Source: Ulvibacterium marinum (GTDB lineage: Bacteria > Bacteroidota > Bacteroidia > Flavobacteriales > Flavobacteriaceae). From it: 64,000 nt of DNA. The notes under the pieces were generated by a model, which worked only from the letters and a program-made list of their open reading frames with translations, had not been told where the DNA came from and did no database searches. Numbering within the stretch: the first letter of the stretch is position 1; every line of letters starts with the position of its first letter. A program made the translations under genes and the position numbers. Location: the NCBI RefSeq assembly GCF_003626755.1, contig NZ_RBCJ01000002.1, forward strand, positions 992,001-1,056,000, written 5' to 3'. Positions 1-64,000 of this stretch are shown here, in pieces.

Positions 1-50
1 ATTTCACGGGACAAAGATAAATCCCATTTCGTGGTTGTTTTCCAAGACTT

Positions 51-95
51 TGTTAAAAATATCCAATTTTAGTTAACATGTCCTAAAAATTGGAT
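51..95 (-). terminator. Intrinsic terminator after mltG
   Basis: On the minus strand a stem of about 12 bp (arms 83-95 and 61-72, one bulged base, loop about 10 nt) is followed by a T-rich run at 60-51. It begins 8 nt past the mltG stop codon, so it probably ends the dapF-GNAT-mltG operon. Positions 1-50 hold no recognisable feature. Confidence 0.6.
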
Positions 96-102
96 TAGTG
101 GC

Positions 103-1146
103 CTATCGGGTAATTTTTTGCGCATTGATCCAGCGGATATATTGCACCTTATTTCGGTTGTGTTGCGCCAAAGTCTCGGCAAATTTATGATAGCCAAAAT
201 TCTCTATGTTCGCCACAAAATAATAGTAGTCGTGTTTTTCCGGATTTAAGACCGCGTTAATAGCGGAGATATCCGGCATGGTTATGGGTCCTGGAGGTAA
301 ACCCGCATATTTGTAGGTATTATATGGGGAATCTAGCTCCAAATCCTTATACAATACACGTTTAATCACCATATCAAAGTCTCCGGCGTGCTTCTTCATA
401 GCAAAGATTACCGTGGGATCAGCTTGCAAGCGCATATTCTTGCGCAGTCTGTTCAAGTATAATCCCGCTACCTTGGGCCTTTCATCAATTTTAGCGGACT
501 CCTTGTGCACAATGGAGGCCAAGGTTACCACTTCCTTTGGAGTAAGCCCTAATTCCTTGGCCCTTTCCAAACGTTCTTCATTCCAAAAGCGATTATATTC
601 CTTTAACATCCGTTCACGAAATTCCACTGCGGAAGTATTCCAAAAGAACTCATAGCTATTGGGGATATACATGCTTAGGCTAGAGTCTTCATTGAATTTA
701 TTGGACTTTAAAAATTCGTTATCTCGAAAAGCACGCGCCAAAGAGACACTGTCCGCTTCAATTTGGGAAGCTACCCTACCTGCCAAATCTTCCAAAGTTT
801 CTTGATTATTAAAGGAAACCTTTACAGGCATATTGGCACTGCGGAGGGAGTTTATGATTTCATTGTTGTTCATTCCTTTTTTAATGGCATATTTTCCTCC
901 TTTAACATTAGCGGCATACCCCTTTCTTTTGGCAATCTGTTTAAAAGATCTCAAGTCTTTTAATAAAGGGGCTAAAGCCTCCTGTACTTCTTCAAAGGAG
1001 GCATCGGATTTTATGTATACAAAGGCTTCTTCATTGACAAAAGAGGTGTTTGGGGAGAAAATAGCGTTATATACCTTATAGGCGAATATTCCTCCTACAA
1101 CGAGGCCGATCAATGCGATAGCCAATAAAATCTTTTTGATGTACAT
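103..1146 (-). CDS. mltG: Endolytic murein transglycosylase MltG (YceG-like)
   Basis: The 347-residue protein cleaves within nascent peptidoglycan glycan strands and acts as a terminator of glycan polymerisation at the inner membrane. Residues 5-25 form an N-terminal membrane anchor, and the rest is the periplasmic YceG domain. The segment LASIVHKES places the family catalytic glutamate at Glu216. The downstream DPTV and GLPPGPI blocks are also typical, and the length matches the family. The start codon overlaps the stop of the upstream GNAT gene by one base (TAATG arrangement), so translation is probably coupled. It is the last gene of the dapF-GNAT-mltG operon, which joins a peptidoglycan precursor enzyme (DapF) with a peptidoglycan-processing enzyme. 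Confidence 0.93.
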   Translation of the reverse strand: MYIKKILLAIALIGLVVGGIFAYKVYNAIFSPNTSFVNEEAFVYIKSDASFEEVQEALAPLLKDLRSFKQIAKRKGYAANVKGGKYAIKKGMNNNEIINSLRSANMPVKVSFNNQETLEDLAGRVASQIEADSVSLARAFRDNEFLKSNKFNEDSSLSMYIPNSYEFFWNTSAVEFRERMLKEYNRFWNEERLERAKELGLTPKEVVTLASIVHKESAKIDERPKVAGLYLNRLRKNMRLQADPTVIFAMKKHAGDFDMVIKRVLYKDLELDSPYNTYKYAGLPPGPITMPDISAINAVLNPEKHDYYYFVANIENFGYHKFAETLAQHNRNKVQYIRWINAQKITR

Positions 1147-1667
1147 TATGTATTTATCTTTTGAAGCAAAATTTCATCCGTGTAGCGCCCATTAAAAAAA
1201 ATCCAGTCTTTCTTTACTCCTACCTTTTCAAACCTCATTTTCTCAAAAAGATACAAACTCTTTTCATTATCAGGGGTTACATTGGCATACAACTGTCTTA
1301 CATCCAAGACGGAAAATGCATAGTCACATAATAGCTCCAGGGTTTGACCACCCAAACCTTTGTCCCGCTCTCCTTCTACGAGAATAATCCCAATACCGGC
1401 TCTTCTATTCTTAGGATCAAAATCAAACAAATCCACTAACCCTATAACCCTATCCTCTGTATTGCATATACATAAGCGCAATTGCCTTACATCGTAGATA
1501 TCGCGATGGGCGTTTTCCAAATACTGTTTTAAAACATGTTTGGAATATGGAGTTGTGGTTCCGCTGATTTCCCAAACCTCGGGATTATTTTCCAATTGGT
1601 ACAAAAAATCCAAATCTTCTGGTTCCAAAGCTCGTAAATAGATATGTTTTCCCTTGAGGTTTAACAT
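1146..1667 (-). CDS. GNAT family N-acetyltransferase (RimJ-like)
   Basis: This 173-residue protein is a single GNAT domain. The N-terminus (KHIYLRALEPEDLDFLYQLE) resembles the RimJ/RimL or SpeG group, and the acetyl-CoA pyrophosphate loop is seen as RDKGLGG near residues 116-122. A conserved LYLFEKMRFEKVG end follows. The acceptor substrate cannot be deduced. The gene overlaps the end of dapF by 7 nt and mltG by 1 nt, so it is translated within that operon. A link to cell-wall metabolism is only suggested by position. Confidence 0.85.
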   Translation of the reverse strand: MLNLKGKHIYLRALEPEDLDFLYQLENNPEVWEISGTTTPYSKHVLKQYLENAHRDIYDVRQLRLCICNTEDRVIGLVDLFDFDPKNRRAGIGIILVEGERDKGLGGQTLELLCDYAFSVLDVRQLYANVTPDNEKSLYLFEKMRFEKVGVKKDWIFFNGRYTDEILLQKINT

Positions 1668-2437
1668 TCTATTTCCCCTTTAAAGACTTGTTTGGCAGGG
1701 CCAATAAGATAAACATCCGTGTACTTCCCGTCATTTACGTCAAAGGTCACCTTAAGTTCTCCTCCCTGAGTCTGTATGCTTGCCTCATTGTGCTGTAATC
1801 TTCCCGTGCTGTGCAAGGCCAGAGCTACAGCGGTAACTCCGGTACCACAGGATAGTGTCTCATCCTCAACCCCCCTTTCATAAGTCCTTACGGCAAATGA
1901 GCCGTTCTCTGTGGGTTCCACAAAATTGATATTGCTTCCAGGCTTACCATAAATACCATAGCGCAATCGGGCCCCTTCCTTGTACACCTGAAAATCGGAC
2001 AAACCCTGAACCCATTGTACGTGGTGGGGAGATCCCGTATCCAAGAAAATAGCATTTGGCTTCTCCCTTATGTCCGATACATCCTGCATCTTCAGGCTTA
2101 CGACATTCCCCTTAATACTTGCTGTATGAATACCATCTGCCGCTGTAAAACGCATTTCATCATCGATCAGGCCCAAATGTTTCGCAAAGGTTACAAAACA
2201 CCTTCCACCGTTACCACATAGACTACCCTCGTTTCCATCGGCATTGTAGTACACCATTCCAAAACCGGAATCTTGATCTCCTTCCAGCAAAATAAGTCCG
2301 TCCGCGCCAATCCCAAATCTTCTATCACATAAGGAAGAAACCAAATTGGAATCCTTTTTAGGGAAAGTTTTCTGCCGATTATCAATCATCACAAAATCGT
2401 TCCCAGTTCCCTGATATTTGTAAAAAGTAAGTTTCAT
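1661..2437 (-). CDS. dapF: Diaminopimelate epimerase
   Basis: DapF converts LL- to meso-diaminopimelate in the cytoplasm, the last epimerisation before use in lysine synthesis and peptidoglycan. The 258-residue length is usual. Both active-site cysteines are present: Cys74 in EGSLCGNGGR and Cys197 in ETLSCGTG. The GNDFVMIDN start motif and the GSPHHV and ERG blocks are also seen. It is the first gene of the dapF-GNAT-mltG operon and is divergent from the HtrA-type protease gene. A Bacteroidota -7 box lies 17 nt upstream of the start. Confidence 0.96.
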   Translation of the reverse strand: MKLTFYKYQGTGNDFVMIDNRQKTFPKKDSNLVSSLCDRRFGIGADGLILLEGDQDSGFGMVYYNADGNEGSLCGNGGRCFVTFAKHLGLIDDEMRFTAADGIHTASIKGNVVSLKMQDVSDIREKPNAIFLDTGSPHHVQWVQGLSDFQVYKEGARLRYGIYGKPGSNINFVEPTENGSFAVRTYERGVEDETLSCGTGVTAVALALHSTGRLQHNEASIQTQGGELKVTFDVNDGKYTDVYLIGPAKQVFKGEIEC

Positions 2438-2453
2438 ATCACTATTTGCAGTA

Positions 2454-2461
2454 CAAAGATA
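2454..2461 (-). promoter_or_regulatory. Candidate -7 box of dapF promoter
   Basis: The minus strand reads TATCTTTG, an exact match to the Bacteroidota consensus TAnnTTTG. I see no TTG at the expected -33 distance. It lies 16 nt from the dapF start codon, implying a very short leader. Confidence 0.5.
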
Positions 2462-2572
2462 GGACTTTATTTAAGCTAATTTTGGGAGTTAAAAAGTCGT
2501 TAAACGAATACCAATACATTTGGAATTCTGTTAATTTTATGCCGTATTTTAAAATTTTTAGAAAAATTACGT

Positions 2573-3973
2573 ATGAAAAAAATAGGAAGTTCTTTATTGG
2601 TCGCCATTTTTGCAGGGGTAATTACCCTAGGTGCCTATAAACTCTTTTTTGAAAAGACCAGCTACGCAGTGGTTTCAGAAAATAATGAAACACCAATTTT
2701 TGCTACTAGTACGAGCTATACACCAACATCTGCCAAAGGCTCCGGTATCAACGAAGTGGATTTTACAATTGCAGCAGAAAATACGGTAAATGCCGTGGTG
2801 CACGTAAAAAACCTGACCCTGAGCAGGGAACCCAGTAGCCTATTCGACTTTTTCTACGGGTCAGGAGGGAGTCAAAAAGCACAAGTAGGTTCCGGGTCCG
2901 GAGTTATTATTACTCCAGATGGCTACATCGTTACCAATAATCATGTGATTAAAAATGCAAGTCAATTACAGATAACGTTGAATAATAACACAACATATGA
3001 TGCGGAACTTATAGGTGCCGATCCCAATTCTGACATTGCCTTGCTAAAAATAGATGCGGACCGCTCCCTACCCTATTTGGCCTTTGGGGACTCCAATGAT
3101 ACTAAAATTGGGGAATGGGTTTTGGCCGTAGGCAACCCTTTTAACCTTACTTCCACCGTTACCGCCGGAATTGTAAGTGCAAAGGCGAGAGCTTTGGGAA
3201 AAGCCGACCAATCCTTTATTCAAACGGATGCAGCGGTAAACCCCGGGAATAGTGGTGGGGCATTGGTAAATACCAATGGAGACCTTATTGGCATAAATAC
3301 AGCAATAACCTCACAGACAGGTTCTTATGTAGGGTATTCCTTTGCGGTTCCCAGCAATATTGCCAAAAAAGTAGTTGAGGATATTATGGAATATGGCAAT
3401 GTTCAAAAAGGTCTGTTGGGGATTACCCCAATCCGCCTAAATACCCCTTACGCCGCTGAGAAAGGCATAAAAAATATCGATGGTGTTTATATTGATGGAA
3501 TTGAGAAAGGAATGGGGGCCGATGAAGCAGGTTTGCAGCGCGGGGATATCGTAAAACAAATCGATAATATTCAAGTACATAAATTACCCGATTTAACCGG
3601 ATACGTTTCTACCAAAAGACCTGGGGACAAGGTAGAGGTAATCGTTGATCGTGATGGGGAAACCCTACAAGTTGAGGTCTTACTCAAGGAAAGACAGACC
3701 TTGGTGGTTCCGGTTATGGGATTTGTAGTAAAAAACCTTACCGATCAAGATAAAAAACGGTTTAGGACAAAAAAAGGCGTAAAAATTGTCGGGGTCCCTG
3801 AAACCTACCGAGGATATGGATTGTACGGTAAGATATTACTTGCCGTGGATGGCGAGGAAATTAATGATATACAAGAAGCCCGAACCCTATTTGGAGGCAT
3901 TAGTAGATATGGTAAAACAAGTATTACCATGCTAAACGAGGATGGGGAAAGGGAACGCCTCATCTTTCAATAA
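2573..3973 (+). CDS. HtrA/DegQ-type periplasmic serine protease with two PDZ domains
   Basis: The 466-residue envelope protease and chaperone degrades misfolded exported proteins. It has an N-terminal hydrophobic export segment (residues 4-22), a trypsin-like domain and two PDZ-like regions (about 275-365 and 375-466). The catalytic triad is visible as His124 (TNNHVI), Asp154 (SDIALL) and Ser227 (GNSGGA). The length fits Bacteroidota Do/DegQ proteases. It is transcribed alone between divergent dapF and the GAPDH-like gene, with a strong terminator just after the stop. The ATG at 2573 is chosen because it starts directly with the Lys-rich signal sequence. No heat-shock promoter could be recognised with confidence. 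Confidence 0.93.
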   Translation: MKKIGSSLLVAIFAGVITLGAYKLFFEKTSYAVVSENNETPIFATSTSYTPTSAKGSGINEVDFTIAAENTVNAVVHVKNLTLSREPSSLFDFFYGSGGSQKAQVGSGSGVIITPDGYIVTNNHVIKNASQLQITLNNNTTYDAELIGADPNSDIALLKIDADRSLPYLAFGDSNDTKIGEWVLAVGNPFNLTSTVTAGIVSAKARALGKADQSFIQTDAAVNPGNSGGALVNTNGDLIGINTAITSQTGSYVGYSFAVPSNIAKKVVEDIMEYGNVQKGLLGITPIRLNTPYAAEKGIKNIDGVYIDGIEKGMGADEAGLQRGDIVKQIDNIQVHKLPDLTGYVSTKRPGDKVEVIVDRDGETLQVEVLLKERQTLVVPVMGFVVKNLTDQDKKRFRTKKGVKIVGVPETYRGYGLYGKILLAVDGEEINDIQEARTLFGGISRYGKTSITMLNEDGERERLIFQ

Positions 3974-3986
3974 AATAGCATCGATT

Positions 3987-4014
3987 AAAAAACGCCCTTT
4001 AAAGGGCGTTTTTT
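3987..4014 (+). terminator. Intrinsic terminator after htrA-type gene
   Basis: A perfect 28-nt palindrome has arms ACGCCCTTT and AAAGGGCGT and is flanked by six A and six T residues. It starts 14 nt after the protease stop codon. The symmetrical A and T tracts would allow function on both strands. Confidence 0.88.
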
Positions 4015-4051
4015 AATTGCATTTTCTACGCATTACAACCTTGAAAATCAG

Positions 4052-4059
4052 TATTTTTG
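4052..4059 (+). promoter_or_regulatory. Candidate -7 box upstream of the GAPDH-like gene
   Basis: TATTTTTG matches the TAnnTTTG consensus 19 nt before the ATG at 4079. No TTG lies at the usual -33 spacing. The box shows that the cysteine-less GAPDH copy still has a plausible promoter of its own behind the preceding terminator. Confidence 0.5.
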
Positions 4060-4078
4060 CAGGGTACATACATCAAAT

Positions 4079-5536
4079 ATGTTCAAAACTCCCCCAATGG
4101 AACATACGAAATCTTACGAAAAAGAATTGGCATTTCAAGCTGATAGAAGAAAGGCCACCACCGAGTTCATTAAGATAATAAGTGATTTGTGGTATGATAA
4201 GGCCATTGAGGTGGTTTTGTTCCAAAATCAAACTATCGATAAAAAAGTAAGTGACATCATTCACTTGCACGAGTATGCCGGTGAATTTGTACAAAAACCA
4301 ATTTCGATTTTTGATTCTTTAGAGATCCTAAGGGCCATAAATGATTTAAAATTACCCCCGTCCAAGTTGGATATAGGGAAACTTACTTATGAGTACCATT
4401 CGGACGAAAATAACTTCCAGGACGTAAAGTCTTTCGTTATAGACAAATTGAAGGGAGCAGGGAAAGGTAAGCGCCAGCAGCCTAAAAATGTTGTTCTCTA
4501 TGGTTTTGGAAGAATCGGAAGGCTACTGGTACGAGAGCTTATGGCAAAGACCGGAAAAGGTGACCAGTTGCAATTGAAAGCCATTGTTATAGGCGAAGAG
4601 CTAAATGCCGGGACATTGATGAAAAATGCCGATCTGCTATGTATGGATTCCGTATATGGAAGGTTTATGGGTACGGTGGACATTGATCCGGAAAATAATC
4701 TGCTGATAATAAATGGAACGCCGGTATATTTTATCCAAGCAGAAAAACCGGAAGATGTAGACTATACAAAATATGGGATCTCCAATGCTTTGCTCATAGA
4801 CAATACGGCTTCGTTCCGCTGCCAACGTGAACTCAGCAGACACTTGAAATCCAAAGGAGTGAATAGAGTTTTGCTCGCTGCCCCGGGTAAGGAAGTACCA
4901 AACATAGTATACGGGGTCAATCACCATGATTACGACCCGAATAATACCAACATGTATTCTGCAACTTCCAGCACCACAAACGCCATTACACCTATTCTTA
5001 AGGTTTTGGAGGACTCGTTAGGTATTAAAAAAGGGCATTTGGAATTCATCCATACCTGTACCGATGACAGCGATAATACACCAGAAAAGTATAATCGCAG
5101 AGGAATCGGGGCACGGCATATGGTCATTGCAGAAACGAGTGCAGAGTTAGCTGCGGCAAAGGTTCTACCCTCTTTAAAAGGTAAACTTACCTCTAATGCC
5201 ATACAGGTGCCGGCCCCAAATGGTTCCTTGGCCATTTTAAATCTAGAGGTAAAAAACAGGACTTCCTTGGACGGTATAAATACCATAGTAAAGAAATATG
5301 CACTCGAAGGCGATTTGGTAGAACAAATTAAATATTCCCTCAATAAACAAATGGTGTGCTCGGATATCGCAGAAACTTCAGCCCCTGCTGTTTACGACAG
5401 TAGTGCGACCATAGTTTCGGGAAATGGGAAGAACATCGTGTTGTATATCTGGTATGACAATGCGTATGGTTATACACACCAGATTATACGACTGGCCAAG
5501 TACATTGCCAAGGTAAAAAGGTATACCTATTACTAA
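4079..5536 (+). CDS. Long-form GAPDH family protein lacking the catalytic cysteine
   Basis: The 485-residue protein is of the long Bacteroidota glyceraldehyde-3-phosphate dehydrogenase type, with an extra N-terminal region of about 130 residues before the Rossmann motif GFGRIGRLL. The NAD fold and the C-terminal WYDNAYGYTHQ block are kept. The active-site block reads SATSSTTN where the family has SCTTN. Codon 4970-4972 is AGC, so the nucleophilic cysteine is Ser298. The partner histidine remains (His325 in FIHTCTDD). The phosphate-binding arginine before the VPxPN motif is Gln376, and the segment after His325 departs from the usual ETG-containing sequence. The reading frame is intact, so this is not simple decay. 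I infer a paralogue with altered or no dehydrogenase activity, possibly regulatory. An ATG at 4097 is an alternative start. The sequence shows the substitutions; their effect is inference. Confidence 0.85.
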   Translation: MFKTPPMEHTKSYEKELAFQADRRKATTEFIKIISDLWYDKAIEVVLFQNQTIDKKVSDIIHLHEYAGEFVQKPISIFDSLEILRAINDLKLPPSKLDIGKLTYEYHSDENNFQDVKSFVIDKLKGAGKGKRQQPKNVVLYGFGRIGRLLVRELMAKTGKGDQLQLKAIVIGEELNAGTLMKNADLLCMDSVYGRFMGTVDIDPENNLLIINGTPVYFIQAEKPEDVDYTKYGISNALLIDNTASFRCQRELSRHLKSKGVNRVLLAAPGKEVPNIVYGVNHHDYDPNNTNMYSATSSTTNAITPILKVLEDSLGIKKGHLEFIHTCTDDSDNTPEKYNRRGIGARHMVIAETSAELAAAKVLPSLKGKLTSNAIQVPAPNGSLAILNLEVKNRTSLDGINTIVKKYALEGDLVEQIKYSLNKQMVCSDIAETSAPAVYDSSATIVSGNGKNIVLYIWYDNAYGYTHQIIRLAKYIAKVKRYTYY

Positions 5537-5693
5537 TCAGGATTACACTAGAAGTGCAAACATCTTGATTGAGCTGGGGAAATTCTGTACAAACCCTACC
5601 TAATCATCAAATTTTTTTCTTAATTAATAATATTGGGTTACTTTAGTCCCACTCTAAATCATTAATTTAACATTACTTAAGAATTACTTAAAA

Positions 5694-6314
5694 ATGAAAA
5701 GTTTTAAGATACTGTTTACCATCATGGTCTTATTTGCATTTCACCTACAATTTGCACAGGATCAAGGCACTCAACCGGAATTGTCCTTGGACAAAGGTCC
5801 GATAGACAATCAATTCGAATTTATATATAAAAAATCAGGAAATTACCGTGCTGATGGCAAACGGTATGAAGTGGTTCGCGTTATCTCCTTGGACAAGCTC
5901 CGCAAAAATGTTCTAGATACCTTGGACTCCTACAACAAAAGGGCCAATGAACTTAGGGCCACAATCTCTGGACATGAGACGACCATAGCATCCTTGAACA
6001 AAAAATTGGATGAAACTACCAACAGCCTTACCACCGTTACGGGAGAAAAGGACAGCATGTCGTTTTTGGGAATTCAAGTTTCCAAGGGAACCTATAATTT
6101 CATCTTATGGACGGTCATACTCGGTCTTTTGCTTTTGCTGTTGTTGTTTATCTATAGATTCCGGAAAAGTAATATTCTGACCCAAGAGGCCAAACAAAAC
6201 CTTTCTGAATTGGAGACGGAGTACGAAGATCACAGAAGAAGGGCCTTGGAGCGCGAACAGAGGATTAGCAGGCAATTACAGGACGAAATCAACAAATACA
6301 AAAAATCCAAATAA
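5694..6314 (+). CDS. Membrane-anchored coiled-coil protein upstream of trmD
   Basis: I do not recognise a named domain in this 206-residue protein. It has a cleavable-looking signal peptide (residues 1-21, ending FAQ), a soluble part of about 65 residues, and a coiled coil at about 85-120 (heptad-like LNKKLDETTNSLTTV). A transmembrane helix follows near 140-160 (WTVILGLLLLLLLFIYRF), and then a strongly charged second coiled coil to the end. The layout suggests an envelope-spanning scaffold. It lies about 50 nt before the GNAT gene and upstream of trmD. Its position could lead to mislabelling as a tRNA methyltransferase, which its sequence does not support. Confidence 0.8.
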   Translation: MKSFKILFTIMVLFAFHLQFAQDQGTQPELSLDKGPIDNQFEFIYKKSGNYRADGKRYEVVRVISLDKLRKNVLDTLDSYNKRANELRATISGHETTIASLNKKLDETTNSLTTVTGEKDSMSFLGIQVSKGTYNFILWTVILGLLLLLLLFIYRFRKSNILTQEAKQNLSELETEYEDHRRRALEREQRISRQLQDEINKYKKSK

Positions 6315-6366
6315 GGCACTACTTTGGTATTTTCAATGCCCGGTCGGGGCTTATTCGAAAAATTAA

Positions 6367-6810
6367 ATGCTTTCCATAGTTAAGGCCGATAAGACCCATA
6401 TACCCCTAATCGTTCCTTTATTCGATGGTTATCGGGTGTTTTATGGTAAGCAGTCCGACTTAACCGCTGCCCGGAAATTTCTAGAAGAGCGGTTCGATCG
6501 TAACGAATCGGTACTATTTCTTGCATTGTATCAGGAAAAACCTGTTGGCTTCACCCAATTGTATACTACATTTTCCTCTGCTTCCCTACAGCCCGTTTTT
6601 ATTCTCAACGATCTGTTTGTAAGCAAGTCGTTTAGAAAGATGGGAATCGGTGAGGCCCTTTTGCAAAGGGCAAAAGAGCACTGTTTGAAATTGGGTTATA
6701 AAGGGCTGGCCTTGGAAACGGAAACGGACAATCCCGCTCAAAAGTTATACGAACGATTGGGCTGGACAAAGGATTCGCGTTGGTTTCATTACTTTTGGAC
6801 TCCGGAATAG
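6367..6810 (+). CDS. GNAT family N-acetyltransferase
   Basis: This is a compact 147-residue single-domain GNAT. The acetyl-CoA-binding signature is RKMGIGEALL in the middle of the protein, preceded by the beta-strand FILNDLFVSKSFR and followed by LALETETDNPAQKLYERLGW, where the final LYERLGW is the common GNAT motif B. The substrate is unknown. It stands 20 nt before trmD on the same strand, so the two are probably cotranscribed. Confidence 0.87.
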   Translation: MLSIVKADKTHIPLIVPLFDGYRVFYGKQSDLTAARKFLEERFDRNESVLFLALYQEKPVGFTQLYTTFSSASLQPVFILNDLFVSKSFRKMGIGEALLQRAKEHCLKLGYKGLALETETDNPAQKLYERLGWTKDSRWFHYFWTPE

Positions 6811-6830
6811 ATCCATAAAATTAATTCCCA

Positions 6831-7505
6831 ATGCGTATCGATATCATTACCGTCCTACCAGAACTACTTCGTAGTCCTTTTGAGGCCTCCATCTTAAAAA
6901 GGGCCATAGAGAAAGGACTGGTAGAGGTGCATTTTCATAATCTAAGGGACTACACGGACCATAGTTACAACCAAGTGGATGACTACCAATTTGGTGGAGG
7001 TGCGGGAATGGTACTCATGATCGAACCTATAGACCGATGTATCTCTGCCCTTAAGTCGGGTCGCGAATATGATGAGGTCATCTACATGACGCCCGATGGT
7101 AAAACATTGAATCAAAAAATGGCCAACGGACTATCCCTACTAAAGAATGTTATCGTGCTATGTGGTCACTATAAGGGAGTTGATCAAAGGGTAAGGGATA
7201 CCATGATCACCAAGGAGATTTCCATAGGAGATTATGTATTATCCGGTGGTGAGTTGGGAGCCGCTGTTCTATGTGATGCCATCATCCGATTGATTCCCGG
7301 TGTACTCAACAACGAAACTTCGGCCCTGACGGATACCTTTCAGGACAATCTTCTAGCTCCACCGGTGTATACCAGACCATCCGACTATAAAGGGATGAAG
7401 GTCCCTGAAGTTCTCTTAAGTGGTAACTTTCCAAAAATTGAGCGTTGGCGGGAAGAAGAGGCCTTAAAGAGAACGGAAAATCTTAGACCGGACCTCTTGG
7501 AATAG
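6831..7505 (+). CDS. trmD: tRNA (guanine-37-N1)-methyltransferase TrmD
   Basis: TrmD places the m1G37 methyl group next to the anticodon of a subset of tRNAs using S-adenosylmethionine, preventing +1 frameshifts. The 224-residue length is normal. The trefoil-knot SAM site is seen as [13 protein letters not shown] and the [14 protein letters not shown] block, and the conserved FGGGAGMV segment lies near residue 55. As in many bacteria it sits beside rplS, here separated by about 150 bp that contain a separate promoter for rplS. Confidence 0.97.
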
Positions 7506-7551
7506 TATAGCATTAGGTTGCGGACCCCTATTAAAATTTATAAGGAATAGC

Positions 7552-7581
7552 TTGTAGTTTCTAATTTATAAACTATTTTTG
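7552..7581 (+). promoter_or_regulatory. Consensus Bacteroidota promoter of rplS
   Basis: TTG at 7552-7554 is followed by exactly 19 bp and then TATTTTTG at 7574-7581. This matches the TTG-N19-TAnnTTTG consensus completely. It would give a leader of roughly 65 nt before the rplS ATG at 7653. Confidence 0.8.
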
Positions 7582-7652
7582 CACACTGTTAAATTAACCT
7601 CTGACGAAAATCGTGAATGTTGATTTAAAAATTACAATAAAGATAAGAGACC

Positions 7653-8003
7653 ATGGAATCACTATTAAAATTTGTTGAAAACGAGTTTGTTCCTAAAAAT
7701 GAATTTCCGGAATTTTCCGCAGGAGATACCATTACGGTGTACTATGAAATAAAAGAAGGTGAAAAGACACGTACCCAGTTTTTTAGGGGAGTTGTAATAC
7801 AGCGAAGAGGTTCTGGTACAACAGAGACCTTTACCATTCGCAAAATGTCCGGTACAGTCGGTGTAGAGCGAATATTTCCAATTCACATGCCCGCCCTACA
7901 AAAGATTGAAATAAACAAAAAAGGCAAGGTACGCCGAGCACGAATCTTTTATTTCAGAGGCCTAACCGGTAAAAAAGCAAGGATAAAGGAAGTTCGGTCA
8001 TAG
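7653..8003 (+). CDS. rplS: 50S ribosomal protein L19
   Basis: The 116-residue ribosomal protein lies at the 30S-50S interface. Family blocks are present: PEFSAGDTITVYYEIKEGEK, FRGVVIQRRGSG, VERIFPIHMP and KVRRARIFYFRGLTGKKARI. It has its own consensus promoter and terminator, so it can be expressed apart from trmD. Confidence 0.98.
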   Translation: MESLLKFVENEFVPKNEFPEFSAGDTITVYYEIKEGEKTRTQFFRGVVIQRRGSGTTETFTIRKMSGTVGVERIFPIHMPALQKIEINKKGKVRRARIFYFRGLTGKKARIKEVRS

Positions 8004-8029
8004 AATTTTTGAGAAATTATAAAATAAAG

Positions 8030-8061
8030 CCCTATCCATGTATGAATGGATAGGGTTTTTT
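8030..8061 (+). terminator. Intrinsic terminator of rplS
   Basis: A perfect 10-bp stem (CCCTATCCAT at 8030-8039 with ATGGATAGGG at 8046-8055) has a 6-nt loop and six T residues follow. It lies 26 nt past the rplS stop. Confidence 0.92.
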
Positions 8062-8680
8062 GTTTATGAACAATTGTTAATAATAATAGTTCATATCATG
8101 TTGATTTTTAATTTCTTACAAATTTTTGCGATTACGGATATTTGTGGTATATTTAAGTGTGAGTTAAATGAAATGTTTGGAGAAATATGAGTTTAATTCA
8201 CTATAAAGTTTACGTTCTTTATATTGTTGTTTAGCTGTATTGGAATTTTGAGTTGCAATGTAAATTGCTTCCAGTTTTTTAAATAGGTGAGCATAATAGC
8301 CGAGGGCTGTCGTTCTTGGTAGATTTATGTGGATGTTCTTTACGTTAAATGCAAAGTCTCGGCTCTGTATTTAAGATAAGTCCATTAAAATAGCAAGAAG
8401 AAACATGGAGTAGTTGCTTGGTTTGATAATTAAGAACAAAAGATGTTTCAAACGTTTGAGCAGTGATGTAAATGCAGTCAATGGCTGCGGTTTTGTTGTA
8501 AATACAAAACACAAGGTTTACTAGCTGTTTCTAGAAAGCCATGTCAATGTATCCGTACAATGATATGGCTTTTGTTCTTTGTTATAAATCCTGCCCTACC
8601 CCATGTATATCTCTCGACCTATGTTTCAATTGCCCATGGATAAATCAAATTTTGCTGCCCGCTAGGCATGTTTAAAATTG
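8062..8680 (+). other. Hairpin-rich non-coding interval between rplS and icd
   Basis: About 620 bp contain no credible gene on either strand but several inverted repeats. These are TATGAAC/GTTCATA (8065-8071 and 8089-8095), AGCCGAG/CTCGGCT (8298-8304 and 8358-8364), the palindrome TCAAACGTTTGA (8448-8459), GCAG/CTGC (8474-8488), GTTTTGT/ACAAAAC (8490-8496 and 8504-8510), and the long hairpin at 8535-8572. The composition looks different from the coding flanks, with many T and G runs. It may encode a small structured RNA or be the remains of a decayed element. The strand is not known. Confidence 0.45.
8535..8572 (+). other. Long near-perfect hairpin upstream of icd
   Basis: Positions 8535-8551 pair with 8556-8572 over 17 bp, with one G-U pair and one A-A mismatch, around a four-base TCCG loop. 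The stem begins AAAGCCAT and closes ATGGCTTT, followed by a T-rich stretch. It could be a terminator of an unannotated transcript or part of a structured RNA. It lies about 145 bp before icd and upstream of its -7 box. Confidence 0.55.
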
Positions 8681-8688
8681 TATATTTG
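8681..8688 (+). promoter_or_regulatory. Candidate -7 box of icd
   Basis: TATATTTG fits TAnnTTTG and lies 28 nt before the icd ATG. No TTG occurs at 19-20 bp upstream, so the -33 element is weak or absent. Confidence 0.5.
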
Positions 8689-8716
8689 CTCCGCTTAATA
8701 CAAAACGAGAGTTTAA

Positions 8717-10936
<2,220 letters not shown>

Positions 10937-10989
10937 GAAATATGTCAATATTGTGTATCCAAAGGTGTTGGGCTCCTAAATTGGTCCTT

Positions 10990-11060
10990 TAAAGAAATGT
11001 TAACATTCTTTCGGATAGAACAAGACTGGTAGATTTTTCGTCTAAAGAAATGTTAACATT
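10990..11060 (+). promoter_or_regulatory. Duplicated palindrome, probable operator of the TonB receptor operon
   Basis: The 18-bp sequence TAAAGAAATGTTAACATT occurs identically at 10990-11007 and 11043-11060. Each copy contains the perfect 12-bp palindrome AATGTTAACATT. The copies are 53 bp apart, about five helical turns, and the second ends 46 bp before the receptor ATG. The arrangement fits cooperative binding of a dimeric regulator. The regulator is not identifiable here. Confidence 0.5.
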
Positions 11061-11106
11061 TTCCCGATCGGTTTTTTTCTCTTTACTTTTAGAAAAAATT
11101 GCCTGA

Positions 11107-13482
11107 ATGAATCGACTTTCGAGAACGCTTTTGTTTGTTCTTTTCTGTTTTTCCTTTTTTACCTATGCACAACAAAAATTCACCTTAAGCGGTACCATCT
11201 CGGAAGCGTCCAGTAATGAGACTCTAATCGGGGTAACCATAGTGGTTCCTGAACTGGGAACGGGCGTTACTACCAATGAATACGGTTTCTATTCCATCAC
11301 CCTTCCCGAAGGTGAATACGATGTCTTGGTGAGTTATTTGGGCTTTCAGGATATCGTTACAAAGATCTCATTGTCCGAAAACCAAAAATTCAATTTCCAA
11401 ATGGTAGAGGAAATGGAGCAACTGGAAGAGGTGGTTGTTACCGAAAATGCCGAAAAACTGGATATAAAAAAACCACAGATGAGCGTAAACACCTTATCTG
11501 TTGGAACCATTAAAAAAATCCCTGTAATCCTTGGGGAGGCCGATGTAATTAAATCCATTCTTCTGCTCCCAGGAGTAACCAATGCCGGTGAAGGGGCATC
11601 TGGCTTTAATGTCCGGGGCGGAGCAGTAGATCAGAATCTAATATTATTGGACGAAGCGATTATATTTAACTCCTCCCATCTTTTTGGTTTTTTCTCAGTA
11701 TTCAATCCAGATGCCATTAAGGATATTAAGCTGTATAAAGGAGGGATTCCTGCCAGATATGGTGGCAGGGTTTCTTCGGTACTGGACATCTTTCAAAAAG
11801 AGGGGAATAGCAAAGAACTTAAAATAAATGGAGGTATAGGGGCCGTGGCCAGCCGTCTGCTTGTAGAGGCCCCAATAATAAAGGACAAGGCCGCATTTCT
11901 CATAGGTGGCAGGGCCTCCTATGCACATCTTTTTCTGCCATTATTTGATATTGACAATACGGCCTATTTCTATGATTTGAACACCAAGATCAATTTTAAG
12001 CTTAATGATAGGAACAACTTGTATCTATCGGGCTATTTTGGTAGGGATGTTTTTGGGATCAGTGATAATTTTGTAAATACCTATGGTAATTCAGTGGGTA
12101 ATTTAAGGTGGAACCATTTATTCTCGGACAAACTCTTCTCCAACCTATCGCTTATCTATTCCGATTACTATTACGGTCTAAAGCTTGATTTTGTAGGCTT
12201 TAATTGGAATTCGGGTATTCAGAATTTCAATATCAAATACGATCTTAAACATTATATCAGCGATAAATTGCAGATCAATTATGGGGTTAACAATATCTAC
12301 TATAGCTTTAATCCTGGCAAAATAGAGCCTAGTAATACAAATTCAGGAATTGTAGAAGATCAATTGACGGAAAAGTATGCCAACGAATTTGCGGCCTATA
12401 TAGACTTTGAACATCAGATAACCGAAAACCTTAGCCTTGGTTATGGGTTTCGGTTTAGCAATTTTATTCGCCTGGGACAGGATGAACTATTAGTTTATGA
12501 GGATGATAATCCCGTGTTTTTCAATCCTCTATCATTAATCTATCAAGAAGCTATTCCGATAGATGTCACTAATCCCGGAAGAAGCAGTAGTTTAGCCACT
12601 TTTAACAATTTTGAGCCTCGTTTTTCACTGGCCTATACCTTAAACCCAAACAGCTCTATAAAGGCAAGCTATACACGTTTGGCACAATATCTACATCTGC
12701 TCTCCAATACTAGCTCCCCTACCCCATTGGATGTCTGGACCCCAAGCGGACCTTTTGTAAAACCACAATTGTTGGATCAATATGCCCTAGGCTTTTTTAG
12801 GAATATAAACGGAGGGGAATACGCACTGGAGGTGGAAGGTTTTTACAAGGACATACAGAATCGTATAGATTATATAGATGGTGCCAATCTTATTGCCAAC
12901 GATGCCATAGAACAAGTAATCCTGAACGGGACGGCCCGGGCGTATGGTCTTGAGTTCCTGTTGCGAAAGAATGAAGGCGATTTTCAGGGCTGGCTGGCCT
13001 ATACCCTTTCCAAATCGGAGCAGCGTACCCCAGGGCGAACACCGGAGGAAACAGGTATCAACAATGGGGATTGGTACAGAACTCCCTTTGATAAGACGCA
13101 TGATGTATCCTTTTTTGGAAGTTATAAATTGAATGAAAAGTGGAGTTTCAATACCAATTTTGTCTATCAAACGGGTCAACCTACCAACTATCCCATAGGT
13201 CAGTTTGAATTTCAAGGGCTCACCGTCCCTTTTTACGGTCCTCGGAATGCAGAACGTCTGCCCGCTTATAATCGATTGGACCTTTCGGCCACACTTACCC
13301 CTCGTAAAAACAAGAGCAGAAAGGTTAAGGGCGAATGGGTCTTTAGCATTTACAACGTTTACAATAGAAGAAACGCCGCATCCATAAATTTCCAAAGAAA
13401 CGTGGATACAGGCGTTAATGAAGCCATACGTACCTCCATATTTGGTGTGGTACCCGCGGTTACCTATAATTTTAAATTTTAA
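11107..13482 (+). CDS. TonB-dependent outer membrane receptor with N-terminal carboxypeptidase-like domain
   Basis: The 791-residue outer-membrane receptor has a signal peptide (1-21, ending TYAQ) and a carboxypeptidase-like regulatory domain (about 25-110, LSGTISEASSNETLIGVTI). A plug (about 125-230, ending GFFSVFNPDAIKDIKLYKGG) and a beta-barrel follow, with an aromatic C-terminus (YNFKF). Import of a substrate driven by TonB is the family role; the substrate is not deducible. It is shorter than SusC proteins. The following gene, 4 nt away, is a DUF4249 lipoprotein, which often accompanies such receptors. Duplicated palindromes lie upstream, suggesting dedicated regulation. Confidence 0.92.
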   Translation: MNRLSRTLLFVLFCFSFFTYAQQKFTLSGTISEASSNETLIGVTIVVPELGTGVTTNEYGFYSITLPEGEYDVLVSYLGFQDIVTKISLSENQKFNFQMVEEMEQLEEVVVTENAEKLDIKKPQMSVNTLSVGTIKKIPVILGEADVIKSILLLPGVTNAGEGASGFNVRGGAVDQNLILLDEAIIFNSSHLFGFFSVFNPDAIKDIKLYKGGIPARYGGRVSSVLDIFQKEGNSKELKINGGIGAVASRLLVEAPIIKDKAAFLIGGRASYAHLFLPLFDIDNTAYFYDLNTKINFKLNDRNNLYLSGYFGRDVFGISDNFVNTYGNSVGNLRWNHLFSDKLFSNLSLIYSDYYYGLKLDFVGFNWNSGIQNFNIKYDLKHYISDKLQINYGVNNIYYSFNPGKIEPSNTNSGIVEDQLTEKYANEFAAYIDFEHQITENLSLGYGFRFSNFIRLGQDELLVYEDDNPVFFNPLSLIYQEAIPIDVTNPGRSSSLATFNNFEPRFSLAYTLNPNSSIKASYTRLAQYLHLLSNTSSPTPLDVWTPSGPFVKPQLLDQYALGFFRNINGGEYALEVEGFYKDIQNRIDYIDGANLIANDAIEQVILNGTARAYGLEFLLRKNEGDFQGWLAYTLSKSEQRTPGRTPEETGINNGDWYRTPFDKTHDVSFFGSYKLNEKWSFNTNFVYQTGQPTNYPIGQFEFQGLTVPFYGPRNAERLPAYNRLDLSATLTPRKNKSRKVKGEWVFSIYNVYNRRNAASINFQRNVDTGVNEAIRTSIFGVVPAVTYNFKF

Positions 13483-13486
13483 GACC

Positions 13487-14380
13487 ATGAAAAAAATTGG
13501 GTTCCTTTGGTTGGTATTCTTAGTTTTGGTCGGGTGTGAGGATGTCGTAGAAGTGGATCTTCCAGAAGTTGATTCGCGTCTTTTTGTGGATGCCTTTATA
13601 CGAGTAGACGAAAATAATCCAATTACACGAATCCGTGTTAATGCCGGACTGACCAGTTCTTTCTTTGATGATATTCCACCTGCGGACCTGCAGGACATTA
13701 CTATAATAAATCTTGATCGACCTAGCGGCTCGGGTATTCCAAGTTTTGTTACTCTTACCCAGACAAGTCCAGGAGTATACGAAGCGCAAGAGGGTACTTC
13801 ATTTTTTACTTCAGGGCGATTGCTACTCTCCATAACCCATGAGGGTCAAAGCTATGCAGCACTTACGAATTACATTCCGGCCGTTCCCATTGAGCAAGTT
13901 TCCCAAGGTGATCAAACTCTTTTTAGCGGGGATGAAACCGAAATAATAATCTCTTTTGTAGATGCACCGGATAGGGAGGATTATTATTTGTTCGATCTAG
14001 ATTTTAACGAATACCTGGTCACGGAGGACCTTTTTTATCCGGGCCAACGATTCGAGTTCTCCTACTTTTATGATGATGGTCTGGATGAAGGGCAAGAATT
14101 ACAAATAAGTCTAATGGGGGTGGATATCGGGTTTTACAATTATATGAATCAACTCATTGTGCAAAGCGGTGGGGACCAAGGTCCTTTTCAGACGCCGACC
14201 GCTACAGTTCGTGGTAACATTATTAATGTTACTGGCGTGAATATTGATGATATTGATTTTGAGAATATCAATTCCTTGGAAGACTTGGAAGGTATAGATC
14301 CGGAGAATGTCAGAGAGGGATTTCCTCTAGGCTATTTTGCCGTAAGCCAAACTTATAGCTCATCAATAATCATTGAGTAA
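13487..14380 (+). CDS. DUF4249 family outer-membrane lipoprotein
   Basis: The 297-residue protein has a lipoprotein signal (MKKIGFLWLVFLVLVGC, lipidated Cys at residue 17) followed by a beta-rich domain of the DUF4249 type. The ATG at 13487 is preferred to one 69 nt upstream because it begins the signal peptide and lies 4 nt after the receptor stop. As a partner of the TonB-dependent receptor it probably helps bind or deliver the ligand at the cell surface. That role is inferred from pairing, and the biochemical function of DUF4249 is not known. Confidence 0.85.
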   Translation: MKKIGFLWLVFLVLVGCEDVVEVDLPEVDSRLFVDAFIRVDENNPITRIRVNAGLTSSFFDDIPPADLQDITIINLDRPSGSGIPSFVTLTQTSPGVYEAQEGTSFFTSGRLLLSITHEGQSYAALTNYIPAVPIEQVSQGDQTLFSGDETEIIISFVDAPDREDYYLFDLDFNEYLVTEDLFYPGQRFEFSYFYDDGLDEGQELQISLMGVDIGFYNYMNQLIVQSGGDQGPFQTPTATVRGNIINVTGVNIDDIDFENINSLEDLEGIDPENVREGFPLGYFAVSQTYSSSIIIE

Positions 14381-14416
14381 ACATTAAGGTTTTCTCTATT
14401 TTTAATTCCAATTTTC

Positions 14417-15553
14417 TTAAGTCTCGGTCAAGTTTTCAAAAAAAGTAAGAACGGCTTTTTCCGTTAATGCTGCCGCATTTTCCATATTATATTCTAAAGG
14501 CTTGGACGCATCACTAATTTCTAAAACCTCGGTTATATGTAATGAGGCAAGTTTTTCGGTAGCGACCTCTGATTGTCCGCAGACCACTATCACTGGAACC
14601 CCATGGTTTTTTCCTAAATCCACGACCCCGTTAATTAATTTTCCATGTAAGGTTTGATTATCGAATTTTCCCTCACCTGTAATTATGTAGTCTATTTTTT
14701 TCGTTTGGAGCAGTTCTTCCACATGCGCCAGATTCAACATAAAGTCAATTCCGGAGACAAATTCGGCATTTAGAAAAGCTTGTAGCCCATAGGCGGTTCC
14801 ACCAGCCGCCCCTGCTCCTGGGCTCTGTGCCACATTCTTGCCCAAATTGCCCTGAACTATGCCATCCAGATTACGTAATCCCTCATCCAATGCATCGATT
14901 TCCGAATCATTGGCTCCTTTTTGTCTTGCATAAATATGCGCGGCTCCCTTTGCTCCAAACAGCGGGTTGTCCACATCGTTTACGGCATAAAAGGAAATAT
15001 TATTTAGGTCTTGGACTACTTCCTTTTTCTTAATAGCCCTTATTTTGGATAGGTTTTCCCCATTGGAATCTAAATCGTTCTCTAAACCATCCAAAAACTG
15101 ATAACCCAATGCCAGGGCTATTCCAGTGCCCCCATCATTGGTAGCACTACCGCCCAGACCTACGTAAATGGAAGTAGCGCCTTTTGAAATGGCATCCCTT
15201 ATTTGAAGCCCGGTGCCATAAGTAGAGGTTTTCATTACACTGAGCTCGTGAACCTGTAAGAGTTCCAAACCGGAAGATTTGGCCAATTCAATATAGGCAA
15301 CATGATCTGCACGGTTTAAAAGATAGTCGGCCCTTATTCTCCTACCGAGTGGGTCAACTGTATCCGTGGTAACCACCTCGCAATCCAAGTTTTCGGCTAC
15401 GGCATTTAGAAAGCCATCGCCACCATCCGATGACATAACAGAATGCAAATTAGCATTTGGCATTACTTTTTGAATCCCATTTGAAATTGCCGAAATCACC
15501 TCACTTGCCGCAAGGGAGCCTTTAAATTTATCCGGAATAATGAGTATGTTCAT
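14417..15553 (-). CDS. Glycerate kinase (GarK/GlxK family)
   Basis: The 378-residue enzyme phosphorylates D-glycerate, normally to 2-phosphoglycerate in this family, feeding glyoxylate or serine-derived carbon into glycolysis. Family features are IIPDKFKGSLAASEV at the N-terminus, SDGGDGFLNA, the glycine-rich YVGLGGSATNDGGTG and the ITGEGKFDNQTLHGK block. The ATG at 15553 starts the conserved sequence; a longer reading from 15634 would add 27 unrelated residues. It is convergent with the DUF4249 gene and divergent from the small DUF6095 gene. No neighbouring glyoxylate genes are visible. Confidence 0.93.
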   Translation of the reverse strand: MNILIIPDKFKGSLAASEVISAISNGIQKVMPNANLHSVMSSDGGDGFLNAVAENLDCEVVTTDTVDPLGRRIRADYLLNRADHVAYIELAKSSGLELLQVHELSVMKTSTYGTGLQIRDAISKGATSIYVGLGGSATNDGGTGIALALGYQFLDGLENDLDSNGENLSKIRAIKKKEVVQDLNNISFYAVNDVDNPLFGAKGAAHIYARQKGANDSEIDALDEGLRNLDGIVQGNLGKNVAQSPGAGAAGGTAYGLQAFLNAEFVSGIDFMLNLAHVEELLQTKKIDYIITGEGKFDNQTLHGKLINGVVDLGKNHGVPVIVVCGQSEVATEKLASLHITEVLEISDASKPLEYNMENAAALTEKAVLTFFENLTET

Positions 15554-15620
15554 AATAGTCTTTCGAACATCTAAATATAGGCCATATTCCTTACATTTGG
15601 TTATTGATTTATCGTCAACG

Positions 15621-15857
15621 ATGGGAACCAACAAAAATTTGCTGATTAAAGGAGTTAAGTCTCTTTTCTATACCATTATCCTGATGTTCACGGCTCCTGT
15701 GGTGCTATTTCAGGCCTTTAAAAATCAGGAACACCCTTGGTTTTGGCCCGTGTTGATTTTAGGTCTCATCCTTGCTATAGTGGCCGTTTCTTTAGGATTC
15801 TACAGCATTAAACTATTTGTTGATGCCTTATTCAACAAAAAGGTTCAGGATAATTAG
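15621..15857 (+). CDS. Small two-helix membrane protein (DUF6095-like)
   Basis: The 78-residue inner-membrane protein has two predicted transmembrane helices (about 14-34 and 44-66) joined by a short FKNQEHPWFW loop. It resembles the DUF6095 family found in Flavobacteriaceae. The function is unknown. The start at 15621 is chosen because a TACATTTG -7 box lies at 15592-15599, so the longer upstream reading would begin before the promoter. Confidence 0.75.
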   Translation: MGTNKNLLIKGVKSLFYTIILMFTAPVVLFQAFKNQEHPWFWPVLILGLILAIVAVSLGFYSIKLFVDALFNKKVQDN

Positions 15858-15887
15858 TAGTCTAGCAGTTGTAGTGCCCTAAAAAAT

Positions 15888-16580
15888 TTAATCTTTCTTT
15901 TGCTTATCCACCACATTGTTCCACTTGTTATTTAGCGCAGCGTAGTCGTAATCCAAAACCGATTCTTGTCGTTCCAATCGGTATGAAGCAAAGGCACGTT
16001 GTAAAATATCTTCGATCAAATAATCTTCATGTACCAAATCCGGGTGGAATTCCTCCTTAATACTGATCTTGAATAATTTAGCCGTGGTTTGATACCAAAA
16101 AGCACGCCACCCACTTCGGAGTTGTTTTACCAGGTCAAAAGCCGTCTTTCCGGTTTGGCGATAGATTAGTTTTACCAGGATTTGCCCTTCTGTTCGTGTG
16201 AGCTTTTTGAGCTCTTCAGAAAATTCCCCTTCAATATATTTTTGGACTTTCTTCGTGTATTTTTTTCGTTTCCTCTTTTTTTTGATTTTTGAAAGACTAT
16301 CATTCAACTCTACCAGACGTTCCGCCGCCAATTTAGCATAAGGGTAAACTTTAAGCGTTTTACGCCTAAGTATGTAGTAGCGGAGTTTTTCCTTATAGGA
16401 ACCAAATTCGAGTTTACTGAATACATAAACCTCATCCAAGGCTATAGAGCTCTGCAAAAGGGAATCGCCTTCTACAATAATCAACTTTTCAGCAACCGAA
16501 TCCAAGGCCTTCTCTTTTATTTGTGCGTTCGCAGAAATAAAAACCAAGGAAAACAGGATCCATACAATTCTTTCTCTCAT
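15888..16580 (-). CDS. DUF4294 domain protein, exported
   Basis: The 230-residue protein has a signal peptide (1-19, ANAQ end) and a DUF4294-type domain. Conserved-looking parts are FSKLEFGSYKEKLRYYILRR, KVYPYAKLA and LIYRQTGKTAFDLVKQLRSG. A very basic KIKKKRKRKKYTKKVQK stretch lies near residue 105. It is probably periplasmic or envelope attached. Function is unknown. It stands alone, convergent with the small membrane gene and divergent from the M42 peptidase. Confidence 0.8.
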   Translation of the reverse strand: MRERIVWILFSLVFISANAQIKEKALDSVAEKLIIVEGDSLLQSSIALDEVYVFSKLEFGSYKEKLRYYILRRKTLKVYPYAKLAAERLVELNDSLSKIKKKRKRKKYTKKVQKYIEGEFSEELKKLTRTEGQILVKLIYRQTGKTAFDLVKQLRSGWRAFWYQTTAKLFKISIKEEFHPDLVHEDYLIEDILQRAFASYRLERQESVLDYDYAALNNKWNNVVDKQKKD

Positions 16581-16683
16581 AAATTCAGTTCGGCAATAGC
16601 CTCGGCAAAATTAACGATAAATAATCGCGCGTATTATTAATTAAAAGTGAATATTGCTAAGTTTGTATTCAAACAAAGACTAC

Positions 16684-17772
16684 ATGAGCGAAAAAAAAAT
16701 ATTGACTAAAAAGTCCCTCGATTTTTTTGAAAAATATCTAAACAATGCCTCTCCAACAGGATATGAATGGGAAGGTCAAAAACTATGGATGGACTATTTA
16801 AAACCCTATGTGGATACTTTCATCACGGATACCTATGGGTCGGCAGTTGGGGTCATCAATCCCGATGCTGAATACAAAGTGGTCATTGAAGGGCACTCCG
16901 ATGAGATTTCATGGTATGTAAACTACATTACGGATGATGGTCTTTTGTACGTTATCCGAAATGGGGGAAGCGACCACCAGATTGCTCCTTCCAAATGGGT
17001 AAACATCCATACCAAGAACGGTATGGTAAAAGGTATTTTTGGATGGCCAGCCATCCATACTCGGGACAGAAGCAAGGAACAACCCCCAAAACTGGATAAT
17101 ATTTTTATAGATATAGGCGCCAAGGACAAAGAAGAAGTAGAAAAAATGGGAGTTCATGTGGGTTGTGTGATTACCTATCCTGATGAGTTCCATATTCTGA
17201 ACAAGGATAAATTCGTTTGTCGTGCCATTGACAATCGGGCCGGTGGATTTATGGTGGCAGAAGTAGCCCGTTTACTCCATGAAAACAAGAAGAAATTGCC
17301 TTTTGGACTCTACATAACAAATGCTGTTCAGGAAGAAATAGGGCTTCGAGGAGCCGAAATGATTACCCAGACCATACAACCCAATGTGGCTATCATTACG
17401 GACGTATGTCATGACACTACTACCCCCATGATCGACAAAAAGACGCAAGGCCATACCGAAATCGGAGCTGGACCGGTTATTTCCTATGCACCGGCCGTGC
17501 AGAACAAACTCCGGGAACGTATTATAGAAACGGCAGAGAAGCACAAAATCCCTTTTCAGCGTTTGGCAGCTTCAAGATCCACAGGGACGGATACGGATGC
17601 CTTTGCCTATAGTAACGGTGGTGTGGCATCCGCTTTAATTTCATTGCCCCTTCGGTATATGCATACTACGGTGGAAACCGTTCACCGGGATGATGTAGAG
17701 AATGTAATCCGACTGATTTATGAAACTGTTCTGAATATTGAGAGTGGAGAAGCATTTAGCTATTTTGAGTAA
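16684..17772 (+). CDS. M42 family zinc aminopeptidase
   Basis: The 362-residue cytoplasmic metallopeptidase is of the glutamyl/deblocking aminopeptidase (FrvX/PepA-like) type, which forms large tetrahedral complexes that trim peptides. Metal and catalytic residues are seen in VIEGHSDEISW (His and Asp), CRAIDNRAGGFM (Asp bridging two metals), AVQEEIGLRGAE (Glu-Glu), IITDVCHDT and the late SLPLRYMHTTVETVH. The ATG at 16684 is chosen because a TAAGTTTG -7 box sits at 16658-16665; an upstream in-frame ATG at 16654 would precede it. Confidence 0.93.
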   Translation: MSEKKILTKKSLDFFEKYLNNASPTGYEWEGQKLWMDYLKPYVDTFITDTYGSAVGVINPDAEYKVVIEGHSDEISWYVNYITDDGLLYVIRNGGSDHQIAPSKWVNIHTKNGMVKGIFGWPAIHTRDRSKEQPPKLDNIFIDIGAKDKEEVEKMGVHVGCVITYPDEFHILNKDKFVCRAIDNRAGGFMVAEVARLLHENKKKLPFGLYITNAVQEEIGLRGAEMITQTIQPNVAIITDVCHDTTTPMIDKKTQGHTEIGAGPVISYAPAVQNKLRERIIETAEKHKIPFQRLAASRSTGTDTDAFAYSNGGVASALISLPLRYMHTTVETVHRDDVENVIRLIYETVLNIESGEAFSYFE

Positions 17773-17820
17773 ACATGTTCCAACCCTTCCCTAAAAGGGA
17801 GCCATATTTTGTAGCATAAC

Positions 17821-18369
17821 ATGGATGAGCTTATTGACATTCTGGATGACATGGGTAACCTAACGGGAAAGACGGCGATGAAGTCCTTGGCCCATGCCAA
17901 GGGATGGTTTCATCCTACCATTCACGTTTGGTTGTACACCAAAGATGGAAAGGTCCTCATACAGCAACGCGGCAAGGACAAGGATACCCATCCCCTACAC
18001 TGGGATGTTTCCGTGGCTGGGCACATTGGTGCCGAGGAAGATATTGAGGTCTCTGCAATCCGTGAAGTGGAGGAAGAAATAGGACTTTCCATTTCCAAAA
18101 TGGATCTGGAGAAAATAGGTGTTTTTAAATCGGTCCATAAACATCGTAAGGATTTGGTCGATTGCGAATTCCATCACACCTTTTTGTGTGAGTTGAAGCT
18201 TCCTTTGGAAAACCTTCAAAAACAGGAAAGTGAAGTTGAGCGTTTGGATTTGATTCCACTAATTCAATTTTCCGAGGAAACTAGGAATCTGGCGAATGCA
18301 AAGAAATATGTAACTTACAAAATCGACTATTACCAAATAATAGTAAAGGAAATACGGAAAAGGCTATAG
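17821..18369 (+). CDS. Nudix hydrolase (YfcD/IDI-like)
   Basis: The 182-residue single Nudix domain carries a complete Nudix box, with the catalytic core REVEEEIGL preceded by GHIGAEE at the right spacing. All metal-binding glutamates are therefore present. The N-terminus (MDELIDILDDMGNLTGKTAM) and WDVSVAGH resemble the YfcD and isopentenyl-diphosphate isomerase-like group. The substrate is unknown, and the protein lacks enough evidence to be called an isomerase. Its end overlaps the convergent hisS gene by 6 nt. It follows the M42 peptidase by 48 nt on the same strand. Confidence 0.87.
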   Translation: MDELIDILDDMGNLTGKTAMKSLAHAKGWFHPTIHVWLYTKDGKVLIQQRGKDKDTHPLHWDVSVAGHIGAEEDIEVSAIREVEEEIGLSISKMDLEKIGVFKSVHKHRKDLVDCEFHHTFLCELKLPLENLQKQESEVERLDLIPLIQFSEETRNLANAKKYVTYKIDYYQIIVKEIRKRL

Positions 18370-19740
18370 CGAGGCAATAAAATCTTCTATAGAATCAATA
18401 GAAAAAGTTTTCTGCTCCCCATTAGCCATATTCTTCACTACAAAAGCGTTTTCTACAAGTTCTTTATCACCGAGCAAGATAACATAGGGTACATTCCGAT
18501 TATTGGCGTATTTAAACTGTTTTTGGATTTTAGCTCCCGTAGGATATAAATCAGCTTTGATTCCTGAATTTCGAAGCGTGCTAATCAATTTTAGGGAGGC
18601 CAGTGCTTCCTTCTCCCCAAAGTTAAGACAGAGTACTTGTACAAACTGTTCCAAGGTTTTAGGAAAAAGGTTTAATTCTTCCAATACCAAATAAATGCGA
18701 TCCAACCCAAAGGAGATTCCTACACCGCTCACATCCTTTAAACCAAAAATCCCGGTAAGGTCGTCATATCTGCCGCCACCACCAATAGATCCCATTTTTA
18801 CACCTTCTGGGGGACTTACCTCAAAAATAGTCCCGGTGTAGTAATTGAGCCCGCGAGCCAGGGTAAAATCCAGTGAAAGTTGTGCCGATTGAAGCCCTAA
18901 TTGCTCAACCATATCTATTATAAATTCCAACTCCTCAATACCCTCTAAACCTTGTTCCGAATCTTTCAATAATGCTTTAAGAATACTCAGCTGTTCCCCT
19001 GTATCCCCAGAAAGCGAAAACAAGGGGGCGGCCTTGGCAATGGATTTTTCGGAAATACCTTTTTCCAACATTTCCTTTTTTACCCCTTCCTCTCCTATTT
19101 TATCCAACTTATCAAGGGCAACGGTGAAATCTACCAAGAGTTGTTTTGCTCCTATGATTTCTGCAATGCCGGCCAAAACCTTTCTATTGTTCAATTTAAT
19201 ATGAACACCGTCCAGTCTTAAATCGGTAAAAACGGCATCGTATAATTGTATCAATTCCACTTCCTGCAAAAGTGAATTTGCACCGACTACATCCGCATCA
19301 CATTGGTAAAATTCGCGGAACCTTCCTTTTTGGGGACGGTCTGCCCGCCATACAGGTTGAATCTGATAGCGTTTAAAAGGAAAATCTATTTCATTTTGGT
19401 GCATCACTACATACCTTGCGAAAGGAACGGTCAAGTCATAGCGAAGGGCTTTTTCGGTTATTTTTGGGGTCAATGAAGCTGAATTTTTGGTACTGTATGT
19501 CCCATCATCAACCTTGCTTAGAAAATCCCCCGAATTCAAAATCTTAAAAATCAATCGGTCACCCTCGTCCCCGTATTTCCCCATCAAGGTCTCGGAGTTT
19601 TCAAAGGACGGAGTTTCTATAGGTTGAAAACCAAAGACCTGAAAGTGTTTTTTGATGGTATCAAAAATGTAATTGCGCCTATTGACCTCGGCAGGCGAGA
19701 AATCCCTTGTGCCTTTGGGTATACTTGGTTTTTGTGCCAT
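18364..19740 (-). CDS. hisS: Histidyl-tRNA synthetase
   Basis: The 458-residue class II synthetase charges tRNA-His. Motif 1 region KGTRDFSPAEVNRRNYIF, motif 2 region around FREFYQCDADVVG, the histidine signature LARGLNYYTGTIFE and motif 3 GISFGLDRIYLVLEEL are present. A C-terminal anticodon-binding domain runs from about residue 360. It has a consensus promoter about 65 nt upstream. Confidence 0.97.
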   Translation of the reverse strand: MAQKPSIPKGTRDFSPAEVNRRNYIFDTIKKHFQVFGFQPIETPSFENSETLMGKYGDEGDRLIFKILNSGDFLSKVDDGTYSTKNSASLTPKITEKALRYDLTVPFARYVVMHQNEIDFPFKRYQIQPVWRADRPQKGRFREFYQCDADVVGANSLLQEVELIQLYDAVFTDLRLDGVHIKLNNRKVLAGIAEIIGAKQLLVDFTVALDKLDKIGEEGVKKEMLEKGISEKSIAKAAPLFSLSGDTGEQLSILKALLKDSEQGLEGIEELEFIIDMVEQLGLQSAQLSLDFTLARGLNYYTGTIFEVSPPEGVKMGSIGGGGRYDDLTGIFGLKDVSGVGISFGLDRIYLVLEELNLFPKTLEQFVQVLCLNFGEKEALASLKLISTLRNSGIKADLYPTGAKIQKQFKYANNRNVPYVILLGDKELVENAFVVKNMANGEQKTFSIDSIEDFIASL

Positions 19741-19803
19741 TATAAATTTTTATTCAGACCATGCCTCGGGCATAGACCTGGAAGTCGCATTTTGAAATCT
19801 GAA

Positions 19804-19833
19804 CAAATATAATTCTTTACGGCTTGTTACCAA
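19804..19833 (-). promoter_or_regulatory. Consensus Bacteroidota promoter of hisS
   Basis: On the minus strand TTG (19833-19831) is followed by exactly 19 bp and TATATTTG (19811-19804). The leader to the hisS ATG at 19740 would be about 60 nt. I see no obvious T-box in it. Confidence 0.75.
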
Positions 19834-19925
19834 GTTCTTTGATTGTTATGGAATCTTCCGGGCCATCCTTTCAGGTATCCTTATTGGAATTTAAGATTAA
19901 TCCGAATGGGTTTTTACTTTTCTAC

Positions 19926-20402
19926 CTACGGAGCCTGTATTGCCTTTTCAAACCATTGATACAGCTCACCCCTGGTAATGACAGCTCCTTGTTTTATCAA
20001 ATTGAATTTATCCAAGTTTTGGTCTTCGGAATAGGCCTTGGATGCGGTGAGGTACTCTACAAAATCTGATTGCCAGTTCTTCTTAAACCAGGAGAACCCT
20101 TCTTTAGTGGTTAAATCCGCCTCCGGGTTCATAAGCTTTACGGAAATTAATTTCATCTCTTTTTCCGAACAATGAAACAAGTGCATATGTTGCGCAGAAA
20201 CATTTTCCAAGTACCCAACCTTGGTCAAAACACCCTCCCAAATAAGATCGCTAAAGATATCCAACTCTTCTTCGGCGACTTCAGGTTTCTGTTCTTTTAA
20301 GATTTTCCATTCGTCCGATGTTATGGACTGGGTAGCCAGAAAGTTTATAAATTCCCGATGCAGCTCTTCAAACTGTTGCCTGGTAAGTCTAGAATACTTC
20401 AT
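19926..20402 (-). CDS. DUF6495-like conserved protein
   Basis: This is a 158-residue soluble, acidic protein starting MKYSRLTRQQFEELHREFIN. It matches my recollection of a Flavobacteriaceae family (DUF6495) of unknown function. There is no signal peptide or membrane segment. The ATG at 20402 is preferred to one 15 nt upstream because the upstream terminator of the ribosomal operon ends close to it. It lies 70 nt after rplI on the same strand, so expression may be readthrough from the rpsF operon. Confidence 0.75.
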   Translation of the reverse strand: MKYSRLTRQQFEELHREFINFLATQSITSDEWKILKEQKPEVAEEELDIFSDLIWEGVLTKVGYLENVSAQHMHLFHCSEKEMKLISVKLMNPEADLTTKEGFSWFKKNWQSDFVEYLTASKAYSEDQNLDKFNLIKQGAVITRGELYQWFEKAIQAP

Positions 20403-20414
20403 GATTCGCCATAT

Positions 20415-20449
20415 CATAAAAAAGCCTTTCAGTCTTGTACTGAAAGGCT
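20415..20449 (-). terminator. Intrinsic terminator of the rpsF-rpsR-rplI operon
   Basis: A perfect 11-bp stem (AGCCTTTCAGT and its complement, 20423-20433 and 20439-20449) has a 5-nt loop and is followed on the minus strand by a T-run at 20422-20415. It lies 23 nt past the rplI stop. Confidence 0.9.
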
Positions 20450-20471
20450 CGTTATTTGCGTTTTTTAACTC

Positions 20472-20924
20472 TTACTTCTGCTCAGCAATGACTTCAAAAG
20501 GAAAATCAACAACTACTTCGCGGTGCAATCTAACTTGTGCGTTATAGGGTCCTGTACGTTTTACGGTACCTCCCTGAATGGCAATGTACTTTTTGTCTAT
20601 TTCGTGACCTTCTTTCTGAAAAGCCGCGGCTAGATCAACTGTGGTAATAGAACCAAAAAGTTTGTCTCCTCCTCCTGTTTTAGCCGGTATTTTAAGTTCT
20701 AGCCCTTTCAATGCTTCTGCTGTCTTATTAGCAGCATCTACAATAGATTTCTCTTTATGCGCCCGTTGCCTTAAGGTCTCTTCCAAAACCTTTTTGGCAG
20801 AAGCGGTGGCCATAGTGGCCAATCCATTGGGAATAAGGTAATTTCTACCGTAACCATTTTTTACGCTTACCAAATCGTCCTTGAAACCCAAGTGTTCTAC
20901 GTCTTGTTTTAATATAACTTCCAT
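20472..20924 (-). CDS. rplI: 50S ribosomal protein L9
   Basis: The 150-residue protein has the usual L9 N-terminal domain (MEVILKQDVEHLGFKDDLVSVKNGYGRNYLIP), a connecting helix and a C-terminal domain. It binds 23S rRNA near the base of the L1 stalk. It is third in the rpsF-rpsR-rplI operon, 13 nt after rpsR, and is followed by a strong terminator. Confidence 0.98.
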   Translation of the reverse strand: MEVILKQDVEHLGFKDDLVSVKNGYGRNYLIPNGLATMATASAKKVLEETLRQRAHKEKSIVDAANKTAEALKGLELKIPAKTGGGDKLFGSITTVDLAAAFQKEGHEIDKKYIAIQGGTVKRTGPYNAQVRLHREVVVDFPFEVIAEQK

Positions 20925-20937
20925 CTTCGGTCTCTTT

Positions 20938-21234
20938 TTATTTTAACAAATCTCCCACATATGGCATTAAAGCCAAATGACGGGCACGTTTTACGGCTTG
21001 TGCCACCTTTCGTTGATATTTCAAAGAAGTACCGGTAAGCCTCCTAGGAAGTAATTTCCCTTGCTCGTTGACCAATTTCATCAAGAAATCCGGGTCCTTA
21101 TAATCAATATATTTAATACCGGATTTTTTGAACCTACAATACTTTTTCTTGGTATTGGTCTCAATGTTCAAAGGGGTCAAATACCGGATTTCCCCATCTT
21201 TTTTGCCTTTTGCCTGTTGTTGTAATGTTGCCAT
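20938..21234 (-). CDS. rpsR: 30S ribosomal protein S18
   Basis: The 98-residue protein includes the S18 core [48 protein letters not shown]. It forms a pair with S6 on the 30S platform. A lysine-rich N-terminal extension of about 20 residues precedes the core, which is usual in Bacteroidota. It lies 5 nt after rpsF. Confidence 0.98.
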
Positions 21235-21239
21235 TTTCT

Positions 21240-21578
21240 TTACGCTTTAGCTTTTAACCTTGTTCTTCTTTTTTCTGCCCATTCAATGGCGTGCTTATCC
21301 AATCTCACCGTTAGGAAACGCATTATGCGCTCGTCCCTTCTAAACTCCTGCTCGTATGGGCCTATAGCCTCGCCCGGAGCGGTAAATTCGAACAAATGGT
21401 AAAAGCCACTTTTTTTGTTTTGTATGGCATAGGCCAATTTTTTGAGCCCCCAGTTTTCCTTGGAGACCATTTTGGCGCCATTCTTAATTAAGAAATCCTC
21501 AAATTTCTTAACTGTTTCCTCTATCTGCGTATCAGATAGAACGGGATTTAAAATGAAAACAGTTTCGTAATGGTTCAT
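21240..21578 (-). CDS. rpsF: 30S ribosomal protein S6
   Basis: The 112-residue protein begins [18 protein letters not shown] and contains [21 protein letters not shown] and [17 protein letters not shown], typical of S6. It is the first gene of the operon. S6-S18 autoregulation through the leader is known in other bacteria; I do not see the characteristic hairpin here with certainty. Confidence 0.97.
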
Positions 21579-21602
21579 ATGAATCTATATTTTTTAGGAG
21601 CG

Positions 21603-21633
21603 CAAAAATAAGAATATTTAGCACACTTCACAA
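21603..21633 (-). promoter_or_regulatory. Promoter of the rpsF operon
   Basis: The minus strand shows TTG (21633-21631), a 20-bp spacer and TATTTTTG (21610-21603). The box ends 24 nt before the rpsF start codon, so the leader is short. Confidence 0.65.
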
Positions 21634-21809
21634 GAAAACGAAAAAATCTTCGTTATAGACTAACAATCGTTAAAATTGAACTTAACCAAATCTTAAACTA
21701 TGGTCATTGCCAATTACACAGGATTCCGTACAATGTTTACAACTTTTGTTGTAGTTGAACGGGTTTTTTCAGTAATTTGTCGATGATTTAACCCCACAAA
21801 TCAACCTTT

Positions 21810-22502
21810 ATGAAATTAAGAAGCATTATTGTTGACGATTCGTCGATGCAGCGAATGGCAGTCGCCAAGCTAGTCAACAACCACCCAAATCTTGCAATGG
21901 TTGCCGAATATAGCAATGCGATAGAGGCTAAAAATGGCATTAAGAATAATGAAATCGACTTAATTTTTCTTGATGTTGAAATGCCTATCATCAATGGATT
22001 TGACCTACTCGAATCCCTTGAGAACAGTCCTCAAGTAATTTTAATTACCGGAAAACCGGATTATGCCCTTAAGGCTTTTGACTACGACGTTACGGATTAT
22101 TTGCACAAACCCATTACTATGGCCCGTTTTGATGCTTCCGTAAGACGAGCGGTAGCCAAGTATGAGCAGATGCATAGGGTGAATGAGGATGAGGAGCACA
22201 TTTTCGTAAAGAGTAACCTCAAAAAGAGAAAAGTTGTTCTTAACGACATTAAATGGATAGAAGCATTGGGAGATTACATTAAATTGGTAACGGATGAGGC
22301 CAATATTGTAATTTTATCAACAATGAAATCCTTTGAAAAACAATTGCCCCAAGAAAAGTTTCTACGAATCCATAAATCCTATATTGTGAATTTGGAAAAA
22401 GTAGAAAAGTTCAACAGTAAAAATGTTGAAGTAAGTGGCCGATCTATTCCGTTAAGTCGAAACAAGAAGACAGAACTAGCCGAAGCACTGAGCAACGTCT
22501 AG
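21810..22502 (+). CDS. LytTR-family response regulator
   Basis: The 230-residue protein has a receiver domain (about 1-120) with phosphoacceptor Asp55 in LIFLDVEMP and the conserved Lys in DYLHKPIT. A LytTR DNA-binding domain follows (about 135-230; FVKSNLKKRKVVLNDIKWIEALGDYIKL, KFLRIHKSYIVNLEKVE). It is an orphan: no histidine kinase is adjacent. The cognate kinase is probably elsewhere. Genes controlled are unknown. A strong terminator follows, so it is a single-gene unit. Confidence 0.93.
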   Translation: MKLRSIIVDDSSMQRMAVAKLVNNHPNLAMVAEYSNAIEAKNGIKNNEIDLIFLDVEMPIINGFDLLESLENSPQVILITGKPDYALKAFDYDVTDYLHKPITMARFDASVRRAVAKYEQMHRVNEDEEHIFVKSNLKKRKVVLNDIKWIEALGDYIKLVTDEANIVILSTMKSFEKQLPQEKFLRIHKSYIVNLEKVEKFNSKNVEVSGRSIPLSRNKKTELAEALSNV

Positions 22503-22527
22503 CAATTCTACTTTATTACAACATATG

Positions 22528-22562
22528 AAACCGCCGCTTCTTACCGGAAGCGGCGGTTTTGG
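22528..22562 (+). terminator. Intrinsic terminator after the LytTR regulator
   Basis: The stem CCGCCGCTTC/GAAGCGGCGG (22531-22540 and 22547-22556) has a 6-nt loop and is flanked by AAA and a T-run. It starts 25 nt after the stop codon. Confidence 0.9.
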
Positions 22563-22661
22563 TTTATAACCAAAAGTCTCAGTAACACATTCCCAATAGA
22601 GTTTGTATCCTATTTGTACATTGATAATTGAGGTTCGATTCCCGGAGATTATGTCGATAGG

Positions 22662-25118
22662 TTAAATATGGTCCACATTGTAGATTACGCGTACACCTCT
22701 ATACTGCGAAATGGCATTGAACGACCTTTCTATTTTTTTGATGCTGTCCTTAGTCCGTGAAATTGCCCAGTCCCTATTGATTTTTATCAACACGTTTTTT
22801 AGATATTGATTTCGGATCCGGGCCACAGGGGGATATTCGGGTCCTAATACACTTTCGCCAAAAACATTCCTAAGGGACTTGGCAAACCATTCGGTCGCTT
22901 CGTTCAGGATGTTGAAATTTTTGTGCTTAAACGTGATTTTGATTATTCTATTGACTGGTGGGTATTTATACAGTTGCCGTTCATAAATTTGTTCGGAATA
23001 CATGCCTATGTAATCATTTGTGGACACTTGTTTTAAGATTTGATGATAAGGATTATAGCTTTGAATAATGACTTTACCCCTTTTCTTAGTACGTCCTGCT
23101 CTACCGGCCACCTGGGTCATTAATTGAAAGGCCCTTTCATGCGCCCTGTAATCCGGAAAATTGAGCAGTGAATCCGCATTCATGATTCCCACCAAGTTTA
23201 CGTTTCTGAAATCCAATCCCTTGGTCAACATTTGGGTGCCCACAAGAATATCGATTTCCTGCTGTTCAAAAGCCGTGATTATTTTTTCATAACCATGCTT
23301 TCCCCTAGTGGTGTCCAAATCCATACGAGCCGTTTTGGCGTTGGGAAACAACTCCTGAAGTTCTTCCTGTATTTGTTCAGTTCCAAAACCCTTGGTATCC
23401 AGAGTAGGGCTACCACACGCTTGACATGTTTCCTGTAGCGCCATATGATAACCACAATAATGACAGCGCAATTGCTTCCTATATTGATGATAGGTTAGAC
23501 TAACATCACAGTTGGGACATTGTGGCGAGTGTCCACATGTGGTGCATTCTACAATTGGGGCATAACCCCTTCTGTTTTGGAAAATGATAATCTGCTCATG
23601 GGCATCCAAGGTTTCGGTAATTTCCTCCAATAGACGTTCCGAAAAATGTCCTTTCATTTTTCGTTTACGAGTTTGCTCCTTTAAATCTGTCAATTCAATA
23701 TCCGGCATAAGAACATTACCAAAACGTCTGTTAATACTGGCATAACCATATTTATGGGTCTGTACATTGTAAAAACTTTCAATACTAGGTGTAGCAGAAC
23801 CCAAAAGGACATTAGCCCCATGAAGGTTTCCCAATACTATCGCCGCATCCCTGGCATGATATCTCGGTGCCGGATCAAATTGCTTAAAGGAGCTTTCATG
23901 CTCTTCATCAACGATAATTAGGCCTAAGTTTGTATAGGGGAGAAACAAGGCGGACCGGGCACCGATTATAATTTGGGCCTTTGCTTCCATGGACAACACA
24001 TTGTTCCAGACCTCTACGCGCTCGTTTAAGCTATATTTGGAATGATAAACCGATACTTTTTCACCAAAATAATCCCTTAACCTAGCTATAAGCTGTGTGG
24101 TAAGGGCAATTTCCGGCAAAAGATACAAGGCTTGTTTTCCTGAAAGAATACTTTGCTCTATCAACTTTATGTAGACTTCGGTCTTGCCCGATGATGTTAC
24201 GCCTTGTAATAAGCTGACTTTTTGTTCCTCAAAACTCTGCAAAATATCATCCAAGGCGCTTTTTTGGATTGGGTTTAGCGATTTTATTTCTGAATTTCCA
24301 TCGTTCCCTTCATAGACCACCCGATCCGTACGTATAAAATATTCTTCCAAAACCCCTTTTTCTACCAATGCCTTGATTACGGCTTTAGAGCTATTACTAG
24401 CTTTTTCCAAATCGGTAACTTTTATGGGTGCCTTTTGGGTGGCCTGAAGCTGAAATAATGCTAGCACTACCTGACTTTGTTTAGGTGCCCTGGTAAGCGA
24501 TGCCAATAAGCCTTCCAGTTTTTCCTCGGAAAGATGTTCATTGCCAAGTCTTACATAGCGAACCAATTTGGGTCTATACTGCTGATAAACTTCTTCTTTT
24601 AGAAGGATGACATTTTTCTTTAACAATCGGTTTAGAATGGGCAGTACCCTTTTTCGATCTATAATGGCAGCTACCTCATTGGCCTTTAATGAGGATTGGT
24701 GTTGCAATGCTTCAAATACCAGAAACTCATCGTCCCTAAGGTCATTCTCATTTACTTCGACATCTTGATTTTTCAAAACCAATGTTTCGCTTTCCAATAA
24801 AAAGGCACTGGGTAAAGCGGTTCTAAAGACCTCGCCTAATGTACACATATAGTAGGCGGCGATCCATTTCCAATGTTGTAACTGTATTGGATTTACTATG
24901 GGCCGTTGATCTAATATTTCATGAATTTCCTTGGCTTCATACACTTCTGGAGGGGTAGTATGAATTTCATAGACCAAAGCGGTGTATATCTTGGATTTTC
25001 CAAAGGGTACGGTTACCCGAATTCCAGGTGTCAACCATTCGGCTTCGGCTTGGGAGATTCGATACGTAAAAAGTTTTTCTAAAGGAATCGGTAAAACTAC
25101 ATTGATAAAGTGCTGCAT
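22662..25118 (-). CDS. priA: Primosomal protein N' (replication restart helicase PriA)
   Basis: The 818-residue 3'-5' DNA helicase reloads the replisome at collapsed forks. An N-terminal 3'-DNA-binding domain (about 1-110) is followed by the helicase core with Walker A GVTSSGKTEVY and the DEEH box (IIVDEEHESSFK). A double zinc-binding insertion contains the cysteine pairs CTTCGHSPQCPNC and CHYCGYH...CQACGS. Motif V/VI region MLTKGLDFRNV and QVAGRAGR follow. Full length for the family. It is the downstream neighbour of DUF2147, yihY and nadC on the same strand. Confidence 0.97.
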   Translation of the reverse strand: MQHFINVVLPIPLEKLFTYRISQAEAEWLTPGIRVTVPFGKSKIYTALVYEIHTTPPEVYEAKEIHEILDQRPIVNPIQLQHWKWIAAYYMCTLGEVFRTALPSAFLLESETLVLKNQDVEVNENDLRDDEFLVFEALQHQSSLKANEVAAIIDRKRVLPILNRLLKKNVILLKEEVYQQYRPKLVRYVRLGNEHLSEEKLEGLLASLTRAPKQSQVVLALFQLQATQKAPIKVTDLEKASNSSKAVIKALVEKGVLEEYFIRTDRVVYEGNDGNSEIKSLNPIQKSALDDILQSFEEQKVSLLQGVTSSGKTEVYIKLIEQSILSGKQALYLLPEIALTTQLIARLRDYFGEKVSVYHSKYSLNERVEVWNNVLSMEAKAQIIIGARSALFLPYTNLGLIIVDEEHESSFKQFDPAPRYHARDAAIVLGNLHGANVLLGSATPSIESFYNVQTHKYGYASINRRFGNVLMPDIELTDLKEQTRKRKMKGHFSERLLEEITETLDAHEQIIIFQNRRGYAPIVECTTCGHSPQCPNCDVSLTYHQYRKQLRCHYCGYHMALQETCQACGSPTLDTKGFGTEQIQEELQELFPNAKTARMDLDTTRGKHGYEKIITAFEQQEIDILVGTQMLTKGLDFRNVNLVGIMNADSLLNFPDYRAHERAFQLMTQVAGRAGRTKKRGKVIIQSYNPYHQILKQVSTNDYIGMYSEQIYERQLYKYPPVNRIIKITFKHKNFNILNEATEWFAKSLRNVFGESVLGPEYPPVARIRNQYLKNVLIKINRDWAISRTKDSIKKIERSFNAISQYRGVRVIYNVDHI

Positions 25119-25132
25119 AGTACCATCGCCTT

Positions 25133-25579
25133 CTATCCTTCAACCCTTACCCAAGTCTGGGTTCGGTATAAAAATGCCAAATAACCGCGCACCTTTAGTT
25201 CATCCCCATTTTTCGGGTTCAACCAAATTTTACACCTAAAGGTCATTCCCTGCTCAGGATCGAACAAGGTCTTGCCTTTCCATTCCCCATCCGTATTCTT
25301 CTTAAGGCTATCTATGATTTTCATTCCTATGATGGGCTTGTCCTTCCGTTCTCCATCACATTTTATACATAGGGCGTCCTCCTTGCCTTCCTCCAGAATC
25401 TTGATAATTTTTCCGTGCATCAATCCATCCTTTTCATAAATATCAATAACGGCCTTGGGCTTTCCCGTTCTATCATCAATGGTCTTCCATTTTCCGAAGA
25501 CACTTTGGGAACTTGCCACATAGTAGGAAAACAAGTAAATGCCCATCATAAAGAGTCTTCTAATTGCCATTCTTTTCAT
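25133..25579 (-). CDS. DUF2147 family exported protein
   Basis: The 148-residue protein has a signal peptide (about 1-25, ending ASSQS) and a single DUF2147 domain, marked by FGKWKTIDDRTGKPKAVIDIYEKDG, two cysteines in CIKCDGER and a C-terminal GYLAFLYRTQTWVR. It is predicted to be periplasmic and lipocalin-like. Function is unknown. The first ATG overlaps yihY by 20 nt; ATGs at 25570 and nearby are alternatives. It lies between yihY and priA and is probably cotranscribed with both. Confidence 0.88.
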   Translation of the reverse strand: MKRMAIRRLFMMGIYLFSYYVASSQSVFGKWKTIDDRTGKPKAVIDIYEKDGLMHGKIIKILEEGKEDALCIKCDGERKDKPIIGMKIIDSLKKNTDGEWKGKTLFDPEQGMTFRCKIWLNPKNGDELKVRGYLAFLYRTQTWVRVEG

Positions 25580-26534
25580 AGTTTTTTCTTAGGGAATTCA
25601 GAGAAGCGTTCAATTCAAAGCCAAGTAGCAATATATTGGAATTTAACCATATATATACCATTAAAATCAACAATCCGCCTAAAGCTCCGTATAATTCGTT
25701 ATATCGGGCAAATTTTTCCACATAAACCCCGAATAAATAGGAGGTTAGAATGAACAATAAGGTAGTCATAAGGGCTCCAGCCGAGAAAAAACGGGCTTTT
25801 TTTCCTTCTGCTGTACCAAAGTAATATAGCGTGGCTACGGTTAAGTAGGACAAAATAATAAAGAACAAAAATTTAGCGATCTGGACCCCCATAATATCGT
25901 CCTCCTCTAAAACATAGCCCCCGGTCCTCGCCGCAAATTCGTTTAGATAGCCTAAAACATAAACTTCAAAATAGACAAATGCTACAAAACCCACGATTAT
26001 CAGAATAGATAAGATCAAACCTACCATCAAAGCATACCCATATTGCCTAATAAAATTACGGGTAAGGTCTACATGATATGAATTTTCGAATCCTCCAAAA
26101 ATGGCATTCACCCCATTGGCCATTAAAAAAATAGAAATCAAAAAAGCAGAGGACAACAGCCCGCCCCGTTTTTGATCCTTGATCTGTTGATAAATCTCCC
26201 CAAAGTACTCACCGGTTGCCGTGGGAAGGAACGACTCCAGAAAAGATAGGAACTCGGTATCAAAATCGGCATTTCCCAAACTGAGATAGGAAACCAAAAA
26301 AGGGACTAGTGTTACCATAAAAATCAAAAGGGGAAATAGGGCCATAAACAGACTAAATGCAATGGCGCTGGCACGGGCGGAAAGCGCTCCCTGGAAAATC
26401 CCGACAATGTACATTTCTATGAGATCGTATGAAGAAAGCCCTTCAAAGCCAGGAAGCTTTATATGTTTTAGGAGGACCGCCAATTTATTGATTATCGGAA
26501 TCTTCTCGATTTTTTCCTCAATTTCCAACGACAT
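25560..26534 (-). CDS. YihY/BrkB-type inner membrane protein
   Basis: The 324-residue polytopic membrane protein has about six transmembrane helices, with family signatures ASAIAFSLFMALFPLLIF, GGFENSYHVDLTRNFIRQYG and the late YGALGGLLILMVYIWLNSNILLLGFELNA. Many homologues were once called ribonuclease BN, a label now considered wrong. A transport or envelope role is likely but unproven. It starts one nt after nadC ends and overlaps the DUF2147 gene, implying an operon. Confidence 0.92.
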   Translation of the reverse strand: MSLEIEEKIEKIPIINKLAVLLKHIKLPGFEGLSSYDLIEMYIVGIFQGALSARASAIAFSLFMALFPLLIFMVTLVPFLVSYLSLGNADFDTEFLSFLESFLPTATGEYFGEIYQQIKDQKRGGLLSSAFLISIFLMANGVNAIFGGFENSYHVDLTRNFIRQYGYALMVGLILSILIIVGFVAFVYFEVYVLGYLNEFAARTGGYVLEEDDIMGVQIAKFLFFIILSYLTVATLYYFGTAEGKKARFFSAGALMTTLLFILTSYLFGVYVEKFARYNELYGALGGLLILMVYIWLNSNILLLGFELNASLNSLRKNYEKNGN

Positions 26535-27392
26535 CTATACTGCTTTTAGGCTTAAATCCATATTATGGACCGAATGGGTCAAGGCCCCCGAGGAAATATA
26601 GTCGACCCCGCATTCGGCATATTTACGAATGGTGCTTTCGTTTATACCTCCAGAAGATTCAGTAAGACAATTATTTCCTATGGTAGCAACTGCTGTTCGC
26701 GTATCTTCATAATTAAAGTTGTCCAATAAAATTCGATACACCTTTCCAGATTCCAAAATTTGGTTTACTTCCTTCAAATTTCTGGCTTCCACAATGATTT
26801 TTAAATCCCTCTCCGTTTCCTTTAAATAGGCCTTGGTCTTGTGGATTGCCTGAGGTATGCCTCCAGCAAAATCTATGTGGTTGTCCTTGAGCATTATCAT
26901 GTCATACAAGGCAAATCTGTGATTCTCCCCTCCCCCTATTTTTACGGCCCATTTTTCAAGAGCACGAATACCTGGAGTGGTTTTTCGTGTATCCAAAATT
27001 TTGGTCTTTGTGCCTTCCAACAAATCGACATAAGACCTTGTCTTAGAGGCAATGGCACTCATACGTTGCATTGCATTGAGTACCAATCGTTCTGCTTTTA
27101 AAATGCTTTGTGAACTTCCAGAAACATAAAATGCAATATCTCCATATTTTACCGTCGACCCGTCCTGTATTAAAACCTCTACTTCCATTTCCTTGTCCAC
27201 AAAAGAAAAAACCCGTTTGGCAAAATCCACACCGGCTAAAATACCAGTGTCCTTTACTAAAAGTTTGGCTTTACCTTTAGCTGAATCTGGAATACAGGCC
27301 AACGAACTATGGTCACCATCGCCCACATCTTCTCGGATGGCGTTCCAAATGATAATTTCCAACTCTTTTTGAAACTGTTCTTCTGAAATCAT
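26535..27392 (-). CDS. nadC: Nicotinate-nucleotide diphosphorylase (carboxylating)
   Basis: The 285-residue enzyme converts quinolinate and PRPP to nicotinate mononucleotide in de novo NAD synthesis. Family blocks include EDVGDGDHSS, ERLVLNAMQRMSAIASKTR, TRKTTPGIRALEKWAVKIGG, MIMLKDNHID, VEARNLKEV and ESSGGINESTIRKYAECGVDYISSGALTHS. nadA and nadB are not in the window. First gene of the nadC-yihY-DUF2147-priA run. Confidence 0.97.
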   Translation of the reverse strand: MISEEQFQKELEIIIWNAIREDVGDGDHSSLACIPDSAKGKAKLLVKDTGILAGVDFAKRVFSFVDKEMEVEVLIQDGSTVKYGDIAFYVSGSSQSILKAERLVLNAMQRMSAIASKTRSYVDLLEGTKTKILDTRKTTPGIRALEKWAVKIGGGENHRFALYDMIMLKDNHIDFAGGIPQAIHKTKAYLKETERDLKIIVEARNLKEVNQILESGKVYRILLDNFNYEDTRTAVATIGNNCLTESSGGINESTIRKYAECGVDYISSGALTHSVHNMDLSLKAV

Positions 27393-27500
27393 TAAGGAAA
27401 ATTTGGTTTGGATAAAATTAGTGAAATGTTTTTTGGGTATTTGATTTAAGTTCCAAAATGGATAAATGAATTTTAAGTTATACTTTCAATCTCCAGCCAT

Positions 27501-27508
27501 TACATTTG
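27501..27508 (+). promoter_or_regulatory. -7 box of rlmH, implying a leaderless transcript
   Basis: TACATTTG matches the TAnnTTTG consensus and ends only 4 nt before the GTG start codon of rlmH. Since transcription normally begins several bases past this box, the mRNA would have little or no 5' leader. Confidence 0.5.
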
Positions 27509-27512
27509 CAAC

Positions 27513-27986
27513 GTGAAAATTAAACTCCTTGTCGTCGGGAAAACCGACAGTAAGCCACTGCTCCAACTAATTTCCGATTATGAAAATAGGTTGAAACACT
27601 ATGTGAAATTTGAACTGGAATCCATTCCTGATGTAAAGAATGCCCAAAAGCTATCAGAGTCACAACAAAAGGAAAAAGAGGGCGAGGCCATTCTAAAAAA
27701 ATTAAGCTCCACCGATATTTTGGTTTTATTGGATGAAAAAGGGAAGACCTACACTTCGATCGAATTCTCGGAATTCCTACAAAAAAAAATGAACTCCGGG
27801 ATTAAACAATTGGTTTTTGCTGTCGGTGGGCCTTATGGTTTTAGTGATGCTCTGTACCAAAGAGCCAACGGAAGCATCAGTCTTTCCAAAATGACATTTT
27901 CACATCAAATGGTGCGTTTATTCTTTATTGAACAGATATACCGTGCTTTTACAATTTTAAGGAACGAACCCTATCATCACAGATAA
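27513..27986 (+). CDS. rlmH: 23S rRNA (pseudouridine-1915-N3)-methyltransferase RlmH
   Basis: The 157-residue SPOUT methyltransferase modifies helix 69 of 23S rRNA. Key blocks are KIKLLVVGKT at the start, LLDEKGKTYTSIEFSEFL, VFAVGGPYGFSD (SAM-binding knot) and the C-terminal MTFSHQMVRLFFIEQIYRAFTILRNEPYHH. The start is GTG, fixed by the family N-terminus. It is a single-gene unit convergent with the serA-type gene 8 nt downstream. Confidence 0.96.
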   Translation: MKIKLLVVGKTDSKPLLQLISDYENRLKHYVKFELESIPDVKNAQKLSESQQKEKEGEAILKKLSSTDILVLLDEKGKTYTSIEFSEFLQKKMNSGIKQLVFAVGGPYGFSDALYQRANGSISLSKMTFSHQMVRLFFIEQIYRAFTILRNEPYHHR

Positions 27987-27993
27987 GTCCTTC

Positions 27994-29877
27994 TCAATAT
28001 AATACCCTAAATTTAATGGTATGTTCTACCTTCTTTAGCGCCTTCATTACATCTTTATTGTATTCCTTGTCCAAATCGGTAATCACATAACCTACCTCAC
28101 TATCTGTAGAAAGATATTGTCCTACGATATTCATTTCGTACTTGGCCAAAACCTCATTGATATGGGCCATGATACCTGGAATATTTTTATGTATGTGCAA
28201 AAAACGGTGTGCGTTGTTCTGTTTCGGCAAACGAATATTAGGAAAGTTGACTGCATCCACACTATTACCCGAGTTGATGTAATCCATAATCTTATTGGGT
28301 ACAAAATCGGCGATGTCCCTTTGGGCCTCTTCCGTACTTCCTCCAACATGGGGAGTTAGAATCACATTTTTAAGCCCTTGTAGATCTGTCTTGAACTCGC
28401 CATTGCTCCTAGGTTCTTCGGGATACACATCTATTGCCGCACCTGCCAATTTTCCGCTCTCGAGTGCTTCGGTAAGTGCGGCAATATCAATAACAAATCC
28501 ACGGGAAAGGTTAATGAGCATGGCCCCATCCCGCATCTGATTAATTTCACGCTCACCAATGAAGTTTTTATTCGCTTGATTGTCATCAATATGTACCGTA
28601 ACCACATCGGAAACGTTCAAAAGGTCCTCTAGCGTATCACATTTAATCGCATTACCTAAGGCCAATTTATCCTCTATGTCATAATAGTACACCCGCATAC
28701 CAATAGCCTCGGCCAAAACGGATAATTGCTTACCAATATTCCCGTACCCGACAATGCCCAAATTTTTTCCTCGGACTTCCCGGGAGTTTACAGCGGTCTT
28801 GTTCCATTGGCCTTGGTGTATCTCCGTACTACGTGGAAAAACATTTCGCATCAGCATAATAATTTCGCCTATGGCCAATTCCACCACGGAACGCGTATTG
28901 CTATAGGGTGCATTGAAGACAACTACGCCCTTCTTTTTGGCATAGTCCAATTCTATTTGTTTTGTCCCAATACAGAAAGCGCCAACGACCAACAATTTAT
29001 TGGCTGCATCCAGAACCCGTTTCGTAACTTGGGTCTTGGAACGAATTCCAAGGACATGGACGCCCTTTATCTTTTCTACCAATTCCTCCTCACTAAGACT
29101 GTGTTTTACCAACTCTACAGAAAAACCATCCTCAGAAAGGTTTTCAAAAGCGGCTGGATGAACATTCTCCAGCAATAGGATCTTGATGCGGTTTTTGGGA
29201 TAGGATATATTCCTGGGTAAATCGTTTACAAACAAAAATTCGTCCAAATTAGGTGCAATATGATCTGCGTTGCTAGCCGCTTTCTCCCTGTGTACATTCT
29301 CAGTGTACGCAAAAAACTTATGGGCTATTCCTGCTTCCCTCATCACATAATCGCTATATCCATCGCCTATTACTTGTACCTCTCCATCCAAATCCAATTC
29401 CTTTAGACACTCTATCTTTCCGTTATGGGAGGACAGCACGTTGGTTTCATCAAAACCAATAATACTTCCAGATTCGTCAAATTTAAAGGTGTTGGCATAT
29501 ACACGATCGGAAGGGATATTGTATTCTGCAACAATGGGATCTATAAATTCCTTAAAACCACAGGAGATGACATAAATATCATCAGAAAACTTTTCAAAAA
29601 ACTCTTTATTTGATGCTATGGATTTAGAGATTTTTTGACGAAGTTCTACCACCAATCCATCTAGGTCGTCCTTTTTTGCATTTAGAAGTTTAATGCGACG
29701 TTCCAAGGACTCTGTAAAGGAAATATCCCCGTCTATTCCCAAATTGGTGATTTCCTGAATCTTGTTGACGATTTCCTCCCGATCCGACCTTCCTTGTAAA
29801 GTCATTTCGGCCAGGACATCCAATGCCTCTACCCTAGTAAGGGTACTATCAAAATCGAAAACATATTTTCGGCCCAT
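27994..29877 (-). CDS. serA: Fused phosphoserine phosphatase-like HAD and D-3-phosphoglycerate dehydrogenase
   Basis: This is a fusion of about 627 residues. Residues 1 to about 220 form a HAD phosphatase of the SerB type, with motif I DFDSTL, motif II VISCGF and motif IV GDGYSD. About 235-545 is a SerA-type dehydrogenase with NAD motif GIVGYGNIGKQL and catalytic-region LINLSRG and TPHVGGST. The last 70 residues (HKNIPGIMAHINEVL) form an ACT domain, presumably binding serine. The fusion joins the first and last steps of serine synthesis and omits SerC between them. The ATG at 29877 is preferred because it leads straight into the HAD fold; an upstream ATG at 29907 would add 10 residues. Confidence 0.9.
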   Translation of the reverse strand: MGRKYVFDFDSTLTRVEALDVLAEMTLQGRSDREEIVNKIQEITNLGIDGDISFTESLERRIKLLNAKKDDLDGLVVELRQKISKSIASNKEFFEKFSDDIYVISCGFKEFIDPIVAEYNIPSDRVYANTFKFDESGSIIGFDETNVLSSHNGKIECLKELDLDGEVQVIGDGYSDYVMREAGIAHKFFAYTENVHREKAASNADHIAPNLDEFLFVNDLPRNISYPKNRIKILLLENVHPAAFENLSEDGFSVELVKHSLSEEELVEKIKGVHVLGIRSKTQVTKRVLDAANKLLVVGAFCIGTKQIELDYAKKKGVVVFNAPYSNTRSVVELAIGEIIMLMRNVFPRSTEIHQGQWNKTAVNSREVRGKNLGIVGYGNIGKQLSVLAEAIGMRVYYYDIEDKLALGNAIKCDTLEDLLNVSDVVTVHIDDNQANKNFIGEREINQMRDGAMLINLSRGFVIDIAALTEALESGKLAGAAIDVYPEEPRSNGEFKTDLQGLKNVILTPHVGGSTEEAQRDIADFVPNKIMDYINSGNSVDAVNFPNIRLPKQNNAHRFLHIHKNIPGIMAHINEVLAKYEMNIVGQYLSTDSEVGYVITDLDKEYNKDVMKALKKVEHTIKFRVLY

Positions 29878-30080
29878 TCGAAAACTTTTAAATAAATTAA
29901 TGGGCAAAAATAAAGATTAATTTTGTCCCGTTGGGAAGAACCGGAAAATAAAACAAATTGCGCCTAGTTTTGTATAATTTCATTATCGTATTCGCCTTTT
30001 AAAACACTGCCTTTATTGAATTCTTGGCTCATCGATAAAACTAATCTGAGTAGTTGGAACAAAAGTTTTACTTTATCAAC

Positions 30081-30869
30081 TTAATAAGAAAACCCAATAC
30101 CTTTACTTACCAACTTGTTGTATTTGACCTTATCAAAACAATAAAGGTAGGGCGCTTTGTTGGCGGCACCGGTCAATTGCTTCTCTAAACGGATAAAAAT
30201 TCCCAAACTCAACATTTTTCGTTGAAAATTGCTGCGCTCCAGTTTTTTCTGCAATAGGGCCTCATAAAGCTTTTGAATATCTTGCATAGTGAATTTTTCG
30301 GGCAATAAAGAAAGGCCAATAGGCAAATAATTCAGTTGGATCCGGAGGTGTTCCAAAGCTTTTTCAATAATTTGTCCGTGATCCAAGATCAATTCGGGTA
30401 AATCATCAAGAGCTTTCCACTCACATTTTTCACTGAGGAAGTCAGGTTGAGGATGGGTCTTTCTAATGTCAGTGAGCGCAAAATAACCGGTTGTAATAAA
30501 TCTACCCTGAATCCAATGGACAAAACTAGGATTGTCAATTTCCAATTCCCTAAGCATCTCTTGGGTTCGTTTTGCCTGTATAACTCCATTCATTTGCGAT
30601 CGCTCCCTGCTTCCAAACGTATAAAACTGATTCAAAAAAATAGATTTTAAACCTGTTCGTTCCTCAAGAATTCGGTGAGCTGCCTGATCTATGTCCTCAT
30701 CTTTTAGAATAAACCCTCCTGGAAGAGACCATACATCTTTATTCTTCCATTGCAATAGCAAAATCTTTAATTGTTGATTTTCATAACCCAGAATAACACA
30801 ATCGATAGAGTTTCCGGGCAGGCAATCATTGACTAATTGGGCAACGTGTTCATTCAGTTCTTGATTCAT
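30081..30869 (-). CDS. Nudix-fold winged-helix transcriptional regulator (NrtR/AraR-like)
   Basis: The 262-residue regulator has a Nudix domain (about 15-150) and a C-terminal winged helix (about 170-255, PEKFTMQDIQKLYEALLQKKLERSNFQRKML). The Nudix box is damaged: the catalytic part reads RILEERTGL where active enzymes have RExxEExG, so two of the metal-binding glutamates are lost. It is therefore probably a ligand sensor and not a hydrolase. In Bacteroidota, relatives of this type regulate sugar use, for example the arabinose regulator AraR. It is divergent from a GH3 glycosidase, with two similar 21-bp sites between them. I infer it controls that gene and itself. Start at 30869 is preferred over 30908, which would overlap the first site. 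Confidence 0.85.
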   Translation of the reverse strand: MNQELNEHVAQLVNDCLPGNSIDCVILGYENQQLKILLLQWKNKDVWSLPGGFILKDEDIDQAAHRILEERTGLKSIFLNQFYTFGSRERSQMNGVIQAKRTQEMLRELEIDNPSFVHWIQGRFITTGYFALTDIRKTHPQPDFLSEKCEWKALDDLPELILDHGQIIEKALEHLRIQLNYLPIGLSLLPEKFTMQDIQKLYEALLQKKLERSNFQRKMLSLGIFIRLEKQLTGAANKAPYLYCFDKVKYNKLVSKGIGFSY

Positions 30870-30888
30870 GGAACAAATGTAAATTTTT

Positions 30889-30948
30889 ATTGTGTCAAAA
30901 TAGTACAATAATTCTCTTTTTCGTAATATTGTGTCAGAATAACAAAAT
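30889..30948 (+). promoter_or_regulatory. Two matching 21-bp operator-like sites between regulator and GH3 gene
   Basis: Sites at 30889-30909 and 30928-30948 share 17 of 21 positions and both begin ATTGTGTCA. The first is an imperfect palindrome (ATTGT and ACAAT ends). They are 39 bp apart. The first lies 20 nt from the regulator start and the second ends 10 nt before the GH3 start. This fits repression of both genes by the divergently encoded Nudix regulator. Confidence 0.6.
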
Positions 30949-30958
30949 AAGAATAGAG

Positions 30959-32917
30959 ATGAAAAAATTCCTCAAAATCCTGAAGTATGCCTTGTTATCC
31001 ATCATCGGTCTTATGCTCATATCGGCATTGATCGTATACATCAACATGTCCAACTCATCAAAGAACAATATGGCCCTGTTGGGTGATGAAGCCCCGACAT
31101 TAACTAAAAACGGTGCCACTTTTCGAGATTTGAACAAAAATGGAAGATTGGATATCTATGAAAGTCCTACTGCAAACTTGGAGGAACGGGTAGACGATTT
31201 GGTTTCCCAAATGAACTTGGAAGAAAAAGCCGGTTCCATGTTCGTTACCATGATCGGTACCACTCCTGACGGCGAGCCTATGGAAACCCCTATTCTCTCT
31301 ACTGAACCACTAAATCTAATCATGTCCTTGGTACTACCCTCAAATTCGGAGATGATCGCTAGAAAGAAGATGAACAGTTTTAATATTCTAGCATCGTTGG
31401 ATGCGGATAAAATGGCCAAATACAATAATACCATTCAAAAAATGGCCGAGCGTACACGGCTTGGTATTCCAATTACCATTGCAACCGACCCAAGACACGG
31501 TACAGAGAATAATCCGGGCGCTTCATTGTATACCCCTTCTTTTTCACAATGGCCAAGTTCTCTGGGGTTGGCGGCGACAAGAGATACCCTGTTGGTAAGG
31601 GAATTTGGTGATATTGCCCGCCAGGAATACAATGCCGTAGGTATTAAAGTAGCCTTGCATCCAATGGCCGATCTGGCCACGGAACCACGCTGGGGAAGAT
31701 CTAACGGTACTTTCGGGGAAGACGCCCATTTGTCAGCAATGATGACCAAGGCTTATGTTTTAGGGTTTCAAGGCGACTCCTTGGACAAAAATAGTGTAGC
31801 CTGTATGACCAAACATTTTTCGGGAGGGGGTCCGCAAAAAGATGGTGAAGATCCACATTTCCCTTATGGAAAGGAACAGGTATATCCAGGCAATAATTTT
31901 GATTATCATGTCATCCCCTTTACCGAAGGAGCCTTTAAAGCCAATACGGCCCAAATAATGCCGTATTATGGAATTCCTGTAGACCAGACCAGTGAGAATG
32001 TAGCTTTTGGTTTCAATAGGGATATCATCACAGGATTATTAAGGGATTCCTTGAATTTTCAGGGTGTGGTATGTACGGATTGGAACATTATAACCGATTC
32101 AAAATTAGGTGAGGGTCGTGCTTGGGGCGTCGAGGATTTAACAGTCAAACAACGGGTTAAAAAAGTATTGGATGCGGGTTGCGACCAATTTGGAGGTGAA
32201 AACATACCCGAGTTAATTGTTGAATTGGTAAATGAAGGTCTTATTCCGGAAAGTAGGTTGGATGTGTCCGTGAAGCGCATTATGCTGGACAAGTTTCGTT
32301 TGGGCCTTTTTGACAATCCTTATGTAAATCAGGAAAAGGCAAGTGAAATAGCCGGTAAGGAAGAGTTTCGCAAGAAAGGGCTCATAGCACAAAGTAAAGC
32401 AACGGTTCTGCTTAAAAACAAGGAGCTATTGCCTTTAAAGAAGGGAACAAAAATCTATGCCGAGGGCATGTTGACCCCTGAGGCACTCAATACCTATGGA
32501 ACTTTGGTAAACCATCCAGATGATGCCGATATTATTCTCTCCCGGATACGGACTCCGTTTGATGAACGTAACGAATACTTCCTGGAAAGCTTTTTTCATC
32601 AAGGAAGATTGTATTATACGGAAGAGGAGAAAAGGGAAATCCTAGACCTAATCTCCCAAAAACCATCTGTAGTAGTGGTCAATTTGGAACGCCCGGCGAT
32701 ATTAACGGACATAGCGGAAGCCAGTAATGTCCTTTTGGCCGAATTCGGCACGAGCGATGAAGTCTTGGCCGATATTTTATTTGGGAAGAAAAGGCCCATG
32801 GGTAAACTTCCTTTTGAACTGCCCTCGTCATGGGAGGCCGTAAAGAATCAAAAAGAAGATGTACCTTATGATTCCAAAAAACCCCTATATCCTTTTGGTC
32901 ACGGTTTGAGCTATTAA
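30959..32917 (+). CDS. Glycoside hydrolase family 3, membrane anchored
   Basis: The 652-residue protein has an N-terminal anchor or uncleaved signal (about residues 8-28) followed by a GH3 catalytic domain. Landmarks are PITIATDPRHG, EPRWGRSNGTFGED, CMTKHFSGGGPQKDGEDPH and the nucleophile region GVVCTDWN, with Asp374. A second alpha/beta domain (about 455-652) ends LPFELPSSWEA and YPFGHGLSY. Such enzymes release terminal beta-linked glucose or xylose from oligosaccharides in the periplasm. The substrate is not fixed by sequence. It probably answers to the divergent Nudix-type regulator. The start at 30959 avoids overlap with the second operator-like site. Confidence 0.93.
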   Translation: MKKFLKILKYALLSIIGLMLISALIVYINMSNSSKNNMALLGDEAPTLTKNGATFRDLNKNGRLDIYESPTANLEERVDDLVSQMNLEEKAGSMFVTMIGTTPDGEPMETPILSTEPLNLIMSLVLPSNSEMIARKKMNSFNILASLDADKMAKYNNTIQKMAERTRLGIPITIATDPRHGTENNPGASLYTPSFSQWPSSLGLAATRDTLLVREFGDIARQEYNAVGIKVALHPMADLATEPRWGRSNGTFGEDAHLSAMMTKAYVLGFQGDSLDKNSVACMTKHFSGGGPQKDGEDPHFPYGKEQVYPGNNFDYHVIPFTEGAFKANTAQIMPYYGIPVDQTSENVAFGFNRDIITGLLRDSLNFQGVVCTDWNIITDSKLGEGRAWGVEDLTVKQRVKKVLDAGCDQFGGENIPELIVELVNEGLIPESRLDVSVKRIMLDKFRLGLFDNPYVNQEKASEIAGKEEFRKKGLIAQSKATVLLKNKELLPLKKGTKIYAEGMLTPEALNTYGTLVNHPDDADIILSRIRTPFDERNEYFLESFFHQGRLYYTEEEKREILDLISQKPSVVVVNLERPAILTDIAEASNVLLAEFGTSDEVLADILFGKKRPMGKLPFELPSSWEAVKNQKEDVPYDSKKPLYPFGHGLSY

Positions 32918-32971
32918 TTTTAGCCATATCTTTAGAAAGGACATCGGTTGTTCATTTCTCAATAATTACTT

Positions 32972-33358
32972 ATGAAATTTGACAGAACAGGAATCATACT
33001 ATTTACGATAAATTACGAACAATGTGTACGTTTCTATGAGGATGTTCTCGGTTTGCCAAAGCTTTTTCAAAAAGAAAAACTTACCTGTTTTGAGTTTGGG
33101 GAATCCTATTTGATGGTTGAAGTGGAAGACGAATACGTAGGTCCGGAAAGTATGGATAACCGAGTAAAAACCTGTTTGCGGATGAATGTCCAAAATGTCA
33201 AATCTTTGGTAAGACAGCTTGAAAGCCTAAATATTCAAGTAAATTACCAGGAGCATTCATGGGGTACCATTGCAAAATTCCATGACCCAGATGGCAATTT
33301 ATGTGCATTCAAAGACTCCGAAAAGTTTGAACAACAAATTTTGGATTATAAAAATTGA
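32972..33358 (+). CDS. VOC superfamily (glyoxalase/bleomycin-resistance fold) protein
   Basis: The 128-residue single-domain protein starts MKFDRTGIILFTINYEQCVRFYEDVLGLPKLF, the standard VOC N-terminal strand-helix, and ends with the metal-site region FHDPDGNLCAFKDSE. It may bind a divalent metal; the ligand or reaction cannot be deduced. It is 54 nt downstream of the GH3 gene and could be cotranscribed. Confidence 0.85.
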   Translation: MKFDRTGIILFTINYEQCVRFYEDVLGLPKLFQKEKLTCFEFGESYLMVEVEDEYVGPESMDNRVKTCLRMNVQNVKSLVRQLESLNIQVNYQEHSWGTIAKFHDPDGNLCAFKDSEKFEQQILDYKN

Positions 33359-33369
33359 GGTGTTGTCCA

Positions 33370-34527
33370 TCAATTCTCTTTGCTAACAATGTCTTTTATA
33401 AACTCAACTTCTTTTTGGGAATAGGGCTCGCCATCTTGCCGTAATATGTCGTGATGCCATATTTTAGGCTCTGATGTAAAGGTTGAATCCCAGCTCTTCC
33501 AAGGATAAATCGTATTACTTTTTCCTGAGACAAAACCCCAATTTATGGCCGCTATTTTATTTTCCTTTAAGATGGGCATCACACTTTCAAAAGTATTTCC
33601 GGTTCCCCTTGCTACATATTCCGTACACAGAAGTGGTCTCTCATAATGCTTCAATAAGCTTATTTTTTTTTGAACATCATTCATATCGCCGTCATAAGCA
33701 TGGAAAGAGACCACATCCGAATTTTCGATCATGTATCGATCTACCTCAGGTAAACTGTCCAAGTGACCCCAATGGTCAATATTGCCTCTCCATATTCCTG
33801 TGGTCAGAGGTTGTTTTGGGTTTACCTCCCTTGTCCATTGAAATACCTTTTTTAAAAGTGCCAAGGAGTAGTCATGTTTATTCTTCACTTCCAAAGAATC
33901 CCTACCTGGCTGGCTGGCTACATTATCAGGCTCATTGTATACATCCCAGACCAAGACCCTGTCATCCGTTGCAAAATGCTTGGTGACGCCTTTTATATAG
34001 CCTTTCAGTTCATCATGTCTTGTGGTATCGCCTAATATCTCTGCCCCAGGTGCCTGTACCCAACCTGAATTGTGGACATGGGGAACCGGTTCGGGCTGTT
34101 TGCCCAATTTAGGAATAGGGTGCCAAACATCGTCCAAGAGTACAAACATCGTTTTAATACCATATGAATCGGCTATTCTCAAATAATCGTCAAGTCGTTT
34201 CAAAAACCCGACGGAATCTTGTTCCCATAGTAAATTATGTAGATATACTCTATGCAAGTTCATTCCTAGGTCAGCGGACCACTTCAACTCACGATCAATA
34301 GTTTCTGGATCAAAGGTGTCCTCCTGCCAGAATTCCAACTGGTTTATGGAGGTGCTTGGATTAAAATTGGCCCCAACCAACCAAGGTTGTTGATCGTACC
34401 ACTTCCAAGCTTTTTCCTTGGACCAGCGCTGGGCTATTTCTTGCGGGGTCGGTTCTGGTTTTGTTTCCTTCTTCTCAGCACAGGATAAAATAAAAAGGGC
34501 TAATACGGCCAGGAGTATTCTTTTCAT
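33370..34527 (-). CDS. Clan-A glycoside hydrolase lipoprotein (cellulase/mannanase-like)
   Basis: The 385-residue protein has a lipoprotein signal (MKRILLAVLALFILSC, Cys16) and a TIM-barrel glycoside hydrolase domain of the GH5/clan-A type. The acid-base glutamate lies in VWDVYNEPDN and the probable nucleophile in PLLCTEYVARG, with the aromatic FHAYDGD strand between them. Homologues are variously labelled cellulase or 1,4-beta-xylanase. The substrate is not certain. It is probably on the outer membrane or facing the periplasm. It is convergent with the VOC gene and 5 nt downstream of the SatD/DUF3307 pair on the same strand. Confidence 0.88.
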   Translation of the reverse strand: MKRILLAVLALFILSCAEKKETKPEPTPQEIAQRWSKEKAWKWYDQQPWLVGANFNPSTSINQLEFWQEDTFDPETIDRELKWSADLGMNLHRVYLHNLLWEQDSVGFLKRLDDYLRIADSYGIKTMFVLLDDVWHPIPKLGKQPEPVPHVHNSGWVQAPGAEILGDTTRHDELKGYIKGVTKHFATDDRVLVWDVYNEPDNVASQPGRDSLEVKNKHDYSLALLKKVFQWTREVNPKQPLTTGIWRGNIDHWGHLDSLPEVDRYMIENSDVVSFHAYDGDMNDVQKKISLLKHYERPLLCTEYVARGTGNTFESVMPILKENKIAAINWGFVSGKSNTIYPWKSWDSTFTSEPKIWHHDILRQDGEPYSQKEVEFIKDIVSKEN

Positions 34528-34531
34528 AATT

Positions 34532-35230
34532 CTAAAATTTTATATAAATAATTCCGGTTACTATGGCAATACCGAAGCTCAATAAGGTCCCTATCAAGAT
34601 GTACTCGGTAAGCTTTCTGCTATTGCTGTCCTTTAAATCGTTAAAACGAAAAACGGATTTTGCGGTTATCAGTAGGCCTATGACCTCCCATCGGCCTAGA
34701 ATAATAAACGCCAAAACGAACAATCGCTCTATAATGCCAATATATTTCCCTGCACCAGGAAGGGATTTGTGATCCAGTTCGATCCTATCCGACATTCCTT
34801 CTAGCAATTTGCCCATGATAATGGCCGCCGGATAGCTGACAAAAACTATGGCCGTAAGCAAGGCCCAGTCAATTTTTTCCAATAAAAAAATGGTTTGCCC
34901 GATTAAATTTCCGGAATATGCACATATATACAGAACTAGAATGTGCAATGCCTGATCCATAAAAAAAGGAATGCTCCTTAATTTAAAAAAGGGATTGGTA
35001 TACAACTTGGCCAGATCAATAAAATAATGGGATATAACAATGGCCAATACAAGTTTCCAGTATTGAAAATCCCATAACAAGAACATGGTAACCACAAAAT
35101 GAACCAATACATGAACATAAAGGTACTTGGAGGTCACTTTGTTTACCTCCTTATGAATCACCCATCTATTGGGCTGTAATAAAAAATCCCCTATCAAATG
35201 GGCCAATACCAATTTTATAAAAAGAATCAT
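34532..35230 (-). CDS. DUF3307 polytopic membrane protein, partner of SatD
   Basis: The 232-residue inner-membrane protein has about six hydrophobic segments. The N-terminus LAHLIGDFLLQPNRWVIHKE with the following SHYFIDLAKLY is the DUF3307 signature; the spaced His and Asp residues in both are candidate metal ligands or catalytic residues. Function is unknown. Its start overlaps the satD stop by 4 nt (ATGA), so the two proteins are made together. The pair probably works as a unit, with SatD as soluble regulator and this protein as membrane effector or sensor. That division is inference. Confidence 0.85.
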   Translation of the reverse strand: MILFIKLVLAHLIGDFLLQPNRWVIHKEVNKVTSKYLYVHVLVHFVVTMFLLWDFQYWKLVLAIVISHYFIDLAKLYTNPFFKLRSIPFFMDQALHILVLYICAYSGNLIGQTIFLLEKIDWALLTAIVFVSYPAAIIMGKLLEGMSDRIELDHKSLPGAGKYIGIIERLFVLAFIILGRWEVIGLLITAKSVFRFNDLKDSNSRKLTEYILIGTLLSFGIAIVTGIIYIKF

Positions 35231-35838
35231 GATCGTAGCTCTTTTACAGTTTGTGTATAGTATTCCAAAAGTTCATACACCAAATCCAATCTGGCCCTTT
35301 TTTGGCGTTGGCTTACCGCAGATTGTTGAATATTAAGTTGCTTGGCAATTTCTTGCTGCGAAGTCTGTGGGTTTTGCAAGGCCAAAGCCACGATTTCTGC
35401 CGAAACCGTACTCCAATCATCCATGAAATCCAAAGCTAATTTTAGCATTAAGTTCAACGTGCGGTCGTAAAATTCATGGCCAGTAGCAATAGTTAAATTG
35501 GTTTTGTCTTCCTTAAGGGATTCGAAAGTCCTACCCGAGCGTTGATATGCCGGGCCGTTGGATTCACTTACCCGATTACTGGCATACGTTTCAGTACCCA
35601 AGCCTATACCCATACGAACATCAAGATTCTTTATAGCTTTAATCAATGCCTTTATATGTATGGATATTTCCAGTGCCCGTTCTTCCGAAACCCTTAACTG
35701 AAACTCATCACCCCTATAGATTTCCCAGTCATAGGGAGACTTGCCCAACTGTAATAGATAGTCTTTTAGAACACCCATCCACTCTGAGGTTTCATGCTCT
35801 TCCGAATTTATGATATCTCCTGTGATTATTGCAATCAT
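35227..35838 (-). CDS. SatD family protein with C-terminal helix-turn-helix
   Basis: This is a 203-residue protein. The N-terminal part has ITGDIINS (Asp8) and YRGDEFQLR (Asp44, Glu45), a pattern like the metal-binding aspartates of nucleotide-cyclase or GGDEF folds, followed by MGIGLGTE. The C-terminal 55 residues contain a clear helix-turn-helix (SQQEIAKQLNIQQSAVSQRQ). It is the SatD family, whose function is unsettled. The 110 bp before the gene are filled by four operator-like repeats, and the helix-turn-helix makes autoregulation the simplest reading. The cyclase-like comparison is my inference from two short motifs and needs a structural model. Confidence 0.8.
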   Translation of the reverse strand: MIAIITGDIINSEEHETSEWMGVLKDYLLQLGKSPYDWEIYRGDEFQLRVSEERALEISIHIKALIKAIKNLDVRMGIGLGTETYASNRVSESNGPAYQRSGRTFESLKEDKTNLTIATGHEFYDRTLNLMLKLALDFMDDWSTVSAEIVALALQNPQTSQQEIAKQLNIQQSAVSQRQKRARLDLVYELLEYYTQTVKELRS

Positions 35839-35842
35839 ATCT

Positions 35843-35948
35843 ATATAAGCTAAAATGCTAATATATGAAAATATAAGTAGATTTGCTAATATTTAAAAAT
35901 ATAAGCAAAAAAGCTTATATGATAGCGGTATAAGTGATTCCACTTATA
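35843..35948 (-). promoter_or_regulatory. Array of four operator-like repeats upstream of satD
   Basis: Half-sites beginning with TATAAG occur at 35844, 35872, 35900 and 35929, spaced 28, 28 and 29 bp. The third and fourth units are perfect inverted repeats: ATATAAGC with GCTTATAT around six A, and TATAAGTG with CACTTATA around ATTC. The first two have a degenerate right arm (GCTAATAT). The array fills the whole gap between the satD start and the stop of the upstream methyltransferase gene. It is a strong candidate operator cluster for SatD. Confidence 0.7.
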
Positions 35949-36401
35949 TCAGAACCATCGGCGCACATTGATACAGTACCGGCTATATTCTTTTCCAAAA
36001 ATCTTGAGCAACGCTTGCTCCTCAGGTATGATTTGAAATCGGTTCATATAGGCTACAAATCCAGCAGCGACCAAAGTATTAAAAGCATTGCCCAAAAGTA
36101 GGCCCAAAGCCAAGAGCAATAATAACATGGCCAAATACATTGGGTTTCTAGAATATTTGTAGAGTCCGGTTACTACCAAAGCCGAAGCCTTTTCAGGATT
36201 TGAGGGATCCACTGTGGTCCTTGCCCGATAAAACTGGAATATGGCCAAAACCGTAATAATAATGGCCATACCCAATAGGAAACTTATCAAGTACTCACGT
36301 CCAAAAAAATCAAAAGAACCAAAGGTCAGAAATTTGGTCACCAAATACATTAACAGTCCAAAGGATAAAAAGACAAGAACAGGCGGTACTTTCAGCTTCA
36401 C
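35949..36401 (-). CDS. Isoprenylcysteine carboxylmethyltransferase-like membrane methyltransferase
   Basis: The 150-residue membrane protein has about four transmembrane helices. It carries the SAM-binding signature of the ICMT/PEMT family at GLYKYSRNPMYLAMLLLLLA and the end motif IPEEQALLKIFGKEYSRYC. Bacterial members methylate diverse substrates, so the substrate is unknown. It is upstream of the satD operator array on the same strand. Its start is close to, and divergent from, rdgB. Confidence 0.88.
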   Translation of the reverse strand: MKLKVPPVLVFLSFGLLMYLVTKFLTFGSFDFFGREYLISFLLGMAIIITVLAIFQFYRARTTVDPSNPEKASALVVTGLYKYSRNPMYLAMLLLLLALGLLLGNAFNTLVAAGFVAYMNRFQIIPEEQALLKIFGKEYSRYCINVRRWF

Positions 36402-36431
36402 AACAAATAATTTTCAGAAGGCTAAAATTAG

Positions 36432-36439
36432 TATTTTTG
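36432..36439 (+). promoter_or_regulatory. -7 box of rdgB, implying a leaderless transcript
   Basis: TATTTTTG ends 5 nt before the rdgB ATG at 36445. As with rlmH, initiation past this box leaves almost no leader. It also excludes an in-frame upstream start at 36241. Confidence 0.55.
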
Positions 36440-36444
36440 AACTT

Positions 36445-37035
36445 ATGCGAATAGTATTTGCCACACATAATCCAAATAAAATAAGAGAAGTACTTCATTT
36501 ACTACCAAAACATATTGACCTTTTGTCCCTCACCGACATAGGTTGTGTTGAAGAAATTCCGGAAACAGGACAGACCCTTGAGGAAAATGCCCTATTAAAA
36601 GCACAATATGTTGTTCGTAATTATGGACACCCATGTTTTGCGGACGACACAGGACTCATTGTAGATGCCCTAGATGGGGCCCCCGGGGTATACTCAGCCC
36701 GATATGCCGGAACAAATAAAAATGCCGATGCAAATATGGCCAAGCTTCTTTCGGAAATGAAAAAAAAACCAAACCGTTCGGCACGGTTCAAAACCGTTAT
36801 TGCTTTATTCCTAGAAGGAGAACAACAGCTATTTACTGGAAAAGTAGAAGGTGAAATCATACATGAAAAAAAAGGCGAACAAGGTTTCGGTTATGATCCT
36901 GTTTTTAAACCTGTGAATTTTGACAAAACCTTTGCGGAGCTTCCCCTATCAGTAAAAAATAAAATTGGACATAGAGGAAAAGCCATCCGGAAATTGGTGG
37001 ATTATCTAAAGAATATAGACAATACTACGGAATAA
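36445..37035 (+). CDS. rdgB: Non-canonical purine NTP pyrophosphatase (RdgB/HAM1)
   Basis: The 196-residue enzyme removes ITP, dITP and XTP from the nucleotide pool. It begins MRIVFATHNPNKIREV and carries PETGQTLEENALLKA, CFADDTGLIVDALDGAPGVYSARYAG and the C-terminal GFGYDPVF plus SHR-like IGHRGKA. An in-frame upstream extension to 36241 is rejected because it antisenses the methyltransferase gene and lies before the -7 box. Confidence 0.96.
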   Translation: MRIVFATHNPNKIREVLHLLPKHIDLLSLTDIGCVEEIPETGQTLEENALLKAQYVVRNYGHPCFADDTGLIVDALDGAPGVYSARYAGTNKNADANMAKLLSEMKKKPNRSARFKTVIALFLEGEQQLFTGKVEGEIIHEKKGEQGFGYDPVFKPVNFDKTFAELPLSVKNKIGHRGKAIRKLVDYLKNIDNTTE

Positions 37036-37158
37036 GACGCGCTAGATTGTCGTAAAGGTATTTGTCGTACCTGGTACACCAAAACCATTGAGAACCTGAA
37101 TTAACTTCTACAAACCTCAAGGGCATTTCACAGCCCTTTCCATATTAATAAATAACCG

Positions 37159-37274
37159 TATCTTTGCCGCTTAATTAACGCCGCCGGTATGGCAGGTGTT
37201 GCGCTGAGTCCAATGGGTTATATACGATAATCGCTCTATGCAACACACATATTTGCGATTAAGTAAAACACATT
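37159..37274 (+). promoter_or_regulatory. Promoter and about 100-nt leader of the DEAD-box helicase gene
   Basis: A TATCTTTG -7 box lies at 37159-37166, with TTT 19 bp upstream. The roughly 100-nt leader that follows is GC-richer than the surroundings (for example CGCCGCCGGTATGGCAGG near 37179) and contains several possible pairings. Long structured leaders are common on cold-induced helicase mRNAs. I could not match it to a known RNA family. Confidence 0.5.
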
Positions 37275-39038
37275 ATGACAAAATTTGAAGCATTGGGGCT
37301 GCAACAGTCCCTTTTGAATGCTGTTTCCGATATGGGCTTCGAAACCCCCTCGGAAGTACAGGAAAAAGCAATCCCAATTTTATTGGAGGGAGAAACCGAT
37401 TTGGTAGCCCTGGCCCAGACGGGAACGGGAAAGACAGCAGCATTCGGGTTTCCCCTGATACAAAAAATCGACAGGGAAAGTAGAACTACCCAAGGACTTA
37501 TCCTATCCCCTACCCGAGAACTCTGTTTACAAATAACCAATGAAATGCAATCGTATTCCAAATACGAAAAAAGCATAAACACGGTTGCCATCTATGGAGG
37601 AGCGAGCATTACCGATCAGGCCCGACAAATTAAACGGGGGGCACAGATTGTAGTGGCAACGCCAGGAAGAATGAAAGATATGATAGGCCGTGGTCTGGTG
37701 GACATTTCAAAAATTGATTATTGTATTCTGGACGAAGCGGATGAAATGCTCAATATGGGCTTTTATGAGGATATTAAGGATATCCTTTCCAATACACCTA
37801 AAGAAAAATCCACATGGCTGTTTTCCGCAACCATGCCAAGAGAAGTGGCCCAAATTGCCAAAAAGTTCATGCACCATCCACAGGAAATAACTGTTGGCGC
37901 TAAGAATTCCGGGGTGGATACGGTACAGCACGAATTCTATGTAGTTGGCGGAAGGGATCGTTACCCAGCCTTAAAACGATTGGCGGATGCCAATCCCGAT
38001 ATATTTTCGGTTGTTTTTTGTAGAACCAAAAGAGATACCCAGAAAGTAGCCGAAAAGTTGATAGAGGACGGCTACAACGCAGGAGCGTTGCATGGTGACC
38101 TTAGTCAAAATCAACGTGACTTGGTGATGAACGCCTTTCGCAAGAAACAGATACAAATGCTAGTGGCAACAGACGTTGCCGCAAGAGGTATAGACGTCGA
38201 CGATATTACCCATGTAATCAATTACCAACTTCCCGACGAAATTGAAACTTACACGCACCGAAGTGGAAGAACTGGAAGAGCTGGAAAATCAGGGGTTTCC
38301 ATGGTCATTATCACCCGCAGTGAAATGCGCAAGATAAACGCCATCGAGAAAAAGATAAAACAGCAGTTTATTTCCAAAAAAATACCTACAGGTATGGAAA
38401 TCTGCGAAATACAACTGTACCATTTGGCCAGTAAGATTAAAAATACGGAGATCAACAAGGATGTAGAAAACTATCTCCCTGCAATATATGATGTCCTTAA
38501 TGGCATTGATCGGGAAGAGCTCATCAAAAAAATGGTCTCTGTAGAGTTCACGCGCTTTTCCAATTATTACAACAAGACCAAAGACCTGAATTCATCCGAT
38601 TCAGGGGAAAGAAGGGGAGGGAAGGATAATAATGCTTCCTTTTCCTCAAATGGATCCGTTCGTTATTTCATAAATGTCGGCGAAAGGGACGGATATGATT
38701 GGATGTCCTTGAAAGATTTTTTACGCGATACCGTTGGCCTGGACAAAGAAGATGTATACAAGGTAGATGTAAAGGAAAGTTTTTCCTTTTTCAATACGGA
38801 TAACGGTGTGTCCGAAAAAGTATTATCCACCTTTACAGATTTTAAGGTAGACGGACGGTTTGTGAATGTGGAAGTTTCCAACAACCCTGGAGGTGGACGT
38901 GGCAATCGAGGCGGCAAAGACAAAGGTCGTAGAAGGGATAAAGACCGGGGACGTGGTAAAAGAAGAGATCGCGGTCAAGGCCAGGCAACCTATTCGGGCA
39001 AAAGAAGGAGCAAAAAGAGAAAAAGTGATTTCTTTTAG
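37275..39038 (+). CDS. DEAD-box RNA helicase, DeaD/CsdA type with basic RG-rich tail
   Basis: The 587-residue ATP-dependent RNA helicase probably acts in ribosome assembly and RNA turnover in the cold. Motifs are AQTGTGKTAAFG (I), PTRELCLQI (Ia), DEADEML (II), SATMP (III) and HRSGRTGRAG (VI). A DbpA-like RNA-binding domain covers about 455-535 (FINVGERDGYDWMSLKDFLRD). The last 50 residues are a disordered basic tail rich in RG and RRDK. It is a single-gene unit with a long leader and a terminator. Confidence 0.95.
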   Translation: MTKFEALGLQQSLLNAVSDMGFETPSEVQEKAIPILLEGETDLVALAQTGTGKTAAFGFPLIQKIDRESRTTQGLILSPTRELCLQITNEMQSYSKYEKSINTVAIYGGASITDQARQIKRGAQIVVATPGRMKDMIGRGLVDISKIDYCILDEADEMLNMGFYEDIKDILSNTPKEKSTWLFSATMPREVAQIAKKFMHHPQEITVGAKNSGVDTVQHEFYVVGGRDRYPALKRLADANPDIFSVVFCRTKRDTQKVAEKLIEDGYNAGALHGDLSQNQRDLVMNAFRKKQIQMLVATDVAARGIDVDDITHVINYQLPDEIETYTHRSGRTGRAGKSGVSMVIITRSEMRKINAIEKKIKQQFISKKIPTGMEICEIQLYHLASKIKNTEINKDVENYLPAIYDVLNGIDREELIKKMVSVEFTRFSNYYNKTKDLNSSDSGERRGGKDNNASFSSNGSVRYFINVGERDGYDWMSLKDFLRDTVGLDKEDVYKVDVKESFSFFNTDNGVSEKVLSTFTDFKVDGRFVNVEVSNNPGGGRGNRGGKDKGRRRDKDRGRGKRRDRGQGQATYSGKRRSKKRKSDFF

Positions 39039-39051
39039 TTAATTGTATATT

Positions 39052-39078
39052 AAAAAATACGCCTAGGCGTATTTTTTT
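39052..39078 (+). terminator. Intrinsic terminator after the helicase gene
   Basis: The inverted repeat ATACGCC/GGCGTAT (TA loop) is flanked by six A residues and seven T residues, 14 nt after the stop. The A and T tracts extend the stem to 12 bp. Confidence 0.88.
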
Positions 39079-39116
39079 GTTTTGTTTCGTAGATTTATTT
39101 TGGAATTTTAAGGTTA

Positions 39117-39899
39117 ATGCGGAAATATCAAATATTTATCTTCTTTGTTTTTTTAAGCCTTATGGGGATTTCCCAAGAAGAGGAGGAACAGTTAGAAGAT
39201 GGTAAAATATCCGCAACGGTCATTAATGCACAGACCAGTGTACCCATGGAAAGTGTACATGTAGTAAACCTTAACCAAGTCCGGGGTACCATAACTAATG
39301 AAAATGGCCAATTTTCCATTACTGCCACTGTTAACGATACCCTGTATTTTTCTTTTTTAGGTTTTAAGTCACAGAAAATCCGGGTAACCAATGACATGTT
39401 CAAGTTCAAGGACACCAAAATTGCGCTTACGGAGCTGGCTTATGCATTGGAGGAGGTAATTGTTACACCTTACCAACTCACGGGCTATCTGGAGATTGAT
39501 GTGAAAAACCTTCCTATAAACAATGCATATCAATACAGTATTTCAGGACTTTCAGTTAGCTACGAAGCGGGCAATAAAAACCCTAGCGCCGTTACCAAAG
39601 TATTAGGTGCCATATTGAATCCAGCCGATTTACTTCGAAACCTCTTTGGCAAAAAGCCAAACCAGATGCGAAAATTGCGGAAGATGAAGGAGGACGATGA
39701 AATTCGGAATCTTTTGGCCTCAAAATTCGATAGGGAAACGTTGAGGGAATTCCTGCAACTGGAGAAGGTGGATATAGAGGATATCCTTAATAGTTGCAAT
39801 TATTCCAAATCTTTTATAAGGACCGCAAACGATCTTCAGATTCTGGATGCCATAAGCAGCTGTTACGAGGAATTTAAGGTTCTGAACAGAAAAAAATAA
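39117..39899 (+). CDS. Exported carboxypeptidase-like regulatory domain protein
   Basis: The 260-residue protein has a signal peptide (about 1-19, ending GISQ). A carboxypeptidase-like beta-sandwich follows (about 28-115; VINAQTSVPMESVHVV, GTITNENGQFSI, YFSFLGFKSQKIRV, EEVIVTPYQL). This is the kind of domain that precedes TonB-dependent receptors, but here no barrel follows. The remaining 140 residues are charged and helical and unknown. It is probably periplasmic or outer-membrane associated. It lies 45 nt before the amylase gene. Confidence 0.82.
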   Translation: MRKYQIFIFFVFLSLMGISQEEEEQLEDGKISATVINAQTSVPMESVHVVNLNQVRGTITNENGQFSITATVNDTLYFSFLGFKSQKIRVTNDMFKFKDTKIALTELAYALEEVIVTPYQLTGYLEIDVKNLPINNAYQYSISGLSVSYEAGNKNPSAVTKVLGAILNPADLLRNLFGKKPNQMRKLRKMKEDDEIRNLLASKFDRETLREFLQLEKVDIEDILNSCNYSKSFIRTANDLQILDAISSCYEEFKVLNRKK

Positions 39900-39944
39900 T
39901 TTTTTTGATTTCCCCACTGCATTTTATAGCTTTAGACAAAATAG

Positions 39945-41645
39945 ATGCCCATGAGAAAACTGCTTATTGCTAGTATCGTGCTCCCCATTTTTTTTGCCTG
40001 TAAAAACGAAAAAAAAGAATCCCCTCAAGAGACTATCGTTATGAGAGATTCCCTCCCCGAACCTAGGAATGAAAAGCCCTTTGTTTGGGAGGGTGCCAAT
40101 ATTTATTTTTTATTGACCGATCGTTTCAACAATGGAAATCCAAAAAACGACATCAATTTTGAAAGAACCGATTCCACAGGTACACTAAGAGGTTTTATGG
40201 GTGGGGACCTTGAAGGAATTACCCAAAAAATTGAAGAAGATTATTTTTCAGAGTTGGGCATAAATGCCATCTGGTTTACCCCGGTAATCGAACAAATTCA
40301 TGGTGCTACGGATGAAAGTACCGGTAACACCCATGGGTATCATGGGTATTGGGCAAAAGATTGGACGGCTCTGGATCCGAATTTTGGCACAAAGGAAGAT
40401 TTGGAAAATTTGGTCAAAACCGCCCACAAGAAAGGGATCCGGGTTCTCATGGATGTTGTTTTGAACCATACGGGGCCGGTGACACCAAAGGATTCCGTTT
40501 GGCCTGAAGAATGGGTACGGACGAATCCCACCTGCGAATTTACTACGTATGAGAATACCACCGCTTGCACTTTGGTGGATAATTTACCCGATATACGAAC
40601 AGAATCTGATGAACCGGTAGAACTTCCAGATGCTTTGCTTGCGAAATGGAAAGAAGAAGGAAGGTTGAGTCAGGAATTGGATGAATTGCAATTGTTCTTT
40701 GAACGTACAGGATATCCCAGGGCCCCAAGATTCTACATTATAAAATGGCTTACGGATTATATACATGACTTAGGAATTGATGGATATAGAGTGGACACGG
40801 TGAAACATGTGAACGAAAATGCTTGGGCCGATCTATACAAAGAGGCTACGCATGCCTTTGACACTTGGAAGAAAAAACATCCCGATGATATTCTAGATGA
40901 TGCCCCTTTTTATATGGTGGGTGAAGTTTACAATTACGGTATCTCAGGCGGAAGGGAGTTCGATTTTGGCGATAGGAAAGTGGATTTTTTTAACTACGGT
41001 TTTAAAAGTCTTATCAACTTTGAGTTAAAAGAGGATGCCCAACAGGGCTACGAAACAATTTTTAAAAAGTATAGCAGCCTCTTACACACCAAACTAAAGA
41101 ATAAGAGCGTGGTAAACTACCTCACCTCACACGATGATGGGGAACCGTATGACATGGAAAGGAAAGACCCCATAAGGTCGGCCAATGTACTTTTACTTAC
41201 CCCAGGCGCATCTCAAGTATATTATGGGGACGAAACTGCAAGAAGTCTTGTCATTGATGGAAGTGTGGGGGACGCTACCTTACGTTCATTCATGAACTGG
41301 GAAGAATTGGATAGTCTATCCACAACCCAAAACACCCTTGTTCATTGGCAAAAATTAGGGAAATTTAGGCGAGATCATCCAGCAATTGGAGCGGGAAAAC
41401 ACAAAAGATTGGGCAAAAAACCATATGTTTTTAGCAGAACCTACATGGATGGGGAATTCAAGGACAAGGTGGTTATAGGTTTGGATCTTCCTAAAGGGAA
41501 AAAATCACTTTGGGTCAAAGGTTTCTTTGGAGATGGCACCAAACTTTACGACACCTATTCCGAAACAGAGGTTGAGGTACGGAATGGCAAAGTCCTTTTG
41601 GAAAATGACAATACTATTGCATTATTGGAATTGGCAAACAATTAG
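39945..41645 (+). CDS. Alpha-amylase family (GH13) lipoprotein
   Basis: The 566-residue lipoprotein has a signal ending IFFAC (Cys19). It has a GH13 catalytic barrel with the four family regions: RVLMDVVLNH (I), GYRVDTVKH with the nucleophile Asp (II), YMVGEVY with the acid Glu (III) and YLTSHDDGEP (IV). A C-terminal beta-domain follows from about residue 480. It hydrolyses alpha-1,4-glucans, probably at the cell surface or in the periplasm. No SusC/SusD pair is adjacent, so it is not part of a visible utilisation locus. The ATG at 39951 is an alternative start. Confidence 0.93.
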   Translation: MPMRKLLIASIVLPIFFACKNEKKESPQETIVMRDSLPEPRNEKPFVWEGANIYFLLTDRFNNGNPKNDINFERTDSTGTLRGFMGGDLEGITQKIEEDYFSELGINAIWFTPVIEQIHGATDESTGNTHGYHGYWAKDWTALDPNFGTKEDLENLVKTAHKKGIRVLMDVVLNHTGPVTPKDSVWPEEWVRTNPTCEFTTYENTTACTLVDNLPDIRTESDEPVELPDALLAKWKEEGRLSQELDELQLFFERTGYPRAPRFYIIKWLTDYIHDLGIDGYRVDTVKHVNENAWADLYKEATHAFDTWKKKHPDDILDDAPFYMVGEVYNYGISGGREFDFGDRKVDFFNYGFKSLINFELKEDAQQGYETIFKKYSSLLHTKLKNKSVVNYLTSHDDGEPYDMERKDPIRSANVLLLTPGASQVYYGDETARSLVIDGSVGDATLRSFMNWEELDSLSTTQNTLVHWQKLGKFRRDHPAIGAGKHKRLGKKPYVFSRTYMDGEFKDKVVIGLDLPKGKKSLWVKGFFGDGTKLYDTYSETEVEVRNGKVLLENDNTIALLELANN

Positions 41646-41805
41646 GTGAAATTTTTTTTATTAATCCAAGAAAGAAACAAGTTGTTTAACTGATTTGCTA
41701 TAGTACCTTTTCCGTCAATGAGTTACAAATCACGATACGCGAACCCTAATAATTTTTGAATAAGGATTCAAATATATCTATCTCTGACGCCTATTCCAGA
41801 AAAGT

Positions 41806-42192
41806 TCAGCTTCTGGAATGAAAAGCAATCCTATTGTTTTCAGTGTCCTCTACCAGGGCCATAAAGCCGTGGCCGTCTCCAATTTCTGTTTTTCCCTTTA
41901 AAATTGTACCACCTACCCCTTCTACCCTAGCGAGTTCTATGTCAACATCTTCGCTCGAAAAATAAATTAAGGGCCCATGGGTAGGGCTGGCATTATACAT
42001 TTCATGCTGGACCAAAGAACCTGTCGCCCCGGGCTTATTAGGTGCATTTGGAAACCACCCCATTATAAATCCATCCAGGTCATGGACGGAAATTGTGATA
42101 TCAAAGACCGTCTCATAAAATTTCTTGGCCCGCTCCATGTTGGTCACGGGTATTTCAAACCACCCTACCATATTGTAATCCATACCTTTCAT
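41806..42192 (-). CDS. VOC superfamily protein (glyoxalase-like)
   Basis: The 128-residue protein begins with the VOC strand-helix (VGWFEIPVTNMERAKKFYETVFD) and ends with GFMALVEDTENNRIAFHS. It resembles the subgroup annotated as predicted lactoylglutathione-lyase-like enzymes. The reaction is unknown. Its first ATG overlaps the SRPBCC stop by 4 nt (ATGA), so the two are translationally coupled; an ATG 9 nt later at 42183 is also possible. The 160 bp before its 3' end toward the amylase hold nothing I recognise. Confidence 0.85.
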   Translation of the reverse strand: MKGMDYNMVGWFEIPVTNMERAKKFYETVFDITISVHDLDGFIMGWFPNAPNKPGATGSLVQHEMYNASPTHGPLIYFSSEDVDIELARVEGVGGTILKGKTEIGDGHGFMALVEDTENNRIAFHSRS

Positions 42193-42713
42193 TTTTCGAG
42201 ATTTGACTTCAGGGTAGCAAGCCCCTCTTCAAAATCCTTTCCTACCATTTTGTCCATGCTCATAAACAACATCATAATACTCATAGGAAACTTGTTTTTA
42301 CCAGTAAATCCCCAGGTAACTTTGGTTTGCCCATCTCCACCCTTGACCTCCATATAACAATCCGAGGTGGATTTCCATGGCTTTAAAAAACGTAGCTCGG
42401 ATTCTACTCGCTCACCTTCTACAATTTTGGTAATTTCCTGTTCTCCTTCCCCCACATCTTTATTGCCGTTCCAATAACTCGTTGCTCCAACTTCTCCATC
42501 CGTTCCCGTGAATTTCTTCTCCATATTGGGATCTTTCTTTGCCCATGGAGACCACTCATCCATCTTTTTCAACGATCTTAGGTATTCAAAAACTTCTCCT
42601 TTTGGCCTGGAAATATTGATTGATCTGGAAACATCATAGGTCTTTGGTGCCAATAATGCCAATACTAAAAGTAATAAAATGATTCCCGCTAGAATGTAAA
42701 GTATAATAGTCAT
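42189..42713 (-). CDS. SRPBCC family protein with N-terminal membrane anchor
   Basis: The 174-residue protein has one transmembrane helix (about 3-22, ILYILAGIILLLLVLALLA) followed by a polyketide-cyclase/START-like SRPBCC domain. That domain is seen as VSRSINISRPKGEVFEYLRSLKKMDEWSPW and the C-terminal GKDFEEGLATLKSNLE. It binds a hydrophobic ligand in this fold; the ligand is unknown. It is coupled to the downstream VOC gene. Confidence 0.88.
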   Translation of the reverse strand: MTIILYILAGIILLLLVLALLAPKTYDVSRSINISRPKGEVFEYLRSLKKMDEWSPWAKKDPNMEKKFTGTDGEVGATSYWNGNKDVGEGEQEITKIVEGERVESELRFLKPWKSTSDCYMEVKGGDGQTKVTWGFTGKNKFPMSIMMLFMSMDKMVGKDFEEGLATLKSNLEK

Positions 42714-42763
42714 TTGCTTAATTATTAGTTAGTTATTGGAACAATGTAAGAAAAAAATCAATT

Positions 42764-43414
42764 CTAGCTATGGTATCTTTTTAATATTTCCTCTATGCTT
42801 TTAATAGACTTTTTGGTCCAGTCCAATCGTTTTTCCAATTTTTCCTTTTCCGTCAATTGCCAGGAAAGCTTTGATTTTCTTAACTTTTCGGTAAGGACTT
42901 GAAGCAATATCGCGGCGGATACCGAAACATTTAGACTTTCAGTAAATCCGACCATAGGTATTTTCAAAAACCCATCTGCTGCATGGATAACCTCATTGCT
43001 AAGCCCTTCCTTTTCGGTACCGAAGAATAGTGCGAGCTTAGTATTAATTTGGAAATCTTGCAATAAACAGGAATCTATATGAGGTGTTGTGGCAATAATT
43101 TGGTAACCGTCTCCTTTTAACCTAGCCAGGCAATCCTTGGAATCATCATAACGATGTACATCTACCCATTGCTGCGCTCCCATGGCAATATTCTTGTCCA
43201 ATCGTTTTCCAAAGCGACTTTCGATAACATGGGCCTCTTGTATCCCGAAAACCTCACAGCTACGAATTATTGCACTTGTATTGTGGAACTGGAATACGTC
43301 CTCGATGGCAACGGTAACATACTTGGTGCGCTTTTCCAAAATCTCCAAGAATCGATTCTTGCGCTCAGGACTAATAAACCCCTCCAAATACGTTAAAAGT
43401 TTTGGGTCTGTCAT
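42764..43414 (-). CDS. trmH: tRNA 2'-O-methyltransferase, TrmH/SpoU family
   Basis: The 216-residue SPOUT enzyme most resembles TrmH (tRNA Gm18). Motif 1 is in EDVFQFHNTSAIIRSCEVFG. The knot motifs are LALFFGTEKEGLSNEV and IPMVGFTESLNVSVSAAILL. A basic C-terminal helix (KEKLEKRLDWTKKSIKSIEE) fits tRNA binding. A different RNA target within the family cannot be excluded. It is divergent from the sirtuin gene. Confidence 0.9.
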   Translation of the reverse strand: MTDPKLLTYLEGFISPERKNRFLEILEKRTKYVTVAIEDVFQFHNTSAIIRSCEVFGIQEAHVIESRFGKRLDKNIAMGAQQWVDVHRYDDSKDCLARLKGDGYQIIATTPHIDSCLLQDFQINTKLALFFGTEKEGLSNEVIHAADGFLKIPMVGFTESLNVSVSAAILLQVLTEKLRKSKLSWQLTEKEKLEKRLDWTKKSIKSIEEILKRYHS

Positions 43415-43449
43415 ATGCCGAATATAATAAAAACCTTATTTTTAAAACG

Positions 43450-44145
43450 ATGAGGAAAAAAGTAGTCGTCTTGACCGGGGCAGGTGTAAGTGCCGAAAGC
43501 GGTATCAAAACATTCCGTGATGCAGATGGCCTATGGGAAGGGCACGATGTTATGGAGGTGGCATCCCCAAATGGCTTTGCCAGCAACCCGAAATTGGTAT
43601 TGGATTTCTATAACCAAAGACGTAGACAACTTTTAGAGGTGTCCCCCAATGAGGCGCATATGGCATTGGCAAATTTGGAGGCACATTTTAAAACAACGAT
43701 CATTACCCAGAACATAGACGATTTGCATGAAAGGGCGGGAAGCACTGATGTGGTGCATTTGCATGGAGAATTATTCAAAGTACGAAGTACAGGAAACCAA
43801 AACCTGATTCTAGATTGGAAAAAGGATTTGAACTGGGGTGATGTATGTGAGGATGGCCATCAATTGCGCCCCCATATCGTATGGTTTGGGGAACAGGTGC
43901 CTATGATAGAGAAGGCCATCGAAATCACCCAAAATGCCGACGCATTGCTTATAATCGGAACTTCCATGCAAGTATATCCGGCAGCGGGATTAATACAGTA
44001 CACCCCAGACGGAATACCCATTTACTTCATTGATCCAAAGCCTAACCTAGCGTCGAACAATCATGAAAATCTGGTAGTTTTAGCAGAAAAGGCTTCGGTA
44101 GGAGTGCCTATTGCGGTATCTCGTTTAATTGATACAATAACCTAG
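43450..44145 (+). CDS. Sir2-family NAD-dependent protein deacylase without zinc cysteines
   Basis: The 231-residue class III (SIRT5/CobB-like) sirtuin has NAD motifs TGAGVSAESGIKTFRD and TQNIDDLHERAG, catalytic His in VHLHGEL, and IIGTSMQVYPAAG. The FYNQRRRQL segment has the Tyr and Arg that give preference for succinyl or malonyl lysine. Only one cysteine exists in the whole protein (DVCEDG), so the usual four-cysteine zinc site is absent. The start at 43450 begins the family sequence. It overlaps the convergent haem-binding gene by 38 nt. Confidence 0.9.
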   Translation: MRKKVVVLTGAGVSAESGIKTFRDADGLWEGHDVMEVASPNGFASNPKLVLDFYNQRRRQLLEVSPNEAHMALANLEAHFKTTIITQNIDDLHERAGSTDVVHLHGELFKVRSTGNQNLILDWKKDLNWGDVCEDGHQLRPHIVWFGEQVPMIEKAIEITQNADALLIIGTSMQVYPAAGLIQYTPDGIPIYFIDPKPNLASNNHENLVVLAEKASVGVPIAVSRLIDTIT

Positions 44146-44581
44146 TCTTTTTAGCCCATGCGATTATAGACTCGCGTTGCTCGTTGGTCAATCTTGCATT
44201 TTCGTGAGTCCAGGTATATTCTTTTAACGGCATTTCGTCATTCTCTATCATCTCAATTACCTCTTCTAGTTTATGGTCCTTCTTTTTGACGGAATAATCA
44301 TCCCAAGCAGAAAAATTCAAATGTTTTTTGCCATCCTTCACATGATTGGCCAACCAAAATGAAATTGGAGCAACGTTATTGTACCAAGGATATACGGTAT
44401 TGTTGCTATGGCAGTCATAGCAGGTTTCTTCCAATACAATCCTTAATTCCGGCGCGGGGTTGGTCTCTGCTAGAAAAATTTCAGTGTGATTGCCATGTGC
44501 TAAGTTCTTTTCCGGCCTAAAAAACTGGATGGCTATTAAAATCGCCAATAGCGCTAAAGAAATTTTTTTTACTGTTTTCAT
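44108..44581 (-). CDS. Haem-binding domain (cytochrome c-like) exported protein
   Basis: The 157-residue protein has an N-terminal membrane segment or signal (about 5-22) and one covalent haem site CYDCH with NNTVYPWYNNVAPISFWLANHV after it, the haem-binding domain pattern common in Bacteroidota. It probably carries electrons or senses redox state in the periplasm. The ATG at 44581 starts the signal; a longer reading to 44626 is unlikely. It is divergent from the HEAT-like gene and its 3' end overlaps the sirtuin gene. Confidence 0.88.
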   Translation of the reverse strand: MKTVKKISLALLAILIAIQFFRPEKNLAHGNHTEIFLAETNPAPELRIVLEETCYDCHSNNTVYPWYNNVAPISFWLANHVKDGKKHLNFSAWDDYSVKKKDHKLEEVIEMIENDEMPLKEYTWTHENARLTNEQRESIIAWAKKTRLLYQLNEIPQ

Positions 44582-44618
44582 GATTTTATATTTGAGGCAA
44601 GGTGAAAATACAATTTTT

Positions 44619-45179
44619 GTGACCAAAACGGAATTATATCAATCTTTAAATTATGTGGATGCCACAAGAGAAAAGCGTACCCAAATGGCTTCGCTGATTT
44701 TGGACAATCCAGATTTGATTCACCCACTTCTTGAAATTGTTTTTGAAGAAAAAGATCCCATTTCCAATCGGGCTTCCTGGGTCCTAGAGTATACGCTTAA
44801 AAAAAAACTGCATTACATTTATCCTCATCTCGACTTTTTAACTTCGAATATGAGTGATGTCCGCTTGGACTCTTCGGTAAGGCCTCTGGCCAAAATATGT
44901 GAATTCCTGGCAAAGGCCTACTTTTCAAAAACGAAAAACGAAGCGCAAAAAGCGTTACGGGAGAAGCATTTGGAAGCAATCGCCGCTGCTTGTTTTGATT
45001 GGCTCATAGGAGATTACAAAGTAGCTGCAAAGGCCTACTCTATGACATCCTTGCTCTTGCTAGGACGAAAATTCGATTGGATACATCCCGAGTTAAAAAT
45101 GGTGTTGGAGCAGAACTATGCGGAAGGCAGTGCGGCGTACAAGGCCCGAGCCAGAATGATATTGGCAAAAATAAAATAG
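44619..45179 (+). CDS. HEAT-repeat-like protein upstream of purB
   Basis: The 186-residue soluble helical protein has short repeated helix pairs (for example NRASWVLEYTLKKKL and DSSVRPLAKICEFLAKAYF) like HEAT or armadillo repeats. I do not recognise a named family. The GTG at 44619 is chosen because a TATATTTG -7 box lies at 44587-44594; the upstream ATG at 44490 would antisense the haem-binding gene. It lies about 160 bp before purB. Its position may cause mislabelling as adenylosuccinate lyase, which its sequence does not support. Confidence 0.78.
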   Translation: MTKTELYQSLNYVDATREKRTQMASLILDNPDLIHPLLEIVFEEKDPISNRASWVLEYTLKKKLHYIYPHLDFLTSNMSDVRLDSSVRPLAKICEFLAKAYFSKTKNEAQKALREKHLEAIAAACFDWLIGDYKVAAKAYSMTSLLLLGRKFDWIHPELKMVLEQNYAEGSAAYKARARMILAKIK

Positions 45180-45303
45180 GAAGTCCCAAAAACTATTTCT
45201 TTAGAAAATGGACTTCCAAGCTTCAACCCATCACGATTTAAAAGCAGACACTTGGAAAGCTTAACTTATGGAGGATAAGCTTTTAAACTCCCCCGCTTAT
45301 AAG

Positions 45304-45311
45304 TATCTTTG
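45304..45311 (+). promoter_or_regulatory. Candidate -7 box of purB
   Basis: TATCTTTG fits TAnnTTTG and ends 32 nt before the purB ATG. At the -33 position only TTT is seen. I see no purine riboswitch in the 165-bp gap. Confidence 0.5.
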
Positions 45312-45343
45312 CAACTTGCTTTAACCCACCAATTTTAGAATTC

Positions 45344-46687
45344 ATGTCCTTGAATCCATTAAATGCAATTTCGCCCATAGACGGCAGGTATAGGACCAAA
45401 ACAGATGCTTTGGCCAACTTTTTTTCTGAAGAAGCCCTGATAAAGTACCGTGTTCGGGTAGAGATTGAATATTTCATTGCGCTTTGTGAGATTCCTCTAC
45501 CGCAATTGGAATCGTTTGACCCTACAAAATTTGCTAGGCTCAGGGAAATTTATCAAAATTTTGACACTACACATGCGAACGATATTAAAGAGATAGAAAA
45601 AGTCACCAATCATGATGTAAAGGCCGTTGAATATTTCATCAAAAAAGAATTTGACACGCTTGGATTGGAAAAGTATAAGGAGTTCATCCATTTTGGTCTC
45701 ACTTCCCAAGATATCAATAACACGGCCATTCCTTTATCCTTAAAGGAGGCCCTAAACGAAGTATATGTACCCCGATACCTTGAAGTTTTTGAAAAGTTAC
45801 AAGAACTGGCGGAAGAATGGAAGGCAATCCCAATGCTGGCCCGTACCCATGGGCAGCCCGCCTCACCTACCCGACTTGGAAAGGAGATAGCTGTCTATGT
45901 GGAGCGATTAAAGGAACAGTTTAACCTTCTTAACGACATTCCCAGTGCTTCCAAATTTGGAGGGGCGACGGGAAATTATAATGCGCATAAAGTGGCATAC
46001 CCAGATTTGGATTGGAAGCTATTCGGAAAGGAATTCGTTCAGGAAAAACTCGGACTACACCATTCCTTCCCCACTACACAAATAGAGCATTATGACCATA
46101 TGGCCGCCCTTTTTGATACTTTGAAGCGTATCAATACCATTCTCCTGGATTTGGACCGGGATTTTTGGACGTATGTTTCCATGGACTATTTCAAGCAGAA
46201 AATTAAGGCTGGGGAAGTTGGATCTTCAGCTATGCCTCACAAGGTAAATCCAATCGATTTTGAGAATTCGGAAGGTAACTTGGGCATTGCCAACGCTCTT
46301 TTTGAGCATCTGTCGGCAAAACTTCCCGTATCCAGGTTACAGCGCGATTTAACGGACAGTACCGTTCTCAGAAATATTGGAGTGCCTTTTGCGCATACCG
46401 TCTTGGCTTTTCAATCCACATTAAAGGGATTGAACAAGTTACTGCTCAACGAGGACAAATTTGGAGAGGATCTAGAGAATAATTGGGCAGTGGTCGCGGA
46501 AGCTATTCAAACTATCTTGCGTCGTGAAGCCTATCCCAATCCCTATGAGGCATTAAAAGGATTGACCCGAACCAATGAAAAAATCAATCAGGAATCCATT
46601 GCCAAATTTATAGATACGCTAGAAATTTCCGATGCCATTAAAAATGAATTAAAGGCCATTACACCAAGTAATTACACAGGGATATAA
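45344..46687 (+). CDS. purB: Adenylosuccinate lyase
   Basis: The 447-residue enzyme catalyses two fumarate-releasing steps of purine synthesis (SAICAR to AICAR, and adenylosuccinate to AMP). Landmarks are NAISPIDGRYRTKT at the start, IHFGLTSQDINNTA, LARTHGQPASPTRLG with the catalytic His region, and the superfamily signature VGSSAMPHKVNPIDFENSEGN. It is the long E. coli PurB-like form. A terminator follows directly. Confidence 0.97.
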   Translation: MSLNPLNAISPIDGRYRTKTDALANFFSEEALIKYRVRVEIEYFIALCEIPLPQLESFDPTKFARLREIYQNFDTTHANDIKEIEKVTNHDVKAVEYFIKKEFDTLGLEKYKEFIHFGLTSQDINNTAIPLSLKEALNEVYVPRYLEVFEKLQELAEEWKAIPMLARTHGQPASPTRLGKEIAVYVERLKEQFNLLNDIPSASKFGGATGNYNAHKVAYPDLDWKLFGKEFVQEKLGLHHSFPTTQIEHYDHMAALFDTLKRINTILLDLDRDFWTYVSMDYFKQKIKAGEVGSSAMPHKVNPIDFENSEGNLGIANALFEHLSAKLPVSRLQRDLTDSTVLRNIGVPFAHTVLAFQSTLKGLNKLLLNEDKFGEDLENNWAVVAEAIQTILRREAYPNPYEALKGLTRTNEKINQESIAKFIDTLEISDAIKNELKAITPSNYTGI

Positions 46688-46688
46688 A

Positions 46689-46722
46689 AAAATCTGCCCG
46701 CTTAAAACGGACAGATTTTGTG
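46689..46722 (+). terminator. Intrinsic terminator of purB
   Basis: A 12-position stem with one mismatch (AAAATCTGCCCG with CGGACAGATTTT, 46689-46700 and 46708-46719) has a 7-nt loop and starts right after the stop codon. The mscS gene converges from the other side. Confidence 0.75.
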
Positions 46723-46745
46723 CAATAATAGTATCCAAATAGGTG

Positions 46746-47561
46746 TCAGCCTTCCTTGTGAATCTCAACGGAATGTGGATATGGAATTTCAATGCCTGCG
46801 GCATCAAGAGCCAATTTAGCACCCTCATAAGTTGCGAAATATACATCCCAATAATCCTCTGGCTTGCAAAAAGGCCTAACGGCAAAATTGACAGAACTGT
46901 CCGCTAGTTCCATTACGTTCACCGAAGGAGCCGGTTCTGGCAACACCTTAGGGTTTGAGGTAAGCACTTCCATAAGGACCTCCTTGGTCTTTTTAATGTC
47001 CTCACCATAACCTATCCCAACAACGGTATCCACCCGAATCTTTCCTTCCTCGGTATAGTTAATGATGTTCCCATTGGCCATGGCTCCGTTAGGAACGATT
47101 GCCAATTTGTTTTCTGGCGTAGTCAGTTTTGTAGTGAAAATTTCTATTTCCTTTACCACCCCCAAAACACCTTGGGCCTCTATAAGGTCACCTATGCGAT
47201 ATGGCTTAAATATCATAATCAGAACGCCCCCTGCAAAATTGGAAAGTGATCCTTGAAGTGCCAAACCTACCGCTAAACCGGCCGCAGCGATAACGGCAGC
47301 AAAGGTAGTGACATCGACACCAAGTGTAGAAATAACGATAATAATAAGTAGTACCTTCAACGCCCACGAAGCCATATTCAACAAAAAGCGTTGAAGGGAC
47401 TCGTCATAACTACTTTTGCTCATTACTTTACGGGTAGTCCCAATTATCTTCTTGATAATCCAAGAACCGACAATGTAAATTAAAATAGCGCCCAATACTT
47501 TGGGGCCATATTGGATGACAAAGTCTATTCCTTTGTTCATCCAAACTTCAGCTTCTTCCAT
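46746..47561 (-). CDS. Small-conductance mechanosensitive channel (MscS family)
   Basis: The 271-residue inner-membrane channel opens under membrane tension to release solutes in osmotic downshock. It has three N-terminal transmembrane helices (about 18-38, 60-85, 88-115). The pore helix is VIAAAGLAVGLALQGSLSNFAGG, rich in Gly and Ala as in MscS. The beta-domain VLGVVKEIEIFTTKL, NKLAIVPNGAMANGNIINY follows. Length is close to E. coli MscS. Confidence 0.95.
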   Translation of the reverse strand: MEEAEVWMNKGIDFVIQYGPKVLGAILIYIVGSWIIKKIIGTTRKVMSKSSYDESLQRFLLNMASWALKVLLIIIVISTLGVDVTTFAAVIAAAGLAVGLALQGSLSNFAGGVLIMIFKPYRIGDLIEAQGVLGVVKEIEIFTTKLTTPENKLAIVPNGAMANGNIINYTEEGKIRVDTVVGIGYGEDIKKTKEVLMEVLTSNPKVLPEPAPSVNVMELADSSVNFAVRPFCKPEDYWDVYFATYEGAKLALDAAGIEIPYPHSVEIHKEG

Positions 47562-47666
47562 AACGGTATAATTTTAGTTAGTGTTAATAGTGCTCAATAT
47601 AGCAATTTAGTCCTGAAAAGGAAACGCTTTTATTAACTACCAAAATAGACTCAAGCCTGTACAAAT

Positions 47667-47700
47667 AAAAACCGCTTTGGGAAATCCCAAAGCGGTTTTT
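47667..47700 (-). terminator. Terminator after the ECF/DUF4252 operon
   Basis: A stem of about 15 bp (ACCGCTTTGGGA with TCCCAAAGCGGT) has flanking A and T tracts and a very small loop. It lies about 30 nt past the last DUF4252 stop on the minus strand. Confidence 0.88.
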
Positions 47701-47729
47701 ATTCAGTGTTTTTAGTATTGATAATTAAA

Positions 47730-48269
47730 TCAGTCTTTAAAAAAAGAGCCTATATCTGCAAGGCCTTCGCCCCTGTAATCAGATTTTTCAAGAGCTTGTA
47801 TAAACTGTACCAACTTCGCCGGATTCATATTTTTCCCTAAGATACGGACCAACATAAATCCCTTGTCATCACTATCCCCATAAATAACCACTTCATCAAT
47901 GGCATCTTCGTCGCCAAGATACTTTACCGTACCCCTGCCATAACTCGTATTCACCTTCATTAATTCCGTGAACTTACTATTACTAAGAATAGCCTTTACG
48001 TTTGCTTTTTCCAAGGTGTAATCCGATGCGTTCTCAGGGGTCTTTTTGAATGCTAGAATATTCATCTTCCTCAAAGTTTCCAGTGCTTCTCGTTCCTCAG
48101 AGTTCAACTCCGCCTTTTCTACATTTAAAAGACTCACTGGAAGGTCCACTGATAAAAAATTAGGGTTATCCGCATTGTCCACATAATATTCTTGAAGGCT
48201 TTGATTGGACGAACAAGCCGCCAAACTTAAGAAAAGTGATAGTACAAAAATTGATTTTGTGATTTTCAT
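47730..48269 (-). CDS. DUF4252 family lipoprotein (third copy, divergent)
   Basis: The 179-residue protein has a lipobox signal (LSLFLSLAACSS, Cys19) and a DUF4252 domain ending GFMLVRILGKNMNPAKLVQFIQALEK. It is the most divergent of three adjacent DUF4252 genes and the only lipidated one. Function is unknown. It is last in the ECF sigma operon. Confidence 0.85.
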   Translation of the reverse strand: MKITKSIFVLSLFLSLAACSSNQSLQEYYVDNADNPNFLSVDLPVSLLNVEKAELNSEEREALETLRKMNILAFKKTPENASDYTLEKANVKAILSNSKFTELMKVNTSYGRGTVKYLGDEDAIDEVVIYGDSDDKGFMLVRILGKNMNPAKLVQFIQALEKSDYRGEGLADIGSFFKD

Positions 48270-48319
48270 ATGTATTAGTTTAAATGGCCATAGCGTTGGC
48301 CTACGGTTCTTTGATTTCT

Positions 48320-48862
48320 TTACTTATTACCTACTTTGTTCAATTCGTCCGGAAGATTCATTTTCTTGGTAAGGGCACTTACTTTATTCAAATCAATATC
48401 ACCTGTAAGTGACACCAAAATAGATTCGAATTTCCTGCCATCTATGCCTATATGGGAATCATTGATACCTTGGACAAACATCAACAGTTCATATACATGA
48501 TCATCGTTCTTTCCATTTTTGATATAAAATTTCACATTGGCATCTTTATCCTTTACCCGCATCAATTCTTCCAGTGAGGAGGATTTTACATACTTCCTTA
48601 TGGTGTTGTGCATATCCGTTGAGACTCCCTTATCTTCGGTAATAAAGACCTTTATACCATCAAGGCCCCTGGCAACATCAACAAAATCCTTGGCCTCTTG
48701 ATCACCATCATCTATATCTATTGAACTTACAAGATTAATCAATCCCTTGTTGATAACCACGGACCCTACGTTGTCCATGTCCTCATACTTATCAAAGATC
48801 GATTGGGAAAAGCCCAACAAAGGCGTTACGGCCATTAAAAATACTACAACTACTTGTTTCAT
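48320..48862 (-). CDS. DUF4252 family exported protein (second copy)
   Basis: The 180-residue protein has a signal peptide (about 1-19, ending GFSQS) and a DUF4252 domain (SIFDKYEDMDNVGSVVINKG, SSLEELMRVKDKDANVKFYI, SLTGDIDLNKVSALTKKMNL). It is clearly a recent paralogue of the next gene upstream, with long identical stretches. Probably periplasmic. Function is unknown. Confidence 0.87.
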   Translation of the reverse strand: MKQVVVVFLMAVTPLLGFSQSIFDKYEDMDNVGSVVINKGLINLVSSIDIDDGDQEAKDFVDVARGLDGIKVFITEDKGVSTDMHNTIRKYVKSSSLEELMRVKDKDANVKFYIKNGKNDDHVYELLMFVQGINDSHIGIDGRKFESILVSLTGDIDLNKVSALTKKMNLPDELNKVGNK

Positions 48863-48893
48863 GATGATTGTTTTTGATTGATGAATGATTCTA

Positions 48894-49460
48894 TTAATTT
48901 CTTTTTTTTCCCGCCTTGTTCAATTCCTCGGGAAGGTTCATTTTATTAGTAAGGGAACCTATTTTGTTAAGGTCTATATCGCCAGTCAAGGATAACAGTA
49001 CAGTTTCTATCTGTCGCCCATTGATGTCTACGCCTTTCATTTCTTCCCGGCCCTTTATACCGGTAACGAACATTAAAAGTTCCCGAACATGGTCGTCATC
49101 CTTTCCCGGTCGTATATAAAATTTCACATTGGTATCCTTATCTTTTACACGCATCAGTTCTTCCATGGAAGCTGATTTCAAATATTTGTCCACCGACGAC
49201 TTCATATCCGCGGAAACGTTATTATCTTCCGTAATAAAGACCTTAAGGTTGTTCAAACTTTTGGCGATATCCATAAATTCCTGCGCTTCCGGATCATCTA
49301 CCTCTACATCAATTTTAGCCAAGAGATTAAACATACTCTTGTTTACCACTACGGCGCTTACGTTGTCCAAATCCTCATATTTATCAAATAGGGACTGGGA
49401 AAATCCAATTAAGGGCAAAGCCGCTATTAAACTTGTTATAATAAACTTTTTACTATTCAT
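48894..49460 (-). CDS. DUF4252 family exported protein (first copy)
   Basis: The 188-residue protein has a signal peptide (MNSKKFIITSLIAALPLIGFSQS) and a DUF4252 domain very like its neighbour (SLFDKYEDLDNVSAVVVNKS, ASMEELMRVKDKDTNVKFYI, TGDIDLNKIGSLTNKMNLPEELNK). The ATG at 49460 is preferred because it starts the signal peptide; a longer reading from 49508 overlaps the anti-sigma-like gene. It is the first of the DUF4252 trio. Its function is unknown; membership of a sigma-factor operon suggests an envelope stress or sensing role. Confidence 0.87.
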   Translation of the reverse strand: MNSKKFIITSLIAALPLIGFSQSLFDKYEDLDNVSAVVVNKSMFNLLAKIDVEVDDPEAQEFMDIAKSLNNLKVFITEDNNVSADMKSSVDKYLKSASMEELMRVKDKDTNVKFYIRPGKDDDHVRELLMFVTGIKGREEMKGVDINGRQIETVLLSLTGDIDLNKIGSLTNKMNLPEELNKAGKKRN

Positions 49461-49470
49461 GATCTTAATT

Positions 49471-49902
49471 TTAATTGTTGTTGTAAATTTTTTGTTTTGT
49501 TTCTTCAAACTGATTTAAATAAGCTATTTTTTTGGTGCCGCGACCAAAGTTTTCGGCCAAAAGGTCCAATGCCTTCCTAGTTTCCTTATAGGCAAATTCC
49601 GCTTCTTTTTGTTCTTGGTAATCCCGATAGCGATCGGGGCCAAAATAGATGCCAAATGCAAGAACTGCTACTGCTGCAACGGAAATCCACTTGTAGTAGT
49701 TTTTTCTAGGTTTTAGTGGAACCTGTCTGGTAAACCGTTCTTTTTTGGCATTGGAAAAATACTGGAACAATGGGGCATACTGTTCAAGATGTGGTGCCAC
49801 CTTCCCTTTTGAAAAATAGATTTTTAGGGCCTCTTCCTCGGCTACCGTAGTGGAAGCCTCAAAATATTTTTCCAACAATTTTTCTATATTATCCAATTCC
49901 AT
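49471..49902 (-). CDS. Probable anti-sigma factor, single-pass membrane protein
   Basis: The 143-residue protein has a cytoplasmic N-terminal part of about 70 residues (MELDNIEKLLEKYFEASTTV), one transmembrane helix (about 71-88, WISVAAVAVLAFGIYF) and a charged C-terminal part outside. It overlaps the 3' end of the ECF sigma gene by 14 nt. Position, size and topology fit an anti-sigma factor that holds the sigma factor at the membrane. No zinc-binding anti-sigma motif is seen. Confidence 0.72.
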   Translation of the reverse strand: MELDNIEKLLEKYFEASTTVAEEEALKIYFSKGKVAPHLEQYAPLFQYFSNAKKERFTRQVPLKPRKNYYKWISVAAVAVLAFGIYFGPDRYRDYQEQKEAEFAYKETRKALDLLAENFGRGTKKIAYLNQFEETKQKIYNNN

Positions 49903-50398
49903 AACTATGTTTTTTCATCAATTTTTCCCTTACTGTTTTCCTTGCCCTAGATAATGCTACCCTTACGGTACTGGGTTTCATATCAAGCATTTCGGCAATC
50001 TCGTCATAATCATACTCTTCCACATCCCTTAGCTGCAATACCATTTTTTGTTGTTCCGGCAATTCTTCCATTATTTTCTGTACCCATGAAGCACTATCCT
50101 TCGCCTCAACCTGTCTTTGCAAAGGGGTACTAGTTTCTCCATAATTGCTATGGACGAGCTTCAAATTCCCTGCCTGTCTTGACTTTAATCGATCTAAACA
50201 GAAATTTTTTGTCATTGTCATAGCAAAGGCCTCCACATTGTTATAACTCCCGATTTTTTCATTCTTTGACCATAGTTTCAAAAGAATTTCCTGTGTAGCA
50301 TCCTCGGCCTCTTCGGTAGAGACCAACAAGCGCTTGGCAAGCCTATAAAGCTTATCCTTAAATGGCATTACCACATTTAAAAACTCCGATTGTCGCAT
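49889..50398 (-). CDS. ECF RNA polymerase sigma factor
   Basis: The 169-residue sigma-70 family protein is of the extracytoplasmic function type. The region 2 sequence includes FKDKLYRLAKRLLVSTEEAEDATQEILLKLW, and region 4 has LPEQQKMVLQLRDVEEYDYDEIAEMLDMKPSTVRVALSRARK. The ATG at 50398 starts region 2; upstream in-frame codons are unrelated. It is first in an operon with the anti-sigma-like gene and three DUF4252 genes. A TGTAAC-N16-CGTC element lies 50 nt upstream. Confidence 0.92.
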   Translation of the reverse strand: MRQSEFLNVVMPFKDKLYRLAKRLLVSTEEAEDATQEILLKLWSKNEKIGSYNNVEAFAMTMTKNFCLDRLKSRQAGNLKLVHSNYGETSTPLQRQVEAKDSASWVQKIMEELPEQQKMVLQLRDVEEYDYDEIAEMLDMKPSTVRVALSRARKTVREKLMKKHSYGIG

Positions 50399-50447
50399 TT
50401 TGGTTCGGTTATTGCTAATACTATGCCATAACGGGTTACAATAGCAA

Positions 50448-50473
50448 GACGAGTTACGTCCAGTTTTGTTACA
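50448..50473 (-). promoter_or_regulatory. Candidate ECF-type autoregulated promoter
   Basis: On the minus strand TGTAAC (50473-50468) is followed by 16 bp and CGTC (50451-50448). This two-box layout resembles ECF sigma promoters and differs from the housekeeping TTG/TAnnTTTG promoter. It stands 50 nt before the ECF sigma start, so self-activation is plausible. Confidence 0.5.
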
Positions 50474-50483
50474 AAAAAAATTT

Positions 50484-50511
50484 TTGCCCAATATGTAAGT
50501 AATTTGGGCAA
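50484..50511. promoter_or_regulatory. Inverted repeat between sigma operon and S41 protease genes
   Basis: TTGCCCAA (50484-50491) and TTGGGCAA (50504-50511) form an 8-bp inverted repeat with a 12-bp spacer, next to an A/T tract. It lies between divergent units, just upstream of the candidate ECF promoter, so it could be an operator or a hairpin. The function is not known. Confidence 0.4.
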
Positions 50512-50624
50512 CCGTAAACTAAATAACTACGTATATTATTCGTAAACGTACAATATAAATCCAATATTCTTTGTTATAACCATTGGAATGATTATTGGGC
50601 GGAAACTTGTTTTGAAATAAAGCT

Positions 50625-52136
50625 ATGAAAAGAATACGGTTCCTGCTTTGGGCAGTGCTATTTGTATTTGCCTCTTGTAAAAAAAGTGATGATAACATTG
50701 TCCCTGAAAACATGGGGGAACAGGTGGAACAATCTCCAGAAAGTTCCAAGTCCCTAGCAGACTATCCAGCCCAAAATTTCATGTGGCAAACCATGAACGT
50801 CTATTATTTTTGGCAAGACGACGTTCCCGATCTTGCGGATACCAAAATCGATGATTTAGAGGCCTATGTGGAGTTCCTATCCTCGGAGGCAAATCCTGGA
50901 GACTTTTTTTACAACATATGCAACAATCACGAGGCGATTGTGGGTGAGGATGCGGCCATAGACCGTTTTTCTGTTGCCGTGGAAAATTATAAGGATTTGG
51001 TAAATAGCCTACAGGGTGTTTCAAGAAGTAATGGCCTGGAGTTTCAGCTGTACCTATTCCAAGGTAGTAATGATATATATGGAGTAGTCACCTACGTAGC
51101 CTTGGATTCCGATGCTTCTACCAAGGATATTAAAAGAGGTGATATATTTGTAGGGGTAAATGGTCAAAACTTGAATCTCAACAACTATCTAGACCTTTTG
51201 TTTGGCAGCGAGGATACCTATACATTAAATATGGCAGATCTTGTTGATAATACTATAACCGATAACGGCCAGGAAGTAACTCTGACGAAAATCGAGAATT
51301 TTGCCGAAAATCCAATTCTGGTCTCTACGGTAATTGAGCAAGCGAGCAACAAAATTGGCTATATCATGTACAATTCGTTTTTAGCTGCTTATGACGAACA
51401 ATTGAACAATGTCTTTGGAGATTTCAAAAGTCAAGGGGTCAACGAGCTTGTTTTAGACTTAAGGTATAATGGAGGTGGTCGTGTTACCTCTGCCATTCAA
51501 ATTGCGAGTTCTATTTATGGTGCAAGGACCGATGAAGTATTTATACGACCACGTTTCAATAGTAAATTGCAACCGGGCAACGGTCAACCGGACAATTTTA
51601 CCGCTACTACCTTGGAAGGTACAGCTATTAACGAACTTAATCTTTCCAGAGTCTTTATCATCACCACCGGTGGTACGGCCTCTGCAAGTGAATTGGTCAT
51701 CAATGGACTGGAACCTTATGTTGATGTTGTACAAATAGGTACAACTACCGTAGGCAAAAACGAGTTTTCCAATACCTTTGTGGATGACCCCGAAAATGGA
51801 AATTTCTACGATCCCAACCGGGAGGAATTTATAAATCCGGATAACCAATGGGGCATTCAACCCTTATTGGGCAGAAATGAAAATGCCGATGGTTTTTCCG
51901 ATTATACGGCAGGTCTATCCCCTGATTTTGAGCTGCAAGAAGATATTGCCAATTTGGGAACTTTGGGAAACCCTTCGGAACCGCTCTTGGCATTGGCATT
52001 GAGTCGTATTTCCGGCGAGAGTGCCAAAATAAGTTTACAACCCGCATTTACTGCGGAAGTATTTTCAAATTCTATTTGGTTTAAACCTACAAACAACAAA
52101 GCATTGATGGATGGTTTACTGGAACCTTTCAATTAA
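50625..52136 (+). CDS. S41 family (C-terminal processing) protease lipoprotein, copy 1
   Basis: The 503-residue lipoprotein (signal ending LFVFASC, Cys19) has an N-terminal domain, a degenerate PDZ-like region (about 150-215; TKDIKRGDIFVGVNGQ) and a tail-specific-protease domain. The catalytic Ser lies in the GGTASASELVINGL block and Lys in TTVGKNEFS. It is probably attached to the outer membrane. The next gene is a close tandem paralogue. Substrates are unknown. It is divergent from the ECF sigma operon. Confidence 0.88.
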   Translation: MKRIRFLLWAVLFVFASCKKSDDNIVPENMGEQVEQSPESSKSLADYPAQNFMWQTMNVYYFWQDDVPDLADTKIDDLEAYVEFLSSEANPGDFFYNICNNHEAIVGEDAAIDRFSVAVENYKDLVNSLQGVSRSNGLEFQLYLFQGSNDIYGVVTYVALDSDASTKDIKRGDIFVGVNGQNLNLNNYLDLLFGSEDTYTLNMADLVDNTITDNGQEVTLTKIENFAENPILVSTVIEQASNKIGYIMYNSFLAAYDEQLNNVFGDFKSQGVNELVLDLRYNGGGRVTSAIQIASSIYGARTDEVFIRPRFNSKLQPGNGQPDNFTATTLEGTAINELNLSRVFIITTGGTASASELVINGLEPYVDVVQIGTTTVGKNEFSNTFVDDPENGNFYDPNREEFINPDNQWGIQPLLGRNENADGFSDYTAGLSPDFELQEDIANLGTLGNPSEPLLALALSRISGESAKISLQPAFTAEVFSNSIWFKPTNNKALMDGLLEPFN

Positions 52137-52155
52137 GACCCCAATAAATAATTGT

Positions 52156-53700
52156 ATGAAATATAATGCCCGCCCCTTGAGCAAGAAACTTAAACTACTT
52201 CTTTTTTTAATAACAGCCTTTTCAGGCGTTTCCTGTAACAATGACGATGGCAGTGGAGGATTTGTACTCCCCAAGACCGCCAAGGCAGACCAGAGTTTGG
52301 TGGAAACTGATATTACGGTACAGAATTTTATGTGGAAGGCTATGAATTTTTGGTATTTCTGGCAGGCCGAAGTACCTAATTTGGCCGATGATGCCTTTGC
52401 CTTGGATGCCGAAGGTTCACAAATGTATACTGAGTTTTTGGCCTCCGAAGACAACCCGGCTGATTTTTTCGACCAGCAATTACTCTTTAATCAGGATCGA
52501 TTCAGTTTCTGGGCTGAAGATTATGAGACATTGACCAAATCCCTTGCAGGTGTATCACGAAGTAACGGCTTGGAGTTCGGCTTAATAAGTTTTTCGGATA
52601 ATGATGATATTTTTGGATATGTCCGCTATATAGTACCCAATTCCGATGCTGCTACCAAAGATATTAGTCGCGGAGAACTCTTTACCGGGGTAGATGGCCA
52701 GATATTGAACAATGACAATTATGTTGACTTATTATTTGGGGACAATGATACGTACACCCTCAATATGGCGGATATAGATGGTGAAGTGGTTACCCCAAAT
52801 GACAAGGAGGTTACCTTGACCAAACAGGAAAACCTTGCCGAAAATCCGGTTTTTCTAACCCGTTCTTTCGATATAAGCGGGGAAAAAATCGGATACCTCA
52901 TGTACAATGGTTTTACCAATGAATATGATGAAGACTTGAACAATGCCATCGGGGAATTAAGGTCCGCTGGAATTACCAATCTAGTACTCGATTTACGCTA
53001 TAATCCTGGGGGCTCCGTAAATACGGCTCGCTTGCTTTCCAGTATGATCTATGGCACAAACACCAGTGACCTATTCCTAAGGGCGAGGTATAATGATAGG
53101 CTACAACCCTTGTTCAATGCCGAAGATCTGGAACGCAATTTTACGGACAAGTCAAGTGATGGTTCGGCGCTAAACAGGCTAAATTTTACTAAGGTATATA
53201 TTTTGACCTCGGGAAGTACGGCATCTGCGAGTGAATTGGTCATCAACGGACTTGCACCCTACATTGATGTAGTTCAAATTGGCGAGACAACCCGGGGAAA
53301 GAATGAGTTTTCCGTGACCATGGTCGATGACCCGGATCATACGGGAGCACCCTACGTGTATACCCCTGAGCGTGAAAATAAAATAAATCCCAGTAACCGA
53401 TGGGCCATACAGCCTCTTATTGGTAGGAATGAGAATGCCGATGGTTTTTCGGACTATACCGCTGGACTGGTCCCAGATATAGCCTTGCAGGAAGACCTGG
53501 CCAATCTAGGGGTGCTTGGTGATTTAGACGAACCGCTGCTGGCAAGGGCCATTCAGGATATAACGGGGTCCACATCAAAACGAAGTTTTTCCGTGAAAAT
53601 GCCGGCAAATGTGATGACCAGTTCCAAAATGTTCACTCCCATTAAGGACAATATGTATGTGGATGATGTTCCAAAATTGGATTTGTCCCTTTTGGAGTAG
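52156..53700 (+). CDS. S41 family protease lipoprotein, copy 2
   Basis: The 514-residue protein has a lipobox around LITAFSGVSC (Cys26). The domain layout is the same as in the upstream copy: FMWKAMNFWYFWQAEVPNLAD, ISRGELFTGVDGQ, LDLRYNPGGSV, STASASELVINGL and GETTRGKNEFS. Copy 1 has LRYNGGGRV instead of the more usual NPGG, so copy 2 looks closer to the standard family. The ATG at 52156 begins the signal; it is 20 nt after the stop of copy 1. The two are cotranscribed. Confidence 0.88.
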   Translation: MKYNARPLSKKLKLLLFLITAFSGVSCNNDDGSGGFVLPKTAKADQSLVETDITVQNFMWKAMNFWYFWQAEVPNLADDAFALDAEGSQMYTEFLASEDNPADFFDQQLLFNQDRFSFWAEDYETLTKSLAGVSRSNGLEFGLISFSDNDDIFGYVRYIVPNSDAATKDISRGELFTGVDGQILNNDNYVDLLFGDNDTYTLNMADIDGEVVTPNDKEVTLTKQENLAENPVFLTRSFDISGEKIGYLMYNGFTNEYDEDLNNAIGELRSAGITNLVLDLRYNPGGSVNTARLLSSMIYGTNTSDLFLRARYNDRLQPLFNAEDLERNFTDKSSDGSALNRLNFTKVYILTSGSTASASELVINGLAPYIDVVQIGETTRGKNEFSVTMVDDPDHTGAPYVYTPERENKINPSNRWAIQPLIGRNENADGFSDYTAGLVPDIALQEDLANLGVLGDLDEPLLARAIQDITGSTSKRSFSVKMPANVMTSSKMFTPIKDNMYVDDVPKLDLSLLE

Positions 53701-53718
53701 TTTTGGGTTTGTAATAAC

Positions 53719-53751
53719 AAAAAACGGCTTGTTAAAAACAAGCCGTTTTTT
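53719..53751 (+). terminator. Bidirectional terminator between S41 and btuG-like genes
   Basis: The stem ACGGCTTGT/ACAAGCCGT (53724-53732 and 53738-53746) is flanked by A and T runs on both sides. It lies between two convergent units. Confidence 0.88.
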
Positions 53752-53802
53752 GTTTCGCAATTTTAACTCAGTACCCTATTCTTTTCCGGGATACTTCTAA
53801 AG

Positions 53803-55227
53803 TTAAAAATCAAAATCCCCGTTGAAATAGACCCCGGTAGGAATTATGGAAACCTCCTCAGAGGTCAATAACGAATTGTCTCCAAGGTCATAAACTTCCA
53901 ACGAGCCATTGCTCAAAAAGTTCTTGGCATCCACTCCGAACAATTTACCTTCGTTAATGCTCATGTCGTAAAAGTTCAAATCGGTAATATCCGCTGCAGT
54001 AGGAAGTGCCGTATCGGTTACGCCCATGGAAAAGATACTGCTGGACATGTAATAATACAGATTATCGTCGTTCTGGGATAAAAAACCAGGATGTTCCGTT
54101 TGGGCAAAAGTGAGGGTAGTTTCCACCGTGTTGGAAGTGGTATTTACCTTATCCAACTGTCCTGCGGTTTCATTACCGGTCCAAGCGGGATTTCCCCCCG
54201 AGAGCACCCAAAGTTCATCGTTTACCAATTGCATGGAGTTGGGCCGATCGGCTACGGTAATGGTTGTTGTTACCGCATTAGTAACTGCGTCTATTACGGA
54301 AACAATATTGTTTTGGCCAAAACCACCCTGATGAGCTACATACAATACATCATCTTTTGCCAATATCCTTTCCGGACCTTCAGCTACTGCAATCGTCGAT
54401 TCTACGGTGTTGTTGTCCAGGTTCAGCACCGCCACAAAATCGTCATCTGGGTTGGATCCGTCCCCCCAGTTGGTTACGTAACCCTTTCCGTTGGCAACTG
54501 CCATATAACGGGGATTCAAAAAGTCCGTCTCGCCTGGCCCTCCGATTGTACCCACCGATTCAAAGGTATAACGGTCGACAACCTCGATTTTTTGTGAATT
54601 GTTCACCACAATATAGGCCATATCACCGTTGAAGGTCATGCTTTGCGCCGTATCTCCCCAGGCGTCCACTTCATTGACCTCTTTGAAGATACCATTCTGA
54701 ACCAAGGATAAATCATCGTTAACAAATGATACCGAAGCATTTCCAGCTCCAAAATTCCCTTCATGCAGGACCAGAATCCCATTTTCAAAAGGGAAGGAAT
54801 CATTGTCCGTAAGTGTTAGGGTCAGAGAATTTGCAGAACCGATAAAATCCGTCCCTCCATCCACGGCCGTCAAGGTTATGATTATCGCCTCACTGGATTC
54901 CACCTCATCATCATCGTTAAGTGTCAATTCCAATGTCGTCGAAGTCTCCCCCGTGGCAAGTGTAAGCGTTCCGGGCAAGGCTCCAAAGTCCTCACCGGAA
55001 GTTGCACTACCGGTGACTTCATAAGTCAATACCACATCGGTGCCAAAGGCCTCGGTAGATGTAAAGGTAAGAGTAACGGGGCCTTCCGCTTCGGAAAACG
55101 TATCTCCGGAAACCGAAATTCCCACTCCAGGTGCAAAAGGTGTATCGTTGTCATCGTCACTACATGAGGTAAACAACAATCCGGCCATGGCCGTAATCAT
55201 AAAGAATCTGCTTTTTTTCATCATCAA
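53803..55227 (-). CDS. BtuG-like beta-propeller lipoprotein with N-terminal Calx-beta domain
   Basis: The 474-residue lipoprotein (LLFTSCSDDD, Cys22) has a Calx-beta domain (about 32-140; TSGEDFGALPGTLTLATGETSTTLEL). A YncE/DUF5074-type beta-propeller follows (about 148-474), with repeated blades such as NPRYMAVANGKGYVTNWGDG and GPERILAKDDVLYVAHQGG. It overlaps the btuB-like receptor by 4 nt and lies under the same cobalamin riboswitch. In Bacteroides, BtuG is a surface propeller lipoprotein that caps BtuB and binds vitamin B12 tightly. By context this is the equivalent, with an added Calx-beta domain that could act as a spacer. The propeller identity rests on repeat pattern, not an alignment. 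Confidence 0.82.
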   Translation of the reverse strand: MMMKKSRFFMITAMAGLLFTSCSDDDNDTPFAPGVGISVSGDTFSEAEGPVTLTFTSTEAFGTDVVLTYEVTGSATSGEDFGALPGTLTLATGETSTTLELTLNDDDEVESSEAIIITLTAVDGGTDFIGSANSLTLTLTDNDSFPFENGILVLHEGNFGAGNASVSFVNDDLSLVQNGIFKEVNEVDAWGDTAQSMTFNGDMAYIVVNNSQKIEVVDRYTFESVGTIGGPGETDFLNPRYMAVANGKGYVTNWGDGSNPDDDFVAVLNLDNNTVESTIAVAEGPERILAKDDVLYVAHQGGFGQNNIVSVIDAVTNAVTTTITVADRPNSMQLVNDELWVLSGGNPAWTGNETAGQLDKVNTTSNTVETTLTFAQTEHPGFLSQNDDNLYYYMSSSIFSMGVTDTALPTAADITDLNFYDMSINEGKLFGVDAKNFLSNGSLEVYDLGDNSLLTSEEVSIIPTGVYFNGDFDF

Positions 55228-57056
55228 AAGTTTACTATTAATTGGGTTTGAATATTTCTATTGGGCATCGGTCGTAAGGCGATGTTTTCGTAATAGGTAT
55301 TGAAAAGATTGTTTACGGTACATCCTACGCTATATTGTAGTTTTCCCTTGGTATTGGGAGAATAGGTAATTCCTGCATTGGCGACTTGATAACTCTCCAA
55401 CGAGCCCCCAATGATGGATACCTCGCCGGTATACAAATGCTGGTAGAAAACGGCAAAATGGGAAATACGATAGGCAAGTGAAGCATTGCCCCGGTGAAAA
55501 GGGACATAAATCAATTGCTCGTTGGTTTCCCGATCTTCGGAAACGGTGTACGAATAGTTGGCCTTAAAATCAATTTGCTGTTTTTTGTGGATGGGATACG
55601 TTACACCCAGTTCACCTTCCAAACCATAAATCTGCACTTGATCCACATTGGTAGGAGACCATAGTCCTTGAGTATTGGGAAGCCAACGAATCATATCCTC
55701 GGTACGGATATAATAGCTGTTGAGATTAAATGAAAATCCGCCAAATTGCAAGCGATGTCCCAAGTCAATTTGATAGGAACGTTCCGGAACAAGGTCCAAA
55801 TTACCCCCAGGCTGCCAGTATAAGTCATTAAAAGTAGGCATCCTGAAGTTTCTGGATGCGTTAATTTGTAGACCATAACGGTCGCTAAACTTATAGATAC
55901 CATCCAGGGAGAAAACCATGGGATTGGAAAAATCCGAAGAAAAATCCTGTCGTAGGCTAAGATTATAGGTCATTTTTTTTGATACGGCATGCTTTAATAC
56001 AGCGGTGACCGAAGCATCATTACGTTCGGGATTGTCGAAACTACTACCCTTACCCTTGAAATGGTTATATTCCAAAAAAGAGTTTAATCGGAATACTTTT
56101 GAAAGTTCTACGTCCAAAGAATAACGGGCCAACAAAGTAGTAACCCTCCCGTCGGAAAAAATGTCGGAATCCCTATTCTCAAAAAACTTGAACTCCTCAT
56201 GCAAATGGGCCAGTTTTACTTTTGAAGTCGCCTTTTCCCCTAAACGCCCCCACTCTACCTGGGTACGGTAATGATTATCCTTGTATCGACTTCTGCCAGG
56301 AGCGACCAGAGTACCGGAAAGATTGCGATCCCCAAGAAAGCTTTGGTGATACAAGCGTAAAACTTGTTTATCGGAAAGAATGTAACCTGAGTTAAAGTTT
56401 AGGTTGATATTCTCAAATTCCCCATTGCGATTGCGGTCATCGCTCTCCAAATACCTATAATTGTTATTTGATCCTGCATAATTGACACCAAAATTTGTGG
56501 ACCATTTACCGGTTCCAAAACTCTGGTTGTAGTTGGCATTCCGAGTATCAAAACTCCCGTAGCCCATAAACACCTGCTGGTCAAAATGCTTTTCAAAACG
56601 CAGGTCATTATTCAAATGTACACTGCCACCGATAGCGCCGGTACCAAACTGGACACTGCCTCCACCGCTGCGGATACCCACGGAGCTATAGTTGAACGGA
56701 TTTATGGTATTGAAATCCACTTGACCGTTCATTTGGGAGTTGATGTTTATCCCGTTCCAGATAACAGCGGTATGTGAGGCATTGGTGCCCCTAAACGCCG
56801 GGGAAGATACCATGCCCAATCCGTTTTCCTTAAAATAAATATTGGAATTGAAGGCCAGCAGCGAGGTTAGAAAAGTACCGTTCCGTTGTATGGTACTATC
56901 CTTTAGCTCAGTCACCTTATGTCCTTCGGCATAACGTCTTATGCGAGTATCGGATACGACCACTTCCTCCAGTTCCCAAATAGGTGTTTCCTGGGCGGAA
57001 AGTTGTCCCGAATAGGACAATGCGAATAATAATAGTATGAATACCTGCTTTTTCAA
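55224..57056 (-). CDS. BtuB-like TonB-dependent cobalamin receptor
   Basis: The 610-residue outer-membrane receptor has a signal peptide (1-20), a TonB-box-like EEVVVSDTRI, a plug domain (about 40-150; SSPAFRGTNASHTAVIWNGININSQ) and a 22-strand-type barrel ending in NIQTQLIVNF. It has no carboxypeptidase-like domain, unlike the receptor at 11 kb. Transcription passes through a cobalamin riboswitch directly upstream, which is the best evidence for its ligand (cobalamin or another corrinoid). It is cotranscribed with the BtuG-like lipoprotein. Confidence 0.9.
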   Translation of the reverse strand: MKKQVFILLLFALSYSGQLSAQETPIWELEEVVVSDTRIRRYAEGHKVTELKDSTIQRNGTFLTSLLAFNSNIYFKENGLGMVSSPAFRGTNASHTAVIWNGININSQMNGQVDFNTINPFNYSSVGIRSGGGSVQFGTGAIGGSVHLNNDLRFEKHFDQQVFMGYGSFDTRNANYNQSFGTGKWSTNFGVNYAGSNNNYRYLESDDRNRNGEFENINLNFNSGYILSDKQVLRLYHQSFLGDRNLSGTLVAPGRSRYKDNHYRTQVEWGRLGEKATSKVKLAHLHEEFKFFENRDSDIFSDGRVTTLLARYSLDVELSKVFRLNSFLEYNHFKGKGSSFDNPERNDASVTAVLKHAVSKKMTYNLSLRQDFSSDFSNPMVFSLDGIYKFSDRYGLQINASRNFRMPTFNDLYWQPGGNLDLVPERSYQIDLGHRLQFGGFSFNLNSYYIRTEDMIRWLPNTQGLWSPTNVDQVQIYGLEGELGVTYPIHKKQQIDFKANYSYTVSEDRETNEQLIYVPFHRGNASLAYRISHFAVFYQHLYTGEVSIIGGSLESYQVANAGITYSPNTKGKLQYSVGCTVNNLFNTYYENIALRPMPNRNIQTQLIVNF

Positions 57057-57100
57057 CTTTTAAACCTTTATCCCGAAAGTTTAATACGACTTGTTTGAAT

Positions 57101-57299
57101 TTGGCAGGTCTCCTGACTTGCTTCAAGTTGTTTGGCCTTCCCATTTACACTGATTTTTTTCAATGCGAACAGTGGCTTTGAAGAAACAACATCCTCTTTT
57201 CAGAGGTGCCGGAATATATCCGGCAGAAGCTTACAGTTGCGGGAACAGTTCCAGATTTTCACTGGATTCCCTTTTAATCCTATGGTCTTAAAAACCATA
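57101..57299 (-). promoter_or_regulatory. Cobalamin riboswitch upstream of btuB-like gene
   Basis: The minus strand has the aptamer landmarks in order. The 5' stem segment is GGGAATCCAGTGAAAATC (about 57273-57256), with CCCGCAACTGT after it. The B12 box GCCACTG lies at 57176-57170 and GGGAAGGCC at 57142-57134. The 3' end AGTCAGGAGACCTGCC is at 57118-57103. It starts about 45 nt before the btuB ATG, so adenosylcobalamin binding probably closes the ribosome site or stops transcription. A TACTTTCG -7-like box lies at 57324-57317. Confidence 0.95.
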
Positions 57300-57396
57300 A
57301 GAACCAAAATTCAGGACGAAAGTAAACATTTTGTTTAATCTTTAAGGCAAAAAATTAAATAATACTACTTTTGAGGTAAACAAAAAATGATTCCTT

Positions 57397-58542
57397 TTGA
57401 GAAATATAACCCTTGGTGTATTCTTAATTTTTGCATTCGCCTGTAAACCAGGAAAGAAAGAAACAAACCAACAAACCCCTCCTTCGGAACAAACTGCAAT
57501 ATCCCATGCCAAAGGTTTTTCAATCGAGAAAAACCCTTCGGGAATTACAACCATACATATCACCTCGCCTTGGCCCAGTGCAGAAACAGCATATACCTAT
57601 GCCTTGATTCCTAAGGAAATATTGGCACACACCACCTTGAACAGGGACGAATATGATGCCATAGTCACCGTACCGGTAGAACGTATCATAGTAACATCCA
57701 CTACACATATTCCGGCATTGGAAGCCTTGGGTGCTACGGATAAATTGGTAGGGTTTCCAAACACCGACTACATATCCTCTAAAAATACGAGAGAGCGAAT
57801 CGATAAGGGCCTTGTTGAAGAACTCGGAAACAATGAGGACATTAATACGGAAATGGCCATTGCCTTGGATCCAGATGTTATAGTAGGGTTTGGCATCAGT
57901 AATCAAAATAGGGCCTATGAAACGCTACAAAGGTCAAATATTCCTGTAGTATACAATGGGGATTGGACCGAAGAAACACCTTTGGGAAAAGCGGAATGGA
58001 TCAAGTTCTTCGCTCCTTTTTTTCAAAAGGAAGCCAAGGCCGATAGCCTATTTAGGGCCATTGAAAAATCCTATACTAGGACCAAGACCTTGGCTAAAGC
58101 GGCCAAGGACAGACCTACGGTAGTAACGGGAGGCCTCTACAAGGATGTTTGGTACGTAGCCGGCGGGAATAGTTGGATGGCCCAATTTTTGAAAGATGCC
58201 CGGACCAACTATCTTTGGTCGGATACCAAGGAGACCGGAAGCCTTTCCTTAAGTATTGAGAGTGTGGTGGAAAAGGCTGATAATGCAGACTTCTGGCTGA
58301 ACCCTTCAATGATAACATCCTATGAAGAACTGAAACAAGCCAACCGACATTACGAGCAATTTGATGCCTATAAAAACCGAAATATCTATTCCAATACGAT
58401 TACCAAGGGAGATACCGGAGGACTCATATATTATGAATTGGCCCCTCAGCGACCCGATTTGGTTTTAAAGGACCTTATCCATATTTTTCATACGGAACTC
58501 TTACCCGATCACGAACTTTTCTTTTTTAAGCCCTTAGAGTAA
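57397..58542 (+). CDS. BtuF-like ABC substrate-binding lipoprotein
   Basis: The 381-residue binding lipoprotein (LIFAFACKPG, Cys16) has the two-lobe fold of BtuF/FhuD type proteins; VERIIVTSTTHIPALEALGATDKLVGF and VEELGNNEDINTEMAIALDPDVIVGFG are typical. It should collect cobalamin in the periplasm and hand it to BtuCD. The start is TTG at 57397; an ATG at 57387 is in another frame. It is first in the plus-strand btuFCD operon and diverges from btuB across the riboswitch. It has no riboswitch of its own. Confidence 0.85.
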   Translation: MRNITLGVFLIFAFACKPGKKETNQQTPPSEQTAISHAKGFSIEKNPSGITTIHITSPWPSAETAYTYALIPKEILAHTTLNRDEYDAIVTVPVERIIVTSTTHIPALEALGATDKLVGFPNTDYISSKNTRERIDKGLVEELGNNEDINTEMAIALDPDVIVGFGISNQNRAYETLQRSNIPVVYNGDWTEETPLGKAEWIKFFAPFFQKEAKADSLFRAIEKSYTRTKTLAKAAKDRPTVVTGGLYKDVWYVAGGNSWMAQFLKDARTNYLWSDTKETGSLSLSIESVVEKADNADFWLNPSMITSYEELKQANRHYEQFDAYKNRNIYSNTITKGDTGGLIYYELAPQRPDLVLKDLIHIFHTELLPDHELFFFKPLE

Positions 58543-59574
58543 TTGAAACGGAACAATTCATATTACATTTCATTCTTGATATTGACTCTGGCTTTGATGC
58601 TATGTTTTGGGCTTAATATCAGTTTGGGTTCCGTATCCATTCCGTTTTCGGCGACTGTAAAATCGCTTCTAGGTTATCCGGTTCAAAATGATTCATGGAA
58701 CTATATCATCTGGAATTATAGGGTACCTAAAGCTTTTACCGCACTTTTGGTCGGTAGTGGACTTTCCTTAAGCGGATTATTGATGCAGACACTTTTCAGG
58801 AATCCTCTGGCCGGTCCTTTTGTCCTGGGAATTAGTTCAGGTGCAAGCTTGGGAGCGGCCCTGTTGATTATGGGCATTTCGCTTTTCCCGGGATTGATGG
58901 CCTTTGGATTTGTAAACGATGTCTCCTTGGCCATTGCTGCCAGTTTAGGAAGTTTCTTGGTGTTGCTTATTGTCATGGTCGTCGCACTACGTGTTAAAGA
59001 TACTTTGGCCTTATTGATTATAGGTCTCATGTTCGGCAGCATTACAGCCGCCATTGTAAGCGTACTGTCCTATTTTTCCGATGCGGAAAAGCTACAGCAA
59101 TATATCTATTGGTCTTTTGGAAGCGTTGGAAATTTATCGTGGGCCCAGTTACTACTTTTATTTGGAATACTATTGATAGGAATCATTTTGAGCATAGCAT
59201 CCATCAAGTCCTTGAATGCCTTATTATTAGGTGAAAAATATGCCCAAAGCCTCGGAATCAATATGAAGAAATACCGATATAGTATCATTGTAGCAGCGGG
59301 ATTATTGGCCGGAGGGGTAACCGCTTTTGCCGGGCCCATTGCCTTTATAGGTCTGGCCGTTCCTCATTTAACCAGACAAATCTTTAATACTACGGATCAC
59401 AAGGTTCTCCTTCCCGCAGTTCTGGTATATGGAGGTATCCTGATGTTGTTATGCGATACCGTGGCCCAAGTGCCAAACTCTGCCAGTGTCCTGCCCATTA
59501 ATGCTATCACCAGTATTTTGGGAGCACCAGTGGTAATTTGGTTGTTGGTACGAAAACGAAAAATGATTTTTTGA
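58543..59574 (+). CDS. BtuC-like ABC transporter permease (FecCD family)
   Basis: The 343-residue permease has about ten transmembrane helices. Family features are FSATVKSLLG, NYRVPKAFTALLVGSGLSLSGLLMQTLFRNPLAGPFVLG, and the cytoplasmic coupling region LNALLLGEKYAQSLGINMKK. It ends AITSILGAPVVIWLLVRKRK. The start is TTG (58543), directly after the btuF stop codon. It forms the membrane channel of the cobalamin importer. Confidence 0.92.
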   Translation: MKRNNSYYISFLILTLALMLCFGLNISLGSVSIPFSATVKSLLGYPVQNDSWNYIIWNYRVPKAFTALLVGSGLSLSGLLMQTLFRNPLAGPFVLGISSGASLGAALLIMGISLFPGLMAFGFVNDVSLAIAASLGSFLVLLIVMVVALRVKDTLALLIIGLMFGSITAAIVSVLSYFSDAEKLQQYIYWSFGSVGNLSWAQLLLLFGILLIGIILSIASIKSLNALLLGEKYAQSLGINMKKYRYSIIVAAGLLAGGVTAFAGPIAFIGLAVPHLTRQIFNTTDHKVLLPAVLVYGGILMLLCDTVAQVPNSASVLPINAITSILGAPVVIWLLVRKRKMIF

Positions 59575-59655
59575 GAGCAAAGTCTGAAATGATGTCTTAG
59601 TGAAAATATAAGCGTATGGACCTCCAACTTTTTACCTTTACAAAACAAATCCTAG

Positions 59656-60453
59656 ATTATTAAATCCACAGTACAACATAGCGCCCTGGAAATCGAAAAC
59701 CTATCTATTGGTTATCCGAACAAAAAAAAGGATATCCTTATTGCTAGGAACATAAATTTTAGTTTACAACCTGGGGAGTTATGTGCCATCATCGGTGTCA
59801 ATGGCATTGGAAAATCTACCCTGCTAAGGACTATAGGGAAAGTACAGCCCAAATTATCCGGTGAAATCTTGATGAAAGGAAAATCTCTGAATGCCTACAA
59901 AACCTTGGAATTGGCAGCTATGGTGAGTATAGTGCTTACAGAGCCTATTGCCTCAAAAAATGTATCGGTTTTGGAGTTGGTGGCTTTGGGAAGGCAACCC
60001 TATACCAATTGGATCGGTACATTGACCCAAAAAGACAAATCCAAGATTTTGGAAGCCTTAAATGTGTTGGAACTGATCGAACTTCAACATAAAAAATGCT
60101 ATGAACTTAGCGATGGCCAGTTACAAAGGGCATTGATCGCCCGGGCCTTGGCCCAGGAAACTACTTTGATGCTATTGGACGAGCCCACCTCACATTTGGA
60201 TCTCTATCATAAGGTGCAGATTTTAAAACTGTTAAAATCCATTGCCCATAAGACCCAGACCACTGTTTTGTTCACGAGCCATGAGATTGAAATGGCCATC
60301 CAGTTGTGCGATAAAATACTTATTCTGGGAAAGGGCGAAAACCATTTCGGAGATCCCTGCGAACTTATAGAGCAAAAGGCATTCGAGAAATTATTCCCTA
60401 CGGATACGGTAACTTTTGACGCACGGTCTGGTTCGTTTCGTATAGAAAAGTAG
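59656..60453 (+). CDS. BtuD-like ABC ATPase with non-canonical start
   Basis: The protein of about 255-265 residues has family N-terminus LEIENLSIGY, Walker A GVNGIGKST, signature LSDGQLQRALIA, Walker B LMLLDEPTSHLD and switch His in LFTSHEIE. An in-frame TAG lies at 59653-59655. Between it and Walker A there is no ATG, GTG or TTG in this frame; only ATT (59656, 59659) or CTG (59686) are available. The first ATG, at 59869, would remove Walker A. A 15-codon reading frame from the ATG at 59616 ends at 59663 and overlaps the possible ATT starts. It could be coupled, or a sequencing error could hide the true start. Homology of the ATPase itself is secure; the exact start is not. Confidence 0.8.
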   Translation: MIKSTVQHSALEIENLSIGYPNKKKDILIARNINFSLQPGELCAIIGVNGIGKSTLLRTIGKVQPKLSGEILMKGKSLNAYKTLELAAMVSIVLTEPIASKNVSVLELVALGRQPYTNWIGTLTQKDKSKILEALNVLELIELQHKKCYELSDGQLQRALIARALAQETTLMLLDEPTSHLDLYHKVQILKLLKSIAHKTQTTVLFTSHEIEMAIQLCDKILILGKGENHFGDPCELIEQKAFEKLFPTDTVTFDARSGSFRIEK

Positions 60454-60518
60454 GTTTCTCAATGTTCAGATTTTAAAGCTCAAACCTGTATCTTTACTTT
60501 TAAGAATTAGCGACAAGA

Positions 60519-61862
60519 ATGAATGAATCTTTGATATATCTTTTAATTGGACTCTTATGTTTGGGGCTTGGATACTTCCTGGGCCATTATATCCAAAACC
60601 TAAAGACAAAGTCTAAACAAAGTGCGTTAAAGGAACGCGAACAGCAGTTACGAAGCACTGTCACTATTCTTGAAGGTAGATTGAACAATGCCGAGGAACT
60701 CCGGACACAATTGCAATCCGAAAAGGAAGCTTTGGGGAACCAAATTGTGCGGTATCAGGCCGATTTGGAAAACCTGCAAGCAAAAAACGCCGAACAAAAG
60801 GAAGAAGTAGAAAAGTTACAGGAGAAGTTCACCAAAGAATTTGAAAATTTAGCCAACAAGATCTTGGATGAGAAGAGCTTAAAATTTACGGAACAGAATC
60901 AAAAAAATATCAAGACCATCCTTAATCCCTTACAGGAAAAAATTCAACTTTTCGAGAAGAAGGTAGAGGAAAGTCAAAAGGAGAATATCAGTATCCATTC
61001 CGCCTTAAAGGAACAATTGTTGAACCTACAAAATCAAAATCTTAAGATTACGCAAGAGGCCGAAAACTTGACCAAGGCCTTGAAAGGAGATAGCAAAATG
61101 CAGGGCAATTGGGGCGAATTGGTCTTGGAGCGGGTATTGGAAAAATCGGGCCTGGAGAAGGACAGGGAGTATTCGGTCCAACAAAGTTTTACATTGGATG
61201 ATGGTACCCGGGTATTGCCCGACGTGATTATTCATCTTCCGGATGGAAAAAAGATGGTCGTGGACTCCAAGGTATCACTTACCGACTATGAAAGATATAT
61301 CAATGCCGAAGATGACCTACAGGAAAAGTTTCTCAAAGACCATATCAATTCCCTCAGAAAGCATGTGGATCAATTATCCGCCAAGAAATACGAAGACCTT
61401 TATGAAATGGAAAGCCCGGATTTTGTGTTGATGTTCGTGCCCATTGAACCTGCATTTGCCATTGCAATAAACCGAGATAACTCATTGTATAACAAGGCAT
61501 TTGAACAAAATATTGTTATAGTCACCCCTTCTACCCTTTTGGCGACCTTACGGACCATAGACAGCATGTGGAATAATGAAAAGCAACAGCGGAACGCCAT
61601 AGAAATTGCAAGACAGGCCGGAGCCTTATATGATAAATTTGAGGGTTTCGTATCCGACCTGACCAAAGTGGGCAAAAAAATGGATGATGCCAAAACGGAG
61701 TACAAAGGTGCGATGAACAAGCTGGTAGAGGGCCGGGGAAACATTATCACCAGTATAGAACGACTGAAGAAAATGGGGGCCAAGGCCAAAAAGTCCATTC
61801 CGGAACCGATACTAAAACGTGCTCAAGAAGACGATTTTGAAGAACCGAAATTAGAATTGTAA
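60519..61862 (+). CDS. rmuC: DNA recombination protein RmuC
   Basis: The 447-residue protein has an N-terminal transmembrane helix (about 4-22). A long coiled coil covers about 30-195, rich in Glu, Gln and Lys. The RmuC nuclease-like domain follows (about 205-400; QGNWGELVLERVLEKSGL, LPDVIIHLPDGKKMVVDSKVSLTDYERY, SPDFVLMFVPIEPAFA). It limits inversions and short-homology recombination in E. coli. It is 65 nt after the BtuD-like gene. Confidence 0.94.
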   Translation: MNESLIYLLIGLLCLGLGYFLGHYIQNLKTKSKQSALKEREQQLRSTVTILEGRLNNAEELRTQLQSEKEALGNQIVRYQADLENLQAKNAEQKEEVEKLQEKFTKEFENLANKILDEKSLKFTEQNQKNIKTILNPLQEKIQLFEKKVEESQKENISIHSALKEQLLNLQNQNLKITQEAENLTKALKGDSKMQGNWGELVLERVLEKSGLEKDREYSVQQSFTLDDGTRVLPDVIIHLPDGKKMVVDSKVSLTDYERYINAEDDLQEKFLKDHINSLRKHVDQLSAKKYEDLYEMESPDFVLMFVPIEPAFAIAINRDNSLYNKAFEQNIVIVTPSTLLATLRTIDSMWNNEKQQRNAIEIARQAGALYDKFEGFVSDLTKVGKKMDDAKTEYKGAMNKLVEGRGNIITSIERLKKMGAKAKKSIPEPILKRAQEDDFEEPKLEL

Positions 61863-61886
61863 ACCAATCTTCCCAAAACCCGTTCC

Positions 61887-62252
61887 ATGAAAAAAGCATT
61901 GTTCATTACCCTAGGTACCATTGTAGTACTTTTTTTGATTGTGTATGCCTTTATCTATTTCGTTCCTTATAGTCAAGGCTATCGCTCTGGCGAACTGATC
62001 AAGTTCAGCAATAAGGGGGTATTGGTCAAGACTTGGGAAGGAGAGATAAGTCAGGGGATATCCGGAGCCCAAATTTTTTCTTTTTCGGTATTGGATAAGG
62101 AAAAGGAGGTCATCCAACAATTGAAGGACTACCAAGGTAGGTATGTTAAAGTCACCTATGTGGAGCGTTTCGCGACTTTCTTTTGGTTGGGTGACACCAA
62201 ATACTTTATTACGGAAGTCCAGGAAGAGCAATCTCCGCATTTTAGAAAATGA
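61887..62252 (+). CDS. Small membrane-anchored protein of unknown function
   Basis: The 121-residue protein has one N-terminal transmembrane helix (about 4-27) and a small soluble domain starting VPYSQGYRSGELIKFSNKG and including LKDYQGRYVKVTYVERF. The soluble part looks like a compact beta-barrel. I do not recognise it. Position near zwf/pgl could lead to its being labelled as 6-phosphogluconate dehydrogenase, but it is far too short and has no such motifs. Confidence 0.75.
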   Translation: MKKALFITLGTIVVLFLIVYAFIYFVPYSQGYRSGELIKFSNKGVLVKTWEGEISQGISGAQIFSFSVLDKEKEVIQQLKDYQGRYVKVTYVERFATFFWLGDTKYFITEVQEEQSPHFRK

Positions 62253-62304
62253 ATGGAACTAGGTACTGCGAACTTGGAATTGAACTTGACTTTGAACTTT
62301 AAAT

Positions 62305-62850
62305 ATGGAATCATTTAAAACTGCCCAAGAATCCCAGGTATCTATTACAGAATTGATGCTCCCCTCCCACTCCAATTTTGGAGGAAAAATACATGGCGGC
62401 CACATTTTGAATCTTATGGATCAAATCGCCTTTGCCTGCGCCTCCAAACACTCGCAAACCTATTGCGTCACCGCTTCCGTAAACCGGGTAGATTTTTTAA
62501 GCCCTATAGAAGTCGGAGAATTGGTTACCCTAAAGGCCTCCATTAACTATACAGGTCGAACTTCAATGGTAGTCGGTGTTCGGGTTGAATCAGAAAACAT
62601 TACCACTGGGGAGAAGAAGCATTGTAATTCCTCTTATTTTACCATGGTGGCCAAGGATGAAAATGGAAAAAGTACATCTGTTCCAGGATTGATTGTACAG
62701 GGTGAACAAGGGATTAGGCGATTTGCCCGAAGCAAAATCCGTAAGGAAGAGGCTTTTCAGCGCGATACCCGCTTTGATGAAGCTACGTTTGACCCTAAGG
62801 AACACCTAGGTTTATTGGAACAAGAAAATGTTAAGATCGATCTAGGCTAA
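62305..62850 (+). CDS. Acyl-CoA thioesterase (hotdog fold)
   Basis: The 181-residue protein has a single hotdog domain of the YciA/BACH type: LMLPSHSNFGGKIHGGHILNLMDQIAFACASKH carries the catalytic-region Asn, Gly and Asp residues, and VDFLSPIEVGELVTLKASINYTGRTSM the second half. It hydrolyses acyl-CoA in the cytoplasm; chain length is unknown. Its 3' end overlaps the convergent pgl gene by 20 nt. Confidence 0.9.
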   Translation: MESFKTAQESQVSITELMLPSHSNFGGKIHGGHILNLMDQIAFACASKHSQTYCVTASVNRVDFLSPIEVGELVTLKASINYTGRTSMVVGVRVESENITTGEKKHCNSSYFTMVAKDENGKSTSVPGLIVQGEQGIRRFARSKIRKEEAFQRDTRFDEATFDPKEHLGLLEQENVKIDLG

Positions 62851-63556
62851 TGCCTTTAGCAGCAGCCTGATCCAAAAACCACCTAAGGTTTCCTGAAGTC
62901 GGGGATACCAAACTTGCCGGATACCTATCATAATTTCCTTCTTTTTGGATGACTTCCCTTACCTTTTCGGCTTTACTGTCCCCCGTGACCAAGAAAGCGA
63001 CTTCCTTGGCGATATTAATTACCTGGCCTGTAATCGTAATCCGCTTTTGCCCAGATTCTGGATGTGTCGCAACTACACAGTGTTCGGTGGCATTCCAAAG
63101 GCCAATTTCATGTGGGAATATGGAAGCGGTATGCCCATCATCGCCCATACCTAAAATAATCAAATCAAATTGAGGAGTACCATCTACCCGATCCAAATTG
63201 ATTTCCAAGAGATTGGCATAGCGAAAGGCTTCCCGTGGTGGTTCGGCCTCGCCCAAAATCCTATGGATGTTTCCCTTGGGGACTTCAATTTTCGAAAAGA
63301 GATGTTCCACGGTCATTTTGTAATTGCTCTGATCATCCGCGGGAGGAACACAACGTTCATCCCCCCAGTAAAAATGTATCTTGGACCAATCGATTCTATC
63401 CTTAAAACTAGATGCCAAAACATCAAAAACTACTTTTGGCGTACTTCCACCGGATAGAGCCACATGAAAGATTTCCTTTCCCTGTACCAAATCCGAAAAG
63501 AATTTGGAAAACTCTTGAGCAACTTTATTCTTATCCTTATAAACATTCGTTTCCAT
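62831..63556 (-). CDS. pgl: 6-Phosphogluconolactonase
   Basis: The 241-residue enzyme hydrolyses 6-phosphogluconolactone in the oxidative pentose phosphate pathway. Motifs are VALSGGSTPKVVFD, FYWGDERCVPPADDQSNYKM and IILGMGDDGHTASIFPH, typical of the glucosamine-6-phosphate deaminase-like lactonase family. It is 72 nt downstream of zwf on the same strand, so the two consecutive enzymes are an operon. Confidence 0.96.
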   Translation of the reverse strand: METNVYKDKNKVAQEFSKFFSDLVQGKEIFHVALSGGSTPKVVFDVLASSFKDRIDWSKIHFYWGDERCVPPADDQSNYKMTVEHLFSKIEVPKGNIHRILGEAEPPREAFRYANLLEINLDRVDGTPQFDLIILGMGDDGHTASIFPHEIGLWNATEHCVVATHPESGQKRITITGQVINIAKEVAFLVTGDSKAEKVREVIQKEGNYDRYPASLVSPTSGNLRWFLDQAAAKGISLDRS

Positions 63557-63628
63557 ACAAAACTCTATTCAATACCTATTCACCCTTTCCATGAACCAAC
63601 AACTGACAACCGACAACTATCAACCAAC

Positions 63629-64000
63629 CTAACATATCACACAGAACCCTGGATCATCGGCCAAATTTTCGCTTGGATTTCGCCACATGCCTACGCCATC
63701 AATAAGCTCGTCCGCATTGGTCGGCCCCCACACCCCGGCAGAATACCCATAAGTACGTACGTCCTTGCCATTCTTCCAATAGTTTAAAATAGGGTCTACA
63801 AATTCCCAGGCGGCCTCTACCTCATCCGCACGTGCATATAAGGTAGCATCCCCCTGCATGGCATCCAGCAACAGGCGTTCATAAGCTTCCATCACATGGT
63901 TTTCAACCAGACTGGAATAGTAAAAATCCAAATTGGCCCGTTCTACCTTAAACCCTTGTCCAGGGACTTTTACCCCAAACTTTATGAGCATGCCCTCATC
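63629..64000 (-). CDS. zwf: Glucose-6-phosphate dehydrogenase, C-terminal part (cut by window edge)
   Basis: Only 123 C-terminal residues are in the window. VKVPGQGFKVERANLDFYYS, AYERLLLDAMQGDATLYARADEVEAAWEFVDPIL and the end region GVWGPTNADELI are diagnostic for Zwf. The 5' end lies beyond position 64000. It oxidises glucose-6-phosphate to the lactone used by the adjacent pgl product, making NADPH. Confidence 0.96.
   Translation of the reverse strand, partial: DEGMLIKFGVKVPGQGFKVERANLDFYYSSLVENHVMEAYERLLLDAMQGDATLYARADEVEAAWEFVDPILNYWKNGKDVRTYGYSAGVWGPTNADELIDGVGMWRNPSENLADDPGFCVIC

Follow-up and report, generated by a model that had tools for sequence, protein, structure and literature searches.

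Overall organization of the locus

The window, a stretch of 64,000 nucleotides of the Ulvibacterium marinum genome, was found to contain an open reading frame on the forward strand, located between htrA and cc, that ran for 485 codons without a stop (Table 1). The profile search revealed that the encoded protein matched the NF006139/PRK08289 long-form GAPDH model with a score of 547.4 bits (cut-off 431), and the match covered residues 10-484, corresponding to model positions 3-477 of 480. The protein also matched the Pfam families Gp_dh_N and Gp_dh_C, and an extension of about 130 residues at the N-terminus preceded the Rossmann half, as in long-form GAPDHs; a Pfam search of this extension (residues 1-133) returned no family. 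The first-pass annotation had described the frame as intact over 485 residues, which held for the absence of stop codons. However, the nearest relatives begin at a methionine that corresponds to residue 7 (base 4097). Translation therefore probably begins at 4097 rather than at 4079, and residues 1-6 may be untranslated.

Table 1. Features of the long-form gap locus in the window
Feature	Position	Strand	Basis or remark
Terminator-like stem, htrA-gap interval	3982..4019	+	1 found against a shuffle mean of 1.5, no excess
TATTTTTG box, candidate promoter element	4052..4059	+	sequence; upstream alignment
Long-form GAPDH-family gene, 485 aa (479 aa from probable start 4097)	4079..5536	+	ORF, profile match, start of relatives
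N-terminal extension, residues 1-133	4079..4477	+	0/35 near-invariant columns changed
NAD-binding half, residues 134-297	4478..4969	+	GFGRIG kept; R165Q, R172G, R188C, H193Y, G244A
Codon AGC, Ser298 replacing the catalytic Cys	4970..4972	+	sequence and alignment
Active-site loop, residues 323-362	5045..5164	+	20/35 near-invariant columns changed, two by deletion
His325, general base, kept	5051..5053	+	alignment
Junction of in-frame 9-nt (3-residue) deletion relative to aligned relatives	5068..5069	+	alignment
Asn339 replacing phosphate-site Arg (Gly in the sister species)	5093..5095	+	alignment
Gln376 replacing phosphate-site Arg, before VPAPN	5204..5206	+	alignment

A search of the same genome for a second GAPDH with cysteine, which the first-pass annotation had suggested, revealed two further GAPDHs, both with SCTTN, the histidine and the arginine before VP. 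One Cys-bearing GAPDH lies directly 3' of an open reading frame that, by eye, we take to be phosphofructokinase. Because two other Cys-bearing GAPDHs are present, the GAPDH reaction is probably covered. Among the 60 genomes searched, the four outside the genus with the long gap nearest to that of the window (G003, G020, G028 and G034) each gave four GAPDH matches, the long form and three short ones, and the genome of the window gave three.

Upstream region

The TATTTTTG box resembles the Bacteroidota -7 element, and TAnTTTTG was present in 8 of 10 aligned upstream regions, in an alignment without L047, L080, L098 and L105. A sigma-70 scan gave 6 sites compared with 5.0 in shuffled sequences, and none of them was located just upstream of gap on the forward strand. 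On these results, the promoter that the first-pass annotation had stated to be present is a candidate one. We also observed the block AACGTTTGAAAT just 5' of a TAnTTTTG-like box upstream of the long gap in L008, L041, L042, L044, L048, L059, L069 and L076; altered versions of this block were present at positions 4036-4059 of the window and in the sister species. Outside the genus, 7 of the 11 relatives viewed contained the block, which may be an operator. The idea of a general block that was eroded in this genus was dropped, as the other four outside relatives (L047, L080, L098 and L105) lacked it.

Active site of the window protein

At the position of the nucleophile, the motif reads SATSSTTN and SCTTN is absent; the replacement of the catalytic cysteine by Ser298 and its AGC codon were as the first-pass annotation had reported. 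Upon alignment with the short GAPDH of the same genome (contig C11), Ser298, Asn339 and Gln376 corresponded to Cys151, Arg196 and Arg233, which are presumably Cys149, Arg195 and Arg231 in the usual (plant/Bacillus) GAPDH numbering. The retained residues included the general base His325, as previously noted, together with Thr328, Asp330 and Asn461. In a published study, Cys149 and His176 are described as the catalytic dyad of GAPDH, and Arg195 and Arg231 as the salt-bridging residues of the Ps site (PMC9287727). Since Asn339 and Gln376 occupy the positions of Arg195 and Arg231, both phosphate-site arginines have been replaced and not only the one before VPxPN, where the glutamine had already been recognized.

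The segment past the histidine, which had been called divergent, was altered over most of the loop; in the alignment with relatives, three residues were gone just past the catalytic histidine, and 20 of the 35 near-invariant columns of residues 323-362 were changed. The damage to the active site was therefore wider than the several changes first listed, as it also includes R339N and the three-residue deletion; the replacement E462A had likewise gone unmentioned. A local frameshift was ruled out as the source of the loop changes, which consisted of in-frame point changes and one 9-nt deletion. In the NAD-binding half, the cofactor motif GxGxxG was kept, and all five replaced positions (Table 1) were also altered in the sister species; the changes at R165, R172, R188 and G244 would touch the cofactor role. 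An AlphaFold model built from 8 sequences had a pLDDT of 48 and was too poor to use.

Given the replaced nucleophile and phosphate-site arginines, normal dehydrogenase chemistry is expected to be lost, in agreement with the first-pass annotation. By descent, the protein belongs to the PRK08289 GAPDHs, although its sequence lacks features by which a working GAPDH is defined.

Comparison with other long-form GAPDHs

We read 125 long-form loci, comprising that of the window, 44 others from the 60 genomes searched (its own included) and the best 80 of 395 relatives, the latter from named genomes; these loci corresponded to 123 distinct sequences, or 122 without the window. Comparing this position across long forms, as had been proposed, showed cysteine in all 124 other loci, the best 80 of 395 relatives included, and serine in the window. 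The same was true of the 121 distinct long forms outside the genus (again with the best 80 of 395), all of which had cysteine. At the level of the motif, an AGY serine was found in 1 of 397 family genomes, namely that of the window, in a search that covered AGY as the serine codons. When any codon was allowed, 115 of 149 family genomes matched, 111 of them with TGY, counted at the motif level as putative long forms; the window alone had AGC, and G004, G013 and G171 had one non-GAPDH match each, their identity as GAPDH being ruled out by tblastn (best E 0.09). Additional non-TGY matches were found beside the TGY match in G003, G026 and G079. At columns conserved in at least 95% of sequences, the window departed at 37, the most of all 123 sequences (including the best 80 of 395); the next value was 30, and the median was 1.

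Such rarity is all that speaks for an error in sequencing or assembly, or for a contig that came from a contaminant. We consider this explanation exceedingly improbable, as the gene contained many coherent in-frame replacements, some of the changes were common to the window and the sister species, the gene order of the neighbourhood was the same as in five relatives (one gene not being found in two of them), and the genome was 99.98% complete with 1.02% contamination.

Two observations on individual loci were made. On a contig labelled Bifidobacterium breve (a MAG; L099), the long gap was 66% identical to that of the window and was like that of Flavobacterium, and this bin is probably mislabelled or contaminated. 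The apparent stop in L066 fell on residue 11 of a translated match of 494 residues and was rejected as probably upstream of the start.

Comparison with the sister and third species

The comparison within the genus was based on three genomes, namely that of the window, the sister species (G002, locus L043, uncultured Flavobacteriaceae isolate 2-963) and a third species (G001). The sister gene was 85% identical to that of the window and likewise lay between htrA and cc. The two genes had nine replacements in common at columns with at least 90% conservation among relatives, and at seven more such columns both were changed, to different residues. Unlike the window gene, the sister gene retained Cys298 and R376; it carried G144E, R339G, R340H and G244V, so that its cofactor motif reads GFERIG, with a glutamate within GxGxxG, compared with GFGRIG in the window. 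The dS between the two genes was uneven, with values of 0.48 (residues 1-133), 0.44 (134-297) and 0.90 (298-485), which may reflect recombination or codon constraint.

In the third species, a search of the genome did not find the long gap as a full gene. The 412 bases between htrA and cc (L143 8862-9273) contained a decayed 3' piece of gap, in which residues 427, 469 and 480 were C, I and K, like those of the window and sister genes (S427C, V469I and R480K). Among the 121 relatives outside the genus, including the best 80 of 395, S427 and V469 were each found in 121 and R480 in 117. Because replacements are common to the window and sister genes, and some of them to all three, the constraint was probably lifted in part before the species split.

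The fragment at the same htrA-cc place would also fit a redundant third GAPDH in slow decay across the genus, seen at three stages (impaired, nucleophile lost and fragment). The absence of the long form from 15 of the 60 genomes searched, and from 7 of 37 within the family, is in keeping with such decay, as are the changes found in only one of the two species at columns conserved in at least 95% of relatives, which numbered 24 in the window and 4 in the sister.

Selective constraint on the whole gene

Overall dN/dS, the measurement of which the first-pass annotation had proposed, was far from 1. The pairwise value between the window and sister genes was 0.135, compared with 0.027-0.111 for nine neighbouring genes. 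Free-branch codon models were dropped; they gave 0.12 for the window tip and 0.87 for the sister tip, with several values at bounds, and saturation of the stem left tip omega confounded with tip length. When tip lengths were free, neutrality of the window tip was rejected weakly (2dlnL 6.1) and was not rejected at all for the NAD half. The branch omegas were obtained with the relative lengths of the two tips fixed from the nine neighbouring genes, the third species serving there as a nearer outgroup, and with ten taxa minus two (L057 and L068). With lengths tied in this way, omega was 0.0225 for the background, 0.20 for the window tip and 0.09 for the sister tip; for the window tip, both omega = 1 (2dlnL 95.7) and equality with the background (104.6) were rejected, and varying the tip-length ratio twofold both ways gave 0.16-0.29. 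In the same fit, htrA, cc and trmD showed tip values of 0.02-0.06 compared with 0.02-0.05 for the background. Since the nine concatenated neighbours also had raised tip omegas (0.066 and 0.070 compared with a background of 0.037), a minor share of the increase may not be specific to gap.

Selective constraint on the active-site loop and the remaining regions

The changes were concentrated in the loop. In a set of 106 family sequences, from which the 15 most distant (L125-L139) were left out, 208 columns were conserved at 98% or more, and the window departed at 39 of them. The proportion in the loop was 20/35, compared with 19/173 elsewhere, while the N-terminal extension had 0/35 compared with 39/173 elsewhere. 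When window-only changes were considered, the difference between the N-terminal extension (0/35) and the rest without the loop (11/129) was not significant (p 0.12). Among the amino-acid differences between the window and sister proteins, 17 of 72 were inside the loop, whereas among 1337 control pairs at comparable distances the loop accounted for a mean of 3.1% and at most 8.8% of the differences. Similarly, 31 of the 70 differences on columns of the conserved set hit near-invariant ones, compared with a mean of 1.1% and a highest value of 9.6% in 1349 control pairs. The boundaries of the loop (40 codons) were chosen after the data had been seen; a scan over all 40-codon windows gave p = 0.001 for the clustering of non-synonymous differences there, and the density of synonymous differences in the loop did not exceed that in the remainder of the catalytic domain.

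On the window tip, loop omega was 0.72-1.54 over four fixed tip-length settings and was never distinguishable from 1. The sister loop was relaxed yet not neutral (0.18-0.27). The rest of the catalytic domain had an omega of 0.077 on the window tip (2dlnL 166 against 1), and all non-loop codons had 0.146 (2dlnL 279), about six times the background; for the N-terminal extension, the values were 0.13-0.17 compared with 0.024. The non-loop and N-terminal values above background indicate that constraint was weakened everywhere. As neutrality could account for the loop along the entire branch, catalysis was probably unselected during that time.

The density of changes in the loop past the catalytic histidine could also be expected of a new enzyme with altered chemistry, in which the cofactor or substrate had changed, or serine or another residue served as the nucleophile, or the protein had become a hydrolase, with the sister gene as an intermediate. 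The kept His325, Thr328, Asp330 and Asn461 would suit such an enzyme, as would a sister gene that keeps its cysteine, has a tip omega of 0.09 and shows a relaxed but not neutral loop. Nevertheless, we regard this explanation as unlikely; neither phosphate-site arginine is left, the GxGxxG motif of the sister contains Glu, and directed change in the loop is not needed because its omega on the window tip is compatible with 1, even though one setting gave 1.54.

In neutral simulations since the split, about 17 stops were expected in the window frame and about 12 in the sister frame, and 0 of 500 runs were stop-free in either; no stop codon was seen in either frame. This result suggests that the protein was probably kept after catalysis had been given up, as would be expected for a pseudoenzyme. 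The slow decay of a redundant copy must be weighed here as well. Omega was elevated throughout the gene, and in simulated decay with 40-50 neutral missense changes, the frame was stop-free in 5-13% of runs; the simulations with 10-50 such changes may leave room for recent decay of part of the branch. Under decay, the leftover signal of purifying selection would be old, or would merely reflect avoidance of a harmful misfolded protein. Against decay, the gene has an open frame, a single indel that leaves the frame intact, and constraint outside the loop, although the loop looked neutral along the entire branch. Decay is the main alternative, which we hold to be somewhat doubtful.

The first-pass annotation had referred to a maintained protein. 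The open frame and the non-loop omega agree with this description, but constraint was weakened everywhere, and, in light of the raised omega, the third-species fragment and the 7 of 37 family genomes without the long form, it should be read as maintained so far.

Proposed history of the protein

With moderate confidence, we favour the interpretation that this is a pseudo-GAPDH, in which catalysis was abandoned in the long-form GAPDH of one flavobacterial genus and the protein has been kept under selection so far. The catalytic constraint would have been lifted in part before the window and sister lineages split. In the window gene, the nucleophile and both phosphate-site arginines are replaced and the loop evolves at a rate that cannot be told from neutral, and the core and the N-terminal extension are under purifying selection. 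The protein would be made and folded and would serve a non-catalytic purpose; this role, whether partner binding, structural or regulatory, may already have been present in the ancestral enzyme, and would probably be carried by the N-terminal extension together with the surface of the oligomer. The regulatory or binding role suggested in the first-pass annotation is likewise putative. We put forward more tentatively the fuller proposal that a natural GAPDH pseudoenzyme without the nucleophile and the phosphate sites has been kept by selection for a role of these two parts. The sister species, with its cysteine and its damaged cofactor motif, and the third species, with the gene deleted, would then be living intermediates that record the order of the dismantling.

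The three species could form a short series of steps in the loss of a redundant enzyme of glycolysis, and the window copy would raise the question of what the PRK08289 N-terminal extension does. If decay alone were at work, the case would be one of ordinary gene loss.

Comparison with known GAPDHs

A search of the open-access literature by title and by the start of the abstract returned neither a natural GAPDH without the cysteine nor the long form in Bacteroidota. Pseudoenzymes as such are already known. We compared the window protein with a solved long-form relative, PDB 8jb1, which also matched its N-terminal extension (E 2.8e-08). The alignment revealed SCTTN in 8jb1, whereas the window protein has Ser298, with further replacements at R339 and R376 and over a large part of the loop.

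GAPDH moonlights widely, and known moonlighting GAPDHs generally keep catalysis; because the enzyme keeps both, its catalysis and its other roles are hard to separate. In the moonlighting GAPDHs, an example of which, according to a published report, is Bacillus subtilis GapA (PMC8152036), and in the putative role of the window protein, the GAPDH fold is used beyond glycolysis. Unlike the moonlighting GAPDHs, the window protein has apparently lost catalysis, and its second role is putative. If catalysis was dropped and the frame kept, this natural copy would isolate the second role of GAPDH.
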